Source: Paraburkholderia azotifigens (lineage in GTDB: Bacteria; Pseudomonadota; Gammaproteobacteria; Burkholderiales; Burkholderiaceae). Taken from it: a stretch of 64,000 bases of DNA. Location: NCBI RefSeq assembly GCF_007995085.1, contig NZ_VOQS01000003.1, positions 2,108,001 through 2,172,000 of the forward strand, read 5' to 3'. Position 1 is the first letter of the stretch; every line of letters begins with the position of its first letter. The position numbers and the translations under genes were made by a program. The notes under the pieces are model-generated. The model saw only the letters and a list, made by a program, of their open reading frames with translations. It ran no database searches and had not been told where the DNA came from. Below are positions 1-64,000 of the stretch, piece after piece.

Positions 1-1172
1 TCTCTGCAAAAGTCCTGGCATTGACGTGAGCTTGGACTATCCTGGGATCAGGAGAATTCATGGAGTGGCGTGATGACACAACTTGGTCTTGGTCTGGATC
101 TGTCAACGAAGCGCACTCGCAAGCGCGAGTTTCTCGATGAGATGACGCGCGTGGTGCCGTGGCAGAAGCTGATTGCGCTCATCGAACCGCACTATCCGAA
201 AGGCAAGACCGGCCGCCCACCGTTCCCAGTCGCAACGATGTTGCGCATTCACTTCATGCAGCAATGGTTCAGCCTCTCGGACCCGGCGATGGAGGAGGCG
301 CTGCACGACATCCCGCTGTATCGGGAGTTTGCGCTGCTGGGCACGGGTATGACGCGGCTGCCTGACGAGAGCACGATCCTGCGATTCCGGCACCTGCTTG
401 AGGCCCATGAGCTGTCGGCCAGAATGCTGGCGACGGTCAACGAGATCCTGCAGGCGAAGGGCCTGATGCTCAAGGTGGGCTCGGCGGTCGACGCAACGCT
501 GATTTCGGCACCCAGTTCGACGAAGAAGGCCGGCACGCGAGACCCCGAGATGAGCCAGACGCAAAAGGGCGGCAGCTGGTACTTCGGTATGAAGGCGCAC
601 ATCGGAGTCGATGTGGAGTCGGGGCTGGTGCATACCGTGAAGTGCACGCCGGCAAATGTTCACGACATCACGGTGGCGCATGAACTGTTGCACGGCGACG
701 AGCAGGTTGCGTTTGCCGATGCGGGCTACGTGGGCATCGAGAAGCGGGGCGAAACGGGGGCGGTCCAGTGGCACGTGGCGATGAGGCCGAGCAAGCGAAG
801 AAAGCTGGACAAAAGCAAGCGGCTCGACAGAATCTACGAGAAAGTCGAGCGGCTCAAGGCGGGCGTGCGGGCGAAGGTTGAGCACCCGTTTCGGGTGCTC
901 AAATGTCAGTTCGGCTATCTGAAGGCGCGGTATCGGGGACTGGCGAAAAACACGGCGCAGATCGAAACGCAGTTCGCGCTGATCAATCTCTGGCTGGCTC
1001 GCGGGGTGCTCGGTAAAGCGAAATGAAGGGCGAAGACGCCCCCCAAAGGCGCAGCGTCCATGCGCAAGATGCGACCAGCATCGGTTCAACACAGCGTGAA
1101 TGAGGACGCGAATTCCACTCCGCGCGTGCCAGTTAGAGATCCCAGGCAGAAAACGGGTTGTTCAGACCTTCC
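1..1172 (+). mobile_element. IS5-family insertion sequence, left copy (first 4 bp outside window)
   Basis: This is a near-complete IS5-family element carrying one transposase. Its right end (about 1157-1172) is an imperfect inverted match of its left end, with roughly 11 of 16 positions agreeing when aligned with the complete copy at 26732-27906. It is followed by TAAG at 1173-1176, the reverse complement of the CTTA that flanks the other copy. By comparison with that copy the window starts 4 bp inside the element, so the left target duplication cannot be seen. Confidence 0.88.
70..1026 (+). CDS. IS5-family transposase
   Basis: A 318-residue DDE transposase that catalyses cut-and-paste movement of its element. 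The N-terminal part is the DUF772-type helical domain typical of IS5 transposases. The acidic triad is visible as Asp in VDATLI, Asp in ADAGYVG and Glu in AKVEHPFRVLK. The frame opens with GTG at 70 followed at once by ATG at 73; either could be used. Full length for the family and without internal stops, so probably active. It differs from the copy at 26802-27761 by about five residues (for example PVATM versus PIQTM and YRGLAK versus YRGMAK), so the two are not a very recent duplication. Confidence 0.93.
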   Translation: MMTQLGLGLDLSTKRTRKREFLDEMTRVVPWQKLIALIEPHYPKGKTGRPPFPVATMLRIHFMQQWFSLSDPAMEEALHDIPLYREFALLGTGMTRLPDESTILRFRHLLEAHELSARMLATVNEILQAKGLMLKVGSAVDATLISAPSSTKKAGTRDPEMSQTQKGGSWYFGMKAHIGVDVESGLVHTVKCTPANVHDITVAHELLHGDEQVAFADAGYVGIEKRGETGAVQWHVAMRPSKRRKLDKSKRLDRIYEKVERLKAGVRAKVEHPFRVLKCQFGYLKARYRGLAKNTAQIETQFALINLWLARGVLGKAK

Positions 1173-1176
1173 TAAG

Positions 1177-1650
1177 CAAAGAAAGCGGGCTCACACCGCC
1201 AGTGCTCGTTATTGCCTGCGGGCCCCCAACGGGTCCCGCACTCCACACGACAACACGACATCCTGCGCGCGTTGCCAGCGTACTAACTCACGCATCCCCC
1301 ACTTCACACTCCCGCGTCACGTACTGCGTTACCAGGAAGGCCACGGCCGCCCAGGTGGCAAACGGTGTGTAGGCCGTCTCGACGTATGTGCACCACTCCG
1401 GACTGAAAAGCAGGATCGGTGTCGTAGAAGCGCCAACGCAACCGGTGCGACAAGCTACACACCGTTTGCCACCTGGGCGGCGCAGACGGATCGCTGCCGC
1501 GGGCTGCACTACGGGTGAGTGGAGTGGGTGATGCGTCTGATAATGGCGCTGGCAACACGCGAGGACAAGTGCGATGCCGTGTGGAGTGCGGGACCGGTAG
1601 GGGGCCCGCAGGCAAACACAAGGATTAGCGGTGTGAGCGGCTTTCTTTTG
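1177..1650. repeat. 474-bp near-palindromic repeat element, copy 1
   Basis: The two halves (about 1177-1372 and 1455-1650) are inverted homologues of each other around a unique centre of about 82 bp. The innermost arms, 1347-1372 and 1455-1480, are perfect 26-bp inverted repeats. The outer parts are diverged but clearly alignable: both halves carry GCCTGCGGGCCCCC and CCCGCACTCCACAC. A second copy lies inverted at 26254-26731, with its centre also conserved. No convincing protein is encoded; the small open frames here have no recognisable features. It may be a non-autonomous mobile element or a structured RNA locus. Its sharp edges are the IS5 insertion on the left and a hairpin on the right. 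Confidence 0.8.
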
Positions 1651-1684
1651 CCTACTTTTCTTTGCCGCTGCAAAGAAAAGTAGG
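1651..1684. repeat. Perfect 15-bp hairpin bordering the repeat element
   Basis: The arms CCTACTTTTCTTTGC (1651-1665) and GCAAAGAAAAGTAGG (1670-1684) are exact reverse complements around the loop CGCT. Related hairpins border the element copies at 24936-26253 (interrupted by IS481) and 27907-27938. Confidence 0.85.
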
Positions 1685-1850
1685 TGCCGCCCCGCACAGG
1701 GGCAACGCTAGCAAACCGATACGAATACGCGGATGCCATCGCAAGCCAAAACCACGGATGCCAGCGCAAGCCAAAACCGCGGATGCCAGCGCAAGCCAAA
1801 ACCGCGAATGCCAGCAAAACAATTCGCGGATACCAGCGAAAACAAACACA
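1685..1850 (-). repeat. C/G-rich module plus 25-bp tandem array at the 3' end of paoC
   Basis: Read along the paoC transcript (minus strand), the stop codon at 1851-1853 is followed at once by a T-rich array, then GGCATCCGCGTATTCGTAT (from 1737 down), then a C-rich/G-rich mini hairpin (about 1686-1708), then the 15-bp hairpin. On the plus strand the array has a 25-bp period with units beginning at 1731, 1756, 1781 and a degenerate one at 1806. The same order occurs after rdgC (24832-24953) and after the ROK gene (27907-28095). The role is unknown; transcript 3'-end formation or mRNA stability is possible. Confidence 0.75.
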
Positions 1851-4064
1851 TCAAACCAAAACCTTATCCAAAGTAACAGGCAAATCCCGAACCCTCACAC
1901 CCGTAGCGTGATAAACGGCATTCCCGATAGCTGCAACCACGCCGGTGATGCCTATTTCCCCAATCCCCCGCGCGCCAAGCGAATTGATAAACGGATCAGG
2001 TTCATCGAGCACGACAACATCCAGCGTCTCGACATCGGCATTAACAGGCACGTGATACTCCGCCAGATTGGCGTTAACAAACCGCCCATACTGCGCATCG
2101 AGCAGTGTCTGTTCCTCGAGCGCCGCGCCGATACCCCACACTAGGCCGCCCATCAGCTGACTGCGCGCCGTCTTCACATTCAGCATCCGCCCGACGTTAT
2201 AAACAGCGGTAATCCGGGCGACGCGAATCGTCCCAAGATCGGCATCGACATGCACTTCGGCAAACACGGCGCCCCACGAATGAAACGAATACCGCTGCTT
2301 CTCATCGCCGGGTTTGGTGCTGATGGAAGCCTCGATCGGCTGCCCGCCCGCGCGGGCAAGCACAGCCGCGATGGGATCGCGCTTCGACTGATCCGACTTG
2401 CTCATCACCCATCCGTTCTGCACGACCACGTCATCGGAATGCAAGCCGAACACGGGCGACCCATGATCCGCCATCGCCATCGCCACGAGCTTGCCGCGCG
2501 CCTGTTCGCACGCATCGCGCACGGCAGGCGACACACTCGCGACCGACTGCGAGCCGCCCGACACGGGCGCCTTCGGCAGCGACGAATCGCCGAGCCCGAA
2601 GCGGATGTTCTGCGGTGCTATGCCAAGCGCGTCCGATGCGACCTGCGTCATCACCGTGTACGTGCCCGTGCCGATATCCTGCGTGCCCGACACGACCATC
2701 GCCGTGCCGTCGGGCAGGATGCGCGCGAGCGCCGCCGCTTCGCTGCGATTCGCAGGATACGTCGCCGTGCCCATGCCGAGGCCGATCAGCGTATTGCCGT
2801 CGCGCATCGAACGCGGCTGTGGCTTGCGGCGCGACCAGCCGAAACGCTCCGCACCGACGCTATAGCACTGCCGCAACGCCTTGCTCGACCACGGCTTGTT
2901 TTCCTGCGGATCGCTTTCCGCGTAGTTCTTCAGACGCAGCGCGAGCGGATCCATCTTCAGCCGATACGACAGCTCGTCCATCGCCGTTTCGAGCGCCCAT
3001 GAACCTGTCGTCTCGCCCGGCGCGCGCATGAACGTCGGCGTGCCGACGTTCAGCTGCACGAGACGATGCGTCGTCATCTGGTTCGGCACCGCGTACATCA
3101 TCCGCGTGACCATGCAGCAGGTCTCCGTCCAGTCCTCGATCATCGACGTGTTCGAGAAACTGTCGTGCCGCATCGCGGTGAGCGTGCCGTCGCGCTTCGC
3201 GGCGATCACCATGCGCTGCTCGGTGAAAGGACGGCCGCCGACAGGCCCGAACATCTGCGGCCTCTCCAGCGCGAGCCGCACGGGGCGCCCCGTTTGCTTC
3301 GCGGCCATCGCGCACAGCACCACATGCGACCACGCCGAACCCTTGCAGCCGAAGCCGCCCCCGACGAACGGCGAGATCACGCGCACGTCGTCGGGCGACA
3401 TGCCAAGCGTTTTCGCGACGGCCGTCCGCGTGCCCGTCACGCCTTGCGTCGAATCGTAGAGCGTCAGTTGCGGACCGTCCCAGACGGCCATCGTCGCATG
3501 CGGCTCCATCGGATTGTGATGCTCCATCGGCGTCGTGTAGACGGCGTCGACGCGCACCGCACCCGCCGCGAGCCCCGCGTCGTAGTCGCCGCGCGAGGTG
3601 TCGGTCTGCCGGCCTTGCGGCTTGTCGGGCGCATGTGCGCTCGCCCTGGCCTGCGCGAAATCGAGCGCGGGCGGCTGTGCCGCGTAGGTGACGCGCAACT
3701 GGCGCGCGGCATCGGTCGCATGTTCGAGCGTATCCGCGACGACGATCGCGATCGGCTCGTTGTTGTAGTGAATCTGGTTGTCCTGCAACAGCGACAGATG
3801 ACGTCCCGCTGGCGGCGCGAGCGCGGGGCGTCCATTGTTCGGCAGGCGCGGCGCGTTCTGATGCGTCATCACGAGCAGCACGCCGGGCAACGACGACGCG
3901 CGGCTCGTATCGATCGACGCAATCGAGCCGCGCGCAATCGTGCTCGTCACCAGCACGCCATGCGCAAGTCGCGCTTCGGGAAACTCGGCGGCGTAGCGCG
4001 CTTCGCCCGTCACCTTCAGCAAACCGTCGGTGCGGTCCAGCGGATGTCCAATGATCGTGCTCAT
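1851..4064 (-). CDS. paoC: Aldehyde oxidoreductase, molybdenum cofactor-binding subunit (PaoC-like)
   Basis: A 737-residue large subunit of the xanthine dehydrogenase family, expected to hold the molybdenum cofactor and oxidise aldehydes to acids together with the two subunits encoded upstream. The N-terminal a/b hammerhead domain (GEARYAAEF near residue 20) is followed by the two molybdopterin-binding domains. GGGFGCKG is a cofactor-contact loop and the Glu in RGIGEIG (residue 703) matches the catalytic glutamate. The start overlaps the paoB stop by ATGA (4061-4064), so translation is coupled. E. coli PaoABC is exported fully folded to the periplasm on the Tat signal of PaoA. No PaoD-type maturation gene is visible here. 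The exact aldehyde substrate cannot be read from sequence. Confidence 0.92.
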   Translation of the reverse strand: MSTIIGHPLDRTDGLLKVTGEARYAAEFPEARLAHGVLVTSTIARGSIASIDTSRASSLPGVLLVMTHQNAPRLPNNGRPALAPPAGRHLSLLQDNQIHYNNEPIAIVVADTLEHATDAARQLRVTYAAQPPALDFAQARASAHAPDKPQGRQTDTSRGDYDAGLAAGAVRVDAVYTTPMEHHNPMEPHATMAVWDGPQLTLYDSTQGVTGTRTAVAKTLGMSPDDVRVISPFVGGGFGCKGSAWSHVVLCAMAAKQTGRPVRLALERPQMFGPVGGRPFTEQRMVIAAKRDGTLTAMRHDSFSNTSMIEDWTETCCMVTRMMYAVPNQMTTHRLVQLNVGTPTFMRAPGETTGSWALETAMDELSYRLKMDPLALRLKNYAESDPQENKPWSSKALRQCYSVGAERFGWSRRKPQPRSMRDGNTLIGLGMGTATYPANRSEAAALARILPDGTAMVVSGTQDIGTGTYTVMTQVASDALGIAPQNIRFGLGDSSLPKAPVSGGSQSVASVSPAVRDACEQARGKLVAMAMADHGSPVFGLHSDDVVVQNGWVMSKSDQSKRDPIAAVLARAGGQPIEASISTKPGDEKQRYSFHSWGAVFAEVHVDADLGTIRVARITAVYNVGRMLNVKTARSQLMGGLVWGIGAALEEQTLLDAQYGRFVNANLAEYHVPVNADVETLDVVVLDEPDPFINSLGARGIGEIGITGVVAAIGNAVYHATGVRVRDLPVTLDKVLV

Positions 4065-5080
4065 GCGAAACCTCCCGCGCCGCCTGTTCCACTCGTTCCG
4101 ATGGCTGCCTGGTTCACCGCGCGCACGATCGCGTTTTGCGCGAGGCGCACCTTGAACGCGTTGTCGTGCAGCGGTTTCGCTTCGCTCAACGCCGCATTGG
4201 CCGCGTTGCGCAGCGTCGCGCTATCGAGCGGCCTGCCCGCGATCATCTGTTCGGCCGACGTCGCGCGCCACGGCTTGTGCGCGACGCCGCCCAACGCGAT
4301 GCGCGCGCTGCGCACCGTGTTGCCGTCCATCTGCAACGCCGCCGCCACGGACACCAGCGCGAACGCATAGCTCGCGCGGTCGCGAACCTTCAGGTAATGT
4401 GCGTGCTCGCTGAACAGGGGCGGCGGCAGATCGACGGAGGTAATGAGTTCGCCGGGACGCAGCGTCGTATCGAGATCGGCGCGCTCGCCCGGCAAACGAT
4501 GAAACTCGCCGAACGGAATCACACGCTCGCCTTGCGGGCCGCTTACGCGCACGTTTGCATCGAGTGCCGCGAGCGCGACGCTCATATCGGACGGATTCAC
4601 GGCGATGCATTGCGTGCTCGCGCCGAGAATCGCGTGCATGCGGTTGTGCCCGTTGATCGCCGCGCAGCCGCTGCCCGGCTCGCGCTTGTTGCAGGCGGTG
4701 AACGCGGTGTCGTAGAAGTACGGGCAGCGCGTGCGCTGCATCAGATTGCCGCCGACAGTCGCCATGTTGCGCAACTGCGCCGACGCACCCGCGACGAGCG
4801 CCTGCGTCAGCAGTGGATAGCGCTCGCGCACAAGCGCATGATTCGCGGCATCGCTATTGCGCACCAGCGCGCCGATGCGCAGCCCGCCGTCGGGCAAGGT
4901 CGACACGACATCGAGCCCTTGAATGCGCGTGATATCGACGAGCTTCATGGGCCGCATCACGCCACCCTTCATCAGATCCAGCAGGTTGGTGCCGCCGCCG
5001 ATGAACATCGTGCCCGGCTGCTGCGCGGCACGCACGGCGCCGGCGATGTCGGCGGCGCGTTCGTAGGAGATCGCGTCCAT
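4061..5080 (-). CDS. paoB: Aldehyde oxidoreductase, FAD-binding subunit (PaoB-like)
   Basis: A 339-residue CO dehydrogenase flavoprotein-type subunit that passes electrons from the iron-sulfur subunit to FAD. IGGGTNLLDLMK (27-38) is the first FAD-pyrophosphate loop and TVGGNL (about 108-113) the second. Cys119, Cys130, Cys139 and Cys158 lie in an inserted loop and match the extra [4Fe-4S] cluster site known in PaoB and 4-hydroxybenzoyl-CoA reductase subunits, which separates this subfamily from ordinary xanthine dehydrogenases. The start at 5080 (MDAISYERAA) fits family alignments; the frame stays open upstream into paoA but that extension is unrelated sequence. It lies 11 bp downstream of the paoA stop and overlaps paoC by 4 bp. 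Confidence 0.92.
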   Translation of the reverse strand: MDAISYERAADIAGAVRAAQQPGTMFIGGGTNLLDLMKGGVMRPMKLVDITRIQGLDVVSTLPDGGLRIGALVRNSDAANHALVRERYPLLTQALVAGASAQLRNMATVGGNLMQRTRCPYFYDTAFTACNKREPGSGCAAINGHNRMHAILGASTQCIAVNPSDMSVALAALDANVRVSGPQGERVIPFGEFHRLPGERADLDTTLRPGELITSVDLPPPLFSEHAHYLKVRDRASYAFALVSVAAALQMDGNTVRSARIALGGVAHKPWRATSAEQMIAGRPLDSATLRNAANAALSEAKPLHDNAFKVRLAQNAIVRAVNQAAIGTSGTGGAGGFA

Positions 5081-5091
5081 GATGGCCCCCG

Positions 5092-5874
5092 TTACGCGAC
5101 GTCGCTCGTCTTGATGACGAACGTCGTATAGGTGTCGCCCGTACCGCTGCCGACCGTGCCGCGATGCGCGGACTGCACGGCCGCGACGATGTTCACATAC
5201 GCGCCGCAGCGGCAGATGTTGCCGCTCATGCGCTCGCGGATTTCCGCGTCCGACAGTTGCGGCGGACGGCGCCGCACATCCGCCGTGGCCGTGCTCGCTG
5301 CACCCGCGTCGAATTCCGAGAGCAAAGCCGTCGCCGAACAGATTTGCCCCGGCGTACAGTACCCGCACTGAAACGCGTCCTGTTCGATGAACGCGCGTTG
5401 CACGGGGCTCAGCGTGCCGTTGCTCGCGAGCCCTTCGACCGTCGTGATCCTGTCGCCTTCGTGCATCACGGCGAGCGTCAGACACGAATTGATGCGCCGT
5501 CCATTCGATAGCACCGTGCACGCGCCGCATTGTCCGCGGTCGCAGCCTTTCTTCGTGCCCATGAGTCCGGCGTATTCGCGCAGCGCGTCGAGCAGCGTCA
5601 CGCGCGGTTCGAGATGCAGCGCGTAATCGCGTCCATTGATGTTGAGCTTGACGGCGCGCGGCGGCACCGTTGAGCGTGCAACGGGTTGTTGCGCTTGTGG
5701 CGTTGGCGTCTGCGCATGCGCGTAGGGCGCTGCGCCGACGGCTGCTGCTGCCGCCGCCGATTGCAGGAAGCGGCGGCGTGCAGCGCTGGAAGGCGTCGCG
5801 TCATGTTCGTCGTGGCGGGCTGTGTCAGCATCGTTTTGCGCGCACGAACCCTGACAGTCGGTGTGGTGGGGCAT
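5092..5874 (-). CDS. paoA: Aldehyde oxidoreductase, Tat-exported [2Fe-2S] subunit (PaoA-like)
   Basis: A 260-residue small subunit with two [2Fe-2S] clusters. An N-terminal twin-arginine signal (RRRFLQSAAAAA, residues 33-44, ending near AHA at 52-54) predicts periplasmic export of the whole heterotrimer. The plant-type cluster ligands are Cys111, Cys116, Cys119 and Cys131; the second, all-helical cluster uses Cys170, Cys173, Cys221 and Cys223. The start at 5874 (MPHHTDCQ) is preferred over an in-frame one at 5955 because it has an upstream GGAG and still leaves a longer than usual n-region. First gene of a paoABC operon. Confidence 0.9.
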   Translation of the reverse strand: MPHHTDCQGSCAQNDADTARHDEHDATPSSAARRRFLQSAAAAAAVGAAPYAHAQTPTPQAQQPVARSTVPPRAVKLNINGRDYALHLEPRVTLLDALREYAGLMGTKKGCDRGQCGACTVLSNGRRINSCLTLAVMHEGDRITTVEGLASNGTLSPVQRAFIEQDAFQCGYCTPGQICSATALLSEFDAGAASTATADVRRRPPQLSDAEIRERMSGNICRCGAYVNIVAAVQSAHRGTVGSGTGDTYTTFVIKTSDVA

Positions 5875-6198
5875 GATGTTCTGCTTGCTCCGTAGAAGAG
5901 GTCGATGCAGGCTTGCGCCGCATCGCGGCCGAAGCGGGCCTACGGTGCATGACAAGCCTTCTCAATGAGCAATTTCGATGCCGCTCGCGCAGAACATCAA
6001 GGGACGATGCGCGCGCGGCGCATCTTCATCGTGGCACATCCGGCGTGGCGCAAGCGTGACGGGCAGATGGCGCGAAGATGGCGCGATGCTGTCGGCAGCG
6101 TCATGTATGCCACGCCGCGCAAAAGACCAAAAGAAAAAGCGCGCGTCGAATGTCGACGCGCGCTTTGCATGACGTGTGGCTAACGGCTTGCGAGCCTG
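5875..6198. other. Intergenic region between divergent transcripts' ends and starts
   Basis: These 324 bp hold the paoABC promoter region (near 5875-6000) and, at 6136-6166, a hairpin terminating pyrB. Short frames inside show no coding signal. Confidence 0.6.
6136..6166 (-). terminator. Rho-independent terminator of pyrB
   Basis: Perfect 14-bp stem (6136-6149 with 6153-6166, loop ATG). On the minus strand it is followed by a T-rich tract (TTTTTCTTTT including the stem end). It lies about 33 bp past the pyrB stop codon. Confidence 0.8.
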
Positions 6199-7491
6199 TC
6201 AGTCGATGCCGTGGAACACAGCATCGTCCGGTCCGAGATACGCGGGCGGGCGCCACGCGGCATCGCGCATCGAGTGCTGAACCAGCTTTTCGACGCCGAG
6301 CAGCACCGCGAAGATCGCCATTCGCACAGGAATGCCGTTGTCCGTCTGGCGGAAGATCGCGAGGCGCGAATCGTGGTTCAGGTCGGTGCTCAGGTCGTTT
6401 GCGCCGGGACGGCTGTCGCGCGGCAGCGGGTGCATGATCAGCGTGTCCGCGCCGCACACGGTATCGACGAGCGCCTGGTTGATCTGGAAGTCGGGCGTGT
6501 AGCCTTCGAACGATTCGTCGGCGAAGCGCTCCTTCTGGATGCGCGTCGCGTAGACGACGTCCGCGCCGCGCAGACCGTTGGCGAGATCGTTGGTCTGCTC
6601 GACCACGTGGCCGTTACGCGAAATCTGCTCGACGATGTACGCGGGCATTTCGAGCGACGGCGGCGAAATGAGCGTGAACTTGATGCCGCGATACAGCGCG
6701 AGCAGCTTGACGAGCGAATGCACGGTGCGCCCGTACTTCAGGTCGCCGACCAGTGCGATATGCGCGCCGTCGACGATCTTGCCGAGACGCGAGAACTCGC
6801 GCTGGATCGTGTACAGGTCGAGCAGCGCCTGGCTCGGGTGCTCGCCGGGGCCGTCGCCGCCGTTGATCACGGGAATGTTGGTCGCGCGCGCAAACTCGGC
6901 CACCGAGCCCTGTTCCGGATGGCGGATCACGAGCGCGTCGACATAGCCCGACATCACGCGGCTCGTATCGTAGATCGACTCGCCCTTGGCCATCGACGAA
7001 AATGTGAAGCCCGTCGTGTCGCACACCGAGCCGCCCAGGCGGCAGAACGCCGCGCCGAAGCTCACGCGGGTCCGCGTGCTGGCTTCGAAGAACAGGTTGC
7101 CGAGCACCGCGCCTTCGAGCACGCGCGAGATCTTCCGGCGGCGCGCGATGGGCTGCATGATGTCGGCGACGCGGAACAGCGCTTCGACGGCGTCGCGCGA
7201 GAACTGATCGACTGACAGCAGCTGCTGCTTGCCCTCGAACAGCATCTGGCTGGCGAGCGACTGGGAATCTACGCGTTGCGTATGTTTTTCTGCAGGAGCG
7301 CCGTTGACGACGATCTCCGACACGAAGCGCTCGACGATTTCGGGCATCGCGCGCGATTCCTGCGAATCGTCGGGCAGCAGCCATGTGTCGAGCGCGCGCT
7401 TCGACACGCCGATGCGCGTCGCGAAGCCGTCGCGGGTGAGGTTCAGACGCCGCATCGCGTCACGGAGAAAGGCTTGTTGCGGGACGCTCAT
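6199..7491 (-). CDS. pyrB: Aspartate carbamoyltransferase with N-terminal helix-turn-helix extension
   Basis: A 430-residue enzyme, about 120 residues longer than a classical catalytic chain, that condenses carbamoyl phosphate with aspartate in pyrimidine synthesis. Residues 100-420 carry the catalytic fold: STRTR (138-142), the AKGES loop (168-172), HPSQALLDLYT (218-228) and HPLPR (354-358). Residues 1-60 look like a Xre/Cro-type helix-turn-helix (NLTRDGFATRIGVSKRALDTW, split here as 17-27 and 28-37), so the protein could bind DNA or use the domain for assembly. A 19-bp perfect palindrome lies 35-53 bp upstream of the start and a related 13-bp one is inside codons near residue 70. No pyrI or pyrC is adjacent. 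Function of the enzyme is sure; the role of the N-terminal domain is inference. Confidence 0.9.
   Translation of the reverse strand: MSVPQQAFLRDAMRRLNLTRDGFATRIGVSKRALDTWLLPDDSQESRAMPEIVERFVSEIVVNGAPAEKHTQRVDSQSLASQMLFEGKQQLLSVDQFSRDAVEALFRVADIMQPIARRRKISRVLEGAVLGNLFFEASTRTRVSFGAAFCRLGGSVCDTTGFTFSSMAKGESIYDTSRVMSGYVDALVIRHPEQGSVAEFARATNIPVINGGDGPGEHPSQALLDLYTIQREFSRLGKIVDGAHIALVGDLKYGRTVHSLVKLLALYRGIKFTLISPPSLEMPAYIVEQISRNGHVVEQTNDLANGLRGADVVYATRIQKERFADESFEGYTPDFQINQALVDTVCGADTLIMHPLPRDSRPGANDLSTDLNHDSRLAIFRQTDNGIPVRMAIFAVLLGVEKLVQHSMRDAAWRPPAYLGPDDAVFHGID
7270..7282. promoter_or_regulatory. Possible second operator inside pyrB
   Basis: TACGCGTTGCGTA is an inverted repeat with 5-bp arms and the spacer GTT. 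It repeats the core of the larger palindrome at 7526-7544, which has the same spacer. It falls within the pyrB coding sequence, about 210 bp after the start codon. Confidence 0.35.
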
Positions 7492-7525
7492 GGGCTTGCC
7501 TCATTTTCGTCGGGTGAATCGGTTG

Positions 7526-7544
7526 ATATACGCGTTGCGTATAT
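7526..7544. promoter_or_regulatory. 19-bp palindromic operator candidate upstream of pyrB
   Basis: ATATACGCGTTGCGTATAT is a perfect inverted repeat with 8-bp arms around GTT. It lies 35-53 bp upstream of the pyrB start in the likely promoter. A helix-turn-helix protein, possibly the N-terminal domain of this pyrB product itself, is the obvious candidate ligand; this is inference. Confidence 0.55.
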
Positions 7545-7873
7545 TAATTCGCCGTGCGAGGAAGTCAAGGAATTTCGCTCGTCAATTCTCGACGTGCGGA
7601 GTTTGTCTCAAAAGGGGTCGTTTCCGGTTACACTGCCCGGCATGGAAAACGGCTCGATGCTCCTTCTGAGTGTGGAAACCGGCTGGCACTCGCTGGCCGT
7701 GCAGGCACGCGCCGCTTCCAAAGCCAAAAAACAGTTGCTCATCTGACCGGAGCTGCTGTTCCGTCAGATGTGCGACGGAACAGTCTTATCCAGCCCGGTT
7801 CTCGAAACTCCCGCTCCCGATACTGCTTCCTCGCCGCTGAACGGTTCCTATACGGTCGCGTTCGAGGAAAGTC

Positions 7874-8737
7874 ATGTTCAATTTTTCGGGTATCTGGATT
7901 CCGCTCGTCACGCCGTTTTCCGCCGATGGCGCCGTCGATCACGCCGCCTTGCGTCGCCTCGTCAAGCTGTATGCCGATGCGGGCGTCGCGGGACTCGTCG
8001 CGCTCGGCACGACGGGCGAGCCGTCATCGCTCGATGCCGCCGAACAGGAAGCCGTGCTGGCGACCACGCTCGAGGCGTCAGGGGGCGCGCTGCCCGTGAT
8101 CGTCGGCCTTTCGGGCAACCACGCGCGAAGCATGCGCGAGCGCGTGTTGCGCCTGAACGCGCTGCCGCTCGCGGGCGTGCTGATTTCCGCGCCGTACTAC
8201 GTGCGGCCTTCGCAAGCCGGGATCGCCGATCACTTCGCGATGCTCGCCGACGCCAGCGAGCATCCCGTCGTCCTGTACGACATTCCGGCGCGCACGGGCA
8301 TCCGCATCGAACTGGACACGCTGTTGTCGCTCGCCGCGCATCCGCGCATTCAGGCGATCAAGGATTGCGCGGGTTCGCCCGACACCACGCACGCGTTGAT
8401 CCTCGACGGCCGGCTGCAGGTGCTCGCGGGCGACGACATCCGCATCTTCGACACGCTCTGCATGGGCGGCAGCGGCGCGATCGCTGCGTCCGCGCATATC
8501 TGGCCGGAGCGTTTCGTCGCGCTCGATCGTGCGCTGAAGGCAGGGCGGCTCGACGAGGGGCGCGCGCTGTTTCACTCGCTCGTGCCGCTGATCCGCGCGC
8601 TGACATCCGAGTCGAATCCCGCGCCCGTGAAGGCGGCGCTCGCGGCGCAACGCGTCATGGCAGGCGACCTGCGCGCGCCGATGACGCAAGCGAGCGAAAC
8701 CTTGCGCGCGCGTTTGCAGGCATTGCTCGCGATGTGA
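7874..8737 (+). CDS. Dihydrodipicolinate synthase (DapA) family aldolase/lyase
   Basis: A 287-residue class I aldolase of the DapA/NAL family. The TIM-barrel landmarks are present: GTTGE (45-49), Tyr135 in LYDIPART and the Schiff-base lysine Lys163 in AIKDCAGS. The length is that of DapA. It could make 4-hydroxy-tetrahydrodipicolinate for lysine and cell-wall synthesis, but Burkholderiaceae have several paralogues acting on 2-oxo acids, so the substrate is open. Start at 7874 follows a GAGGAAAG Shine-Dalgarno. It stands alone, divergent from pyrB, with about 380 bp between them. Confidence 0.85.
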   Translation: MFNFSGIWIPLVTPFSADGAVDHAALRRLVKLYADAGVAGLVALGTTGEPSSLDAAEQEAVLATTLEASGGALPVIVGLSGNHARSMRERVLRLNALPLAGVLISAPYYVRPSQAGIADHFAMLADASEHPVVLYDIPARTGIRIELDTLLSLAAHPRIQAIKDCAGSPDTTHALILDGRLQVLAGDDIRIFDTLCMGGSGAIAASAHIWPERFVALDRALKAGRLDEGRALFHSLVPLIRALTSESNPAPVKAALAAQRVMAGDLRAPMTQASETLRARLQALLAM

Positions 8738-8960
8738 AGCGCCTGCGACGAATCCGATCCGTTCCAATTTGAGATGCGGGTCTGGCGCGCGGCGTGATAA
8801 TGCGCGCCACCGTTTTCCGACATCTACGAGATCGATTCGTCATCCTGCGTATGCTGGTTCATCGTTACATTGTGTCGTCCGCTGGGCGCACGCAGACATT
8901 GGCAGTACTCCGCGGCCGCGCGCGGCCGCATGGCAATACCGCGACGAAAGGCGGCTGCTG

Positions 8961-10109
8961 ATGTCGCGGATCTGGGGCACCGGCAAGAATCTGACGAACG
9001 GCTCGGTGCGCTTCGTCACGCGGCGCGCCGCGCTCACGGTCGCCTTGCTCGCCGCGTGCGGCAGCGCGGCGCTGGCGTTGACGGCGGGCATCGTGATCGG
9101 CCGCGATCATCCGAAGCTCGACGCGGCGGGCGAGGGCGGCGACAGCCGCGTCAGGCGTGACTACACGATCGCCGAACTCGGCAAGCTGAGTGCGGCCGTC
9201 GAGCAGATGGATCCGCGTCTGACGCGGCTTGCTTCGCAGGTTGCGACGCTGCATGACTTCGAAACGCGGCTGAAGACGATCAAGACCTTGCCGCGCCCCG
9301 TGTTCGCGCCGCCCGTGCTGCCCGCGAGCGATATGCTCGGCGACGACGCAAGCGACGATGTGATCGAGGGCGCGGCGCAGAAAACGGTCGCGCCCGGACT
9401 GTCGGTGAGACTGCGCGCGCGGCCTGCGGCCGATGAAAAGCACGAACCCGCAGACCAGCCGGCCATCAAGACCGACAAGCCCAAAGACAAGGCGGCCGAC
9501 AAGCCAACCGGCAACGCCAGCGACGCCGCCGCGGACGACGCCGAAGGCGGCCCGTCACTGCCGCCGCGGCGCTGCGGCGAAACCGCCGCCCACCCTGCGC
9601 GCGATGCCGCCTCGGTTCACGAACAGATCGCCTGCCTCGTCGCGACACTGTCGGTGCTCGAGCAGGAAGTCACGCTGCACGTCGCGAACTGGGAGTCGTT
9701 CCCGGGCCGCATGCCCGTCGACGGCGCGCGCTTCGGCTCGCCGTTCGGCAATCGCATCGACCCGTTCACGCGTCACCTGAGCTTTCATCCGGGCGTCGAT
9801 CTCGTCGCGATGACGGGCACGCCGATTCTGGCCGCGGCGGGCGGCCGCGTGATTCACGCGGGACCGCAGGGCGGCTACGGCAATGCCGTCGAGATCGATC
9901 ACGGCAACGGCCTGATCACGCGCTACGGGCACGCATCGAAGATCGTCGTGCAGGAAGGCGATCTCGTGCTGCCGCGCCAGCATATCGCCGATGTCGGCTC
10001 GACGGGCCGCTCGACTGGGCCGCACCTGCACTTCGAAGTGCTCGTCAACAGCGCGCCCGTCGATCCCACCGACTATCTCGCACTTTTCATGGGGCCATCG
10101 CATGGCTGA
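8961..10109 (+). CDS. M23-family (LytM-type) murein endopeptidase, membrane-anchored
   Basis: A 382-residue protein expected to cut peptidoglycan cross-links in the periplasm. One transmembrane anchor spans about residues 22-46. A charged, Pro/Ala/Lys-rich linker (about 130-215) leads to the peptidase domain. The zinc site is intact: His276 and Asp280 in HPGVD and His355/His357 in HLHFEV, so it is predicted active rather than a degenerate LytM regulator. The start at 8961 has an upstream AAAGG; a longer frame reaches back to 8769 but lacks a signal. The stop overlaps the next gene by 8 bp, and a bactofilin gene follows, a pairing known from bactofilin-directed wall remodelling. Confidence 0.88.
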   Translation: MSRIWGTGKNLTNGSVRFVTRRAALTVALLAACGSAALALTAGIVIGRDHPKLDAAGEGGDSRVRRDYTIAELGKLSAAVEQMDPRLTRLASQVATLHDFETRLKTIKTLPRPVFAPPVLPASDMLGDDASDDVIEGAAQKTVAPGLSVRLRARPAADEKHEPADQPAIKTDKPKDKAADKPTGNASDAAADDAEGGPSLPPRRCGETAAHPARDAASVHEQIACLVATLSVLEQEVTLHVANWESFPGRMPVDGARFGSPFGNRIDPFTRHLSFHPGVDLVAMTGTPILAAAGGRVIHAGPQGGYGNAVEIDHGNGLITRYGHASKIVVQEGDLVLPRQHIADVGSTGRSTGPHLHFEVLVNSAPVDPTDYLALFMGPSHG

Positions 10110-10473
10110 TTTTCTTCGCCCGGGCCGCCAGAGCGCGCGGGCCGTCACGCAATGCGCGTATGCGCTGCGGCCCGTGCGTTCGCGCGCGGCGCGCATCGCG
10201 ACGTGGGTGTCCGTTTGCCTCGGATGTGCAGCGGCGGGCGCGGCCGCGATGCACGTCTATACGGTGCGCGCTCCGTCGGCGGCCATGCCGTGCGTCGCTT
10301 CCTCCGCAAACGACGGCGCCGACGATGCGCTGGCGCGCGCGCAGCTCGCGCTGAAGCAGGAAGGGGCTTCACGCGCCAGCGTGCAGCGCTCCGCCGACGC
10401 GCTCACGGCCGAAGTGCGCCAGCTTCAGGCGCAAGTGCTGTTTCTCCAGGGGCAAAGCCGTTCGCGCCGCTGA
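10102..10473 (+). CDS. Small single-pass membrane protein, M23-bactofilin operon
   Basis: A 123-residue protein I do not recognise. A basic N-terminus (about residues 1-28) precedes one hydrophobic segment (about 29-50). The rest is Ala/Gln/Leu-rich and reads as a coiled coil (DALARAQLALKQ ... TAEVRQLQAQVLFLQ), pointing to a periplasmic coiled coil. The start codon overlaps the end of the peptidase gene (ATG at 10102, peptidase stop at 10107-10109), and the bactofilin gene begins 38 bp downstream. The arrangement suggests a linker or regulator of the peptidase/bactofilin complex; that is inference from position only. Confidence 0.65.
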   Translation: MADFLRPGRQSARAVTQCAYALRPVRSRAARIATWVSVCLGCAAAGAAAMHVYTVRAPSAAMPCVASSANDGADDALARAQLALKQEGASRASVQRSADALTAEVRQLQAQVLFLQGQSRSRR

Positions 10474-10510
10474 GGCGCGCGGCGTGTTTCAACTTCACTC
10501 GATACCGACT

Positions 10511-10957
10511 ATGTTCAGCAAGAAGAAGTCACCCGGCGTTTCCCAGAACAAGCTGGCGACGCTCATTGCACATGATGTGCACATCACCGGCGACCTCGAG
10601 TTCAGCGACGGCCTGCGCATGGACGGCCACGTGAAAGGCAACGTCACGGGCAAGCCGGGATGCGAGACGCTGCTGGTGCTGAGCGATCGCGGCTCGATCA
10701 CGGGCAACGTGTACGGTTACGACGTGATCGTCAACGGCCGGATCACGGGCGACGTGATCGCCGATCACTTCGTCGAGTTGCAGGAGAGCGCCCATATCAC
10801 GGGCAATATCTACTACCAGCAGTTGCGGATGGATGTGGGCGCGTCGGTGGACGGCAAGCTGACGCGCCGCGACGTGTTGCCCGCTGTCGCGAGTCCGCAT
10901 ATCGAGCCTGCCGTATTCACGCTGCAAAGCCCCGACGCGACGGGCGACGAGTGCTGA
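10511..10957 (+). CDS. Bactofilin (polymer-forming cytoskeletal protein)
   Basis: A 148-residue bactofilin. The central beta-helix domain (about 15-115) shows the hallmark periodic GxxxGNVxG pattern (HVKGNVTG, GSITGNVYG, GRITGDVI, AHITGNIYY), flanked by short disordered tails. Bactofilins self-assemble without nucleotide into filaments and recruit wall-modifying enzymes. The gene closes an apparent operon with the M23 peptidase and the small membrane protein. An in-frame ATG lies 27 bp upstream (10484), but MFSKKK is the usual bactofilin start and is preferred. Confidence 0.92.
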   Translation: MFSKKKSPGVSQNKLATLIAHDVHITGDLEFSDGLRMDGHVKGNVTGKPGCETLLVLSDRGSITGNVYGYDVIVNGRITGDVIADHFVELQESAHITGNIYYQQLRMDVGASVDGKLTRRDVLPAVASPHIEPAVFTLQSPDATGDEC

Positions 10958-10976
10958 CAGCCCGCGCGCGCCGTCG

Positions 10977-13046
10977 TCAGACGGCCGTCATGCGTTCCTG
11001 AAGCAGTTCGCTGAACGCGTCGGCCGTGAGCGGCCTGCCGAGCAGGAAGCCCTGCATTTCGTCGCATTGCAGGTCCTTGAGCTTGTCGAGTTGCGAGGCC
11101 GTTTCGACGCCTTCCGCGACCACGTCCATTTCCAGCGAGTGCGCGAGCGCGATGATCGCCTGCACGATCGCGCTGCCTTCGTGACCGTCGGCATCGAGCC
11201 CGCTCGTGAAGAAGCGGTCGATCTTCAGCTGCTTCACGCGGAAGCGCTGCAGATAGGCGAGGCTCGAATAGCCGGTGCCGAAGTCGTCGATCGAAATCTC
11301 GAAGCCGCTGTTCTGGAACTCGCGGATCATTTCCGTCGTCTTCGCGGCGTCCTGCATCGCGACCGTTTCGGTGATCTCGAACATGATCTGGCTGCAATCG
11401 ACGCCTTCCGTGTGCACGATCTCCAGCGTCTTCGCGACGAGATCGGGCTGCGTCATCTGACGCGGCGACAGATTGATCGCGACTTTCATCGTCGGCAATC
11501 CCGACGCTTCCCAGCGGCGGATCTGCCGGCACGTCTCGCGCACGACCCAATAGCCGATCTGCACGATCTGCCCCGAGCGTTCCGCGATCGGGATGAAGTC
11601 CATCGGCGCGAGCACGCCGATCTCCGGGTGATTCAGGCGGATCAGCGCTTCCGCGCCTGCCACCTCGCCGCTGTCGCCGCGGAACTTCGGCTGGAAGTGC
11701 AGCGAGAAATAGTGCTTGCTGAGCGCTTCATGCAGCGCGCTCTGGATCTTGAGCGTGCGCATCGCGGCTTCGTTCATGTGCGCTTCGAAGAAGCGGTAGG
11801 TGCTGCGGCCGCCGCGCTTCGCTTCGTACATCGCGGCGTCGGCGTGCTTGAGCAGTTCGTCGACGGAGTGGCCGTCCTGCGGATACAGCGCAATGCCGAT
11901 GCTCGGCATGACCTGCAACGTCTGGCTTTGCGTCTCGATGCCCTTGCGCATTCTTTCGAGCACGGCTTCCGCCATCTTCTCGGCGTCTTGCGGCGCGCCG
12001 AGATTTTCGGCCAGCACGACGAACTCGTCGCCGCCGAGCCGCGCGACGGTATCGACGTTGCGCACGCATTGGCGCAGGCTGTGCGAGAACGACTTCAGGA
12101 CTTCGTCGCCGAATGCGTGGCCGAGCGAATCGTTGATCGTCTTGAAGCCGTCGAGATCCATGAACAGGATCGAGAAGCCCCGGCCGTCGAGCTTCGACGC
12201 GTGAATCGCGCGCTCGATGCGCTCCGTCAGCGTGAGGCGGTTCGGCAGATCGGTGAGCGTGTCGTAGGTGGCGAGGCGCACGATCTGGTTGTTCAGCAGC
12301 GATACGGAACCGGTGAGGAAGGTCGTGCGCGCATCGAAGCGCGACAGGATCAGCGTGACGATCAGAATCGCAAAGGTGAACAGGACGATGGTCGTCGCGA
12401 GCCATTGCGCGTTGACGCCGCGCGCCGCGCCGCACACCGAGCCGGGCAGGAAATCGGCAGCCGCCATGCCCGTGTAGTGCATGCCCGTGATCGCGAGTCC
12501 CATTACGCACGCTGCGCCGATGCGTTTGAGCAGCACGCGATGCTGGTTCGAGTCGCGCAGCGTGTGCGCGATCCACAGCGCGGCCATCGAAGCCGCAATC
12601 GCAATCGCGATAGAAGCGACGAAGAGTCCCGGCCGATACCGAATGCCCGGCTCCATTTGCATCGCGGCCATGCCCGTGTAGTGCATGCCGGCGATGCCGA
12701 AGCCCATCAGCACGCCGCCCGTGACGAGACGCTGAATGGAGAGCTTTGGACGCGCCACCTGGAAGAGCGCGAAGTACGACACGATCATCGCGATGCCGAG
12801 CGAGTAGCCGGTGATCGCGAAGTCGTAGCCGAGGGGAATCGGCAGCGAGAAGGCAAGCATGCCGATGAAGTGCATCGACCAGACGCCCGTGCCCATTGCC
12901 GCTGCGCCGCCTGCGAGCCAGAGGTGGCGCAGGCGTGCCGATGCCATTGTCGAAATACGTCCGGCCAGGTCGAGCGCCGTGAATGAAGCTAGTGTTGCGA
13001 CGGCGAGCGACACGACAACCAGACCCAGATTGTAAGTGCTCTGCAT
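10977..13046 (-). CDS. MHYT sensor-GGDEF-EAL cyclic di-GMP signalling protein
   Basis: A 689-residue membrane protein. About 250 N-terminal residues form the seven-helix MHYT sensor, with motifs MHFIGM, MHYTGM and MHYTGM near residues 58, 121 and 193, thought to bind metal and sense small gases. GGDEF follows with an intact RLGGDEFVVL, then EAL with EALIRL and the downstream IDDFGTGYSSL loop. Both catalytic signatures are intact, so it could make or break cyclic di-GMP; the net direction cannot be told from sequence. It converges on the bactofilin operon, with its stop 19 bp from the bactofilin stop. Confidence 0.93.
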   Translation of the reverse strand: MQSTYNLGLVVVSLAVATLASFTALDLAGRISTMASARLRHLWLAGGAAAMGTGVWSMHFIGMLAFSLPIPLGYDFAITGYSLGIAMIVSYFALFQVARPKLSIQRLVTGGVLMGFGIAGMHYTGMAAMQMEPGIRYRPGLFVASIAIAIAASMAALWIAHTLRDSNQHRVLLKRIGAACVMGLAITGMHYTGMAAADFLPGSVCGAARGVNAQWLATTIVLFTFAILIVTLILSRFDARTTFLTGSVSLLNNQIVRLATYDTLTDLPNRLTLTERIERAIHASKLDGRGFSILFMDLDGFKTINDSLGHAFGDEVLKSFSHSLRQCVRNVDTVARLGGDEFVVLAENLGAPQDAEKMAEAVLERMRKGIETQSQTLQVMPSIGIALYPQDGHSVDELLKHADAAMYEAKRGGRSTYRFFEAHMNEAAMRTLKIQSALHEALSKHYFSLHFQPKFRGDSGEVAGAEALIRLNHPEIGVLAPMDFIPIAERSGQIVQIGYWVVRETCRQIRRWEASGLPTMKVAINLSPRQMTQPDLVAKTLEIVHTEGVDCSQIMFEITETVAMQDAAKTTEMIREFQNSGFEISIDDFGTGYSSLAYLQRFRVKQLKIDRFFTSGLDADGHEGSAIVQAIIALAHSLEMDVVAEGVETASQLDKLKDLQCDEMQGFLLGRPLTADAFSELLQERMTAV

Positions 13047-13993
13047 GTCAGTTCCGTCGCGAAAGGAAAGTCCCTCAACTGGTTATCGGCAGCATTATTC
13101 AAATGTTGAGCAATTTTTTAAAGGGGGCATTCAAAATTTATTGAAGCATCTTTGAAGCCGCTTTCAGGTTTTTTGAAGCATTTTATCGGCGTGTAATTGC
13201 CTGTGAGGTATTCCGCAGACGATTGCACGCCGTTCAACGGTATCACTCAGGGTTGTTGTTGCACTTCTGTTCAGGCGCTTGCTTCCTGCATTTGGAGCAG
13301 GGAGTGGATCGTGCCGCGCGTTGCGTCATTGCAATGCGGGCTCGCGCAATAGCCGACGAATAGTGTATCGGCCGGATATTCGCGTAATTTAGATCCGGTA
13401 ATGTTCCGATGCGGCGGATTGGTCGCGCGAGGATTGGCGGCGGGTAGGGCGCTGACGACGGATAGAGCCGCACATTGATGTGTGGCGAGAGCAGGGCCTG
13501 CTACTTCATTGCGATCGTCGGGTGGGGACCGCTAACCATATCGGCGCGGATCGAGGGCGGAAACGCATCCGGGCTCATTTGCCGGATTGCTCCGTGCCAT
13601 TCGGGGCTGGACCGTATGCGGCGTTTGCGTTGGCTTCCGACAAGTGCACAGAGTTATCGCCCTATGACGGAAGGCTTAGATTCTCTTCCCTGAGAGCCGT
13701 CTATGGTTAAGACGTGCGCTCTCCTTTTACGCACCGGGCTTACTGGCCCACTGGCGGTTCTTTAGGTGCTTCTGTCTCCTTGGACGCCAAGCGCGGACTC
13801 ACCGCGTTACGTTTTCTTCGCTTGCGCCGATAGAAGGGCGAAGTCAAAAAACGATGCTCCCGCAACCGCGTTTCCACACCAGGCGGAATCGCCGGCCACG
13901 TATTTCGTGACGCGACGCCGGCCTCTTCGCCCATTCCCAGCGTCATACCGGCAGCAAGAACCGAAGTCGGATTTTCTCTTGAAGGAGTTGGCC
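13047..13993. other. Long intergenic region, AT-richer near the GGDEF-EAL gene
   Basis: These 947 bp contain no frame I can support; the open frames around 13475-13710 have no family features. The section at about 13090-13200 is clearly AT-richer than its surroundings and holds three TTGAAGC repeats. The rest probably carries the promoter of the small exported protein at 13994. Confidence 0.55.
13141..13179. promoter_or_regulatory. Three phased TTGAAGC direct repeats
   Basis: TTGAAGC occurs at 13141-13147, 13152-13158 and 13173-13179, spaced 11 and 21 bp, about one and two helical turns. The cluster is 95-133 bp upstream of the GGDEF-EAL start, a plausible site for cooperative regulator binding. 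Confidence 0.35.
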
Positions 13994-14263
13994 ATGAAGA
14001 CAATGTTTCTCCTGTCTGCAACGCTTCTGGGTGCCGTTTCCCTGGCGAGCGTCGCGCAGACACAAGACACGTCCGGACAGCAGGACGCGCAATCGGCATC
14101 GGTCTCTACGAGTGCCTCCCCAGGCTCGAATTCGAATACCTCTCCGGGCACGTCCGGATATGGCGGTGTGGCCGGGGGCACGGGCACGAGTGGTAGTTTG
14201 ACTCACCCGGGATGGGCCAATTGCGGCCACCTGCCTCAATGCAGCCCGGATAGCGGGCACTGA
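13994..14263 (+). CDS. Small exported Ser/Gly/Thr-rich protein
   Basis: An 89-residue protein with a clear Sec signal peptide (MKTMFLLSATLLGAVSLASV, cleavage near residue 21). The mature part is low complexity, rich in Ser, Thr, Gly and Gln, and ends in a segment with two cysteines (ANCGHLPQCSPDSGH). A strong GAAGGAG lies 6 bp upstream of the ATG at 13994. I do not recognise a named family; similar short exported proteins are common in Burkholderiaceae. Localisation is well supported, function is not. Confidence 0.7.
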   Translation: MKTMFLLSATLLGAVSLASVAQTQDTSGQQDAQSASVSTSASPGSNSNTSPGTSGYGGVAGGTGTSGSLTHPGWANCGHLPQCSPDSGH

Positions 14264-14349
14264 AATGTGATTCGATGGCGGCGATTTTGCGAATAGAAGT
14301 GAGTTATCCGCGAACTCGCCGCCAGCGGTTTGCCATTCGATATGGCCGG

Positions 14350-15372
14350 TTATCTTCGCTCAGGATGAAGATATTGGTAATCGTTAAGACGCATTTCCTG
14401 CGGTGTGATCTCATAGGCGCGTCGGAACGCACGCGTAAAGTCGGATGCGCTTTTGAAGCCGACTGAATAGCCAATGTCTTTGACTGGGACTTGCGGAAAT
14501 CGAATGAGATCGTCTGCGGCGGCGCGCAAGCGAAGATGACGGATGTAAGCGCCAAGGCCGCCTTCATGCTCGAACAGCCGATAGATCGTGCTGCGCGGAA
14601 GCCCCAGCGATTCGATGACGCTCTCGGGCGAGAGTCCGCCCTCCTGCAGGTTGGCGCGCACATGGCGTCGTGCGCTTTCGAACATGAGCGCGCGGTAAAC
14701 GGCTCGCGTGCTGCCACTCAAACCCGCTTCTTCCCCGAATGCATCCGCGATCAGTTGAACGAGATCGGCGACACCGCGACGAGCGTCCTCGAACAGCATG
14801 TGCCGGAAGTTCTCGACCAGCGTCCGGGCACGATGGACGATAAGTCGCGTGCCTGGCCTGTTCGGGTCGAGCATGCGGCCGTGTATTGCTCCCGGGTCGG
14901 CGAATATGTGCGCCAGCCGGTCGCGGGGCACGACGAGCGTGATGTACCGGCATGCGTGACGCAGCAGACGTATGGGTTGATCGAGATCCGTGGCAAATAC
15001 GCTGCCCCCCGACACGATGTACTCACGCCTCGTGGCGTGCGTCATTGCCGAGTGAGATTGATCATCCAGGAAAATGGTAAAGCCGATGCCGCGTGCGGTA
15101 TCGCGCGAAATGCGGGCGATGGTGCGCTCGATGACGACCTGGTCCGTATAGGTGTCGCTCATACGGAATTCGCCGATATCGTAGCGGTCGTTGACGCAGA
15201 TAAACGGCTGTCGGACCTGCTCACGCGAAGGCACTATTTCGATGATATGACCAAGCTGCTCCCAATAAGCCAGGAGCTGCTGCCGCGGTGGCAGCCCGGC
15301 GGCATCGAATCGGCTATAGGCAATGCCGTTCGCGAGCATAAATAGTGATCCTGTGGCGACTGAGGGCGACAA
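14350..15372 (-). CDS. AraC-family transcriptional regulator
   Basis: A 340-residue regulator. The N-terminal two thirds resemble the AraC_binding_2 domain (activator ligand region, VVIERTIARISRDT ... YIVSGGSVFATD). The C-terminal ~100 residues hold the two helix-turn-helices of AraC (SVIESLGLPRSTIYRLFEH and DIGYSVGFKSASDFTRAFRR). The target cannot be assigned: the divergent neighbour is a small lipoprotein and the convergent one an exported peptide. A start at the internal Met12 (MLANGIAYS) is possible. Confidence 0.88.
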   Translation of the reverse strand: MSPSVATGSLFMLANGIAYSRFDAAGLPPRQQLLAYWEQLGHIIEIVPSREQVRQPFICVNDRYDIGEFRMSDTYTDQVVIERTIARISRDTARGIGFTIFLDDQSHSAMTHATRREYIVSGGSVFATDLDQPIRLLRHACRYITLVVPRDRLAHIFADPGAIHGRMLDPNRPGTRLIVHRARTLVENFRHMLFEDARRGVADLVQLIADAFGEEAGLSGSTRAVYRALMFESARRHVRANLQEGGLSPESVIESLGLPRSTIYRLFEHEGGLGAYIRHLRLRAAADDLIRFPQVPVKDIGYSVGFKSASDFTRAFRRAYEITPQEMRLNDYQYLHPERR

Positions 15373-15532
15373 GCATGCTGTTCGTTATCGGAAGACGGGC
15401 GGTGGCTTACTCATTATCCGATGTGATACTGCGCTGACGCTGCACGATGTTGCAGGATCTTATAACGGCGAATTTCGTCGAAACTGAAAGACCTTAAACC
15501 CTTGTTAGATTTTGCAGGGAAGGACACGTACC

Positions 15533-15841
15533 ATGAGAAACGCGTCAAGAATCGCTTCAATACTTCCTGCTTTTGTAATTTTGCTCGCCGGCTGCGCCAC
15601 CCGCGGCATGCCGTATGCTGGTCCGCACCTCACTCCGGCAGAGTGCCGCGATCTGGCTGCGCTCAGGACAAACGCGCCCCCGACGATGGCGCAACACCAG
15701 AGCGAACTCGCGGCACTACGAAAAGCGGGCTACGACCCGTCACCGTGGTATGACCCGTACTATCCGGATGATCTGCAAGCGGCACAGCATCTCGTCGACT
15801 ACTGGTTCCAAACGGAGTGCCAGCACCTTCAACCCGGCTGA
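15533..15841 (+). CDS. Small DUF4148-like lipoprotein
   Basis: A 102-residue predicted lipoprotein: a signal peptide ending in the lipobox LLAGC (Cys about residue 20). The remainder resembles the DUF4148 pattern common in Burkholderia, with ELAALRKAGYDP followed by WYDPYYPDDLQAAQ. The start at 15533 gives the proper signal peptide and is preceded by AGGGAAGG; an upstream in-frame start would add a basic stretch. Probably periplasmic or outer-membrane attached. Function unknown. Confidence 0.75.
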   Translation: MRNASRIASILPAFVILLAGCATRGMPYAGPHLTPAECRDLAALRTNAPPTMAQHQSELAALRKAGYDPSPWYDPYYPDDLQAAQHLVDYWFQTECQHLQPG

Positions 15842-16029
15842 GATAGCCAAGAAGGCCGGCGCGGCCTCAGCCAACGCATTCTCATTACAAACAGGATCGG
15901 CAATCTGCGTTTGTGGCCAAAAACTCTCGACGCCGCGCCAACAATAGCCGTGTGCACAGCGGCGGTTGGTATGCTCGGCGTGTGACGGACGCTGGGTTCA
16001 GATTCGATATCTGAATCTCGTTCGCACCG

Positions 16030-17037
16030 ATGCATACGCTCACCGATAACCGCTTTATGAACGCTTCGAGAGGGTCGTTTGGCAGCAAACCGGGTCGTCC
16101 TGACAAGGTCGAAAGCGGCCACTTGCAGGCGGCCGGGAATCCCGTTTTCAGGAGGCGGCTCAGGGATGAAGTCAAGGCGCTGCTTCCGGACATTTTTTTC
16201 CTTTCGCTTTTGCATCGAAAGGAAATAGGGCGTTTTCCGAATCTCTTTCGACCGCGTACTTACAACGAACACATTCTCAAAAGAAGCCTCGCGCCTGACC
16301 CGCGATATGCACGCTTGAGCGACAAGCTCGCAGTGCGCGACTATGTACGCGGCGTGCTGGGGCAAGCGTTTCTCGTGCCGCTGATTTCCGCGCCCGCGGA
16401 ATTCACGCCTGCGGTGTTCGATGGTCTTCCGGACTCGTTTGTCATGAAGGCCAATCACGGAAGCTCGTTCGTCAAGCTCGTGCACGATAAATCCGAAGTC
16501 AGCTTCGAGGCATTGCAACACCTTGCTTCCCGGTGGCTGTTGACGAACTTCTACAGAAACGCGCGTGAGCGTCACTACAAGCATATCGCGCCGCGTCTGT
16601 TCTTCGAATCGCTGTTGCTCGACAGGAGCGGAAACATTCCTGCCGACTATAAGGTGCATTGCTTCCGTCGCAATTCGGAACGGCCGCGGATGTACATCCA
16701 GCACATTAGCGATCGATTCGGGCCGGACACGCGCGGCAATATCTATGACGTGGACTGGAACCACCTGGACCTGGCGATTGGCGAATATGTTCGTAGTGCG
16801 GTTCCGGCCCCCCCGCCTGCCAACCTGGCCGCGCTGCTCGAGGCAGCCGCCGCGCTCTCCGAAGGTTTCGACTATGTTCGGGTCGATCTGTATGTTCCCG
16901 ACGACGACATATATTTTGGAGAGTTGACCTTTACTCCGGGCGCGGGCGTCGCGCCGATGTTCCCCGACCAGATGGACTTCGAGTGGGGCGAATTCTTCGC
17001 GTCTACAGTCCGTCATTCCCCTACGCCTGAATTGTAG
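16030..17037 (+). CDS. TupA-like ATP-grasp family protein
   Basis: A 335-residue protein of the ATPgrasp_TupA family, usually found in loci for polysaccharide or teichuronopeptide synthesis, where ATP-grasp chemistry joins an amino acid to an acid group. Typical features are the start region FFLSLLHRKEIGRFPNL, the block PDSFVMKANHGS and the metal-binding end YVRVDLYVPDDDIYFGELTF. It is not beside glycosyltransferase genes here and stands alone between a lipoprotein and a degraded CoA-ligase, so its acceptor cannot be inferred. Confidence 0.8.
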   Translation: MHTLTDNRFMNASRGSFGSKPGRPDKVESGHLQAAGNPVFRRRLRDEVKALLPDIFFLSLLHRKEIGRFPNLFRPRTYNEHILKRSLAPDPRYARLSDKLAVRDYVRGVLGQAFLVPLISAPAEFTPAVFDGLPDSFVMKANHGSSFVKLVHDKSEVSFEALQHLASRWLLTNFYRNARERHYKHIAPRLFFESLLLDRSGNIPADYKVHCFRRNSERPRMYIQHISDRFGPDTRGNIYDVDWNHLDLAIGEYVRSAVPAPPPANLAALLEAAAALSEGFDYVRVDLYVPDDDIYFGELTFTPGAGVAPMFPDQMDFEWGEFFASTVRHSPTPEL

Positions 17038-17164
17038 GTGTCGCGCGTGCGCGTTCGCGCACGTGCCATTCGACATCCCCGATTTTTCCCGACCGCGCGA
17101 CACATACGCGTCGCGCGCGTACGCCTTTCTTTCGCCGAGCTGCACTTCTTCCGCGTAAACCCGC

Positions 17165-17695
17165 TTGCACCTTATTTTTGACGTGAAGGACGGCGACGCG
17201 GGCGAGATCGTGTTGTCGAGCAAGGTGGATGGCACGTTTCTGCCGACGTACCTGAAGAATCCCGACGCCACCCGAGCCGCATTGCGCAACGGCAGGTTGC
17301 ATACGGGCGACCGCGCGCGGCGCGATGCCGACGGCGATTTCTTCTTCATCGGCCGGCAGACGGACAGCATGCGGGTTCGCGGCGAGAACGTATCGGCGTG
17401 GGAGATCGAGCGCATTTTCGCGGAGCATCCGGCCATTCACGCCAGCGCGGCGATCGGCGTGGCATCGGCTATCGGCGAGCAGGACATTCTGCTCAACGTG
17501 CAGTTCAAGGGCGAACCCGTGGACTGGGAGACCATGCACGCGTGGGCGCGCGAGCGGCTCGCGAGTTTCCAGTTGCCGCGCTATTACCGTGCGGTGGACA
17601 GCTTCGAGCTGACGGCGAGCGAGCGCATCAAAAAGCATCTGCTGTCGCGCAGCGCCGACGATGCCTGGGATCGCATGGACAAGACGCGGGCGTGA
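17165..17695 (+). pseudogene. C-terminal remnant of an acyl-CoA synthetase (AMP-forming)
   Basis: About 176 codons match the last third of an adenylate-forming CoA ligase (CaiC/crotonobetaine-ligase type): GEIVLSS, the hinge region LHTGDRARRDADGDFFFIGR, RVRGENVSAWEIER and the catalytic-lysine end SERIKKHLL. A whole enzyme has about 520 residues; the AMP-binding P-loop region is missing, and an in-frame TAA lies at 17156-17158 just before the similarity. A TTG at 17165 could start translation but the product would lack the active site. A decayed gene left beside its likely regulator (IclR, next gene). Confidence 0.8.
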
Positions 17696-17762
17696 TATCG
17701 CGATTCGATACTGCTTTAGGGTCATGCGATAATTCGCCAACAATCGACAAGATGAACATGTG

Positions 17763-18605
17763 ATGACCGACGCGCCTAAAGTTCCGCGCAAGCGCAAGAG
17801 CCCAGCGACGAAGCCGCAGGCCGAGGCGGCGGATCCGAGTGCCTCTTCGCTGTACGTGCAATCCGTCGAAAAGGCGATGAAAGTGCTCACCGCGTTCGAC
17901 GGCAGCAAGCGTCAGTTGTCGCTGTCCGAGATTGCCTCGATCACGGGTTTCGACCTGAGCGCGACGCAGCGCTTCACGTTCACGCTCGCGGCGCTCGGCT
18001 ACCTCTTCAAGGATGCCGACAGCCGCAAGTACGAACTGTCGCCCAAGCTGCTGGACTTCACCTACCATTACCTGACGTCCAACGAACTCGTGAGCCGCGC
18101 GACACCTTATCTCCAGCAACTCGGCTCGGAGACGGAGGAGGCCACCAATCTCACCGTGCTCGACGACACCGACATCGTGTTCGTGCTGCGGATCGTGAGC
18201 CGCAACGTGTTCAACGCCCACGTGATTACGGGCTCGCGTCTGCCCGCATACTGCACTGCGCCTGGGCTCGCCATCCTGGCGACGCTGCCCGACGCAGAGA
18301 TCGACGACATCCTGTCGCGTACGAATCTCGTGCCGTATACGCCGTCGACCGTGTACCAGCCGCGCAAGATCAAAGACCGCATCGCGCAGATCCGGAAGCA
18401 GGGCTACGCGCACACGGAAGACGAGTACTTCGTCAGCGATATTTCGACGGCGGCCGCTATTACCAATGCGCACGGACGGGGCATCGGCGCAGTGAATATC
18501 GCGGTGGCGAGATCGCGATGGCACGCCGACCGCGACGAGCGGCGTTTTGCCGACCTGGTCATTTCGACGGCGTCGGCGATTTCGACGCGGCGTCGCGTCG
18601 AATAG
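17763..18605 (+). CDS. IclR-family transcriptional regulator
   Basis: A 280-residue regulator. An N-terminal winged helix-turn-helix (SVEKAMKVLTAFDGSKRQLSLSEIA region, residues about 36-95) is followed by the IclR effector domain. ATG at 17763 is chosen; a GTG directly before it is equally possible. IclR proteins bind small organic acids. The CoA-ligase remnant lies 67 bp upstream in the same direction, so the original regulon was probably a carboxylate-degradation locus of which little remains. Current targets are unknown. Confidence 0.88.
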   Translation: MTDAPKVPRKRKSPATKPQAEAADPSASSLYVQSVEKAMKVLTAFDGSKRQLSLSEIASITGFDLSATQRFTFTLAALGYLFKDADSRKYELSPKLLDFTYHYLTSNELVSRATPYLQQLGSETEEATNLTVLDDTDIVFVLRIVSRNVFNAHVITGSRLPAYCTAPGLAILATLPDAEIDDILSRTNLVPYTPSTVYQPRKIKDRIAQIRKQGYAHTEDEYFVSDISTAAAITNAHGRGIGAVNIAVARSRWHADRDERRFADLVISTASAISTRRRVE

Positions 18606-18897
18606 TACTGGCGGGTTGTGTGCAGCTGTTGCCGCGCGTTGTGTGGCTGGAAGCGAGACGACCGTGTCGCGGTTTGCCTGGGGCGGGCATAGGCTCATAG
18701 ATCCCTGCTGTATATAACGGGCAGCTGCACGACGGCGAGGAGGCGGTTCCGCATGGTTTTTCGGCAATCCCCCGAACGCAGAGTCGGTTATGCACGACCG
18801 CTGTGCGCGTATTGAGCGACGCGTTCGCTGTTTGTAATGTCCATCGGCAGGTTCTATAACAACTCTATTCCGACCGGTGCGGCAAACAGGACAAGGT

Positions 18898-20037
18898 ATG
18901 CTCGATCCATTCGCTTCATCAGATGCGTTCACGATTGGCGTCGAACTCGAGATTCAGATCGTCAATACGCACGACTACAACCTGACGAAGGCGGCAACGG
19001 AATTGCTGAGTGGCGTGAAAGAGCACGACTTCGTCGGCGCGATCAAACCCGAGACGACCGAGGGCATGATCGAGTTAGCGACAGGGGTGTGCGGGGATTT
19101 CCAGCAGGCACGCGGTGAATTGCAGGTGCTTCGCGATACGCTGGTGGGCGCGGCCGATTTTCTGAATGTCGGCGTGTGTGGCGGCGGCACCAACTTCTTC
19201 CAGAACTGGTACGACCAGCGTTCCGATGGTCGTGAGCGCTCGGAATACCTGATGAAACTGTATGGCGCGATTTACCAGCAGTTCACGATATTTGGCCAGC
19301 ACGTGCACGTGGGTTGCCCGGATCCGGATTCGGCGCTCGTGCTGTTGCATTCGCTTTCGCGCTACGTGCCGCATTTCATCGCACTGGCCGCTTCCTCACC
19401 CTATGTTCAGGCGAGCGATACGCAGTTTCAGTGCGCGCGGCTGAATTCGGTTGCTCCGTTTCCTTTATCCGGGCACGCGCCTTTCGTGACGAAGTGGTCG
19501 GAGCTGGAGCAGTACTTCGAGCGGATGAGTAACACAGGTCTCGTCAAAAGCCTGAAGGACTTCTACTGGGACATACGTCCGAGTCCGGGGTACGGCACGA
19601 TCGAAGTACGCGTGATGGATACGCCGCTGCGCATCGAGTGGGCGGCTGCCATCGCGGCGTATATTCAATCGCTTTCGCGTTATCTGCTGATGGACAAACC
19701 GCTGCGCCTCAGTGAGCGGGATTACGAGGTCTATCGGACGAACCGCTTCATGGCCTGCCGGTTCGGGCTGGACGGAACCTGCGTGAATCCTGAAACGGGC
19801 GAGCGCGATACGATACGAAACCAGATTCTGGCCACGCTGAAGATGGTCGCCGATCATGCACGGTCTCTGGGCGCGGAGGAGGGCCTGGAGATGATCAGGA
19901 GCACTGTGACCGAAGGGTTGAGCGATGCCGCCTGGTTGCGTCGCATTTATAGCAGACATAACTCGTTGCATGAAGTTGGACGCCAGTTATGCCAGATCTG
20001 GCGTGGCGCGCAGAACCCGGATTTGAGGGTGACGTGA
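18898..20037 (+). CDS. YbdK-family carboxylate-amine ligase (glutamate-cysteine ligase type 2)
   Basis: A 379-residue member of the GCS2 family. The N-terminal [17 protein letters not shown], the metal-binding [13 protein letters not shown] and [13 protein letters not shown] are family landmarks. E. coli YbdK shows weak gamma-glutamylcysteine synthetase activity, so this could supply a glutathione precursor or ligate another amine. The start at 18898 (MLDPFAS) overlies AAGG; the frame is open 21 bp further upstream. Monocistronic as far as can be seen. Confidence 0.88.
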
Positions 20038-20111
20038 GCAGCTTTCGGGGTTCTTATTTTCGGCACTCAAACCGTTTCTATGCGCACACATAGCATGCGC
20101 AGCCCGAGCCC

Positions 20112-20351
20112 ATGTTTAGAATTTTCAATCGTTTGTTCGGCTACAGTCGAGAAGAGCGCTCGCCAGCAGCGCCAGAGGCATCCGAAGCCGGGCTGCATCT
20201 CGACGCGGGATCTGACGAGTACATCGCGTTCGCAATAGGGCAGCACGACCTCGACGAGGCACGGAGACTTGCGACGGCGGCAGGCGCCGTCGTTCAGACC
20301 GATGACATGTTCGCGGCATCTGCACGCCGAGGATTGCCGGCCGACACATAA
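20112..20351 (+). CDS. Hypothetical small protein
   Basis: A possible 79-residue protein (MFRIFNRLFGYSREERS...), acidic and Ala-rich, with a short amphipathic basic N-terminus. I know no family. The third-position GC bias looks similar to real genes nearby, but a minus-strand frame overlaps it and the Shine-Dalgarno is weak. It lies between the YbdK and rhodanese genes in the same direction. Confidence 0.4.
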   Translation: MFRIFNRLFGYSREERSPAAPEASEAGLHLDAGSDEYIAFAIGQHDLDEARRLATAAGAVVQTDDMFAASARRGLPADT

Positions 20352-20455
20352 AGGTCGATGGCGTGATGTTACCGGGAGTCGTCGTTTGCGCCACTGTTGT
20401 CTGCCGCGATCGAACGGGATAATCACTTCCATCGCAATGTCCGGGGAGATCACAG

Positions 20456-20881
20456 ATGTCAGTCGTCACCGCAGTCACCGCAGTCACCGCAGTCGCCGCA
20501 GCCGGGAGCGCCGCTGCTCTGGCGCATTTCACGGCGTCGTTAGCCTTCGAAACCGATTGTGCCGATGTTCACGCCGCCTATGCCCAAGGCCCCGACGCAA
20601 TCGATTTCGTGTTGCTCGACGTACGCAGTCCGGCGATGTTCGCCGAAGGCCATGTGCCGGGTGCCATCAACCTGCCGCATGGGAAGATCGTCGCATCGAA
20701 ACTGGCTGACTATCCGCCTGATACCCTGTTCGTGACGTATTGCGCGGGTCCGCATTGCAACGGCGCGACGCGTGGTGCGATTCGACTCGCGCAGCTTGGC
20801 CGCCCCGTGAAGGTCATGATCGGAGGCGTGACGGGATGGGTCGACGAAGGCTTCCCGCTCGCAACCTCCGAAAGCGTTTAA
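20456..20881 (+). CDS. Single-domain rhodanese
   Basis: A 141-residue rhodanese-like sulfurtransferase. The landmarks are LLDVRSPAMFAEGHVPGAINLPH (two parts, 53-66 and 67-75) and the active-site loop YCAGPHCNGA with the nucleophile Cys96. A GGGGAGA Shine-Dalgarno precedes the ATG. The first 15 residues are a VTA repeat encoded by four near-identical 9-bp units. It is 80 bp upstream of ftrA in the same direction; this rhodanese/FtrA pairing recurs in Burkholderiaceae, suggesting co-regulation or a shared sulfur- or nitrosative-stress role, which is not proven. Confidence 0.88.
   Translation: MSVVTAVTAVTAVAAAGSAAALAHFTASLAFETDCADVHAAYAQGPDAIDFVLLDVRSPAMFAEGHVPGAINLPHGKIVASKLADYPPDTLFVTYCAGPHCNGATRGAIRLAQLGRPVKVMIGGVTGWVDEGFPLATSESV
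20465..20500 (+). repeat. 9-bp in-frame tandem repeat (four units)
   Basis: GTCACCGCA occurs at 20465-20473, 20474-20482 and 20483-20491, then GTCGCCGCA at 20492-20500. Copy-number change would lengthen or shorten the N-terminus of the rhodanese without shifting the frame. Confidence 0.75.
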
Positions 20882-20961
20882 TGCCCCGGCGCTGGGTAGA
20901 GCCGCCGGAGGCATCGGTATCGGGCCGTGGCGCAATCGCCCGTCTCCGGTAATATCGCGCC

Positions 20962-21918
20962 ATGCAAGATCATCTCGTCGCGGCGCTCGTCTACGACCGC
21001 CTGTGCACCTTCGAATTCGGTTGCGTGACCGAACTGTTTGCGCTCGAACGCCCGGAACTCGGCGTCGAGTGGTATCGCTTTGCCGTGTGCGCCGTCGAGC
21101 CCGGTCCGATTCGCGCGGCAGGCGGCATCAGCGTGGCGGCGCCGTACACGCTCAGGATGCTCGACCGGGCGTCGACAATCGTCGTGCCCGGCTGGCGCGA
21201 TCCCGACGAGTGTCCGCCCGAGCCGCTGCTGAAGAAGATCCGCGCGGCTGTCGAGCGCGGCGCGCGCGTCTGCTCGATCTGCTCGGGCGTGTTCGTGCTC
21301 GCGGCAGCAGGCGTGCTCGACGGCAAGACGGTCACGACGCACTGGCGTTACGCCGACAAGTTGCAGCAGCGCTATCCGCAACTGCGTGTGAAACCCGATG
21401 CGCTCTATGTCGATGAAGGGCAGGTGATCACGTCGGCGGGATCGGCGGCGGGGCTCGACATGCTGCTGCATCTCGTGCGGCGCGACTACGGCAGTGCGAT
21501 TGCGAATCGCGTCGCGCAGCGGCTCGTCGTGCCGCCGCATCGCGAGGGCGGCCAGGCGCAGTTCGTGCCGCGTCCGATGCCGCAGGACGACAGCGGCCGG
21601 CTTGCGCGTCTGATGGACTACGTGCGCGCGAATCCCGCGCGCGAGCACACGCTGGCGTCGCTGGCCGGGCAGGCGGCGATGAGTCCGCGCACGCTGCAGC
21701 GGCAGTTCCGCGATGCGACGGGAATGGCGCCCTATGAATGGCTGATTCGCGAGCGCGTGGCGATTGCGCGGGATCTGCTCGAATCGCCCGCCGGCCTGCC
21801 GATGTCGCGCGTCGCGGAAATGGCGGGCTTCGGGTCCGAAGAGTCGTTGCGCCGGCACTTCAGGCGCATTGCGCTGACGAGTCCGGGCGCGTATCGGAAG
21901 AAGTTTGGTGCGGCTTAG
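20962..21918 (+). CDS. ftrA: FtrA-type GlxA-family transcriptional regulator
   Basis: A 318-residue regulator made of an N-terminal DJ-1/PfpI-like domain (about 1-185) and a C-terminal AraC-type DNA-binding domain (about 215-315). The first carries the nucleophile-elbow-like CSICSGVFVLAAAG; the second contains LASLAGQAAMSPRTLQRQFR and RVAEMAGFGSEESLRRHFRR. Assigned as FtrA from overall length and pairing with a rhodanese. The following NifQ-like gene starts 22 bp after its stop, so the two may be cotranscribed. Confidence 0.85.
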   Translation: MQDHLVAALVYDRLCTFEFGCVTELFALERPELGVEWYRFAVCAVEPGPIRAAGGISVAAPYTLRMLDRASTIVVPGWRDPDECPPEPLLKKIRAAVERGARVCSICSGVFVLAAAGVLDGKTVTTHWRYADKLQQRYPQLRVKPDALYVDEGQVITSAGSAAGLDMLLHLVRRDYGSAIANRVAQRLVVPPHREGGQAQFVPRPMPQDDSGRLARLMDYVRANPAREHTLASLAGQAAMSPRTLQRQFRDATGMAPYEWLIRERVAIARDLLESPAGLPMSRVAEMAGFGSEESLRRHFRRIALTSPGAYRKKFGAA

Positions 21919-21940
21919 CGACGCAAACGGAGGCTTTGTC

Positions 21941-22513
21941 ATGACAACCGGTTCGAGCGACAAACGTGATGCGGAAGTCGTGCGCCTGCTCGATCAGGCG
22001 CTGCATCGCGACGCCGCCGATACCGTGATGTTCGCGCGCCTGATCGGCGCGAAGCTCGCGGGCGGTCAACTGCTGCATCTCGGCTTGACGCGCGGTGCGC
22101 TCGACGCGATGCTCTCACGTCAATTTCCGCACGCCGCGCTGCGGCACGCCGTGCCTGAACGTATCGCCGCGAGCGAGCATCAGGCGTTTGTCGATGCAAT
22201 GCGCGCGACGCTGCTGCAACACGAGTCTTCGCTCGCAGCGGCGGACCTCGATGCGCAATGCCTCGCGACGATCCTTGCAACAGCATGCCTGCGTCCCGAT
22301 CATTTGTGGCGCGATCTCGGCCTCGATGGACGCGACGACGTCACGGCGATCCTCACGCGCCACTATCCGCGGCTTGTCGCGCGCAACACGGACGGCATGC
22401 GCTGGAAGAAATTTCTCGCGCGCGAACTGGCGCTTGCCGAAGGCCGCGCGCCTGCCCCCGCGCCGGGCTGTCCGGGTTGCGAGGACTACGGCTTCTGCTA
22501 TCCGCCGCGCTGA
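21941..22513 (+). CDS. nifQ: NifQ-like molybdenum-donor protein
   Basis: A 190-residue protein matching NifQ, which carries a Mo-Fe-S cluster and donates molybdenum for nitrogenase cofactor synthesis. The family core is visible in DHLWRDLGL, RNTDGMRWKKFLARELA and the C-terminal CPGCEDYGFC. The known NifQ motif is C-x4-C-x2-C-x5-C; here the last three cysteines are present but the first is replaced by Ala (RAPAPAPGC). The start at 21941 has GGAGG upstream. No other nif gene is in the window, so this may be an orphan serving another molybdoenzyme, or a NifQ of a distant nif locus. Identity fairly sure, function uncertain. Confidence 0.78.
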   Translation: MTTGSSDKRDAEVVRLLDQALHRDAADTVMFARLIGAKLAGGQLLHLGLTRGALDAMLSRQFPHAALRHAVPERIAASEHQAFVDAMRATLLQHESSLAAADLDAQCLATILATACLRPDHLWRDLGLDGRDDVTAILTRHYPRLVARNTDGMRWKKFLARELALAEGRAPAPAPGCPGCEDYGFCYPPR

Positions 22514-22733
22514 ACCAGCCGAAGCGCGCAATCGCCTTCGCGCAAACCCCCACGGTAGAAACCCGATATTGAGCGGGACTCATACCCGGCATCAAAAACA
22601 TCGCTTCATCGACGAAAAAAACGGACCGCACAATCGCGATGCCATGTCACGCATCCTGCGATGGCGTGGCGGGTCGCGCAAACCGCGTGACCGATCACAA
22701 CAAGATTCGAGACCTTCGCACAGGAGACATTCG

Positions 22734-23804
22734 ATGATGCGATCCATCAAGATGCGCGCGGCCGTGCTGGCCGCCGCTACGACTGCCGCGACCCTTTTCG
22801 CGGCGGGCAATGCGCATGCCGCCGACAGCACCGCCGCCAAACCCGGAAGCTGGTGCAGCGCGGGCAAGACCGTGCACTTCGCGGGCATTACGTGGGAGAG
22901 CGGCGCGTTCGCGACAGAAGTGCTGCGGCAGATTCTGGAGAAAGGCTACGGCTGCAAGACGGACGTCGTGCCGGGCAGCACGGCCGCGACGGAAACGGCG
23001 CTCGCGCACAACGACGTGCAGATCTGGGCCGAGCAATGGACGGGCCGCAGCGAGATCACCGCGAAGGCAGTCGAATCGGGCAGCGTGAAGCTGGTCGGCG
23101 ATACGCTGCCGGGCGGTACGAAAGAGGGCTGGTTCGTGCCGGACTACGTGGTGAAGGGTGATCCCGCGCGCGGCATCAAGGCGTCGGCGCCGGGGCTGGC
23201 ATCGGTGGCGGATCTGCCGAAGTACAAGAACGTCTTCAGCGACGACGAAGAGCCGAACAAGGGCCGCTTTCTTAACTGCCCGAGCGGCTGGGACTGCGAG
23301 CGCGTGAATACGCGGCTGCTGAAGGTGCTCAGGCTCGACGACTCGTACACGAACTTCCGTCCCGGCACGGGCGCGGCGCTCGATGCCGCGATCGCGTCGG
23401 CGTACACGCGCGGCGCGCCGATCCTGTTCTACTACTGGGGACCGGCGGCACTGATGGCGAAGTACAGGCTGACCGAGCTGAAGATGCCTGCGTATAACGA
23501 GGCATGCTGGCAGACGTTGCGTAACGAGAGCAGCACGCAGCAGTGCGCGTCGTCGTACAGGGTGTCGCACGTGACGGTCGGCACGTCGACGCCCTTCTAC
23601 AACGCAGAGCCGCAACTGATGACGATGTTCTCGAAGGTCAGATTTCCGATGGACTTCCTGAACGCGACGATTCTCGATATGAGCGTCAAGAAACTGGACG
23701 CGCCGACGATGGCCGCGCAGTTCCTGCGCACGCACCCTGAGATGTGGAAGACGTGGGTGCCTGCGGATGTCGCGGCGAAGGTTCAAGCGGGGATTGCGAG
23801 CTGA
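22734..23804 (+). CDS. Glycine betaine/choline-type ABC transporter substrate-binding protein
   Basis: A 356-residue periplasmic binding protein of the OpuAC/ProX type. A signal peptide (about 1-29, ending AGNAHA) precedes the ligand-binding domain starting KTVHFAGITWESG. Aromatic-box residues typical of quaternary-amine binders are plausible (IWAEQW, YYWGPAAL). CAGGAGA lies 9 bp upstream of ATG 22734; the frame stays open far upstream but those residues overlap nifQ and are not real. Permease and ATPase genes are not beside it, so it is an orphan binding protein or works with a transporter elsewhere. Confidence 0.85.
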   Translation: MMRSIKMRAAVLAAATTAATLFAAGNAHAADSTAAKPGSWCSAGKTVHFAGITWESGAFATEVLRQILEKGYGCKTDVVPGSTAATETALAHNDVQIWAEQWTGRSEITAKAVESGSVKLVGDTLPGGTKEGWFVPDYVVKGDPARGIKASAPGLASVADLPKYKNVFSDDEEPNKGRFLNCPSGWDCERVNTRLLKVLRLDDSYTNFRPGTGAALDAAIASAYTRGAPILFYYWGPAALMAKYRLTELKMPAYNEACWQTLRNESSTQQCASSYRVSHVTVGTSTPFYNAEPQLMTMFSKVRFPMDFLNATILDMSVKKLDAPTMAAQFLRTHPEMWKTWVPADVAAKVQAGIAS

Positions 23805-23905
23805 GTTTGACTGGAGTGAGCGCGTCATGATGGCGGGGCAGTGGAAACGAAAATCCGCGGCTTCGCCGTCGTCATATAGAATGACGCGCTTTGCCCGTTC
23901 TCGCC

Positions 23906-24831
23906 ATGTGGTTCAAGAATCTACAGCTTCACCGTCTTCCCGCTCCGTGGAAAGTGAGCGCCGAGCAAATGGAAAAGTGGCTCGCGCCGCACGCGTTCCA
24001 GCCTGCCAACAGCGTCGAGACGCAGCGGCAGGGCTGGACGTCGCCGCGCAATGACGGCTCGCTCGTCTATTCCATCAACAAGCAGATGCTGCTGACGTAT
24101 CGCGCGGAGAAGAAGCTGCTGCCCGCGTCTGTCGTCACGCAGGTAACCAGGGCACGCGCGCAGGAACTCGAAGAGCAGCAGGGCTTCAAGCCTGGCCGCA
24201 AGCAGATGCGCGACCTGAAAGAGCAGGTCACCGATGAACTGCTGCCGCGCGCGTTCAGCATCCAGCGCGACACGCGCGTGTGGATCGATACCGTCAACGG
24301 CTGGCTGGTGATCGATGCTGCGTCGCAGGCGCTGGGCGACGACGTGCTTGGGTTGCTGGTCAAATCCGTCGACCGTCTGCCGATTTTTGGTTTGCGCGTC
24401 GCGCAGGCGCCTGTTGCCGCAATGACTAACTGGCTGCTTGCTGGCGAAGGCCCTGTCAATTTCACGCTGGATCAGGATACGGAGTTGCGCTCGCCGGCGG
24501 AAGGGAATGCGACCGTGCGGTACGTCGGGCATGCGCTCGAGGCCGACGATATGCGTCGGCATATCGAGGCGGGTAAGCAGTGCATGCGGCTTGCCATGAC
24601 CTGGAACGATCGCGTTTCGTTCGTGCTGACGCCTTCGTTGACGATCAAGCGCGTCACTGCGCTCGATGTCATAAAAGAGGCGGGTGATCCCACCGCGCAG
24701 AATGATGATGAACAGTTTGATTCTGATTTCACTTTGATGACGGGGAACTCGTCAAGTTGCTCGATGGTGTTGTCGATGCGTTGGGCGGTGAACTGGATGA
24801 TGGTGTTGCTTCTGTGAAGGCTGCTGCGTAG
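23906..24831 (+). pseudogene. rdgC: RdgC recombination-associated protein, C-terminus frameshifted
   Basis: The first ~280 residues match RdgC well ([12 protein letters not shown], the central [19 protein letters not shown] region and [18 protein letters not shown]). RdgC is a ring-shaped DNA-binding protein that limits RecA. After DSDFTLMTG the reading frame runs into unrelated residues and stops at 24817. Moving one frame at the GGGG run 24742-24745 restores the usual ending: [20 protein letters not shown], then a short Ala-rich tail ending at TAG 24829-24831. One missing G (five to four) explains this, as a true mutation or a base-calling error. Only the last ~29 residues change, so the product may still work. 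Confidence 0.82.
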
Positions 24832-24953
24832 CCTTGCTTTTGCTTTTGCTTTTGCTTTTGTTTTTGCTTTTGTTTTTTGCTGGCATCCGCGAATTCGTAT
24901 CTGTGCTTCTTGCGTCGCCCCTGTGCGGGGCGGCACCTACTTTTCTTTGCCGC
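24832..24953 (+). repeat. TTTTGC array, conserved module and half hairpin after rdgC
   Basis: Right after the rdgC TAG comes a (CTTTTG)n run to about 24879, then GGCATCCGCGAATTCGTAT (from 24882), the mini hairpin region 24912-24935 and the arm CCTACTTTTCTTTGCCGC (24936-24953). The order is the same as after paoC and after the ROK gene when each is read along the gene's transcript. The hairpin's other arm is at 26236-26253, displaced by IS481. Confidence 0.75.
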
Positions 24954-26235
24954 TGTGTACAGACTGGAGACATGGTTGACACATGTACGGGGACATCGTT
25001 GACACCTGATGGTCAGGGTTTGGGTGCCTTCAGGTCAAGTCTTGCGACCCGCTGATGGGTGAACCACAGCTCGATCACCCCGTCTTCGTTCTCGCTCGGA
25101 CGGGCTGCCACCTGCAGCCCCTTGAGCGCGATTGAGAGCTTCAGTCTTTGACCACGCAGGCGCACCACGCCGCTTGCATTGACCCGCAAGACTTCATCAC
25201 GGGAGTCGTAGTCGGGCTCAGGCAGCCGGTCGGGCATCGTGCGCAGGCTGCACGCATAGCGTGTGATGGGCGTGGCCATCCCCAGTGCCTCGTGCGGACG
25301 TTCGACGTTGTACACATGCCGCCAGCGATCCAGTGCCTGCTGCATGTGCTCGTGCGTGCTGAAGGCCTGCCGGTCCAGCACTTCGGCCTTCAAGGTGCGG
25401 TGAAACCGTTCGTCCTTGCCATTGGTCTGCGGATGGTACGGCCGGCTGTAGCTCACCTGGATGCCCAGCCGGATCAGCCAGACCGCGAGCTCGGTGAGTT
25501 GCCCCGGCGCGCTGGGCGAGCCCCACGGCGCACCGTTGTCGGTATTGATGCGCGCAGGCAGCCCGTAGCAGCGGAACGCGCGCTCAAGCGCGGCCTGCAC
25601 GACCTGCGTGGTGGTGCGCGAGCAGGCGCTCAGTACGATGTTATAGCGCGAGTGATCGTCGATGACCGTCAGCGGCATGCAGCGCCCGCACGTCAGAGTC
25701 TGGACGTCACCCTTGAAGTCCATCTGCCACAGCAGATTCGGATGCTCGTGCTCGAAGCGCTGCCAGTGCTGGCGCTGGCGCGACGCCTGCTCGTCGATGA
25801 GCCCGTGGCGCCGCAGGATCTCGGTGATCGTGGCGGGCGCGGGCACCTCTGTCTTGCCCAGATCCCTCAGGCGCCGTTCGATCTTGCGTCCGCCCCAGCC
25901 ATGCACGCGGCGCAGTTCCAGCACCTGCGCTTCGATGTGTTCGGGTGAGCGCAGGGGGCTGTGGTGCGGGCGGCGGGAACGGTCGGCCAACCCGCCGGCG
26001 CCTTCGGTCCTGTGGCGACCGAGCCACTTGTAACCAGTCTGGCGGCTGATCCGGTAGCGCCGGCACAGTTCGCTGAATGAAAGAGCCTGTGTGGCGGCCA
26101 GGCTGACGAATTCTTCGCGGAGATTCATGGTGTTTTTTACTTCCCAGGGCATAGTCGGAATTCGAGCGTTTGATTGCCCGAAAGTGTCAACCATGTCCCT
26201 GTACACCTGTCAGCTATGTCTCCAGTCTGTACACA
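24954..26235 (-). mobile_element. IS481-family insertion sequence
   Basis: The element is about 1282 bp. Its ends (24954-25005 and 26184-26235) are inverted repeats of about 52 bp with about six mismatches, beginning TGTGTACAGACTGGAGACAT. One transposase gene fills the interior. It sits exactly in the loop of a hairpin: flanking arms 24936-24953 and 26236-26253 are perfect 18-bp reverse complements. A target duplication cannot be separated from the hairpin symmetry. Confidence 0.88.
25013..26152 (-). CDS. IS481-family transposase
   Basis: A 379-residue DDE integrase-type transposase. The N-terminus has a helix-turn-helix (FSELCRRYRISRQTGYKWLG). The catalytic core shows Asp in WQMDFKGD, Asp in NTDNGAPWG and Glu in GKDERFHRTLKAE. 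The start MPWEVKNTMNLREEF at 26152 is the usual IS481 opening; the frame extends 18 codons further into the inverted repeat. No interruption, so likely functional. Confidence 0.92.
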   Translation of the reverse strand: MPWEVKNTMNLREEFVSLAATQALSFSELCRRYRISRQTGYKWLGRHRTEGAGGLADRSRRPHHSPLRSPEHIEAQVLELRRVHGWGGRKIERRLRDLGKTEVPAPATITEILRRHGLIDEQASRQRQHWQRFEHEHPNLLWQMDFKGDVQTLTCGRCMPLTVIDDHSRYNIVLSACSRTTTQVVQAALERAFRCYGLPARINTDNGAPWGSPSAPGQLTELAVWLIRLGIQVSYSRPYHPQTNGKDERFHRTLKAEVLDRQAFSTHEHMQQALDRWRHVYNVERPHEALGMATPITRYACSLRTMPDRLPEPDYDSRDEVLRVNASGVVRLRGQRLKLSIALKGLQVAARPSENEDGVIELWFTHQRVARLDLKAPKP

Positions 26236-26253
26236 GCGGCAAAGAAAAGTAGG

Positions 26254-26731
26254 CAAAAGAAAGCCGCTCACACCGCCAATTCTTGTGTTTGCCTGCGGGC
26301 CCCCCACGGGTCCCGCACTCCACACGGCAACACGCTATTTCATGTGCGTTGCCAGCGCCTTTAACAGACGCATCACCCTCTCTAGTCACCCGTAGCGCAG
26401 CCAGCGGCAGCGCACCGTCTGCGCCGCCCAGGTGGCAAACGGTGTGTAGGCTGTCGCACCTTACGCGTTGGCGCTTCTACGACACCGATTCCGCTTTTCA
26501 GTCCGGAGTGGTGCACTTCCGTCGCGACGCCCTACACACCGTTTGCCACCTGGGCGGCCGTGAACTTCCTGGTGACGCAGTCCGTGACGCGGGAGCGTGA
26601 AGCGGGTGAGGCGTGAGTTAGCACGCTGGCAACGCGCGTGAGACAGTGCGATGCCGTCTGGAGTGCGGGACCCGTTGGGGTCCCGCAGGCAATGACTAGA
26701 GCTGGCGGTGTTAGCCCGCTTTCTTTGCTTA
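26254..26731. repeat. 478-bp near-palindromic repeat element, copy 2 (inverted relative to copy 1)
   Basis: Reverse complement of 1177-1650 with moderate divergence. Inner perfect 26-bp arms are at 26424-26449 and 26532-26557, with an 82-bp centre between them that matches the centre of copy 1 in inverted orientation. Its left edge is the right arm of the IS481-split hairpin; its right edge is the CTTA duplicated by the IS5 insertion. No protein-coding content seen. Confidence 0.8.
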
Positions 26732-27906
26732 GGAATCTCTGCAAAAGTCCTGGCATTGACGTGAGCTTGGACTATCCTGGGATCAGGAGACTTCATGGAG
26801 TGGCGTGATGACACAACTTGGTCTTGGTCTGGATCTGTCGACGAAGCGCACCCGCAAGCGCGAGTTTCTCGATGAGATGACGCGCGTGGTGCCGTGGCAG
26901 AAGCTGATTGCGCTCATCGAACCGCACTATCCGAAAGGCAAGACTGGCCGCCCGCCTTTTCCGATCCAGACGATGCTTCGCATTCACTTCATGCAACAAT
27001 GGTTCAGCCTCTCGGACCCGGCGATGGAGGAGGCGCTGCACGACATCCCGCTGTACCGGGAGTTCGCGCTGCTGGGCACGGGCATGACGCGGCTGCCTGA
27101 CGAGAGCACGATCCTGCGATTCCGGCACCTGCTTGAGGCCCATGAGCTGTCGGCCAGAATGCTGGCGACGGTCAACGAGATCCTGCAGGCGAAGGGCCTG
27201 ATGCTCAAGGCGGGCTCGGCGGTCGACGCAACGCTGATTTCGGCACCCAGTTCGACGAAGAAGGCTGGCACGCGAGACCCGGAGATGAGCCAGACGCAAA
27301 AGGGCGGCAGCTGGTACTTCGGTATGAAGGCGCACATCGGAGTCGATGTGGAGTCGGGGCTGGTGCATACCGTCAAGTGCACGCCGGCAAATGTTCACGA
27401 CATCACGGTGGCGCATGAACTGTTGCACGGCGACGAGGAGGTTGCGTTTGCCGATGCGGGCTACGTGGGCATCGAGAAGCGAGGCGAAACGGGGGCGGTC
27501 CAGTGGCACGTGGCGATGAGGCCGAGCAAGCGAAGAAAGCTGGACAAAAGCAAGCGGCTCGACAGAATCTACGAGAAAGTCGAGCGGCTCAAGGCGGGCG
27601 TGCGGGCGAAGGTTGAGCACCCGTTTCGGGTGCTCAAATGTCAGTTCGGCTATCTGAAGGCGCGGTATCGAGGCATGGCGAAGAACACGGCGCAGATCGA
27701 AACGCAGTTCGCGCTGATCAATCTCTGGTTGGCTCGCGGGGTGCTCGGTAAAGCGAAATGAAGGGCGAAGACGCCCCCAAAGGCGCAGCGTCCATGCGCA
27801 AGATGCGACCGGCATCGGTTCAACACAGCGTGAATGGGGACGCGAATTCCACTCCGCGCGTGCCAGTTAGAGATCCCAGGCAGAAAACGGGTTGTTCAGA
27901 CCTTCC
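26732..27906 (+). mobile_element. IS5-family insertion sequence, complete right copy
   Basis: The element is 1175 bp long. It begins GGAATCTCTGCAAAAG and ends in the inverted form of GGAAGGTCTGAACAAC. It is flanked by a 4-bp target duplication CTTA at 26728-26731 and 27907-27910, as expected for IS5-family insertion at YTAR sites. Same orientation as the copy at the window start. Confidence 0.92.
26802..27761 (+). CDS. IS5-family transposase
   Basis: A 318-319-residue DDE transposase, almost identical to the one at 70-1026, with five or so substitutions (I/Q for V/A in PFPxxTM, A for V in LKxGSAV, E for Q in GDExVAF, M for L in YRGxAK). The acidic triad residues and all surrounding motifs are intact. 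The annotated start corresponds to the codon aligned with GTG 70 of the left copy (26805 or the codon just before it); both lie within a few bases and give the same protein core. Confidence 0.92.
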   Translation, partial: GVMTQLGLGLDLSTKRTRKREFLDEMTRVVPWQKLIALIEPHYPKGKTGRPPFPIQTMLRIHFMQQWFSLSDPAMEEALHDIPLYREFALLGTGMTRLPDESTILRFRHLLEAHELSARMLATVNEILQAKGLMLKAGSAVDATLISAPSSTKKAGTRDPEMSQTQKGGSWYFGMKAHIGVDVESGLVHTVKCTPANVHDITVAHELLHGDEEVAFADAGYVGIEKRGETGAVQWHVAMRPSKRRKLDKSKRLDRIYEKVERLKAGVRAKVEHPFRVLKCQFGYLKARYRGMAKNTAQIETQFALINLWLARGVLGKAK

Positions 27907-28095
27907 CTTACTTTCTTTGCGGCGGCAAAGAAAGTAAGTGCCGCCCCGCACAGGGGCAACGCTTGCAGCACCGATACGAAATCGCGGATGCCATCAAAAC
28001 CAAGAACCCAAAAACCAAAAAGCAAAAACCAAAAACGGCGACTGCGTCGCAGACAGAAAAAATCCAGAATGGCGACTGCGTCGCAGACAAAAACC
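27907..28095 (-). repeat. Hairpin, conserved module and simple-repeat tail at the 3' end of the ROK gene
   Basis: The hairpin arms are 27907-27920 and 27925-27938 (14 bp, perfect, loop GGCG). Then come the mini hairpin region 27939-27962 and the conserved module 27971-27992. The tail 27993-28095 is rich in CAAAAA and holds two copies of the palindromic unit GCGACTGCGTCGC. Read along the minus-strand ROK transcript the tail begins at the stop codon, as in the paoC and rdgC cases. Confidence 0.75.
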
Positions 28096-29340
28096 TCAAT
28101 ACTCGACTGCAGGCTTCAAAAAAAGCTCATGCACAGGCGCAAAGTGCGCATACAACGGCAAAATAGCGCCACCCATAGCTCGAGCATCGGCGCCAATCGT
28201 CCCTTCCAGCAACTGCGGCCGCACAATCCCTTCCCATTCGAACTTATCAAGCACCCGCTCGGTGCGCCGAATAATCTCCCTCACAAGTTGACGATCAACT
28301 TCACCATCAATCACGACGGCCTCGAGATCCAGCAAAGCAGCCGCATTTGTCAATGCCCCGGCAATCGCGGGGCAAGCAGTATCGAGCCATTGCTCGGTAA
28401 TCCGCCACAAATCAGCCGACAACGCCCGATGATCATGCGCGGCCGTAGCCGGCGCGCCCGCATCGACAAACAGCTTCTCCAGCACGAAGCCCGACGCCGC
28501 ATGCAGCAACTGTTGCGCAGGCTGCCGCGCGTTGCCGCTCATGATGGGAATCGAGCCGACAGCACCGGCGTTGTCGTGCGGACCGCCGTGCAGCCGTCCG
28601 TCGATCACCAGCCCGCCGCCAATGAACGTGCCCACGAACAGATACAGAAAATTGTGGATGCCGCGCCCCTGGCCCATCACGAGTTCCGCTGCGCAGGCAG
28701 CCGTCGTGTCTTTGGCGAACTCGACAGGCAAGCCCGTCATCGACGCAATGCGCGCGCGAATGTCGATGTCGTTCCATGCATCGAGTGCTTCAGGCGGCGC
28801 TCCGAGAAAATCGCGCCAGCCGCCCAGCCACAGCGGCGCTGCGACGCCCACGCCGACCACCTTCTCGCGCCGCGCGCCAAGCGCATCGTTGATACGTGCA
28901 AGCTTGCTGTCGAGCGAAGAAAACAGCGTGCGCGGATCGGGATACGCATACTCCTGCACTTCGCGGCAGCACACGCGTCCAAGAAAATCCATGGCAAGCA
29001 CATCGAGGCTGCGCCGCCCGACTTTCACGCCAATCGTATAGGCGCCTTCCGCACGCAGCGCGATGGGAACGGAAGGCTGCCCGATGCGTCCGCGTACGCG
29101 CGCCTGCTTTTCGAGCAGGCCATCGTCGATCAGCCGCTCGACGATCATCGACACCGTCTGCATCGACAGACGCGTGAGACGTCCCACGTCGGCCTTCGGC
29201 AAGGGTCCATGCAAACGGATCGCCTGCAGCACGATGCGTTCGTTGAACTGCCGCATGCCGACCTGGTTCGAGCCGACCGTGCGTTTGAGCGGTGAACGGG
29301 TTCCCGTATCCATCGACGTCTTCTGGCTAGTCGTGCTCAT
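28096..29340 (-). CDS. ROK-family transcriptional repressor
   Basis: A 414-residue NagC/XylR-type regulator. The N-terminal winged helix (about 25-95, PLPKADVGRLTRLSMQTVSMIVERL) binds DNA; the rest is a ROK sugar-kinase-like fold (VVGVGVAAPLWLGG, FAKDTTAACAAELVMGQG, FVGTFIGGGLVIDG). The usual zinc-binding C-x-C-G-x2-G-C motif of ROK proteins is absent after GSIPIMSGNA, so sugar sensing may differ. It lies 3 bp downstream of the ABC ATPase gene on the same strand, so it probably closes that operon and represses it; a candidate operator is at 32494-32514. Confidence 0.9.
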   Translation of the reverse strand: MSTTSQKTSMDTGTRSPLKRTVGSNQVGMRQFNERIVLQAIRLHGPLPKADVGRLTRLSMQTVSMIVERLIDDGLLEKQARVRGRIGQPSVPIALRAEGAYTIGVKVGRRSLDVLAMDFLGRVCCREVQEYAYPDPRTLFSSLDSKLARINDALGARREKVVGVGVAAPLWLGGWRDFLGAPPEALDAWNDIDIRARIASMTGLPVEFAKDTTAACAAELVMGQGRGIHNFLYLFVGTFIGGGLVIDGRLHGGPHDNAGAVGSIPIMSGNARQPAQQLLHAASGFVLEKLFVDAGAPATAAHDHRALSADLWRITEQWLDTACPAIAGALTNAAALLDLEAVVIDGEVDRQLVREIIRRTERVLDKFEWEGIVRPQLLEGTIGADARAMGGAILPLYAHFAPVHELFLKPAVEY

Positions 29341-29343
29341 GCA

Positions 29344-30156
29344 TCAGGCGATCGCCCGTACATCGGCCTGTTTCGCGCCCGTCATGATGGCGACGGCATC
29401 CGACATGTGAATGTCGTTCTTGTTCACGAGCGCCGCGCGCCGTCCAAGCCGCTGAATGTGGATACGGTCCGCGATCTCGAACACGTGCGGCATGTTGTGA
29501 CTGATCAGGATCACGGGCAGGCCGCGGTCGCGCACGCGACGAATCAGTTCCAGCACCATGTTGCCTTCCTTCACGCCGAGCGCCGCCGTCGGTTCGTCGA
29601 GAATCACCACGTGCCGCGCGAATGCCGCACTGCGCGCTACCGCCACGCCCTGGCGCTGGCCGCCCGACAACGTTTCGACGGCCTGACGCATCGACCGGAT
29701 GCCGATCTGCAAGTCCTTCATTGCATTGGTCGCTTCCTCGAGCATGCGGCGCTTGTCGATCATCTTGAAGATCTTGCCGCGCCAGCCCGGCTTCACGAGT
29801 TCGCGTGCCAGAAACAGGTTCTCCGCGATGCTCATGGCAGGCGCGACGGCGAGATCCTGATAAACGGTTTCGATGCCTTGCTGGCGCGCGTCGAGCGGGC
29901 TGCGGAACTTGACCTGTTTGCCGTCGAGCAGCAGTTCGCCTTCATCGGGCACGAGCGCGCCGGAAAGCGCCTTGATCAGCGACGACTTGCCCGCGCCGTT
30001 GTCGCCGATCACGGCCATGATTTCGCCCGGCATCACTTCGAAGTCGCAGCCGTCTAGCGCGGTGACCTGGCCGTAACGCTTGATGAGTCCACGCGCCTGC
30101 AGAACGGCCGTCTTGCCGTTGGCGCCGCCGTTGGCGGAAGAGGGGGATGTCGACAT
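29344..30156 (-). CDS. Sugar ABC transporter ATP-binding protein (single-domain, FrcA-like)
   Basis: A 270-residue ATPase powering the adjacent permease. Walker A GDNGAGKSSL (51-60), signature LSGGQRQ and Walker B VVILDEPTAAL are intact. It has one nucleotide-binding domain, unlike the two-domain RbsA/XylG type, as in the FrcA fructose system. Start at 30156 (MSTSPSS) follows GAAGGAG. It sits 23 bp after the permease gene. Fructose, ribose or another monosaccharide is possible; substrate inferred only from the FrcA resemblance. Confidence 0.9.
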   Translation of the reverse strand: MSTSPSSANGGANGKTAVLQARGLIKRYGQVTALDGCDFEVMPGEIMAVIGDNGAGKSSLIKALSGALVPDEGELLLDGKQVKFRSPLDARQQGIETVYQDLAVAPAMSIAENLFLARELVKPGWRGKIFKMIDKRRMLEEATNAMKDLQIGIRSMRQAVETLSGGQRQGVAVARSAAFARHVVILDEPTAALGVKEGNMVLELIRRVRDRGLPVILISHNMPHVFEIADRIHIQRLGRRAALVNKNDIHMSDAVAIMTGAKQADVRAIA

Positions 30157-30179
30157 GACAGGCTCCTTCGAATATCTGT

Positions 30180-31169
30180 TCAACGTGCGCCACGGCGCGA
30201 CAGCTTGTCGGCGGCGACTGCGAGAATCACAAGAACGCCGGTGATCAAAACCTGGTACACCGACGACACACCCATCAACGTCAGGCCATTACGAAACACG
30301 CCGACGATCAACGCGCCCAGAAGCGTGCCCGCAATCGAGCCGCGTCCGCCGAACAGACTCGTGCCGCCCAGCACGACTGCCGTGATGCTGTCGAGGTTCT
30401 CCGTCTGACCCGCTTGCGGATCGCCGACGCCCGTGCGAGACACCGACAGCAGCGCGGCAATGCCGTAGATCGCGCCCGACAGCGTGTACACGGTGATCAG
30501 AATGCGTTGTGCGGAAAGGCCCATCAGGCGTGCGGCTTCGGGGTTGTTGCCGAGCGCGTAGAGGTGGCGGCCGGGCACGGTGTCGCGCAGCACGAACCAC
30601 GTGGCGAGATACATCAGCAGCGTAAGCACGGTGCCGTACGTCACGGTGGCCGGTCCGAGATTGAAGGTGTTGCCGAAGAACATGATCGCGTCGGGCAGAT
30701 TCGATACGCTCTCCGCGTTCGAATAAATCTGCGTGACGGCGAATGCGATGTTCAAGGTGCCCAACGTGACGATGAAAGCGGGCAGCTTGATGCGCGTGAT
30801 GAGCACGCCGTTGAGCAGGCCGAACAGCGTGCTCGCGCCGACGCCGCAAATGATCGCGAGCACGGGCGGCACGCCCATCACGACGGCGAACTTGGTCATC
30901 ACGATCGAGCCGAGCGCCATCACCATCCCGCACGACAGATCGATGCCGCCCGTCAGCACGATCAGCGTCTGGCCGATCGCGATGACGGCGACCACCATCG
31001 TCTGCTGCAGGATGAGCGACAGATTCTGGAACGACAGAAAGCGGCTGCTCTGCGAAATGAAGAAGATGCACGCGAGTACGAGTGCGATCAACGGGCCCGC
31101 TTCGGCAAGCGTCGGCAAATGATCCGCGAACCGGCGGTGGCTTTGAGCGGGAACGGTGGGAGTCGACAT
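30180..31169 (-). CDS. Sugar ABC transporter permease (RbsC/FrcC type)
   Basis: A 329-residue inner-membrane protein of the BPD_transp_2 family with about ten hydrophobic segments. The hallmark stretch TLIVLTGGIDLSCGMVMALG (residues about 67-86) is the RbsC/FrcC permease signature, and NPEAARLMGL is the coupling loop to the ATPase. It forms the pore for the transporter encoded with the downstream ATPase and the upstream binding protein. Confidence 0.92.
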   Translation of the reverse strand: MSTPTVPAQSHRRFADHLPTLAEAGPLIALVLACIFFISQSSRFLSFQNLSLILQQTMVVAVIAIGQTLIVLTGGIDLSCGMVMALGSIVMTKFAVVMGVPPVLAIICGVGASTLFGLLNGVLITRIKLPAFIVTLGTLNIAFAVTQIYSNAESVSNLPDAIMFFGNTFNLGPATVTYGTVLTLLMYLATWFVLRDTVPGRHLYALGNNPEAARLMGLSAQRILITVYTLSGAIYGIAALLSVSRTGVGDPQAGQTENLDSITAVVLGGTSLFGGRGSIAGTLLGALIVGVFRNGLTLMGVSSVYQVLITGVLVILAVAADKLSRRGAR

Positions 31170-31245
31170 GATGTGTTTCCTCGAAACATCGCGTGATAGG
31201 CGCGCGGCAGGTGCGAGACCGCCGCGCTCACGCTGGAGAACTGGC

Positions 31246-31270
31246 GGAGATGCGCGCCATGCGCATCTCC
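31246..31270 (-). terminator. Hairpin between binding-protein and permease genes
   Basis: Perfect 10-bp inverted repeat GGAGATGCGC/GCGCATCTCC around GCCAT, about 70 bp after the binding-protein stop. There is no strong T-run, so it is more likely an mRNA-stabilising or partial-termination hairpin keeping the binding protein more abundant than the membrane parts. Confidence 0.45.
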
Positions 31271-31339
31271 TTCACTGCATGCTTGCTACTGGTTGTTGCC
31301 TGGGTTGTTGCCTGATTACTGCGTGATGCGTTACCGCGC

Positions 31340-32368
31340 TTACTTGTTGCCCCAACAGTTGTCGAGGCCGAACTTCGTGTCCTTGCTGTCGACGCCGTTT
31401 TGCGGCTTGTCGGTGATCAGCGTGACGCCCGTGTCGTGATAGCCGGTGGCCTTCTTGCCCGTCTTCGCGTACTCGACGCCTGCTTCGACGCCAAGCGACG
31501 CCATCTTCAGCGGATACTGCTGCGACGTCGCGGCGATCGCGCCTGCCTTCACGTTGCGCACGCCTTCACAGCCGCCGTCGATCGACACGATCATCACGCT
31601 CTTGTCCTTGCCCGCGCTCTTCAAGGCGCGATACGCGCCCGCCGCTGCCGGTTCGTTGATGGTGTAGACGACGTTGATGTCGGGCGACTTCTGCAGGCAG
31701 TTTTCCATCGCCGTCTGGCCCTTCGACTGATCGCCCCGCGTGTCCTGGCTGCACACGATCGACGGGTCGCCTTCCTTCACGCCAAAGCCCTGCAGGAAGC
31801 CGTTATGACGCAGCACGCCGACGGAGACGCCGGGCGCGAGGTCGAGCGTCGCGATCTTCGCGGGCTTGCCGCCAAGTGCCGCCTTCGCGTACTGGCCGAT
31901 CAGCACGCCTGCCTTGAAGTTGTCGGTGGCGAAGAGGGCGTCGGTTGCGTCCTGCGGTTCCGTCGGCGTGTCGAGCGCGATCACGAGTGCGCCTGCCGCG
32001 CGCGCTTTCTTGATGCTCGGCACGATCGCCCTGGTGTCGCTCGGCGTGATCAGGATCGCCTTCGCGCCTGCCGTGATCATGTTTTCGATCGCCGTGACCT
32101 GCGCCGCGTTGTCGCCGTCGAACTTGCCGGCCGCCGTCAGCAGCTTCGCGCCGTCTTTCTGTGCGGCGGCTTCCGCGCCTTGCTTCATCTTGACAAAGAA
32201 CGGATTGGTGTCCGTCTTCGTGATCAGGCCGACGATGGGCTGATCGGCGGCGAGACTCGTGCCCGCGCACCACAGCGCGGACGCCGCGATACACGCAGCA
32301 GCGATGCCCTTCGCGACGGGCTGAATGTGAGACGTGCGACGCAGTGGCCTGCGGGAAATGGGGTTCAT
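31340..32368 (-). CDS. Sugar ABC transporter periplasmic binding protein (FrcB/RbsB type)
   Basis: A 342-residue Peripla_BP_4 protein. The signal peptide (about 1-41, ending SLAADQP) precedes [21 protein letters not shown], the usual N-terminal ligand-cleft strand. [15 protein letters not shown] is the hinge/ligand region near the C-terminus. It is the first gene of a binding protein-permease-ATPase-ROK operon. A GGAG lies upstream of the ATG at 32368. The FrcB subgroup is the best guess. Confidence 0.9.
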
Positions 32369-32825
32369 GGGACGCTCCTCCGGATGATTGACAACGACGT
32401 TGTGTTCAGCGGTCGATTCAGCGGCTTGCGCGTGCGCTGATCGCGCCTTCTTGCGCGTTCGCCGGACATCGGAATGCCGGTAACGCGGGCCTTACTAAAT
32501 CAAGTTGTTTTAGTTAGTACAGCAGCGACGCGTCTGAAAATCAAGGTTGGGTTTTGATGCGGTGCGTGCAGTGCGGTGCCGTCCGGTCACGCTGAAATCC
32601 TTTCTGGATAAGGGTTTCGGGCCGTTTGGACAGCGTGCTGCGAGGCTGCGGGATTGGGGTAAATCAGGAGCGTGTTTGCCCGTCGACTAAGTTCTTTTGC
32701 TCTATAAATGAACAAATGATCGGCTATTTTGAATTTTTGCTTTCACTATTTGCCGTGCGACCGGGACCGCTGCTTGCTCCGTCGTTACCGAGGGTCCGAG
32801 CGCAACGACGCGAGCGGAGGTCGAC
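32369..32825. other. Intergenic region with divergent promoters
   Basis: These 457 bp separate the sugar-transport operon from the YihY gene. They hold the candidate ROK operator at 32494-32514 and AT-rich stretches near 32690-32750. No coding frame is supported. Confidence 0.55.
32494..32514. promoter_or_regulatory. Candidate ROK repressor operator
   Basis: Inverted repeat ACTAAA (32494-32499) and TTTAGT (32509-32514), followed by the overlapping TTAGTTAG. It is AT-rich and sits about 125-145 bp upstream of the binding-protein gene, in the range for a promoter operator. The pattern resembles known ROK sites made of TTAGTTA-like halves. Confidence 0.45.
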
Positions 32826-33755
32826 GTGGAGAGCGTGAAAAGTGTGAAGCGCGTGAAGAAGGAACACAATCGCGCGCTGATTTTCGTCGCCACGCATCCC
32901 GCGCGATTCGCGTTGCAGGTGGTCAAGGCATTCCGCAAGAACCAGGGGTTGCTGCTCGCGGGCGCGATCGCTTATTACGCGCTGCTGTCGATCGTGCCGC
33001 TGCTGATTCTCGTCGCGATCGCGTTCAGCCATTTCGTTGGCGAGAAACTGTTGCTCGATACGCTTGCGCGTCTGCTCGAATGGCTCGTGCCGGGACAGTC
33101 GCGCGCAATCGTCAATGAATTGGCCAACTTTCTGGCGCATCGCTCGGTGATCGGCTGGTTTCTCGTCGTCACGATGATCTTTTTCAGTTCGCTCGCATTC
33201 ACCGTACTCGAGAATGCACTGTCGATCATCTTCGTGCATCGCGTGGCGATCCGGCGCAGGCATTTTCTGCTGTCGGCGATCCTGCCTTATCTGTTCAGTC
33301 TGTCGCTCGGTATCGGCGTGCTGCTCGTCACGCTCGTGTCGAGCAGTCTTCAGGCGATCGCCAGCGACAGTGTCGTGCTGTTCGGTTACGCGATTCCGCT
33401 AACAGGTGCAACGCGCGTCGTGCTTTGTCTGTGCGGGCTTGCGGGAGAGATCTTCGTGCTCACTGCGATCTATCTGGTGATTCCCGCGGGCCGCACGACG
33501 TTGTGGCACGCGCTCTTCGGCGCGGTGGCAGCCGCCGTGCTTTGGGAAATCACGCGGCGCGTGCTGGTGTGGTACTTCGCGACGCTCTCGCAGGTGAGCG
33601 TGGTGTATGGATCGCTGACGACGGCGATCGTCGTGCTGTTCAGCCTCGAGGCGCTGGCGACGTTGATGCTGTTCGGCGCGCAACTGATCGCGGAATATGA
33701 GCGGCTCAATGCGGCGCCGAAAGAGCCTGCCGCGCAGCCTTTCGTCACGAGCTAG
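32826..33755 (+). CDS. YihY/BrkB-family inner-membrane protein
   Basis: A 309-residue polytopic protein of the YihY family (once called RNase BN, a name later withdrawn). Signature elements: AGAIAYYALLSIVPLLILV near residue 46, and the C-terminal SVVYGSLTTAIVVLFSLE. Six or so membrane segments. The start is GTG at 32826; later starts are possible. Function unsettled, perhaps a transporter. Not linked to neighbours. Confidence 0.85.
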   Translation: MESVKSVKRVKKEHNRALIFVATHPARFALQVVKAFRKNQGLLLAGAIAYYALLSIVPLLILVAIAFSHFVGEKLLLDTLARLLEWLVPGQSRAIVNELANFLAHRSVIGWFLVVTMIFFSSLAFTVLENALSIIFVHRVAIRRRHFLLSAILPYLFSLSLGIGVLLVTLVSSSLQAIASDSVVLFGYAIPLTGATRVVLCLCGLAGEIFVLTAIYLVIPAGRTTLWHALFGAVAAAVLWEITRRVLVWYFATLSQVSVVYGSLTTAIVVLFSLEALATLMLFGAQLIAEYERLNAAPKEPAAQPFVTS

Positions 33756-33999
33756 AGAATGAAATGAAAGAACAAGCCGGGCCGGATCGAAACGGGCGCG
33801 CGCCCGTTAACGGCAGCGAAAGCGCAAACTTTAGCGCCATTAGCAGGCATGTTCTATTGTGCGTTTCAATCGGCAGAAGAATGCGCGGCCGTCACAGCTT
33901 CGTCATGACCCGCCGACGATAATCCCGTCGCCCGCCAATTTGACAAATCAGAGCGGGCAGCACTGCCGCAGTGCAGTGACAGACCACGGGGAATACCAC

Positions 34000-36390
34000 A
34001 TGACCATCCGTCACCGCATCACTTTACTGGTGGTGTTGATGCTGGTCGCCTTGTCGGCGATCGGTGGATACGCTGTCTATCAGACTCGCGGCAGTGCCGC
34101 CGACGTCAGGCAGGTCACGCAAGGCGTCGTGCCGAGCGCGCTGGCGTCTGCCGATCTCGTCTCGCAGGTCAAGGACGTGCAGCTCGCGACCATGACGCTC
34201 GTCTACGCGCCCGACGCGAACATGGTCGAGCAGGCGCAGAAAGAACTCGCCACGAAAGAGAAGTCGCTGCGCGAAGCACTCAATGTGCAGGCCAAAGCCG
34301 CGGCGAGCCACGCGCAGGAAGGGCTCGTCACGCAGGCGCGCGACAGCCTCGCGAATTACTTCTCCGCGATCAACGACACCGCGAAGATGAAGGCCGAAGG
34401 CAAGAACGACCTTGCGCAGGCCTATCTGTTCGCGAACGTCGCGCAGTACCGCGACGAACTGGAAGGCATCGTCGAAACGCTGCGCATCGAAAAGAACCGC
34501 CAGAAAGACGAAGCAATCCACGCGCTCAATACGGGCCTCGCGACGACGACGACGGCCATCGGCAGCGCGTCAGGCGCAGCGATTCTGGTGCTGATCGCAA
34601 TCGGCTTGCTGCTGTATCGCCAGATCACGCGTCCGCTTTCGCACATGCAGGTCATGATGAGCGAGATCGCATCCAGCCAGGATTTCACGCGCCGTGTGCC
34701 CGTGGGCCGCATGGATGAAATCGGCCATTCGATCGTCGCGTTCAACGGCATGATCGAGAAAATCCAGCAAAGCTCCGCGCAGCTCAAGCAGAAGACTGCC
34801 GACATTCAGGCGATGTTGCAGAACATGCAGCAGGGCATTCTGACGGTGGTCGAAGGCGCGGTGATCCACTCGGAGTACTCTGCGTATCTCGAAGCGATCT
34901 TCGAAACGAAGGACATTGCGAATCGCTCGCTGATGGATCTCGTGTTCGCCGACTGCGATCTGGGTTCGGATACGGTATCGCAAGTGGAAGCGGCCGTACT
35001 TGCGTGCATTGGCGAAGACAGCATCAACTTCGAATTCAACCAGCATCTGCTCGTCAACGAATTGACGCGCAAGATGCCCGATGGCCGCGACAAGACGCTC
35101 GACCTGAGCTGGTCCGCGATCACCGACGAAAGCGACACCGTGATGCGCCTGATGCTGTGCGTGCGCGACGTGACGGAGTTGCGCCAGCTTGCCGCCGAAG
35201 CGGGCGAGCAGAAGCGCCGCCTTGAAATGATCGGCGAGATTCTCGCGGTCAACGAAGAGAAGTTCCATCACTTCGTGGACAGTGCGACGGGCTTCATCAA
35301 CGAGAACGAACGCATCATTCGCCAGCATACGCAGGCCGACGGGCCGGCCGTTGCCGAACTGTTCCGCAATATGCATACGATCAAGGGTAATGCGCGCACG
35401 TATAGCCTTCAACATCTGACCAGCATCGTTCATGAAACCGAGCAGCGTTACGACGCGCTGCGCCGCCCCGAGTCGGCGCACGAGTGGGATCAGGAGCAGT
35501 TGATGGCCGAACTGGAGCGCGTGAAAGAAGCGCTTCAGCATTACGCGACAATCAACGAAGTGAGCCTCGGCCGGCGCAAGGCCGGGCCTGTCGGCAGCGC
35601 GGAACGCTATCTGGTGGTGGACCGCGAGCACATTCAGGAAAGCCTGCGCCTGCTCGACGCAGCGAATCCCGCCGACATGCGCGACCTGCTGACGGCGCGC
35701 GATTCGGTGCGCAGAACCTTACGGCTGCTCGGCACGGAGAAGGTCGAAGACGCGCTCGCGGGCGTGCTGCAATCGTTGCCGTCGCTTGCCGCCGAACTCG
35801 GCAAGGCGGCGCCTGCCGTGCGCATCGACGACAACGGCTATCGCCTGCGCACGCAGGCGGGCGCCACGCTGAAGAATGTATTCATGCACCTGCTGCGCAA
35901 TTCCGTCGATCACGGCATCGAATCGATCGAACAGCGCGCCGAACTCGGCAAGCCGGAAGCGGGCGTGATCGATATCGAAGTGGGCGTCGCGGAAGGCGCG
36001 TTGCAGATCACGCTGAGCGACGATGGACGCGGCCTCGCGCTGTCGCGCATTCGCGGGATCGCAGCCGATCGCGGCTGGCTGCAGCCCGATTCGCAAGTGA
36101 GCGACGAAGCCGTGGCGGAGTTGATTTTCCGTCCTGGCTTCTCGACGGCGCAAAACGTGACGGAAGTGTCGGGCCGCGGCGTCGGCATGGACGCAGTGCG
36201 CGATTTCATCAAACGGGAAGGCGGCCGCATCGAATTGCGCTTCACGGACGATCACGCGGGAGCGGACTTCCGCCAGTTCCAGACGATTGTCTATCTGCCG
36301 GAAAACTGCGCGGTCGACAGCGTCGGCACGTCGATGGAAGACGCCGCGATAACCGTGAGTTCGATTCAGGCGAACGCACATTTCGAATAG
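34000..36390 (+). CDS. Membrane sensor kinase with HAMP, PAS-like, Hpt and CheA-type HATPase domains
   Basis: A 796-residue hybrid of a chemoreceptor-like sensor and a CheA-like kinase. Membrane helices at about 8-24 and 188-206 frame a helical-bundle periplasmic sensor, and HAMP follows (207-260). A PAS-like stretch (270-395) precedes a histidine phosphotransfer domain with His459 in NMHTIKGNART. The ATPase has the CheA N box HLLRNSVDHGIE (Asn634), DDGRGL and GRGVGMD. There is no CheW-binding P5 domain: the protein ends about 30 residues after the ATPase. The start at 34000 (MTIRHRITLL) gives the proper first helix. It heads a four-gene cassette with MCP-like, CheX-like and CheY-like genes. 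Confidence 0.85.
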   Translation: MTIRHRITLLVVLMLVALSAIGGYAVYQTRGSAADVRQVTQGVVPSALASADLVSQVKDVQLATMTLVYAPDANMVEQAQKELATKEKSLREALNVQAKAAASHAQEGLVTQARDSLANYFSAINDTAKMKAEGKNDLAQAYLFANVAQYRDELEGIVETLRIEKNRQKDEAIHALNTGLATTTTAIGSASGAAILVLIAIGLLLYRQITRPLSHMQVMMSEIASSQDFTRRVPVGRMDEIGHSIVAFNGMIEKIQQSSAQLKQKTADIQAMLQNMQQGILTVVEGAVIHSEYSAYLEAIFETKDIANRSLMDLVFADCDLGSDTVSQVEAAVLACIGEDSINFEFNQHLLVNELTRKMPDGRDKTLDLSWSAITDESDTVMRLMLCVRDVTELRQLAAEAGEQKRRLEMIGEILAVNEEKFHHFVDSATGFINENERIIRQHTQADGPAVAELFRNMHTIKGNARTYSLQHLTSIVHETEQRYDALRRPESAHEWDQEQLMAELERVKEALQHYATINEVSLGRRKAGPVGSAERYLVVDREHIQESLRLLDAANPADMRDLLTARDSVRRTLRLLGTEKVEDALAGVLQSLPSLAAELGKAAPAVRIDDNGYRLRTQAGATLKNVFMHLLRNSVDHGIESIEQRAELGKPEAGVIDIEVGVAEGALQITLSDDGRGLALSRIRGIAADRGWLQPDSQVSDEAVAELIFRPGFSTAQNVTEVSGRGVGMDAVRDFIKREGGRIELRFTDDHAGADFRQFQTIVYLPENCAVDSVGTSMEDAAITVSSIQANAHFE

Positions 36391-36406
36391 CACGACGGGG
36401 ATAGTT

Positions 36407-37147
36407 GTGGTCGATCAGTATGTGATTGCGGCAGCAGTGGCGGGCAGCGCAGTGGGCGCGCTTGCGGCTGTGCTCGCGCATCGTTGGTGGTACGGGAAAA
36501 GGGCGGTTGCGTCGCAGACGACGGCGCTCGACTCGCAGAACAAGGCACTCGAGCTTGTCGAAGAACGTCACGCCGCCGAGATCCGGCAGCACGAGCAGCA
36601 GGCGCGCGAACTGCACGCGCTCGTCGAGACGTTGCGCGACGATGTGGCGGAGCAGTCCGTGTCGGCGGAAGACGCGCGCGCCGCATTGAACGCGCTGCAG
36701 GCGCAGAAGGACGAATGGCTGCAGCAGGCGACGCGTCTTTCAGCGGAAGCAGGGCGTCTGCGGCATCTGTCGGCCACGTTCGAGCGCTGGCACGAGCAGA
36801 TGATCTCGCTGATGGCGCAGAACCACGACATGCATTCGAAGAACAATGAGTTGTCGTCGATCGTTCGCCATGTGCTGATCGTGTCGCTGAATGCGTCGAT
36901 CGAAGCAGCGCGTGCGGGCGCGGCGGGGCGCGGATTCTCGATCGTCGCGAGCGAAGTGCGGACGCTCGCGGCGCGCTCGCAGGAATTGTCGAAGAGCTAT
37001 CACGACAGCCTGAACCGCAACGACCTCATCACGACGGCGACGTTTCAGGACATTCAGGCGGGCGGCAAGATGATCGCTGCTTCGCTGGCAAGCGTGGAAT
37101 CGCTTGCCGGTCAGATTCAATCCCGGTTAGAGCAGGCGACCACGTGA
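36407..37147 (+). CDS. Short methyl-accepting-chemotaxis-like signalling protein
   Basis: A 246-residue protein with one N-terminal membrane helix (about 5-25), a long coiled coil (40-115) and a chemoreceptor-type hairpin tip (ASIEAARAGAAGRGFSIVAS, residues 163-182, then EVRTLAARS). No ligand-binding or HAMP domain. In canonical receptors the tip reads EAARAGEQGRGFAVVA; here the second Glu, used in receptor trimer contacts, is Ala. The start is GTG at 36407. The stop overlaps the next start (GTGA), so the two are coupled. Perhaps an adaptor between kinase molecules rather than a receptor. Confidence 0.8.
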   Translation: MVDQYVIAAAVAGSAVGALAAVLAHRWWYGKRAVASQTTALDSQNKALELVEERHAAEIRQHEQQARELHALVETLRDDVAEQSVSAEDARAALNALQAQKDEWLQQATRLSAEAGRLRHLSATFERWHEQMISLMAQNHDMHSKNNELSSIVRHVLIVSLNASIEAARAGAAGRGFSIVASEVRTLAARSQELSKSYHDSLNRNDLITTATFQDIQAGGKMIAASLASVESLAGQIQSRLEQATT

Positions 37148-37683
37148 TCAGTCAGCAAGCGAAAGACAGTATCGAGCGGATCTTTCTTCATTCGGCGCGC
37201 ACGCGTTTGCCCGTCGATTCCGGCGACGCATGCGATCTCGCACCCGTCGATGCACAGCATGCGAATCAGGCGCTTGCGGCCCATGTCGTCGTTCTGACCA
37301 TCTCGTCGATCTCATTCCGCCTTCTGCTCGTGCTGCATTTCGACGACGATCAGACCACGCGCGACTATTACTTGCGCGAGTCGGAAGACAGGTTGCTGGC
37401 GGAAGCCTTGATGGAAGTCGGCAATCTGTGCTGTGGCGCAATCAACCAGAAGATGGTCGAGTTCTTTCCGGACCTGGGCATGTCGACGCCTTATCCGTTG
37501 AGCGGCGCGTGCGTGCCTTATCTGACGGAGTTGAAGCCGGACTATCTGGCGGCCTTTCGCGTGAGCATCGGCGCAAACGTACAACTCGGCGCGACGCTGT
37601 GCGTGTGCGCGAGTTCGCCCGTCGATTTCGTCGCGCATATCGACGAGGCAGAAGAAAGCACGGGCGAACTCGAACTCTTTTAA
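37144..37683 (+). CDS. CheX/CheC-like phosphatase
   Basis: A 179-residue protein. EALMEVGNLCCGAINQKM (87-104) matches the CheC/CheX active-site helix: family consensus D/S-x3-E-x2-N-x22-P aligns to Glu87-x3-Glu91-x2-Asn94, with prolines at 116 and 118 near the expected place. Thus it is a candidate phosphatase for the CheY-like protein encoded next. Only one such helix is present, as in CheX. The GTG start at 37144 overlaps the preceding stop by 4 bp. Confidence 0.72.
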   Translation: MISQQAKDSIERIFLHSARTRLPVDSGDACDLAPVDAQHANQALAAHVVVLTISSISFRLLLVLHFDDDQTTRDYYLRESEDRLLAEALMEVGNLCCGAINQKMVEFFPDLGMSTPYPLSGACVPYLTELKPDYLAAFRVSIGANVQLGATLCVCASSPVDFVAHIDEAEESTGELELF

Positions 37684-37765
37684 CGCTTTGGCGCTCTTCT
37701 GACGCAATGCGCAGAGAGCCTGTTTTCAATGAATGCGCCGCACGAAAGGCGCTACGGGGTGAGCA

Positions 37766-38131
37766 ATGGCGAAGGTTCTGGTAGTAGATGATTCGAGCAC
37801 GGTCCGCGATGAAGTCGCGGGCTTCTTAAGGAAGAACGGTCTCGACGTCGATACGGCCGTCGACGGCAAGGACGGTCTGGCGAAGCTAAAGGCGTCGCCG
37901 GGCATTCGTCTCGTGGTCAGCGACGTCAACATGCCGAACATGGACGGCTTGACGATGGCCGAGAAGATTCGCGGCGAACTGGCCAACGCGAGTGTCAACA
38001 TCATCATGCTGACGACGGAAAGCAGTCCCGCGATGAAGGAACGGGGCAAGGCAGCAGGCGTGAAAGGCTGGATCGTGAAGCCGTTCAAAGGCGACGCCGT
38101 GCTCGAAACTTTCCGCAAGCTGGCCAGCTAA
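37766..38131 (+). CDS. CheY-like single-domain response regulator
   Basis: A 121-residue receiver without output domain. Phospho-acceptor Asp53 in VVSDVNMPNMDG, acid pocket Asp8/Asp9, Thr83 in MLTTES and Lys105 in IVKPFKG are all present, so it should be phosphorylated by the kinase at 34000-36390 and dephosphorylated by the CheX-like protein. An 82-bp gap precedes it. Its target is unknown: no flagellar or pilus gene is nearby. Confidence 0.92.
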   Translation: MAKVLVVDDSSTVRDEVAGFLRKNGLDVDTAVDGKDGLAKLKASPGIRLVVSDVNMPNMDGLTMAEKIRGELANASVNIIMLTTESSPAMKERGKAAGVKGWIVKPFKGDAVLETFRKLAS

Positions 38132-38596
38132 AGGTAGTGCACGGCAATGGCCGGGCTGTCGCGTCGGGGGCGCGGCAGCCCGGTTTGCTTTTGGAAGCTG
38201 TGCTTCACTGCGATGCTGCATGAATTGGCCGGACCTTTGCTCAAGCGCCGCCATTAGGATAAAAGAAGCGGTGGATATGAATTTTTATGTTTTGGCATCG
38301 TTTGGCCATCGACTCTCTGAAAAGCGCAGTCCAATACTCTATTCTTCCATTAGGCCGGTGCATTCTGACGCCGGAAGCGAAAAAAGTCTTATGGATAGCG
38401 TGAGTAGTTGGATATTCAACGCGGATGCAAGCCTTTTGACATTTACTGTGTTCCATATGAAAACCGGTATGGACGGCCGTGCCGCCGTCCCCTCAGGACA
38501 ATGGAGAGAGCACGTCTTTTCATGTAATAGTTGAACTCTAGCCATATATGACCGGTCCATGGCATAGTGCCGGTATCTTCAATCAGGAGTTTCAAT
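38132..38596. other. AT-richer intergenic region upstream of the H-NS-family gene
   Basis: This 465-bp stretch is visibly richer in A+T than the surrounding genes, especially 38230-38590, and likely contains the promoter of the following H-NS-family gene, perhaps autoregulated. A 104-codon frame crosses it but shows no family match, poor codon bias and overlapping minus-strand frames, so I do not call it. Confidence 0.5.
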
Positions 38597-39172
38597 ATGG
38601 CGACACTCGAAGCACTTCAGGCAAAGATAAAAAAGCTTCAGGCCGAGGCAGAAGCCATCCTGTCGAAAAAGTCGACGGCTGCGCTCGAAAGTATTCGCGC
38701 GCTGATGGCAAAGCACGATCTGACAACTGCCGATATCGACGCGCATCTCGGCCATAAAAAGCGTGGCCGTCCTTCGCTGAAATCGGCAGGCGTGCAGAAG
38801 AAAGGCGTCGCGAAATATCATGATCCGAAAACGGGTGCGACGTGGACAGGGCATGGCCGCGCGCCTGCCTGGATCGCGAGTGTGAAAGACCGTTCGAAGT
38901 ACCTGGTTGCTGGCGCATCGGAAGCGGCTGCGACGCGCGTTGCCGTGAAGCACGGGACGGGCAATGGCCAGCCCAAGGGCCCGCAACCCGCGAAGTATCG
39001 TCATCCCGAAACGGGCGCAACGTGGAGCGGCCGTGGTCCGGCGCCCGCGTGGCTCGCAGGCGAGAAAGACCGCAATAAGTTTCTGATCGCCGGCGCGCAT
39101 GCTGCGGGCATGAATGGCGTTGGGCGCAAGAAGACGGCAGCCGGCAAGGCAGGAAGAAAAGCACGCGCCTAA
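38597..39172 (+). CDS. H-NS-family nucleoid protein with two DNA-binding modules
   Basis: A 191-residue H-NS-type protein. Residues 1-50 form the coiled-coil oligomerisation part (LEALQAKIKKLQAEAEAIL). The usual C-terminal DNA-binding core occurs twice: KYHDPKTGATWTGHGRAPAW (about 77-96) and KYRHPETGATWSGRGPAPAW (about 135-154). Most H-NS proteins have one, about 100 residues overall. Basic linkers and a KKTAAGKAGRKARA tail add DNA contacts. AGGAG lies 7 bp upstream of the ATG at 38597. It probably silences AT-rich DNA; the doubled module might bridge duplexes within one chain. Confidence 0.9.
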   Translation: MATLEALQAKIKKLQAEAEAILSKKSTAALESIRALMAKHDLTTADIDAHLGHKKRGRPSLKSAGVQKKGVAKYHDPKTGATWTGHGRAPAWIASVKDRSKYLVAGASEAAATRVAVKHGTGNGQPKGPQPAKYRHPETGATWSGRGPAPAWLAGEKDRNKFLIAGAHAAGMNGVGRKKTAAGKAGRKARA

Positions 39173-39202
39173 AGCGGGCAGTGACGACCCGGCACAATCA
39201 GC

Positions 39203-39236
39203 AAAGAGGCGGGAGTGCTTTCTCGCCTCTTTTATT
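39203..39236 (+). terminator. Rho-independent terminator of the H-NS-family gene
   Basis: Stem AAAGAGGCG (39203-39211) with CGCCTCTTT (39224-39232) followed by a TTTATTT run, 30 bp after the stop codon. Confidence 0.75.
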
Positions 39237-39428
39237 TATGCTGTCCTTGGGTTTTTTGTCCTGCAGTGAGTGAGCGGCTATTGCCTGTGTTCCCTTGCGC
39301 CGCGGAAAAAACGCAGCCCGGCAATTGAGCGAATAAAGTGTCGTCCATGCGCTCGCCATCTGATTTGCGGCATCGCGCGCCGTCCTTGCCATCCGGCGCA
39401 CGCTGCTTTTTATTCGCTCGATGAGCGC

Positions 39429-39689
39429 TCAATGAAAGTCGCGAGTCTCCAGCTCGACCGACTGCCCCCCATTTCGCTGCAGCACGCGGCGCGCTGCATC
39501 TTCAATCTTCCTCCGATTACCTTCGAACGCCGTGATCAGATCGTGCGACGACGTACCCGTGTTGCCGAAATGGTCGTTCAGGGCGTCGATTGATACGCTG
39601 CACCATACCTCTTTTCCTTCGACGGTCGCTTCGAATGCGACTCGCGATGCGGCCACGACGTGCCGACGGCTGGTGAATTCGATGGTCAT
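39429..39689 (-). CDS. DUF1488-family small protein
   Basis: An 86-residue protein starting MTIEFTSRRHVVAASRVAF with GGAGAAATCAA just before the ATG at 39689. The pattern (VxCSVSIDALNDHFG, then an ELIxAFExNRxKIEDAA-like helix) matches DUF1488, a small Burkholderia-rich family of unknown role. A related protein is encoded at 48531-48800. A longer upstream frame is open but uncharacteristic. Confidence 0.75.
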   Translation of the reverse strand: MTIEFTSRRHVVAASRVAFEATVEGKEVWCSVSIDALNDHFGNTGTSSHDLITAFEGNRRKIEDAARRVLQRNGGQSVELETRDFH

Positions 39690-39908
39690 TTGATTTCTCC
39701 GTGAGTGCCAGATGAAATTCACGAACGCCCGCTGGGGCCGGCCTTCCGGGCGATAGTCTCGCGGTCCTGGGCCAGGCGGCCCGGCGTGGGGCGTTCGCTT
39801 CGGTGCTGTGGAGCAAGGAACGGTCCAGTCCGCTGCCGGCAAAGCGTATCGGCAGCGATGGGGCCGTTCTCCCATGATAGGTCGCGAACGATGCAAAAGC
39901 CCGGGAAA

Positions 39909-40787
39909 CTACTGATCCGGCGCGCCCGTGATCTGCGCGATCAGCTTCTTCGTGGCAGGCGAATGCTCGAATTTGCGGTAGACGGCCGCGACTTCAGAAA
40001 CGATGGGTTCGCCCGCGAGCGCCTTGAAGACCACATTCGGCAGATTCACGACACGCGTCAGCAGATTGGGCACGATTGCGACGCCCACGCCGACGGAAAC
40101 CTGCGTCAATACGGCCAGCAACGTGCCGGGCGCGCTGACGATGCGCGGACTGAAGCGGCCGCGCCGCGCGATTTCGCGCGTGCCCAGCTCCTGTTCCGGC
40201 ACGACGAAGTTCTCGCTTGCCAGCGCGCGCGCCTTGATCGATCCCGCCACGGCTGCCAGCGGATGCTCGGCGGGTAAGGCCACGCAGAATGCATCGCGCA
40301 CGAGCACATGCGTGCGCAGCGACGGCGGCAGATCGACAGGCAGCCGGACGAACGCGACGTCGACGCGGCCTTCTTCGAGCAGCACGGGCAGTTCGCCCAT
40401 TGGATGCTCGGTTGCCTGCACGAGCACATGCGGTCTCGACTTGCGGAACGCCCGAAGCTGTTTCTGCAAGACGCCTGAAAAAGCTGCCGAGCCGACGTAC
40501 CCGATATGAATACGCCCCAGCTCGCCGCGTCCCGCGCGCTGGCCGACATTCAGCGTTCGTTCGAACTGTGCGATCGTTTCGCGCGCCTCGACGAGAAACG
40601 CCTCGCCGGCAGGTGTCAGCGCGACCGAGCGCCGCGTGCGTCGAAAGAGCTGGGCCTGTAGCGCGCGCTCCATCTCCTGAATCTGCACGGTGAGGGTTGG
40701 CGGTGCAATGCCGAGTCCTTCCGCGGCTTGCGCGAAATGCAGCCGTTCGGCGACGGCGATGAAATAACGCAGATGCCTCAGTTCCAT
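39909..40787 (-). CDS. LysR-family transcriptional regulator
   Basis: A 292-residue LysR regulator. The winged helix-turn-helix is at the N-terminus (LHFAQAAEGLGIAPPTLTVQIQEMER, given here in two parts: 16-28 and 29-41), the periplasmic-binding-like effector domain follows from about residue 90. It is divergent from the MFS transporter at 40913, a classic pair in which the LysR protein controls export. A palindrome at 40807-40823 in the shared promoter is the likely operator. Effector resembles those of the BenM/CatM subgroup; ligand unknown. Confidence 0.9.
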   Translation of the reverse strand: MELRHLRYFIAVAERLHFAQAAEGLGIAPPTLTVQIQEMERALQAQLFRRTRRSVALTPAGEAFLVEARETIAQFERTLNVGQRAGRGELGRIHIGYVGSAAFSGVLQKQLRAFRKSRPHVLVQATEHPMGELPVLLEEGRVDVAFVRLPVDLPPSLRTHVLVRDAFCVALPAEHPLAAVAGSIKARALASENFVVPEQELGTREIARRGRFSPRIVSAPGTLLAVLTQVSVGVGVAIVPNLLTRVVNLPNVVFKALAGEPIVSEVAAVYRKFEHSPATKKLIAQITGAPDQ

Positions 40788-40806
40788 GGCGATGTCGATC
40801 CGCTGT

Positions 40807-40823
40807 ATTAGGTTTCACCTAAT
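40807..40823. promoter_or_regulatory. LysR-type operator between divergent genes
   Basis: ATTAGGTTTCACCTAAT is a perfect 6-bp inverted repeat with 5-bp spacer, fitting the T-N11-A LysR box. It lies 20-36 bp upstream of the lysR start and 90-106 bp upstream of the transporter start. Confidence 0.6.
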
Positions 40824-40912
40824 TATATTGGTTGAAGTAGGCAATGAATGGAATAGAGAAAACTGGTGGAATAGGGCCTTTCTTTCCGCACATTTCCGGC
40901 TGGATCTGTCCG

Positions 40913-42445
40913 ATGAGTTCGATTTCCGCTCCCCGCACCGCCTCTCGTTCTGCTTCTGGCGGCATGCCGCTTCTGCTCATTGCGTCGATGGGCTGCGCGA
41001 TGACGGTGCTCGATACCAACGTGGTCGGCATCGTGCTGCCTACCATCGCGCGCGACCTGAATGCTTCGTTCGCCGATATCGAATGGGTGATTAGCGCGTA
41101 CGTGCTGTGCTTTGCCGCACTGCTGTTGCCGGCCGGCTCGCTGGCCGATCGCTACGGCCGCAAGCGTGTGTTTCTGACGGGCATTGCGCTATTCGCCGTG
41201 GCGTCACTGGCATGCGGCGTCGCGCCGAGCGCAAGACTGCTGTACGTCGCGCGTGCCGCGCAAGGCGTCGGTGCCGCGTTCCTGCTGGCGCCGGCACTCG
41301 CGATCATCGGTCACGCGTTCCATGACGAGCACGAACGCGCGCGGGCGTGGGCCGTGTGGGGCGGCATCATGGGGCTGACGATGGTGCTGTCGCCGCTGAT
41401 CGGCGGCGTGATCAGTGCATGGCTCGGCTGGCGCTGGGCATTTGCGATCAATGTGCCCATCTGCGCGCTGCTGGCGCTGGGCGTGGTGCGCATCGTCGAA
41501 GAATCGCGCGATCCGACGCCGCGCGCGCTGGATCTGCCCGGTATCGCGCTGTTTGCGTCCGCGATGTTTTCACTGACGTGGGCGCTGATTCTCGGCCCCG
41601 ATCATGGCTGGCTCAGCGAAGCCGTCGCGTTGCGCGCAGGCGCGGGTGTCGGGTTGTTCGCGCTGTTTGCCTGGGTGGAGAGCCGGCGCGCGCACCCGAT
41701 GCTCGATCTGGCGTTGTTCCGCTCGCTGCCGTTTGTCGGCGCGATCGTCGCCATGTTCGCTTATGCGTCGTCGGCTCAGGTGATGGCCTCGCTGTTGCCG
41801 CTCTTTCTGCAGAACGCACGCGGCGAGAGTGCGCTCGGCGCCGGCGTGGGCATGCTGCCTTTCGCGCTGGCGATGTTGATCCTGCCGCAGTTGGGGCGCA
41901 AGCTCGCGGCGTACATGGATTCGCGGCAGATTCTCACACTCGGCCTCGCGGCAGTGGCGTGCGGCAATCTCGCGATGATGCTCGCCGCGCGCAGCACGGA
42001 TCACGTGTGGCTGATAGTCGCGATGGCCTTGCTCGGCAGCGGAGGCGGCCTCCTGAACGGCGAAACGCAAAAGGCGATCATGGGTACGGTGCCGCGCGAG
42101 CGTGCGGGGATGGCGTCGGGCATCAGCACGACGTCGCGTTTTACGGGCATTCTGCTCGGCTTCTCCGGACTGGGCGCGGTGCTGGCCGAGGGCGTGCGTT
42201 CGGCGTTAGACGCGCGGATGGCGGATACGCATCTGCCTTTCGTGGAAGGCTTTGCCGAGCGCGTAATGGCAGGCGACTTTGCGCGCGCGTTCGCGCTGTA
42301 TCCGCCTGCATCGCTCGATGCGCTCGTTCATGTTGCGCATTCGAGCTACGGAGAAGGCTTCGCCCGCGCATTCACTGCGGCTGCGATGGTTGCGGGTGTT
42401 TGCGCAGTGATCGTCTTTCTGTCGATGAAACACAGGAAGCACTGA
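40913..42445 (+). CDS. DHA2-family MFS transporter
   Basis: A 510-residue, 14-helix major facilitator of the EmrB/QacA type. MTVLDTNVVGIVLPTIARDL (near residue 26) is the motif D1-like opening and GSLADRYGRKRVF is motif A. Such pumps export drugs, dyes or organic acids with protons. The start at 40913 (MSSISAP) is preferred to an in-frame ATG 69 bp upstream because the extra residues look non-coding. Controlled presumably by the divergent LysR. Confidence 0.88.
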   Translation: MSSISAPRTASRSASGGMPLLLIASMGCAMTVLDTNVVGIVLPTIARDLNASFADIEWVISAYVLCFAALLLPAGSLADRYGRKRVFLTGIALFAVASLACGVAPSARLLYVARAAQGVGAAFLLAPALAIIGHAFHDEHERARAWAVWGGIMGLTMVLSPLIGGVISAWLGWRWAFAINVPICALLALGVVRIVEESRDPTPRALDLPGIALFASAMFSLTWALILGPDHGWLSEAVALRAGAGVGLFALFAWVESRRAHPMLDLALFRSLPFVGAIVAMFAYASSAQVMASLLPLFLQNARGESALGAGVGMLPFALAMLILPQLGRKLAAYMDSRQILTLGLAAVACGNLAMMLAARSTDHVWLIVAMALLGSGGGLLNGETQKAIMGTVPRERAGMASGISTTSRFTGILLGFSGLGAVLAEGVRSALDARMADTHLPFVEGFAERVMAGDFARAFALYPPASLDALVHVAHSSYGEGFARAFTAAAMVAGVCAVIVFLSMKHRKH

Positions 42446-42523
42446 TTCAGTTGATTGCGCGGGCATGTACCGATTAGTATAAAAAGCTCTCCGTTATGAG
42501 CGCATCGCCGCGCGCAATCTTCG

Positions 42524-43954
42524 ATGAACCGATATGAAGCACTCGCCAATACGATGGCCGCCGAGATCCGCTCGGGCAGCCTCGCGGTCGGCGCGCGCAT
42601 GCCTTCGTTGCGGCAGGTGATTGCGCAACATGGCGTGAGCCAGTCGACGGCGTTTCGTGCTTACTATCTGCTGGAAGAGTGGGGACTCATACGCGCGCAG
42701 GAGCGCTCCGGCTATTACGTCGCGCCCGGCGCCGCCGTTCGCGACATGCGGGAAGCGAGCGCGAAACGCGCACTGGCCGAGTCCGCGAAAGTCGATATCA
42801 GCGAACTCGTCTTCAGCGTGCTCGAAGCGGCGAAACATACGGGCGTGGTGCCGCTCGGCTCCGCGTTTCCCTCGCCTATGCTATTTCCGCTGCAGCGCCT
42901 CGCGAAGTCGCTGGCGCAAACGTCTCGCACGATGAACCCGTGGAGCACCGTGGTCGATCTGCCGCCCGGCAATGAGGCATTGCGCCAGCAGATCGCGCTG
43001 CGTTACCTGGGCATGGGCCTGTCGCAACCGCTCGATGAGATCGTCGTCACCAATGGCGCGCTCGAAGCACTGAATCTGTGTCTGATGGCCGTGACGCGAC
43101 CCGGCGACGTCGTCGCCGTCGAGTCGCCGGGTTTTTACGCCGCGCTGCAGGCGATCGAAAGACTCGATTTGCGCGCGGTCGAAATACCCGTAGATCCGCA
43201 AACCGGTCTCGATCTGGACGCGTTGGCGCAGGCGCTGGAAAAGCAGCCCATTCGCGCATGCTGGTTCATGACGAACTATCAGAATCCGACGGGCGCGACG
43301 ATGCCGCTCGACAGGAAGAAGGCACTCGTCGAACTGCTGGCGCGCCACGACGTGCCGTTGATCGAGGACGACGTGTACGGCGAGCTGCATTTTCAGGCGG
43401 ATTATCCATTGCCTGCGATTGCCTTCGATCGCAAAGGGCTCGTCATGCATTGCAGTTCTTTTTCAAAGACGCTCGCGCCGGGATACCGGATCGGCTGGGC
43501 GGCGGCGGGCCGTTTTGCGGAGAAAGTGCAGCGGTTGAAATTGATGACGACGCTATCGGCGAGTATTCCCGTGCAGGCGGGCATTGCCGATTATCTGCAG
43601 CACGGCGGCTACGACCGGCATCTGCGCAAGCTGCGCACCGCATTGCGCGCGCAACTGGATGCCATGAATCTCGCGCTTCGACGCGCGATGCCTAAAGGCG
43701 TGACGTGGACGATGCCTTCGGGCGGCTATTTCGTGTGGCTCGCGTTGCCGGAGCACGTCGATGCGTTGACGCTTCACCGGCAGGCAATCGAGCATGGCGT
43801 GAGCCTCGCGCCCGGGCCGATTTTCTCGGCGTCGCGCAATTTCCGCAACTGCGTGCGCCTGAACTTCGGGCATCCGTGGAATGCGGATATCGATCGCGCG
43901 ATTCACGTGCTGGGCGAATTGATCACGCAGGCGGCGCAAACGCCGCAGCGATAG
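42524..43954 (+). CDS. MocR-type regulator (GntR helix-turn-helix fused to aminotransferase)
   Basis: A 476-residue fusion. Residues 1-70 form a GntR winged helix (RMPSLRQVIAQHGVSQSTAFRAY), and about 90-470 an aminotransferase class I fold. The PLP lysine is Lys315 in SSFSKTLAPGYRIG, and NYQNPTG and EDDVYGEL are further PLP contacts. MocR proteins sense amino compounds through PLP. The transporter upstream lies 78 bp away on the same strand but the two need not be linked. Confidence 0.92.
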   Translation: MNRYEALANTMAAEIRSGSLAVGARMPSLRQVIAQHGVSQSTAFRAYYLLEEWGLIRAQERSGYYVAPGAAVRDMREASAKRALAESAKVDISELVFSVLEAAKHTGVVPLGSAFPSPMLFPLQRLAKSLAQTSRTMNPWSTVVDLPPGNEALRQQIALRYLGMGLSQPLDEIVVTNGALEALNLCLMAVTRPGDVVAVESPGFYAALQAIERLDLRAVEIPVDPQTGLDLDALAQALEKQPIRACWFMTNYQNPTGATMPLDRKKALVELLARHDVPLIEDDVYGELHFQADYPLPAIAFDRKGLVMHCSSFSKTLAPGYRIGWAAAGRFAEKVQRLKLMTTLSASIPVQAGIADYLQHGGYDRHLRKLRTALRAQLDAMNLALRRAMPKGVTWTMPSGGYFVWLALPEHVDALTLHRQAIEHGVSLAPGPIFSASRNFRNCVRLNFGHPWNADIDRAIHVLGELITQAAQTPQR

Positions 43955-43972
43955 CGCCCGCACCGGTACGCG

Positions 43973-44161
43973 TCAATGCGCGACCGTAACGGCGATCCGC
44001 GCGAACGCGAACAGCAATCCGCCGAAGCACAGCGCGAGCACGACAGCCATCACGGGCACCAGCGGCAGCTTGACGGTGGCCAGATCGGCTTCGTGTCCCG
44101 CGCCGCGCCGGACCCCGAAGAAGCTCCATAACACCATGCGCATCATGTTCAGCAAGGCCAT
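43973..44161 (-). CDS. DUF2970-family small membrane protein
   Basis: A 62-residue single-pass protein of the DUF2970 family: MALLNMMRMVLWSFFGVRRG followed by HEADLATVKLPLVPV and one membrane helix to the C-terminus. AGGAGAA precedes the ATG at 44161. Family role unknown; common in beta-proteobacteria. It converges on the MocR gene with 18 bp between stops. Confidence 0.8.
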   Translation of the reverse strand: MALLNMMRMVLWSFFGVRRGAGHEADLATVKLPLVPVMAVVLALCFGGLLFAFARIAVTVAH

Positions 44162-44433
44162 TTCAGTTCTCCTGCAATGCACGTAGTCCGCGCGTTTTCA
44201 TGTGTCAATCGTAGAGTCCGGGGGTGAGTGGCGTAAGAAGCAGATGCTGTCGTTTTCAGCACAGCAGTGGTGTGGCGGGTTGCCGCATGGCAAAGGGCAG
44301 TCGAGAAAAAATGACATCCGCGTGCATCGAACGGTAAAGATTGCCGCTGCGCAAAGCCTGGATGCCGTTTGCCGCACCGCGGGAACGGCCATTGCGCGCC
44401 TTCCGGACGCTCACTTTCACAAGGAGGCAAGCA

Positions 44434-44901
44434 ATGGGCTCAATCAATCCGCAAACGCGCAGAACGGGTGGTGCAGATATCGTCGGTGGCGGCGTCGGTG
44501 AAGGTCCGGGGCCGGAAGTGATGGCAGCGTCGACGCTCGACGGCACCAAGGTGTATTCGTCCGACGCTGAACACGTCGGCAAGATCTCCGACATCATGCT
44601 CGACGTGAGGAGCGGCCGCATCGCCTATGCGGTGCTATCCGAAGGCGGTTTTCTCGGCATGGGCGCGAAGTTGCACGCGATTCCCTGGAGCGCGTTGACG
44701 CTCGACACCGATCAAAAGTGTTTTCACGTCGATATCAGCGCGAAGCGACTGAAGGACGAACCGGGCTTCGACAAGGATCACTGGCCGAGCATGGCCGATC
44801 TGAGGTGGGGTGAATCGCTGCACACGTATTACAACCGCGATCCGTACTGGATTTCGCGCAGCGACTACGTGGATCCGGACGTTCCGCCAACTGCGCATTG
44901 A
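44434..44901 (+). CDS. PRC-barrel domain protein
   Basis: A 155-residue protein whose central part (about 30-115) is a PRC-barrel: MAASTLDGTKVYSSDAEHVG, then LDVRSGRIAYAVLSEGGFLG. PRC-barrels occur in RimM and in stress-related soil-bacterial proteins. AAGGAGG stands 6 bp upstream of the ATG at 44434. The frame continues upstream but the upstream residues are not conserved-looking. No function assignable. Confidence 0.82.
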   Translation: MGSINPQTRRTGGADIVGGGVGEGPGPEVMAASTLDGTKVYSSDAEHVGKISDIMLDVRSGRIAYAVLSEGGFLGMGAKLHAIPWSALTLDTDQKCFHVDISAKRLKDEPGFDKDHWPSMADLRWGESLHTYYNRDPYWISRSDYVDPDVPPTAH

Positions 44902-44925
44902 CACGCCGCGCCAGCACGTAGAAAC

Positions 44926-44957
44926 ATGAAGCCGCGCATCCGGGTGCGCGGCTTCAT
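44926..44957. terminator. Bidirectional hairpin between convergent genes
   Basis: Perfect 13-bp stem (44926-44938 with 44945-44957) between the PRC-barrel gene and the aldolase gene. T-runs are weak on both sides, so termination is probable but not certain. Confidence 0.6.
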
Positions 44958-44970
44958 TGGCAGGGACTGT

Positions 44971-45867
44971 TTAAACCTTGTTAGCAGAAGCGTCGTAAAT
45001 CTCGTCGATGGCTTCCGCCAGCTTCGCATCGAATTCGCTGTCGCTCATCGGCTTCTTCAGGTCGTTGATGAGTGCGCGCGAAAAACTCGCGATCATGCCG
45101 TGATTCTTCGCGAGCAGTTTGCAGGCCTCCGTGCGCGTGTAGCCGCCCGACAGCGCGACGACGCGCAACACGCGCGGATGATCGATCAGCGGCTTGTAGA
45201 AATCGGCGACATCGGGAATGGTCAGCTTGAGCATGACCTGCTTGCCGGCAGGCAGCGCGTCGAGCCCCTTGAGAATTTCATCGCGCAGCGTCTTTTCGGC
45301 GCCGGCCTTATCGGGCGTCTTGATCGACACTTCGGGTTCGAGGATCGGCATCAGGCCGCCCGCGTCGATCTGCGCGCCGTATTCGAACTGCTGCTTGACG
45401 ACTGCGGCAATCCCCGCAGGCGAATTCTGCTCGATGACGGAGCGCATCTTGGTGCCGAAAATGCCGAGCTTGACTGCACGCGCAACGAGCGCGTCGAGTC
45501 CGGGAATCGGCTTCATCACGCGCACGCCGTCGCTTTCGGCTTCGAGTCCCTTGTCGACCTTGAGGAACGGCACGACGCCGCGGTCTTCCCACAGGAACGC
45601 CGGCACTGGCTTGCCTTGAGCCTCCCCATCCATCGTGGCTTCGAAGAGAATCGCCGCGATGACCTTCGCGCCCGTGAAGGCCGGGGCGGTGATGATGCGC
45701 ACGCGCATTTCGTGAATCAGCTTGAACATTTCGGCGTCGCCGCTATAGGCGTCGTCGGCAATGCCGTACTGCCGCAATGCGCCAGGCGTAGAGCCGCCGC
45801 TCTGGTCGAGCGCGGCAATGAAGCCCGCCTTTTCCGAAATCTGCGCCAACATTTTTTCATTTGCCAC
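44971..45867 (-). CDS. Fructose-bisphosphate aldolase, class I
   Basis: A 298-residue class I aldolase splitting fructose 1,6-bisphosphate. Family blocks are FIAALDQSGGSTPGALR at the N-terminus, FLWEDRGVVPFLKVDKGL in the barrel, and ILEPEVSIKTPDK near the Schiff-base region. The start is taken as GTG at 45867 because AAGGAGGG lies 8 bp upstream; the first in-frame ATG, at codon 6, would cut the conserved N-terminus. It is single and ends in a shared hairpin. Confidence 0.9.
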   Translation of the reverse strand: MANEKMLAQISEKAGFIAALDQSGGSTPGALRQYGIADDAYSGDAEMFKLIHEMRVRIITAPAFTGAKVIAAILFEATMDGEAQGKPVPAFLWEDRGVVPFLKVDKGLEAESDGVRVMKPIPGLDALVARAVKLGIFGTKMRSVIEQNSPAGIAAVVKQQFEYGAQIDAGGLMPILEPEVSIKTPDKAGAEKTLRDEILKGLDALPAGKQVMLKLTIPDVADFYKPLIDHPRVLRVVALSGGYTRTEACKLLAKNHGMIASFSRALINDLKKPMSDSEFDAKLAEAIDEIYDASANKV

Positions 45868-46014
45868 GGACGTTTCCCTCCTTGAACAACTGATTGATGA
45901 GCATGCAAATCCGACCCGACAAGTGTAAGGCATTGCGGCGCACGCTCCTACCGCGCGCGGACAGCGGCCAATCGAACAGACAAGCGAAGAGCGTACCCGG
46001 CGCGCATTGCGCCG

Positions 46015-46422
46015 CTATTTGCGCTGCGTTGCGTTGCGGATGTGCAGCTCCATGAATCCCGTTTGCGGATCGGGCTCGCGTGAGAACTCATGATCCGGCA
46101 GCAACGCGAGCAAAATTTCAACGGTCGTTCGTACGATGCAGCCGCGCGCGACATGTCCGCCGAATACGCGGCCCTGCGCATCGGATACCGACATATGCAG
46201 ATGCGCGCCACCGGGCGCGACGGATCCGGCGAGCGTCAGGATTTCCAGGTCGGCGCGAAGTTCTGTCGGCTGCTCGATGCCCGCGAATCGCAACTGCGCG
46301 ACGCTGAGGCTGCCGATGCCCTGCACGACGAACGCCGCTGTTGCGCCGAGCTGGCGCACAGTCTGTTCGAGTGCATCGCGCAGATCCTGTCCGGGGTGCA
46401 GGCGCAGGGGATGGGCTTGCAT
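46015..46422 (-). CDS. PCC/DUF296-domain protein
   Basis: A 135-residue protein of the PPC (plant and prokaryote conserved, DUF296) family. Visible marks are LRLHPGQDLRDALEQ, AAFVVQGIGSL and GGAHLHMSVSDAQGRVFGGH, the His-rich trimer centre that can bind metal. The start at 46422 (MQAHPLRL) leaves a family-sized product. No hooks to DNA (AT-hook) as in plants. Function unknown. Confidence 0.82.
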   Translation of the reverse strand: MQAHPLRLHPGQDLRDALEQTVRQLGATAAFVVQGIGSLSVAQLRFAGIEQPTELRADLEILTLAGSVAPGGAHLHMSVSDAQGRVFGGHVARGCIVRTTVEILLALLPDHEFSREPDPQTGFMELHIRNATQRK

Positions 46423-46584
46423 CGGTCGTGCTCCGTGTTCCGTTAGCGTGACAGCATGCGAAGTGTGCGGCGGCGTCGCCGCCCGCATACGGTAGCAGTA
46501 AGATCGTAACGCGGGCCGCTTTCGTGCATGCGGCGGCCCGAACCCCGCTTCATTCGGACGCGCGCGAGCCCGGCGCGAACAGCG

Positions 46585-47121
46585 ATGAAAACGCTAATAC
46601 GAGCGATCGTGACCGTGGCATGCGTGGCGGCCGCCATCGCCGTTCTGTTCGTTCCGCTGCCGCGCGCCTTCCATCTGTCGACGACCATTGTCACCGCCAT
46701 GCCGATCGCGCGCCCGCCCGCGGCCGTTTTCGACTACGTGACGACGCCTGCGCACTGGCCCGCGTGGCATCCGTCGTCGCTGTCGGTGGCGGGTGCGATC
46801 GATCACTCACTTGGCCTCGGCGAACGGACTACGGAAGAATTTCGTGTCGCGGGGCGGCGCGGGCACGTCGTGTGGACGGTTGTCGAACGTCAACGCCCGC
46901 AGAAATGGACGATCGACGGCGCGATAGAAGGCCGGCCCGCAGGCACGGTCAGCTACGCGCTGACGCCCGAGGCGGACGGCACGCAGTTCGAGCGCACCTT
47001 CACGTATCGCTCGCCGACGCTCTGGTTTGCGCTGCTCAACGCTGTCTTGCTGCGCCCGAAAATCCAGGCCGAGTCCGACGAAGCCGTCGAGCGGCTCAAA
47101 GATGCGCTCGAACAGCCCTAG
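46585..47121 (+). CDS. SRPBCC/polyketide-cyclase-like protein with membrane anchor
   Basis: A 178-residue protein: one N-terminal hydrophobic segment (about 5-25) and an SRPBCC ligand-binding fold opening with PIARPPAAVFDYVTTPAHWPAW. Such pockets bind hydrophobic small molecules. The start at 46585 (MKTLIRAI) gives the best anchor. Its stop overlaps the 3' end of the convergent DMT gene by four bases. Confidence 0.78.
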   Translation: MKTLIRAIVTVACVAAAIAVLFVPLPRAFHLSTTIVTAMPIARPPAAVFDYVTTPAHWPAWHPSSLSVAGAIDHSLGLGERTTEEFRVAGRRGHVVWTVVERQRPQKWTIDGAIEGRPAGTVSYALTPEADGTQFERTFTYRSPTLWFALLNAVLLRPKIQAESDEAVERLKDALEQP

Positions 47122-48032
47122 CGCAGGATCGTACGGGGAGCGGCTTGATCGGTTTGCGGCGCCTTGCGCCTCAGTGCCAGCGCGACGCCGCTCAACGTGA
47201 GCGCCATCGCCACGGCTTCCTTCCAGCCGAGCGGCTCGCCGAGCGCGAGCGCGGCCGCGACGATGCCCATGATGGGCACGAGCAGCATGCCGATCGACGC
47301 GATCTGCGGCGGCAGATGCCGCAATGTCGCGAACCACGCGAGGTAGCACACGCCCATCGGTACGAGCGTCATATAGATCAGCACGGCCCAGCCGTCCGCG
47401 TGCAGCGAGGCAAAGACGGGATGCTCGATCAGCAGGCCCGCGACGATCATCGGTGCGCGGCCGAGCCCGACCTGCCACGCGACGAGGCTGATCGGCGCGA
47501 CGGGAATCGGCGTGCGCGCGATCACCGTGCCGAGCGCGAACAGCACGGCTGCAAGCAGCGCGAAGGCGATGCCGGCGATTTTGCCCGCGTCGAAGGCGAC
47601 GCCGCGCCCGCCCAGCAGCACGACGACGCCCGCGAGTCCGAGCAGCAGCGCAAGAAATTCGACGGTGGAAGGTCTGCGCGACAGAATCGGCCACGCGAGC
47701 AACATCGCCCAGATCGGCATCGTGTAGACGAGCAGCGCGCCTTCGCTGACGCTGAGCCATTTCATCGACAGCGTGGAAAAGCCCATCCATGCAAAGACAT
47801 TCGTGCAGGCCGCGAGCAGAAGGCGCGGCACATACTGACGCGGCACGCGCGGCCGTTCGCCCATGCACACGGCGACGACCCCGAGCAGCACCGACGCCGT
47901 CACGCCCGCGATGCCGCGCGAAAAAAGCGGCGGCCATTCGCGCAGCAGCACTTTCATGGCCGGCCAGTTGAGTGCCCATCCCGTTGCCGTGATCAGCAGA
48001 TAGATGAGTCCCGTCCAGCGCGGATGCTTCAT
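47118..48032 (-). CDS. EamA-family (DMT) transporter
   Basis: A 304-residue inner-membrane protein with ten hydrophobic segments in two EamA repeats (GWALNWPAMKVLLREWPPL in the first, MTLVPMGVCYLAWFATLRHL in the second). DMT proteins export amino acids or metabolites. Convergent with the SRPBCC gene. No regulator nearby. Confidence 0.88.
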   Translation of the reverse strand: MKHPRWTGLIYLLITATGWALNWPAMKVLLREWPPLFSRGIAGVTASVLLGVVAVCMGERPRVPRQYVPRLLLAACTNVFAWMGFSTLSMKWLSVSEGALLVYTMPIWAMLLAWPILSRRPSTVEFLALLLGLAGVVVLLGGRGVAFDAGKIAGIAFALLAAVLFALGTVIARTPIPVAPISLVAWQVGLGRAPMIVAGLLIEHPVFASLHADGWAVLIYMTLVPMGVCYLAWFATLRHLPPQIASIGMLLVPIMGIVAAALALGEPLGWKEAVAMALTLSGVALALRRKAPQTDQAAPRTILR

Positions 48033-48530
48033 CGACGATTCGTATGAGGTCTTTTAAGAGCCTCGATCATACGGGGTTCTGCCATAACGCGGATTTCTCC
48101 ATTGCAGGATGCGTGACATATCCCGCAAACGATTGCGTTGTATCCTTCACGGTAAGAAGCGGGATAAAGCGCGGATTCGTTCGTGAGCAAAGTTTTTGTC
48201 AGAGGGAAGTCAGAGATTTTTGTCAGAGGGAAGTGAGAGAGAAAGCGCGGCGCTGCGCGCCATGCAACTGCGCGTGAAAATCGCGGTCTCACGGCGGGGT
48301 GATCTGCACGAAAGCCTTCAAAATGCGAACATGTCGGACGTTTTTTATCGGCGCCGGCTGGTAAAGTCCTGTGCTCCTGCCATAAAAACGTTTGCATTGA
48401 GGCACTTCAAGGGTTCGCCCGAAATGATCGATGCCGAACGGAATGAGATAGTTTGAGTGCAGGAATATTCACGCACGGTTCACAAAAGCAACACGCAATA
48501 CAGGTAATCGCAGTTCAAGAGAGGCTGAAA
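48033..48530. other. Intergenic region with a 24-bp tandem duplication
   Basis: This 498-bp stretch contains a tandem repeat of 24 bp (48193-48216 and 48217-48240, one mismatch), and AT-rich patches. The small frames across it are not supported. It would hold the promoters of the DMT gene and of the DUF1488-like gene. Confidence 0.5.
48193..48240. repeat. Two-copy 24-bp tandem repeat
   Basis: Both units begin TTTTTGTCAGAGGGAAGT and differ by one base. A local duplication of unknown consequence. Confidence 0.7.
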
Positions 48531-48800
48531 ATGGAACAGTCCTTACTCAACTTCGCCCTTTCGCATAACGGCCAGTCCGTGACTTTCGATATCGTCGTGC
48601 AAAAGCGCCCGATAGGGTGTTCGATTACGCGCGACGCGCTCGAGCAGCATTTCTGGCTGGAGCGCGGTGCAGACGAATCGCACCTCACGAAGGCGTTTGG
48701 CAACGGCCAGCGCCGTATCGCCGCTGTCGCTGAGCGCAAGGCGCTCGCGAAAGGGGCGACGCACGTGTTGATTACAGCAGACGATTTCGAGTACCGGTAA
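48531..48800 (+). CDS. DUF1488-like small protein
   Basis: An 89-residue protein (start 48531, MEQSLLNFALSHNG). Its layout (VTFDIVVQKRPIGCSITRDA, then HLTKAFGNGQRRIAAVAERK and a hydrophobic end) parallels the DUF1488 protein at 39429-39689, with low but recognisable similarity. GAGAGG lies about 8 bp upstream. Unknown role. Confidence 0.68.
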   Translation: MEQSLLNFALSHNGQSVTFDIVVQKRPIGCSITRDALEQHFWLERGADESHLTKAFGNGQRRIAAVAERKALAKGATHVLITADDFEYR

Positions 48801-49099
48801 AGGGCTGGCTACAGTCATCAGGCGCCCGCGTTTCCCTGTGAACACGCGGCGCGCCGCTTCGAGCGTCGCTGCGCGCGAGCGGCCGACCCTGTAGAACGCG
48901 TGCGCTGCGCGAGAGCCTCGCACATCGGGCCGTCCGGCCCGGCAGGCCATCACGGGCCTGTTGTTTCCATCCGATCACCTTTGCACCCAGCCGCGCGCCG
49001 GCTCACGAGCGGATCGTCTCGCGACACGCCCCGCGTATGCCGTGCCCGTCATGCCCAGAGCGGGTGCATCGCAATCCGTCCACCTTTGCTTGCGCGCGC
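48801..49099. other. Intergenic remnant region
   Basis: About 300 bp without any frame I can support. It precedes and may include unrecognisable debris of the SulP gene whose identifiable piece begins at about 49100. Confidence 0.4.
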
Positions 49100-49413
49100 A
49101 AGTGTTGCGTGAGCGCGCCCCCTGATTCGTTCGAACATGCGCTCGTGATCGTGGCCGTTACCGCGATCACCGTGTTTACCGATCTCGCGACAGCCGTGCT
49201 GTGCGGCATCGTCATTTCGGCGCTGAGTTTCGCGTGGCAGCACGCGAACGAAATTCCCCCTTCTTCGCCTCGACCACGCATTTTCAAGCGCTGCACGAAC
49301 GCTATGCGAAGCTCGGCAAGCGCCTGCGGCTGACGAACCTGTCGCCGCGCAACCGGCGCCTGCTGCAACGTGCCGACGCCAGCGTGACGATGGACACGAC
49401 GTCTGCCGCATAG
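49100..49413 (+). pseudogene. SulP-family anion transporter remnant
   Basis: Two pieces in different frames resemble the end of a SulP sulfate/bicarbonate permease. The first (to about 49250) encodes VIVAVTAITVFTDLATAV and SALSFAWQHANEI, the last membrane helices. The second, shifted frame (about 49250-49413) encodes a piece of the STAS domain, FASTTHFQ joined directly to ALHERYAKLGKRLRLTNLSP and RNRRLLQRADASV. The join lacks the middle of STAS, so there is an internal deletion as well as a frameshift. An intact protein would have about 500 residues; the gene is dead. Confidence 0.72.
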
Positions 49414-49498
49414 ACGAAGTCATGAGCGAAGCGCGGCTACAATGCGTGCCTGGCCTGCATCGCACGCCAGGGCTCGCATCGACACAGGAGAGAGAACA

Positions 49499-50947
49499 AT
49501 GACAACGCAAGACCAGGCCGGCATGTCGCTGCCAGGGAACGAACAGAGCCGCGCGCACGCCGCTTCGCCTTCATCGCTCAATGCCGGTTCCATCGGCGCG
49601 CGGCTCGACCGCCTGCCCGCGACGCGCTCCGTCTGGAAGCTCGTCGTGATGCTGAGCCTTGGCTTCTTCTTCGAACTCTACGATCTGCTCTACACGGGTT
49701 ACGTCGCGCCCGGTATCGTCAAGAGCGGCATTCTCACGTCGACTACGCACGGCCTGTTCGGCACGACGGGCATTGCGAGCTTCATCGCGACGCTGTTTCT
49801 GGGCCTGTTCATCGGCACGATCGCGTGCGGCTTTCTCGCAGACCGCTTCGGCCGCCGCGCGATCTTCACGTATTCGCTGCTGTGGTACACGGTTGCGAAC
49901 GTCGTCATGGCGTTTCAGGAGACGGCGACGGGGCTCAACTTCTGGCGCTTCACGGCAGGCCTCGGCATCGGCGTCGAGCTGGTGACGATCGGCACATATA
50001 TCTCCGAGCTGGTGCCGAAGCACATCCGCGGCCGTGCATTCGCGTGCGAACAGGCAGTCGGCTTCACGGCTGTGCCCGTCGTCGCGTTTCTCGCATGGCT
50101 GCTGGTGCCGCGCTCGCCGCTCGGACTCGACGGCTGGCGCTGGGTCGTGCTGATCGGCGCACACGGCGCGCTGTTCGTCTGGTGGATCCGGCGCAATCTG
50201 CCCGAAAGCCCGCGCTGGCTCGCGCAACAAGGGCGCGTCGAAGAAGCGGACCGTGTGATGCGCGCGCTCGAAGCGAAGGTCGAGGCCGAGTACGGCAAGC
50301 CGCTGCCGCCCGCAGCGCCGCCCGTTCCTGTACCGCCGAGCGGACGCTTCAGTGACATGTGGGTGCCGCCGTACCGCAGCCGCACGCTGATGCTGGCCAT
50401 TTTCAACATCTTCCAGACCGTCGGCTTTTATGGCTTCGCGAACTGGGTGCCGACGCTGCTGATCAAGCAGGGCATTACCGTGACGACCAGCCTTGCCTAT
50501 TCGAGCATCATCGCGCTCGCGGCGCCTGTCGGTCCCATCATCGGGTTGTTCATCGCAGACCGGTTCGAGCGCAAGAGCGTGATCGTCGCGATGGCGGCGC
50601 TGATCATCGTGTGCGGCCTGTGGTTCAGCCAGACGACGGCGGCTGTGCTGCTGATCTGCCTCGGCGTGGGGCTGACGCTCGGCAGCAATATCATGTCGTA
50701 CAGCTATCACGCGTATCAGGCCGAACTCTTTCCGACCAGCATCCGGGCGCGCGCAGTCGGCTTCGTCTATTCGTGGAGCCGTTTTTCAGCGATCTTTACC
50801 GCGTTCTTTATCGCATCGGTGCTGAAGTATTTCGGATCGACGGGCGTGTTCGTCTTCATCGCAGCCGCCATGGCGATCGTGATGCTGGTGATCGGCGTGA
50901 TGGGGCCGCGTACGCGCGGCATCGCGCTGGAAGAGATTTCGCATTGA
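49499..50947 (+). CDS. MFS transporter (sugar/organic acid symporter type)
   Basis: A 482-residue major facilitator with 12 predicted helices. GFLADRFGRRAIFTYSL is motif A, and LVPKHIRGRAFA plus LPESPRWL are typical of the sugar-porter/aromatic-acid symporter branch. A CAGGAGAGAG lies upstream of the ATG at 49499; the N-terminal 45 residues are an extended cytoplasmic tail. A strong terminator follows. Substrate unknown. Confidence 0.88.
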   Translation: MTTQDQAGMSLPGNEQSRAHAASPSSLNAGSIGARLDRLPATRSVWKLVVMLSLGFFFELYDLLYTGYVAPGIVKSGILTSTTHGLFGTTGIASFIATLFLGLFIGTIACGFLADRFGRRAIFTYSLLWYTVANVVMAFQETATGLNFWRFTAGLGIGVELVTIGTYISELVPKHIRGRAFACEQAVGFTAVPVVAFLAWLLVPRSPLGLDGWRWVVLIGAHGALFVWWIRRNLPESPRWLAQQGRVEEADRVMRALEAKVEAEYGKPLPPAAPPVPVPPSGRFSDMWVPPYRSRTLMLAIFNIFQTVGFYGFANWVPTLLIKQGITVTTSLAYSSIIALAAPVGPIIGLFIADRFERKSVIVAMAALIIVCGLWFSQTTAAVLLICLGVGLTLGSNIMSYSYHAYQAELFPTSIRARAVGFVYSWSRFSAIFTAFFIASVLKYFGSTGVFVFIAAAMAIVMLVIGVMGPRTRGIALEEISH

Positions 50948-50966
50948 CGTAGAAGCGATTCGATAA

Positions 50967-51002
50967 AAAACGGCCAGTGCCTTTGCAAGCACTGGCCGTT
51001 TT
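50967..51002. terminator. Strong bidirectional terminator
   Basis: A perfect 14-bp stem (50967-50980 with 50989-51002) is followed by TTGTTTTT on the plus strand and by a T-run on the minus strand. It ends the MFS gene (stop 50947) and lies just beyond the DUF2891 gene on the opposite strand. Confidence 0.9.
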
Positions 51003-51038
51003 GTTTTTGCCGTGCGCGACCGATGCGCGCTTTAGCCG

Positions 51039-52049
51039 CTACGCTTCGAGCGCAAGCGTCGCGAACGTGGCGAGCCAATGCTCGCCCATGTAGTCGCCCG
51101 CGACATGCTGCAACGCGCTGTCGAGATGCACGTCGGCGGCTTCGAACAGCACGGCGCGGCGGGGATCGTCGTTCGACAGCGCGCGCGCCAGCGAGCGCTG
51201 GCACCATGCACGGCTCAGGTTCAGCCCGTCGAGATGCGCGATCTTTCCGTCGCTGCGATCCGTGACGGTAGCGGGGATAAACAGCGTCGCGGGCTGACGT
51301 TGCGCCAGATCGGGCAGAAAGCGCGCGAACCACGCGGCGAACTCGGCGGGCGGCAACACGCGGCGCATCAACTCGGCTTCCATCAGTGCAGGCGACAGGA
51401 ACTCGTCGCCCGACGGCTCCCATGCCTGGCATCCGGCGTCGTTCAGATACCAGCGCTTCGCCGTATCGACGATCAGCTTCGCGAGGGAATCGCGTTGCGT
51501 GCGATGCGCGAAATCGAGCGTGAGCGCCAGCGCGAACGCGGTGTTGAAGTGCGTGCCGACACGCAGCGGATACGTCGCCTTCGGCAGAAACTCTTCGAAG
51601 CGTTCGACGAACGCTTCCGTCAGCGGTTCGATCGTCTTCGCCCAGCGTTCGGCTTGCGGCACCTTGAGTGCCGTGACCTGGCCCGACAGCGCAAGCAGCC
51701 ATGCCCAGCCGTAGGGCCGCTCGAAACCGCGGTTATGCGGCAGGTCGAGATAGGCGCGCTCGCCGGCTACGTTGTGCTCCGTGAAGTGCTCGTCGACGAC
51801 GCCGACGATGCGCGGCGCCTCCGGCAACTCAGGGAAACGCTCGATCAGATGCAAAAGCAACCAGTAGCCATGCACGCATGAGTGCCAGTCATAGCTGCCG
51901 TAGAAGACAGGATGCAGTGCGCGCGGGCCTTGCACGTCCTGCGGTCCGGCGAGGGAATGCGTGAGTTTGTTCGGATACTCGCGTGTCAGATGAGCAAGCG
52001 CGAGTCCCGCGAATTTCGATGCGATTTCAGAAGTGAGCAGGGCAGTCAT
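51039..52049 (-). CDS. DUF2891-family protein
   Basis: A 336-residue soluble protein of DUF2891. Family features: HPVFYGSYDWHSCVHGYWLL near residue 46 and NLSRAWCQRSL near 295, with conserved His and Trp suggesting an alpha/alpha-toroid enzyme. The start at 52049 (MTALLTSE) fits; the open frame reaches back to 52130. Last gene of the putrescine cluster, 133 bp after the second PuuB-type gene. No reaction is known; position hints at polyamine metabolism but may be coincidental. Confidence 0.8.
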   Translation of the reverse strand: MTALLTSEIASKFAGLALAHLTREYPNKLTHSLAGPQDVQGPRALHPVFYGSYDWHSCVHGYWLLLHLIERFPELPEAPRIVGVVDEHFTEHNVAGERAYLDLPHNRGFERPYGWAWLLALSGQVTALKVPQAERWAKTIEPLTEAFVERFEEFLPKATYPLRVGTHFNTAFALALTLDFAHRTQRDSLAKLIVDTAKRWYLNDAGCQAWEPSGDEFLSPALMEAELMRRVLPPAEFAAWFARFLPDLAQRQPATLFIPATVTDRSDGKIAHLDGLNLSRAWCQRSLARALSNDDPRRAVLFEAADVHLDSALQHVAGDYMGEHWLATFATLALEA

Positions 52050-52182
52050 CGACGCCTCGTCGTAACGGATAGTGGGTGACGGTAAGCCTTCAATGCGGCC
52101 GGTATGGCGTGTTGAAGGCGAGGTGCACATTCTGCCCGTTTCGGGTGCTGTCTGTCATGTACTGCGCGTGCTGCAGCGCGGC

Positions 52183-53487
52183 TTAGAACAGCTCGCGTAT
52201 CCGGTGATACAGCATTCCCAGTTCCAGTGCCGGACCGCGCAGAGCCGGGCCGCCAGGAAAGCGCGCGTGGCGGATACGCGAGAAAAGATCGAGCGCAGCC
52301 GTATCGCCCGCGATGGCCTGCGCGATGATGCGCCCCGCAATGCCCGTCAGCGCCACGCCATGGCCCGAGAAGCCTTGCACATAGAAGTAGTTCGGATCGA
52401 TTGCGCCGAAGTCGGGCGCGCGATTGCGCGTGATGTCGACGTAGCCGCCCCACGCATAGTCGATTTTCGTATCCGCGAGTTGCGGGAAGACGCCGAGCAT
52501 GCGCTTGCGGATATCGTCGGTGAGTTGTGCGGGCGAGGCGCCCGTCGAACTCGCGCGTCCGCCGAACAGTACGCGATGATCCGCCGATACGCGGAAGTAG
52601 TGCAGGAAAAAGTTGTTGTCGCAGATCGCGGTGCGGTCTTTGATCAGCGCATCGGCGCGCTCCTTGCCGAGCGATTCCGTCGCGACGATATACGACGCGA
52701 TGGGCGCGATGCGCGCCGCAATCGTTGCGGGCAGCACGTTGCCGAGCGTCGCATTGCCGCATGCGGCGACGAAGCGGCAGCGTACTTCTCCCGTCGCGGT
52801 GCGCACGACGGGCCGCGCACCGCGTACGACTTCGAGCACAGGCGAGTGCGCAAAGAGTCGCGCCCCCTCGCGACGCGCGGCATCGGCGAGACCGCGGCAG
52901 TACTTGAGCGGATGCAGGTGGCCGGATAATGCATCATGCACGCCGGCCAGATAACATTCCGACGCGATGCGGTCGCGCATGTCGGCGGCATCCACCCACG
53001 ACAGATGCGAGTAACCCCAGCGGTTCGTCGCGGCCTCCATCCATGCGCGCAGATCGGGCACGCGCTTCGCCCTGGTTGCAACCGTCATGAAGCCCGCTGT
53101 GAAATCGCATTCGATTCCATAGCGCCCGATCCTTTCACGCACCAGCTTCACGGCTTCGACCGATAGCGCCCAGGCAGCGCGCGCGCCCTCGAGGCCCAGT
53201 TCTTTTTCGACGATCTCGTCTTTCGCAAAACCGGCGAGCATCTGTCCGCCGTTGCGGCCCGACGCCCCCCAGCCCGGCCGATGCGCGTCGAGCACGACCA
53301 CGGACAGCCCGCGCGCACGGCATTCCAGCGCCACCGACAGGCCCGAGAATCCCGCGCCGATCACACACACATCGGCATCGAGCGTCCCCTCGAGCATCGG
53401 GTCGTCGACAAGCGGACGCGAAGCCGTGGCTTCATAGTACGAGTTGCGGATCAGCGCATCCGCGCGGCGGTCGAGTGTTTCCGTCAC
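52183..53487 (-). CDS. puuB: FAD-dependent oxidase, PuuB type (copy 2)
   Basis: A 434-residue DAO-family flavoprotein resembling gamma-glutamylputrescine oxidase. The Rossmann motif DVCVIGAGFSGLSVALE lies at residues about 39-55, GWGASGRNGGQMLAGF follows, and the C-terminal YVQGFSGHGVALTGIAG binds FAD. The start codon overlaps the stop of the first puuB-like gene by 4 bp. The two proteins are clear but diverged paralogues, so their substrates may differ (putrescine versus another polyamine conjugate). Confidence 0.85.
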   Translation of the reverse strand: MTETLDRRADALIRNSYYEATASRPLVDDPMLEGTLDADVCVIGAGFSGLSVALECRARGLSVVVLDAHRPGWGASGRNGGQMLAGFAKDEIVEKELGLEGARAAWALSVEAVKLVRERIGRYGIECDFTAGFMTVATRAKRVPDLRAWMEAATNRWGYSHLSWVDAADMRDRIASECYLAGVHDALSGHLHPLKYCRGLADAARREGARLFAHSPVLEVVRGARPVVRTATGEVRCRFVAACGNATLGNVLPATIAARIAPIASYIVATESLGKERADALIKDRTAICDNNFFLHYFRVSADHRVLFGGRASSTGASPAQLTDDIRKRMLGVFPQLADTKIDYAWGGYVDITRNRAPDFGAIDPNYFYVQGFSGHGVALTGIAGRIIAQAIAGDTAALDLFSRIRHARFPGGPALRGPALELGMLYHRIRELF

Positions 53488-54803
53488 AGCAAGTCCTTCA
53501 TCCGATACCAGGCCATTGCAAGCACGAGCGCCGGCGTACGCAGCATCGCGCCGCCGGGAAAGTCGCGATGGCGGATTCTACCGAACAGATCGAAACGCGA
53601 CGCCTGACCGTCGATGGCTTCGGCGATCAGCTTGCCCGCCAGACCTGTCGTATTGACGCCGTGTCCCGAGAACCCTTGTGCGAAATAGACGGTCGGCGCG
53701 AGTCGGCCGAAATGCGGCGCGCGGTTCATCGTGATGTCGACGAAGCCGCCCCACGCGTAATCGACCTTGACGTCGTCGAGTTGAGGGAACGTCTTCAGCA
53801 TGTCGCGGCGCATCGCTTCGCCGAGATTGTGCGGAGCCAATGTCGAGTAGCTGACCTTGCCGCCCCAGAGCAGACGGTTGTCGGGAGAAGGGCGGAAGTA
53901 GTCGAGCACGAAGCGGCTGTCGCAAACTGCCGCGCGTGCAGGCATCAGGGCGGCGGCACGTGCCGCGTCGAGCGGCTCGGTCGCGATCACATACGTGCCG
54001 ACGGGCATGATCTTGCGCGATACGTCGGGCGCAAGCGAGCCGAGCCATGTATTGCAGGCGAGCACGACATACGATGCACGCACGGTGCCGCGTGCCGTTT
54101 CAACGACATGCGTGCCGTTTTCGCTGCGCAATGCGGTGACGCAACTGTCTTCATGGATTCGCGCGCCGCTTTCGACTGCCGCACGTGCAAGTCCCAATGT
54201 GTAATTGAGGGGATGCAGATGCCCGCTGTCGGGATCGAACAGTCCGCCCAGATAACGCGACGATTGCACATACTGGTCCATATGCGCGCGTTCGACGTAA
54301 CGAAAACCCTCGTATCTGAAGCGCTTTTTCGCGTCGTCGCGCCACGCGCGCAATGCATCGGCATGGGCAGGCTTGTTGGCGGCCGTCAGATAGCCCAGCG
54401 TCAGATCGCAGTCGATATGATGCTTCGCGACGCGCTCCTTCACGATATCCAGCGTTTCGAGGCCCATTTCCCACATGCGCTGCACGTCGCCTGCGGGCAT
54501 GTACTTCGCAAATGTATCGATATCGCACGCAAAGCCGCCGATCATCTGTCCGCCATTGCGTCCGCTCGCGGCCCAGCCCACTTTCGACGCTTCCAGCACG
54601 GCCACGGTATGCCCGCGTTCGGCGAGATTGAGCGCGGCGGAAATGCCCGTCAGACCCGCGCCGATTACGCAGACATCGACGCTGATGTTGTCGTCCAGTG
54701 GCGGATGACGTGTGGAATCGTTGGCGGTCGCCGCGTACCAGGACGCGGCATGAGGCTGGTTGGCGAGTTTGAGCATAGGCAGTCTGAGAGAAGGGTACGG
54801 CAT
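53484..54803 (-). CDS. puuB: FAD-dependent oxidase, PuuB type (copy 1)
   Basis: A 439-residue gamma-glutamylputrescine oxidase-like flavoprotein: DVCVIGAGLTGISAALNLAE (about 43-62), VGWAASGRNGGQMIGGF and FAQGFSGHGVNTTGLAGKLI. It would oxidise gamma-glutamylputrescine to the aldehyde, releasing ammonia and peroxide. The 27-bp longer start at 54803 (MPYPSLRLP) or the internal MLKLANQ at 54776 are both possible. It lies 21 bp after the DUF3138 porin stop, in the same direction. Confidence 0.86.
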   Translation of the reverse strand: MPYPSLRLPMLKLANQPHAASWYAATANDSTRHPPLDDNISVDVCVIGAGLTGISAALNLAERGHTVAVLEASKVGWAASGRNGGQMIGGFACDIDTFAKYMPAGDVQRMWEMGLETLDIVKERVAKHHIDCDLTLGYLTAANKPAHADALRAWRDDAKKRFRYEGFRYVERAHMDQYVQSSRYLGGLFDPDSGHLHPLNYTLGLARAAVESGARIHEDSCVTALRSENGTHVVETARGTVRASYVVLACNTWLGSLAPDVSRKIMPVGTYVIATEPLDAARAAALMPARAAVCDSRFVLDYFRPSPDNRLLWGGKVSYSTLAPHNLGEAMRRDMLKTFPQLDDVKVDYAWGGFVDITMNRAPHFGRLAPTVYFAQGFSGHGVNTTGLAGKLIAEAIDGQASRFDLFGRIRHRDFPGGAMLRTPALVLAMAWYRMKDLL

Positions 54804-54824
54804 GCGCCGCTCCCGCCGTGCGTT

Positions 54825-56411
54825 TTAGAACGAATAGATGAACTGTGTGGCCAGCAGATCGTTCGACTTGCTATACGAACCGTCGTTGCGCAGGAACACA
54901 TTCTGGTTCGCCCAGTCGTGACGATATTCGACCTTGACGGTGATTTGCTGCGTCGGGAAGAACAGCAGATCGAGCGCAATGTCCTGACGGTTCGCGCCCT
55001 TGCATTCGAAGCCGAGACCGCCGTTGGCCTTCGATTTCGCAAGACAATCCGCGCCGATACCGAAGCCGTTGTTTACGTCCATGCCGTTCGAGTTCAACGC
55101 GATGCCGCCACCGCCGCCGCCGTTCTTGCTGTTGACGAGCAGGTCATAGCGCAACGTTGCGCCCATGCGGCCTACGACAGGCACGTTGAACTTGCGGTGC
55201 GCGAGCAGCGACAGGCCATACCATTGCGCCTGGCCGCCGTTGAACGCCGCGTTCTGCTGCTGGCCGTAGTCGAATTCCGCGTTGTACTGCACGTCGGCAA
55301 GCAGGTAGGTCGCGTCCACTTCGCCGAAGAAGAACGTGCCGCCCGAACTCGGTGCCTGGCCGCCCACGCCGTAGGTGACGTTGCCCGTCGTCGCATCGAC
55401 CGCGCTCGGCAGCGTCTGGCGGCCGATATTGATCGAGCCGCCGATATCGAGCGCGCTCGACCACGTGTAGTCGGCCCGTGCGGTGAAGGTCGGAATCTTG
55501 TTGCTCGTCGTGATCGGGTCGCCCAGCGCATTCGTGCCCGTCTGCGTGACGGCGCCATACGTGCGGTACTGTTCGTTGCCGAGGAAGAACTTCCACGCCC
55601 AGTTGCCCTTCGTATAGTTCGCGCCGACGCCGACATAGCTGCCCGGATCGGAGAAGTCGTACAGCAGGTTGTGCGTGAGCGTCAGCATCTGATTCGACTG
55701 CTGCACTTCATAGCCGCCGAAGCTCGGAATCAAACCGGCGACGAACGTCGTCGATCCCGTCAGCGGCACGTTGACCACGGCCGTGTTCAGGATGTTGTTG
55801 CCGATCTCGCCATGCGAGTTCTGCAGCAGCGTGATGCCGTTGCCGCGGTTCGGCATCAACGTGATTTCCGCCGACGGCGCCATCGGGCCGACACCGAAGG
55901 TCTTCTTGATGTCGAGATACAGATCGCCGAACGTGCTGTTGTAGTAGTTGTAGGCGCTTTCGTGGTTCGCGAACAGGAACGACGACGAGCTCTGCGCGCG
56001 GTTGTAAATGTACGTCGGGTCGATATAGCCCGTCACCGAGAGGCCTGCAATCGGCCCTGTCTGCGCAGCGTCTTCCAGCGAGTCCACCTTCAGCTGCTGA
56101 TTCGCGATCTGCTGCTTCATGGTGGTCACGTCGTCGTTGGTGAGCCGCGCGGGCGCCTTGCCGTAATCGGGCGACGAAATATCGACAGCGGGCGCGGCCG
56201 CCAGCGCAGGCGCGGCGGCCGTTCCCACAGCAGGCTTCGCAGCGGGATTCGACGCGGGATTCGACGCAACCTGCGCACGCAATTCCTTCACTTCCTTTTG
56301 CAGCGCATTGAGTTGCTGCTGAAGCGCCTTGATCTGTGCGCTGGTCGAGTCCGCGAATGCGGCACCCGGCAGAGCCCCCGCTACCAGCAGACAGATGAGT
56401 TTCTTTCTCAT
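54825..56411 (-). CDS. DUF3138 outer-membrane porin-like protein
   Basis: A 528-residue exported protein. A signal peptide (about 1-20, ending GAAFA) is followed by a coiled coil (SAQIKALQQQLNALQKEVKE), an Ala/Pro linker and a long beta-strand-rich barrel ending in FIYSF, the C-terminal aromatic typical of outer-membrane barrels. Content matches DUF3138, a Burkholderia family. Lying between the permease gene potI and puuB, it may be the outer-membrane channel for polyamines. CAAGGAGAAAA precedes the ATG at 56411. Confidence 0.84.
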   Translation of the reverse strand: MRKKLICLLVAGALPGAAFADSTSAQIKALQQQLNALQKEVKELRAQVASNPASNPAAKPAVGTAAAPALAAAPAVDISSPDYGKAPARLTNDDVTTMKQQIANQQLKVDSLEDAAQTGPIAGLSVTGYIDPTYIYNRAQSSSSFLFANHESAYNYYNSTFGDLYLDIKKTFGVGPMAPSAEITLMPNRGNGITLLQNSHGEIGNNILNTAVVNVPLTGSTTFVAGLIPSFGGYEVQQSNQMLTLTHNLLYDFSDPGSYVGVGANYTKGNWAWKFFLGNEQYRTYGAVTQTGTNALGDPITTSNKIPTFTARADYTWSSALDIGGSINIGRQTLPSAVDATTGNVTYGVGGQAPSSGGTFFFGEVDATYLLADVQYNAEFDYGQQQNAAFNGGQAQWYGLSLLAHRKFNVPVVGRMGATLRYDLLVNSKNGGGGGGIALNSNGMDVNNGFGIGADCLAKSKANGGLGFECKGANRQDIALDLLFFPTQQITVKVEYRHDWANQNVFLRNDGSYSKSNDLLATQFIYSF

Positions 56412-56449
56412 GCAATTTTCTCCTTGTTTGTCGTATTGCGAAGAACTTC

Positions 56450-57361
56450 TTATGCGTTGGCCGTATCGAGTTTCTTGCGAGCCACGGCAGGGCGTGTGGT
56501 GGTGGCTGGCGCATCGGCGGCGTCGGCGACGGCGAACGCCATTTGCATGTCGCGGGTGCGCTTGCGCTCGCGCATCAGCATCCATTGATTCACGGCAATC
56601 ACGCCGATCGTCACGGCCGTGATGAACAGCGTCGCGAGGGCATTCATTTCGGGGTTGAGGCCGAGCCGCACGCGCGAGAACACGACGAGCGGCAGCGTCG
56701 TCGAGCCTGGGCCCGAGAGGAACGCAGAAAGCACGAGATCGTCGATGGACAGCGTGAACGACAGCATCCAGCCCGACAGCAGCGCCTGCGAGATCAACGG
56801 CAGCGTAATGACGAAGAACACCTTGAACGGTGTCGCGCCGAGATCGAGCGCGGCTTCCTCGAGCGACTTGTTGAGTTCCTTCACGCGCGATTGCACGATG
56901 ATCGCGACATACGACACGCACAGCATCACGTGGCCGATCCACATCGTCAGCACGCCGCGTCCCTTGGGCCAGCCGATCATCTGTTCCAGCGCAACGAATA
57001 GCAGCAGCAGCGAAATGCCCTGAATGACTTCGGGAATCACGAGCGGCGCATTGATCATCCCCGCGAAAAACGTGAAGCCGCGAAAGCGCCCAAAGCGCGC
57101 GAGCACGAAGCCCGCCCACGTGCCGATCACGACGGATGCACACGCCGTCATCAAACCGATCTTCAACGACAGCCACGCAGCCGTGAGCAGTTCGTCGTCG
57201 TGCAGCAGTGCGCCGTACCATTTGAGCGAGAAGCCGGACCAGACGGTGACGAGCTTCGATTCGTTGAACGAGAACACGACGAGACTGATGATCGGGATGT
57301 ACAGAAAGAGAAATCCGAGCGTCAGTACCGTTGCGGATAAAGGCTTATTCGGCTTGATCAT
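56450..57361 (-). CDS. potI: Putrescine ABC transporter permease PotI
   Basis: A 303-residue inner-membrane permease with six helices. The EAA loop EELNK..EEAALDLGATPFKVFF, seen here as SLEEAALDLGATPFKVF, contacts the ATPase PotG. Strong resemblance to PotI/PotC: ESKLVTVWSGFSLKWY near the N-terminus. It overlaps potH by 4 bp (57358-57361). The C-terminal 25-residue Ala-rich tail is longer than in E. coli. Confidence 0.92.
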   Translation of the reverse strand: MIKPNKPLSATVLTLGFLFLYIPIISLVVFSFNESKLVTVWSGFSLKWYGALLHDDELLTAAWLSLKIGLMTACASVVIGTWAGFVLARFGRFRGFTFFAGMINAPLVIPEVIQGISLLLLFVALEQMIGWPKGRGVLTMWIGHVMLCVSYVAIIVQSRVKELNKSLEEAALDLGATPFKVFFVITLPLISQALLSGWMLSFTLSIDDLVLSAFLSGPGSTTLPLVVFSRVRLGLNPEMNALATLFITAVTIGVIAVNQWMLMRERKRTRDMQMAFAVADAADAPATTTRPAVARKKLDTANA

Positions 57362-58335
57362 TTCGCGCCCTCCAGTTCCTTGACCTGGTAGTACTGGAAT
57401 ACGGCCATCGGCACGAGCAACAGCAGCACCATCGCTACCGTCACGGCGGATGCCATCGGCCAGTCCATGTCGTTGAAGAACTCATCCCACATCACGCGGC
57501 CGATCATCAGCGTGTCAGCGCCGCCGAGCAGTTCGGGAATCACGTACTCGCCAACGGCAGGAATGAATACGAGCAGCGAGCCCGCGATGATGCCGTTCTT
57601 CGACAGCGGCAGCGTGATGCGCGTGAACGCTGTCCACGGCTTTGCGCCGAGGTCGTAGGCGGCTTCGAGCAGCGTCAGATCCATCTTCACGAGATGCGCG
57701 TAGAGCGGCATCACCATGAACGGCAGATACGAATAGACCATGCCGATATAGACGCCGATATCCGTGTGATACAGACGGAAGGGCGTATGAATGACCCCGA
57801 GCGCAATCAGCGTGTGATTGAGCAGGCCGTCGTCTTTCAGAATGCCGATCCACGCATACACGCGAATCAGGAACGACGTCCAGAACGGCAGCATCACGCC
57901 CATCATCAGCAGGTTGCGTGTCGCGGGCGCCGAGCGCGCGATGTAGTACGCAATCGGATAGCCGATCAGCAGACAGCAGACGGTCGATACGGCCGCCATC
58001 TTCAAAGAGCTGAGGTAGGTCGCGACGTACAGGCTGTCCTGCAACAGAAATGCGTAATGGCTCAGCTGCAGCGCGAAATGCACGACGCCGTCCTTCACGC
58101 TGAGCAGTTCCGTGTAAGGCGGAATGCCGAGGCGCAGATCGGCGAAGCTGATCTTCAGCACCAGGACGAACGGCAGCGCGAAGAATACGGTGAGCCAGAT
58201 GAACGGAATGCCGATCACGGTGCTGCGGCCCGAAGGCAGAAGCTTCGCGAGGCGCTGTCGGGTCGATGCGAGCGCAGGGCTCACATGACGTGCGGCGCCC
58301 ATTTGCGCCGCGGTGGGTTGGGCGGGATTTCTCAT
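57358..58335 (-). CDS. potH: Putrescine ABC transporter permease PotH
   Basis: A 325-residue permease partner of PotI. A 40-residue cytoplasmic head precedes six helices; the coupling loop LLEAAYDLGAKPWTAFTRI is intact, and IPAVGEYVIPELLGGADTLM is a PotH/PotB signature. Start and stop each overlap the neighbouring genes by 4 bp (potG end 58332, potI start 57361). Confidence 0.92.
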   Translation of the reverse strand: MRNPAQPTAAQMGAARHVSPALASTRQRLAKLLPSGRSTVIGIPFIWLTVFFALPFVLVLKISFADLRLGIPPYTELLSVKDGVVHFALQLSHYAFLLQDSLYVATYLSSLKMAAVSTVCCLLIGYPIAYYIARSAPATRNLLMMGVMLPFWTSFLIRVYAWIGILKDDGLLNHTLIALGVIHTPFRLYHTDIGVYIGMVYSYLPFMVMPLYAHLVKMDLTLLEAAYDLGAKPWTAFTRITLPLSKNGIIAGSLLVFIPAVGEYVIPELLGGADTLMIGRVMWDEFFNDMDWPMASAVTVAMVLLLLVPMAVFQYYQVKELEGAK

Positions 58336-59495
58336 TGCGTCAGCACCACGCCGCTCGACGGCGACCAGGAGACGAACACGTCGTCGTTATAGGCGGGCGC
58401 ACCTTCACTCATCAGGTCCGAACTGGAGAGATTCGACACGACGGTCTTGCCGCTCGGCAGACGCACGTGATACAGCGAATAGCTGCCCATGTAGGCCACA
58501 TCCGTCACGACGCCGCGTGCCCAGTTGTGCACCGCGCCCGGCTTTTCGCGCGACACGCGCACGCGCTCGGGGCGCACCGAAATGCCGACGGGCATGCCGA
58601 GCGGTCCTGTCACGCCATGGCTCACGTACATGCGCGCTTCGAGGTCTTCGCTCTCGACGAAGATATGATCGGGCTCGTCTTCGACGACCACGCCGTCGAA
58701 CAGATTGGTCGAGCCGATGAATTCGGCGGAGAAGCGGCTGTTCGGAAACTCGTACACCTGAGAAGGCGAGCCGATCTGCACGATGCGGCCTTCGCTCATG
58801 ACGGCGAGCCGGCTTGCCATCGTCATCGCTTCTTCCTGATCGTGCGTGACCATCACACAGGTGACATCGACTTTCTCGATGATGTTCACCAGTTCGAGTT
58901 GAGTCTTCTGGCGGATCTTTTTATCGAGCGCGGACATCGGCTCGTCGAGCAGCAGAAGCTTTGGGCGTTTCACCAAAGAACGCGCGAGTGCGACGCGCTG
59001 CTGTTGACCGCCCGACAGCTGATGCGGCTTGCGCTTCGCGTACCGGCTCATCTGCACGAGATTCAATGCATCGGCGACGCGTTCCCTGATCTCGTTCTTC
59101 GGCGTGCCTTCCTGCCGGAGTCCGAAGGCGACATTCGACTCGACCGTCATGTGCGGAAAGAGCGCATACGACTGGAACATCATGTTCACGGGGCGGCGAT
59201 AGGGCGGCAAGGTCGCCAGGTCTTCGCCGTCGACATAGATCTTGCCGGACGTGGCCGTCTCCAGGCCCGCCAGCATGCGCAACAGCGTGGACTTGCCGCA
59301 GCCCGAGCTGCCGAGCAGCGCGAACAGTTCGTTCTTCGCGATGCTCAGATTGACGTTGTCGACAGCCGTGCTGTCGCCGAATTTCTTCACGACGTTTTCG
59401 ATGCGGACGAACTGATCCGCTTCCGCTTTCGTCGCATTCATAGTCATGGGCTGCGTGGCCGCATTCGCTGTTTGCGTGGTGTGCGTCGTATTCAT
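58332..59495 (-). CDS. potG: Putrescine ABC transporter ATPase PotG
   Basis: A 387-residue ATP-binding subunit. Walker A LLGSSGCGKSTLL, signature LSGGQQQRVALARSL, Walker B KLLLLDEPMSALD and the H-loop MVTHDQEEAM are all present; a TOBE domain follows (GISVRPERVRVS). The start MNTTHTTQT at 59495 is chosen; a GTG in frame at 59525 would add 10 residues and lacks a better ribosome site. Lies about 210 bp downstream of potF with inverted repeats between. Confidence 0.9.
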   Translation of the reverse strand: MNTTHTTQTANAATQPMTMNATKAEADQFVRIENVVKKFGDSTAVDNVNLSIAKNELFALLGSSGCGKSTLLRMLAGLETATSGKIYVDGEDLATLPPYRRPVNMMFQSYALFPHMTVESNVAFGLRQEGTPKNEIRERVADALNLVQMSRYAKRKPHQLSGGQQQRVALARSLVKRPKLLLLDEPMSALDKKIRQKTQLELVNIIEKVDVTCVMVTHDQEEAMTMASRLAVMSEGRIVQIGSPSQVYEFPNSRFSAEFIGSTNLFDGVVVEDEPDHIFVESEDLEARMYVSHGVTGPLGMPVGISVRPERVRVSREKPGAVHNWARGVVTDVAYMGSYSLYHVRLPSGKTVVSNLSSSDLMSEGAPAYNDDVFVSWSPSSGVVLTQ

Positions 59496-59632
59496 GTGTG
59501 ACCGTTTTTTGCGGATCGCAGGCACGAACGGGCCCTGGCGAGGCGCGCGAAGCGCTCGCAGGATCGTGCTGCAATCGGGGAAACATGGGGCTGCGCGCGA
59601 GGCGCAGACTGACTGCGCGACTGCTCTACGGC

Positions 59633-59652
59633 GAGGGATCGAGCGATCCCTC
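59633..59652. repeat. Hairpin between potF and potG
   Basis: A 9-bp inverted repeat (GAGGGATCG/CGATCCCTC, 2-nt loop). With the longer repeat at 59683-59726 it may reduce read-through so the binding protein is made in excess. Confidence 0.5.
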
Positions 59653-59682
59653 TACCGCTTCATTCAGTTCCCTTTCATGTCC

Positions 59683-59726
59683 CTGAAAACCGGCGTTAAA
59701 TCACGAGTTCAATGGCCGGTTTTCAG
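59683..59726 (-). terminator. Inverted repeat overlapping the potF stop codon
   Basis: CTGAAAACCGG (59683-59693) pairs with CCGGTTTTCAG (59716-59726); the right arm lies in the last potF codons. The 22-base loop is long and there is no clear T-run, so attenuation is only suggested. Confidence 0.35.
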
Positions 59727-60830
59727 TTGTGCCCAAAGGCGGTTTTCGAGCCGCAGAATTTCCGTCGGCATCGGTTTCATCAGCGTCATCCTGGCGATCA
59801 CGTCGTCGGCCGGATAGACCGTCTGATCCTGCGCGACAGCCGGGGTGACGAACTGGCGCGCGGCGCGATTGGCGGTGGGGTAGAACACTTCGTTGGTAAT
59901 GGCTGCGTTGTTCTTCGGGTCGGAGATGTAGTTGATCCACTTCATGGCCGCTTCGGGATGCGGTGCATCCTTCGGCACGACCATCACGTCGAACCACAGC
60001 AGTCCGCCTTCCTTCACATTCGAGAACCTGATCTCATACGAACGCTTTGCTTCCTGCGTGCGGCGCCGCGCGATGCCGACGTCGCCGGACCAGCCCACCA
60101 CCACGCAGACGTCGTTGTTCGCGAGGTCGTTGATGTAGCCCGAAGAATTGAATTGCGTGATGTACGGGCGGACCTTTTTCAGCACTTCATAGGCGGCCTG
60201 GTAGTCGCCGGGATTCGTGCTGTTCGGATCCTTGTGCATGTACTGCAGCGTCGCGGCGAACACGTCAACGGCCTGATCGAGGAACGACACGCCGCAGCTC
60301 TTGAGCTTCGACAGATTGGCGGGATCGAACACGAGCGACCAGCTGTCGACAGGCGCATTCGCACCGAGTACTTTCTGCACGGCCTGCACGTTATAGCCGA
60401 TGCCGTCCGTGCCGTACGCCCACGGCACGCCGTACTGGTTGCCCGGATCCGCGTCGGAGATCAGTTTCATCAAGGTCGGATCGAGATTCTTCAGGTTGGG
60501 AATCTGCGCCTTGTCGAGCTTCTGGTAGACGCCGGCCTGAATCTGCTTGGCCATGTAGTTCGACGTCGGCACGACGATGTCGTAGCCCGAACTGCCCGCG
60601 AGCAGCTTGGCCTGCAGCGTGTCGTCGCTGTCGTAGTTGTCGTATTTGACGTGGATGCCCGTCTGTTTCTCGAAGTTCGGAATCGTGTCCTTCGCAATGT
60701 AGTCGGACCAGTTATAAACATTCAGTTCCGTGTCGGCAGCGTGCGCCGGCGTAGCTGAGAGTCCTGTGATGCCGGCTGCGGCGAGCAGTGCGGCCCCCGC
60801 GACCGCGTGACGAAGATACCAGACGCTCAT
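59709..60830 (-). CDS. potF: Putrescine-binding periplasmic protein PotF
   Basis: A 373-residue spermidine/putrescine-binding protein. The signal peptide (about 1-32, ending PAHA) precedes ELNVYNWSDYIAKDTIPNFE, the characteristic PotF/PotD opening with the ligand-contact Trp and Asp. WAYGTDGIGYN and GWSGDVGIARRR continue the binding site. The start at 60830 (MSVWYL) has AAGGGAAATC upstream. First of the pot genes; the aminotransferase gene is upstream at 60918. Confidence 0.93.
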   Translation of the reverse strand: MSVWYLRHAVAGAALLAAAGITGLSATPAHAADTELNVYNWSDYIAKDTIPNFEKQTGIHVKYDNYDSDDTLQAKLLAGSSGYDIVVPTSNYMAKQIQAGVYQKLDKAQIPNLKNLDPTLMKLISDADPGNQYGVPWAYGTDGIGYNVQAVQKVLGANAPVDSWSLVFDPANLSKLKSCGVSFLDQAVDVFAATLQYMHKDPNSTNPGDYQAAYEVLKKVRPYITQFNSSGYINDLANNDVCVVVGWSGDVGIARRRTQEAKRSYEIRFSNVKEGGLLWFDVMVVPKDAPHPEAAMKWINYISDPKNNAAITNEVFYPTANRAARQFVTPAVAQDQTVYPADDVIARMTLMKPMPTEILRLENRLWAQLKTGH

Positions 60831-60917
60831 GTTGATTTCCCTTGAAGAAAAGTCCGGCATGAGCGTGTGTCGCGTGACGGATGCGTCACGACGCCCGCGC
60901 CGGTGGTCTGACTGCCG

Positions 60918-62381
60918 TTACGAAAGCCCGAGTTGTTGTGCGGTTGCGTCGATGGCCTTTTTCGCCTTCGATACGATCTCGTCGATCTCGCTCTTCGTGA
61001 TGACGAGGGGCGGCGAAAGCAGCATGCGGTCGCCCGTTGCGCGCATGATCAGATTGCCGTTGAAACAGAAGTCGCGGCAGATCGTGCCGACGTCGCCGCC
61101 GTTCTCGAAACGCTTGCGCGTCTTCGGGTTCTCGGCGAGCTGAATCCCCGCGACGAGACCCACGCCCGCTATGTCGCCGACGATGGGGTGATTCGCGAAC
61201 GCTTCACGCAACGACTGCTGGAAATACGGGCCCGTTTCGTTCTTCACGCGTTCGACGATCTTCTCGTCGCGCAATAGCTTCAGATTCGCGACCGCGACGG
61301 CAGCGGCGACGGGATGGCCCGAATACGTGAGCCCGTGATTGAACTCGCCGTTCTCGATGATCGCCTTTGCGATGCGGTCATGCAGGCCGACGGCACCCAT
61401 CGGGATGTAGCCGCTCGTCAAACCCTTGGCCATCGTAATCAGATCCGGCTCGAAGCCGAAGTGCTGATGCGCGAACCATTCGCCCGTGCGGCCAAAGCCG
61501 CCGATCACTTCGTCCGCGACGAGCAGCACGTCGTACTTGCGGCAGATGCGCTGGATTTCCGGCCAGTAAGTAGAAGGCGGGAAGATCACGCCGCCCGCCC
61601 CCTGGAAAGGCTCACCGATAAACGCCGCAACATTCTCCGCGCCAAGTTCGAGAATCTCCGTTTCGAGCTGGCGCGCCCGCGCAAGGCCGAATTCTTCCGG
61701 CGTCATGTCGCCGCCTTCGCCGAACCAGTAAGGCTGATCGATATGCACGATATGCTCGACCTGCGAAGGCATCTGCTCGTGCATATAACCCATGCCGCCA
61801 AGCGTGCCGCCTGCGATCGTCGAGCCGTGATAGCCGTTCTTGCGCGAGATGACGAACTTCTTCAGTTTTTTGCCCTGCGTCGCCCAGTATTGATGGACGA
61901 TGCGCAGCACCGTGTCGTTGCCTTCCGAACCGCTGTTGCAATAGAAGAAGTGATTGAACGGCGCGGGTGTCAGTTCGGCGAGCAAGGCCGACAGTTCGAT
62001 GACGGGCGGGTGCGTGGTCTTGAAGAACGTGTTGTAGAAGGGCAGTTCCTGCAATTGCTTATAGGCAGCGTCCGCCAGTTCCTTGCGTCCATAGCCGACA
62101 TTTACGCACCACAGTCCCGCCATGCCGTCGATGATCTTGTTGCCGTCGGAGTCCCACAGATAGACGCCTTCCGCCTTGACGATCACGCGGCTACCCGCGC
62201 GATTCAGTGCGCCCATGTCGGAGAACGGATGAATGTGATGCGCGGCGTCGAGCGCGCGGTACTCCGCGGTGCTGCGCTGCTGTTGCGATGCGCCTGACGT
62301 CGCGGCCGATTGTGCCGATTGCGCCGGTTGTGCCGGTTCCGCGGGTTGCACGTAAGCGATTTCTTCTGTTCTGAAACTCAT
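60918..62381 (-). CDS. Class III aminotransferase, putrescine/polyamine type (SpuC-like)
   Basis: A 487-residue PLP-dependent enzyme. AHHIHPFSDMGALNRAGSRV at the N-terminus, NSGSEGNDTVLRIVHQYW, DEVIGGFGRTGEWF and the PLP lysine Lys319 in TMAKGLTSGYIPMG define the putrescine-pyruvate (SpuC) or omega-amino acid aminotransferase group. An N-terminal Gln/Ala/Pro-rich extension of about 35 residues (AQPAQSAQSAATSGASQ) is unusual. In the cluster it may transaminate putrescine to 4-aminobutanal, parallel to the PuuA/PuuB route. Confidence 0.88.
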   Translation of the reverse strand: MSFRTEEIAYVQPAEPAQPAQSAQSAATSGASQQQRSTAEYRALDAAHHIHPFSDMGALNRAGSRVIVKAEGVYLWDSDGNKIIDGMAGLWCVNVGYGRKELADAAYKQLQELPFYNTFFKTTHPPVIELSALLAELTPAPFNHFFYCNSGSEGNDTVLRIVHQYWATQGKKLKKFVISRKNGYHGSTIAGGTLGGMGYMHEQMPSQVEHIVHIDQPYWFGEGGDMTPEEFGLARARQLETEILELGAENVAAFIGEPFQGAGGVIFPPSTYWPEIQRICRKYDVLLVADEVIGGFGRTGEWFAHQHFGFEPDLITMAKGLTSGYIPMGAVGLHDRIAKAIIENGEFNHGLTYSGHPVAAAVAVANLKLLRDEKIVERVKNETGPYFQQSLREAFANHPIVGDIAGVGLVAGIQLAENPKTRKRFENGGDVGTICRDFCFNGNLIMRATGDRMLLSPPLVITKSEIDEIVSKAKKAIDATAQQLGLS

Positions 62382-62441
62382 GTTGCCTCCAGTTTTCTTT
62401 GCTATGGCGCGTTCGTCTGTCGAGTACTTTCGAAAGAAGAC

Positions 62442-63776
62442 TTAAACGTGCAACAGCAAATGCCTGCGTTCCCACGAACTGATCACGCGGAAAAACGCTT
62501 CGTATTCGGTTTCCTTCAGCGCGAGATACGCCTTGACGAACTGCTCGCCCATGATTTCCGCAAGCGGCTCGCAGGCGCCCATCAAGGTGAGTCCCTCTTC
62601 GAGATTGCGCGGCAATTGATAGGGCAATTCGTAGCCGTCGCTCGCAAGCGGTTCCGTGGGCGTGAGGCGCTGCGTAATGCCGAGATAACCTGCCGCCAGC
62701 GTGCCCGCAATCGCAAGGTACGGATTGCAGTCGACACCCGGAATGCGGTTCTCGATACGACGCGCCTGCGGACCCGAATGCGGAATACGAAAGCCGACAG
62801 TTCGGTTGTCGTAACCCCATTGCACGTTGATCGGCGCGGCCATGAAGCGCGACAGCCGGCGATACGAATTGATGTACGGCGCGAAGATCGGCATCAGTGC
62901 GGGCGTGTATTTCTGCAGGCCTGCGAGATACTGGTTGAACATTTCGGTCGGCTTGCCGTCGCTGCCCGTGAACAGGTTCTGGCCCGTCTCTTCATCGACG
63001 AGGCTTTGATGCACGTGCATGGCCGACCCGGGTTCGCCTTCCATTGGCTTCGCCATGAATGTCGCGTACATGTGATGACGCAGCGCCGCTTCGCGCACGG
63101 TGCGCTTGAAGAGGAACACCTGATCCGCGAGCTTGAGCGGATCGCCGTGCAGGAAGTTGATTTCCATCTGCGCGGCGCCCACTTCGTGAATCAGCGTGTC
63201 GACTTCGAGTTCCTGAATGTCGCAGTACTCGTAGATGTCTTCGAACAGCGGATCGAATTCGTTGACGGCTTCGATCGAATACGCCTGACGTCCCGTTTCC
63301 GCGCGTCCCGTACGTCCGACGGGCGGCCGCAAAGGCAGATCGGGATCCTTGTTCATATCGACCAGATAGAACTCCAGCTCCGGCGCGATGACGGGCTTCC
63401 AGCCCTTTGCCTTATACAGATCGAGCACGCGGCGCAGCACGCGGCGCGGCGAGATCGCGACGGGCGTGCCGTCGAAATGCACGCAATCGTGGATCACCTG
63501 CGCCGTCGGGTCGACGGCCCACGGAATGATGCGGATCGTCGACGGATCGGGCACGCACACCATGTCGGGATCGGTGACGCCCGTGAGCGAGCCGTCCTCG
63601 GGATATTCGCCTGTCACCGTCTGGATCATCACGGCTTGCGGCAGGCGCATCGATTCGCCCGATTCGAACTTGCTGCGCGGAATGATCTTGCCGCGCGCGA
63701 TCCCCGCCATGTCGGGAATGATCGCTTCGATCTCGGTGATGTGATGTTTCTTCAGAAACTCGTCAATCTCTTGCAT
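62442..63776 (-). CDS. puuA: Gamma-glutamylputrescine synthetase (glutamine synthetase family, PuuA-like)
   Basis: A 444-residue glutamine synthetase-fold enzyme joining glutamate to putrescine. The catalytic region includes KPVIAPELEFYLVDMN, QMEINFLHGDP and the ATP-site GSAMHVHQSL; NRTVGFRIPHSGPQARRIEN is the conserved end of the active site. The start at 63776 (MQEIDEFLKK) matches PuuA; the longer open frame reaches 63938. It lies 60 bp upstream of the aminotransferase in the same direction. Confidence 0.88.
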   Translation of the reverse strand: MQEIDEFLKKHHITEIEAIIPDMAGIARGKIIPRSKFESGESMRLPQAVMIQTVTGEYPEDGSLTGVTDPDMVCVPDPSTIRIIPWAVDPTAQVIHDCVHFDGTPVAISPRRVLRRVLDLYKAKGWKPVIAPELEFYLVDMNKDPDLPLRPPVGRTGRAETGRQAYSIEAVNEFDPLFEDIYEYCDIQELEVDTLIHEVGAAQMEINFLHGDPLKLADQVFLFKRTVREAALRHHMYATFMAKPMEGEPGSAMHVHQSLVDEETGQNLFTGSDGKPTEMFNQYLAGLQKYTPALMPIFAPYINSYRRLSRFMAAPINVQWGYDNRTVGFRIPHSGPQARRIENRIPGVDCNPYLAIAGTLAAGYLGITQRLTPTEPLASDGYELPYQLPRNLEEGLTLMGACEPLAEIMGEQFVKAYLALKETEYEAFFRVISSWERRHLLLHV

Positions 63777-63808
63777 GATCGTTCTCTCTGTTTTTGCGCG
63801 AACGGGGA

Positions 63809-64000
63809 TCAGACATGTGCATTTGCAGTGACTGCCGAACCCGTCCTCATGCGCATTCGATCGCGGCATGCGGCACCGAACGCACGGAAGATCGCCGTCG
63901 ATAGCGCATCGCTCGCATGCTTCCACTCCGGGTGCCACTGCACACCCAGCGTGAAGGCACGCGCATGCGACACGCTGATCGCTTCGATCAACCCGTCCGG
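63809..64000 (-). CDS. puuD: Gamma-glutamyl-GABA hydrolase PuuD, C-terminal part (cut by window end)
   Basis: The visible 63 codons encode the end of a class I glutamine amidotransferase of the PuuD type: PDGLIEAISV and TLGVQWHPEW, with the His and Glu of the catalytic triad. The gene continues beyond 64000, so its nucleophile Cys is not seen. PuuD removes glutamate from gamma-glutamyl-GABA at the end of the putrescine route. Its stop is 33 bp upstream of the puuA start. Confidence 0.82.
   Translation of the reverse strand, partial: PDGLIEAISVSHARAFTLGVQWHPEWKHASDALSTAIFRAFGAACRDRMRMRTGSAVTANAHV

Follow-up and report, generated by a model that had tools for sequence, protein, structure and literature searches.

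A chemotaxis-type gene cassette without a CheW-binding kinase domain in Paraburkholderia azotifigens and its relatives

Do four adjacent genes of Paraburkholderia azotifigens, all of chemosensory type but with no CheW among them, form a signalling circuit of their own, and how might its parts be wired together? The genes are located at positions 34000-38131 of the window, which is the whole 64,000-nucleotide stretch of contig NZ_VOQS01000003.1 (positions 2,108,001 to 2,172,000) analyzed here. An earlier note had read them as a cassette of a receptor-kinase fusion, a short MCP-like protein, a CheX-like phosphatase (here CheX1) and a CheY-like receiver, and domain or fold matches together with key residues confirmed all four parts. 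The features of the region are:

34000..36390, + strand: sensor kinase (4HB-TM-HAMP-PAS-like-Hpt-CheA-type ATPase; no P5/CheW)
36407..37147, + strand: MCP-like stub (MCPsignal 58.6 bits, cut-off 34.6)
37144..37683, + strand: CheX-fold phosphatase CheX1 (E91, N94); its start overlaps the MCP-like stop by 4 nt
37663..37680, + strand: sequence coding for GELELF, the C-terminal tail of CheX1; 30 of 31 CheX1 proteins fit the pattern G-x-[LM]-E-x-F
37766..38131, + strand: CheY-like single-domain response regulator (Response_reg 84.1 bits)
38149..38185, + strand: terminator-like hairpin with 17 pairs from a consensus scan, directly behind the last gene (CheY)

Make-up and spread of the cassette

A search for the same gene order revealed that the cassette is not a one-off. 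The stub and CheX1 were found together in 30 loci, 28 of which also contain the kinase and CheY, and the kinase-phosphatase-CheY core without CheW, as proposed earlier, is held together as a module across these loci. They range from Paraburkholderia to Aquabacterium, with one genome outside the order Burkholderiales. The four genes look like a chemotaxis-type signalling circuit without the usual adaptor, belonging to a family that is scattered over Burkholderiales and relatives. The earlier note had allowed for a system well described under another name; no description of such a CheW-less cassette family was met in the literature searched. Six partial matches to profile A1 in the phylum sample (19.7-23.2 bits) were left out of the counts.

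The term 'four-gene', also from the earlier note, does not fit the commonest form, as 12 of the 16 genomes with the cassette in the order sample have a fifth gene. Its product, REC-CheX2, joins a receiver that lacks the acceptor Asp to a second CheX domain. The gene is absent from the window genome but occurs in 19 of 22 loci outside the close group of the window; the corresponding profile (A4) was built from loci reached via CheX1, which biases toward the reported nesting, and six partial matches in the order sample (19.4-24 bits, one of them in G736 beside a full match) were left uncounted. A script assigned the open reading frame starts of the MCP-like, CheX1, REC-CheX2 and kinase genes in the relatives. 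Some of these starts are wrong, so that several gene gaps are artefacts. Negative gaps between CheX1 and REC-CheX2 reflect starts placed too early, and the gaps of about 1.7 kb between CheY and kinase in L055 and L057 are not real, as the kinase there is a single long frame that begins about 90 nt after the CheY gene.

As to the borders of the cassette, the consensus terminator scan yielded four sites in the region, compared with a mean of 5.2 in shuffled sequences; the hairpin behind CheY is the longest of them, while the other three have five pairs. The neighboring H-NS gene was ruled out as part of the module, as it occurs only at the seven near loci. A phage origin was likewise rejected, CheX1 having no match among phages. 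Inspection of the cassette flanks by eye found no recurrent neighbor hinting at an output.

A sensor kinase without a CheW-binding domain

The kinase starts with a four-helix bundle between two apparent membrane spans, followed by HAMP. A PAS-like fold appears in the structure model at about residues 279-390; since PAS is not listed among the VIA-align rows for the kinase, this call rests on secondary structure and on weak Pfam hits of relatives. The Hpt/P1 domain (PF01627, 31.5 bits) carries the HxxKG motif with H459, and the CheA-type P4 ATPase contains N634 and the GRGVGMD box. Both H459 and N634 are kept in all 20 aligned kinases (20 of 29 were aligned). The fusion of a membrane sensor and HAMP to Hpt and ATPase was thus seen as the earlier note had stated it. 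Like the P1-P3-P4-P5 core of CheA, the kinase shows a continuous P3-P4 match to CheA structures (E. coli 6s1k, E 2.8e-46 for that stretch), although its P3-like helices are short in the model. Unlike CheA, it has a membrane sensor fused in front and no P5/CheW domain: no CheW match could be detected, and only 26 residues remain after the ATPase. This agrees with the absence claimed before and extends to the family, since the distance from the ATPase to the protein end is 3-39 residues in 29 of 29 kinases, compared with 128-281 in 14 CheA proteins, a range that includes some P4 because the CheA profile match stops 12-23 positions short of the profile end. These 14 were the full matches among 20 CheA stretches compared; L103 matched partially and L090, L093, L101, L102 and L105 not at all, at least L102 having been cut on the wrong side.

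It could be argued that the kinase is an ordinary CheA, isolated from any system, that recently lost P5 in a single genome, given that CheA is the best match for its ATPase, P3-like and Hpt parts. The 29 kinases without P5, however, form one group and co-occur with partner genes, so that this explanation is already contradicted and has hardly any probability left. P5 has been reported in 100% of 13,673 surveyed CheA proteins, in the part of the survey consulted (Berry et al., 2023; PMC10782961).

The sensor part differs in L014-L018, L047, L050, L055 and L057, and one input can therefore not be general. The ligand-binding domain of the citrate/malate receptor MCP2201 shares 14-15% identity with the kinase sensor, but helical bundles match easily and no ligand is inferred from this.

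The absence of CheW at the cassette, also noted before, held in a genome-wide search, which found none inside the window. The closest match lies on C3 at a distance of about 0.48 Mb, and the others are on C1 and C5. No CheR or CheB was seen by eye among the reading frames around the cassette. As the window genome contains two other CheA proteins and six CheW domains, cross-talk is possible. A resemblance to the Flm pathway of Comamonas testosteroni, likewise a second chemosensory-like pathway in Burkholderiales with a CheY-like output and, in the portion of the source at hand, no CheR/CheB, does not amount to identity, because Flm belongs to the Tfp class and has a CheW-like protein, FlmC, and a receptor, FlmB (PMC6391922). 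Neither a CheW-like protein of the FlmC kind nor a PilJ-type receptor was found in the cassette.

The MCP-like stub and the tailed phosphatases

The earlier note's short MCP-like protein without sensor or HAMP was found to have an apparent N-terminal membrane anchor, a coiled coil and the MCPsignal hairpin with an intact turn (EAARAGxxGRGF), in which all 24 aligned stubs (of 30) share N162, E166 and R169. Compared with MCP signaling domains, its arms are short and unequal and it has its own signature, NDLxTxxTFQDxQA, after the tip. The telling difference is not the E-to-A change at the tip highlighted previously, but the missing FQTN patch before it: none of the 24 stubs has this patch (RHVL in the window), K/R replacing F in 21 and V, L or I replacing N in 22, whereas it is present in 18 of 19 readable MCPs of the window genome (20 sequences compared out of 31 MCPsignal matches, one unreadable). 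The loss is not unique to stubs, because L157, a canonical-length MCP of the same genome, reads RQTH. Judged from sequence, the short kinase C-termini and the missing patch together make it seem that CheW coupling was lost.

The intact turn, the full-length MCP without FQTN and the presence of CheW in all 18 genomes tested would fit a stub that enters ordinary chemoreceptor arrays and ties the kinase to CheA/CheW signaling. In view of the substitutions in the patch, and as no cheW gene was seen inside the cassettes or at their coordinates among the CheW matches listed, this is improbable.

A partner within the cassette is suggested by gene order. In every one of the 30 loci CheX1 comes immediately after the stub, and in 14 the two genes overlap by 4 nt. 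The stub follows the kinase gene in 19; kinase and stub are not adjacent in L018, L051, L052 and L055-L060. Because it always adjoins CheX1 but is separated from the kinase in several arrangements, the stub is pointed to as a phosphatase partner, and it may serve CheX1 rather than a kinase bundle. The earlier note regarded the stub as a bundle scaffold in a self-contained phosphorelay. Its CheW-free core stands, while the kinase scaffold is left as one option only: the stub could act as scaffold or allosteric activator, bundling with the HAMP/coiled-coil part of the kinase and replacing the receptor-CheW-P5 linkage. The missing CheW-facing parts of both proteins, the 19 loci with the stub behind the kinase and the strongly conserved surface formed by NDLxTxxTFQD agree with such a role, yet the loci in which the two genes lie apart make it doubtful.

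CheX1 has the CheX fold, although it scores below the Pfam CheX cut-off (12.9 of 27 bits); the relative in L047 reaches 16.6 bits, and three REC-CheX2 proteins pass with 28.3-37.8 bits. Identity to the CheX structures of T. maritima, B. burgdorferi and V. vulnificus is about 12-17%. The E-x-x-N pair E91/N94 lies on helix 85-104 and is conserved in all 25 aligned rows (25 of 31 CheX1 proteins; L011, L015, L019, L048, L056 and L061 omitted), fold and residues agreeing with the single-helix phosphatase predicted before. The N-terminal MISQQAK was considered as a FliM-like CheY-binding peptide and dropped, as the model places it at the start of the first CheX-fold helix. This heptapeptide is invariant in one 12-row CheX1 alignment, but not in the 25-row one.

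Unlike known CheX proteins, CheX1 adds a conserved GELELF-type tail, and most cassette relatives own the second gene with a pseudo-receiver fused to another CheX domain. CheX1 and REC-CheX2 (14 of 19 aligned) both end in G-x-[LM]-[ED]-x-F, and this shared phosphatase tail is a new observation. In CheX1, residues 169-179 have a pLDDT under 50 in the model. Across 18 genomes all 23 exact matches to the tail codon pattern fell on phosphatases of the cassette family; of 331 genomes lacking the cassette, 6 had the pattern outside the family, at seven places altogether and in frames unlike CheX genes, one match ending in Trp instead of a stop.

CheY output and the proposed circuit

The predicted receiver was borne out: its acceptor D53 is conserved in 29 of 29 proteins, as are T83, K105, the acidic pair D8 and D9, and W102 at the position of E. 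coli Y106. CheY identity within the cassette family is high as well. Our preferred reading, which we consider fairly probable on the grounds of sequence, is a self-contained, CheW-free phosphorelay made from chemosensory parts, with the stub as partner of CheX1 and the tail as docking peptide. The periplasmic four-helix bundle, possibly also the PAS-like domain, would sense the signal and, via HAMP, set the autophosphorylation of the kinase's own H459 by the CheA-type ATPase. The phosphate would then move to D53 of CheY and be stripped by the E91/N94 pair of CheX1, as fold and residues suggest. The stub, probably coupled translationally to CheX1, would be a membrane-anchored partner or regulator of the phosphatase instead of a CheW-coupled receptor, which gene coupling and FQTN loss point to. 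The flexible conserved tail may dock a partner common to both phosphatase types, most simply CheY.

CheY-P would in turn act on some target reached by diffusion, for which the flagellar switch is a plausible if tentative candidate. FliM was found in all 18 genomes tested and is present in G003; within the order sample, all 16 genomes with the cassette have it, compared with 267 of 399 overall, a modest enrichment that ignores genome size and relatedness. Full-length MCP genes lie close to the cassette in L048 and L054. The earlier statement that no motility genes are near holds by eye beside the cassette of the window, but with FliM and these MCP genes a motor output is still conceivable. An output other than the motor, such as adhesion, pili, gene control or a phosphate sink, is a serious alternative, if somewhat short of an even chance. 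It fits with this lack of neighboring motility genes, and the excerpts available describe Comamonas FlmD, a CheY-like protein, as working via SoxR on biofilm (PMC8880074) and V. cholerae CheY4, also with Trp at the Y106 position, as not binding FliM (PMC3774744). The FliM distribution argues for the motor instead, as does E. coli CheY Y106W, reported to be hyperactive in the same excerpt (PMC3774744).

We tentatively raise the possibility, on balance an unlikely one, that the cassettes represent a separate array-free chemosensory class, in which the kinase is the receptor, CheW is absent, the hairpin regulates the phosphatase side and two phosphatases, one with a pseudo-receiver, share a private C-terminal docking tail for a common partner. 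If true, control would be exerted by regulated dephosphorylation via a stub that resembles a receptor; the literature searched describes no such wiring. The CheA census (PMC10782961), in the part consulted, assigns a CheW-binding domain to all CheA proteins, and P5-less kinases would fall outside it. A conserved family with Hpt, P3-P4, MCP hairpin, CheX and CheY, but without CheW-facing parts, would show what an array-free chemosensory core is able to do. The cassette would be a simple test bed for the action of an MCP hairpin without CheW, and the common phosphatase tail provides a specific, testable putative docking motif.

Cassette composition and apparent lack of CheW coupling

The genome of P. 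azotifigens under study (9.7 Mb, five contigs) contains, as the earlier note had observed, a compact set of four co-directional genes encoding a kinase without a CheW-binding domain (P5), a short MCP-like protein with an MCPsignal domain (stub), a protein with CheX fold (CheX1) and a CheY-like receiver. The features of this region of the window are:

29344-32368, minus strand: sugar-type ABC transporter set (ATPase, permease, periplasmic binding protein; ORFs read by eye), upstream of the cassette
34000-38131: cassette, four co-directional genes
38149-38185: long terminator-like hairpin, directly 3′ of the cassette
38600-39172: H-NS-family gene downstream of the cassette, containing two Histone_HNS stretches; conserved, as far as seen, only in the near loci L007-L013

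Domain searches assigned a 4HB sensor, HAMP, Hpt and HATPase_c to the kinase, and its AlphaFold2 model (mean pLDDT 80.1, pTM 0.37) shows a PAS-like fold at residues ~279-390, with which weak, below cut-off PAS matches in the kinases of relatives are consistent. A profile built from 20 kinase relatives matched P1 (Hpt) and a continuous P3-P4 stretch of CheA, the match ending where the ATPase domain P4 ends. Behind the P4 profile, all 29 cassette kinases examined have only 3-39 residues, compared to 128-281 in 14 CheA proteins from the same genomes. In a tree of P4 these 29 kinases form one side of a branch with a support of 100/100; being midpoint-rooted, this tree is compatible with loss of P5 as well as with its ancestral absence.

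The stub, which carries an apparent membrane anchor at its N-terminus, deviates at the FQTN patch preceding the MCP tip, which we take to contact CheW and the receptor trimer. This patch stands before the turn in 18 of 19 readable MCPs of the same genome (20 were fetched, one was unreadable); the remaining one, a full-length MCP (G000:C1:981613-982074), has RQTH instead. None of 24 stubs contains FQTN: K or R replaces F in 21 of them, and V, L or I replaces N in 22. The hairpin turn is intact. No cheW was found within the window. A survey of 13,673 CheA proteins reports a CheW domain in every one (PMC10782961). Lacking these defining CheW and P5 features, the cassette was assigned neither to CheA nor to the canonical chemosensory systems.

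Distribution and the fifth gene

The proteins of the window were compared with 13 named loci by tblastn. The same gene order, which the earlier note had proposed to look for across Burkholderiaceae, was found in seven Paraburkholderia/Burkholderia loci (identity of the kinase 91-96%, of CheY 96-100%). Six Aquabacterium-type loci hold a diverged set (kinase 52-55%, CheY 80-82% where present); one of these, L019, lies at a contig end and lacks kinase and CheY. A CheX1 profile matched 17 of 399 genomes of the order. In 16 of them (including G692, whose kinase core is cut by a contig end) the match covers all or almost all of the profile and is surrounded by cassette genes; the 17th (G677, L061:8154-8609) holds an orphan CheX1 relative without cassette. 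In a phylum sample 11 of 398 genomes matched, five at full length, among them the genome studied here and one from outside the order (G003). No CheX1 match was obtained in phages. No description of the module was found in the open-licence literature searched, most subscription papers being outside this coverage.

At 19 of 30 loci a fifth protein, REC-CheX2, is encoded behind CheX1 or behind the kinase, with a receiver-like N-terminus that has no acceptor Asp, followed by a CheX domain at the C-terminus (Pfam cut-off passed by all three scanned). Of the 399 order genomes, 12 gave a strong match, and all 12 belong to the 16 with the cassette (nested overlap p 6e-20). Plasmid-collection records (0.7-3.5 Mb) hold the kinase in Burkholderia (4), Caballeronia (2) and Ideonella (1), and the two loci read, from B. 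cenocepacia and B. stagnalis, matched all five proteins. REC-CheX2 of L051 (L051:1751-2722) has an internal stop, reflecting either a decayed gene or a sequencing error. Neither a sequence query nor a profile search found REC-CheX2 in the genome studied here, nor did the profile search in G482, G667 and G705. Since a genome of the same genus (G322) has REC-CheX2, the four-gene form of the window probably represents a reduced cassette.

Phosphatase tails, CheY and possible output

The motif G-x-[LM]-E-x-F ends 30 of 31 CheX1 proteins, the orphan being the sole exception, and G-x-L-[ED]-x-F ends all 18 REC-CheX2 proteins whose end lies within the contig (that of L051 lies behind its internal stop). 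As CheX1 residues 169-179 are disordered in the model, conservation of this tail does not serve folding. Searching 18 chosen genomes with an exact codon pattern (GELELF and close variants) gave 23 matches in 17 genomes, all located by coordinate comparison on CheX1 or REC-CheX2 genes; one is an additional, divergent REC-CheX2 copy ending in GELEFF, away from the cassette (G445:C14:51278-52240). Across 346 order genomes, 19 matches fell in 15 cassette genomes, and the 331 non-cassette genomes gave seven in six genomes, none on a CheX-like frame. A tail private to the two phosphatase kinds suggests a common partner; CheZ, with its C-terminal CheY-binding helix, offers an analogy.

Among the cassette proteins, to which this comparison is confined, CheY is the most conserved over 12 loci, with a mean pairwise identity of 78% versus 46% for the kinase, 47% for the stub, 34% for CheX1 and 49% for REC-CheX2. 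All 29 cassette CheY proteins have W102 at the position of E. coli Y106. E. coli CheY Y106W is reported to be hyperactive, but CheY4 of V. cholerae, which naturally has Trp at this position, does not bind FliM (PMC3774744). FliM was present in all 18 genomes tested; each of the 16 order cassette genomes has it, versus 267 of 399 overall (p 0.0014 by genome, 0.017 by genus, uncorrected for genome size and kinship). Another study reports a CheX-family gene mutation, alongside one in fliG, in a motility suppressor of V. cholerae (PMC8789113). The flagellar motor as output is a lead only.

By eye, full-length MCP genes near the cassette were noticed only at L048 and L054. The former (G225, L048:14005-15744) has an MCP-like frame ~3 kb from the kinase, the latter (G434, L054:5900-6205 and 11509-13143) a short PilZ-like ORF beside CheY and an MCP adjoining the kinase.

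Gene order and module units

Only one pair, stub followed by CheX1, is conserved in every one of the 30 loci holding both genes; the two overlap by 4 nt in 14 loci and are separated by no more than 6 nt in 25. REC-CheX2 precedes CheY in the 18 loci with both. The kinase has no fixed place: it may precede the stub, REC-CheX2 or CheY, or follow CheY. In one Aquabacterium locus (L017:2780-10935) a single stub-CheX1-REC-CheX2-CheY set with one CheY is flanked by two cassette kinases whose sensors differ, being helical in one and of 7TMR-DISM type in the other; this is a sensor exchange on a common core.

Several kinase frames are unusual. In one genus (L055:3398-6640, L057:9595-12843) a ~1080-residue frame with a longer, different sensor part opens ~90 nt after CheY and has the kinase core at its end, and the contig of L053 (L053:3-1427) ends within the corresponding frame. 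The kinase frame at L014:787-3231 contains an internal stop, due to decay, sequencing error or a start set too far upstream.

The earlier note had proposed a self-contained phosphorelay without CheW in which the stub acts as a bundle scaffold. This reading is partly supported: the CheW-less core of kinase, CheY and phosphatase holds, but the stub pairs with CheX1 (30 of 30 loci) while the kinase moves. Gene order thus points to stub and CheX1 as a phosphatase unit, beside a CheY unit that would be fed by exchangeable sensor kinases. Judged from its sequences, the cassette may work like the kinase-CheY-phosphatase core of a chemosensory system.
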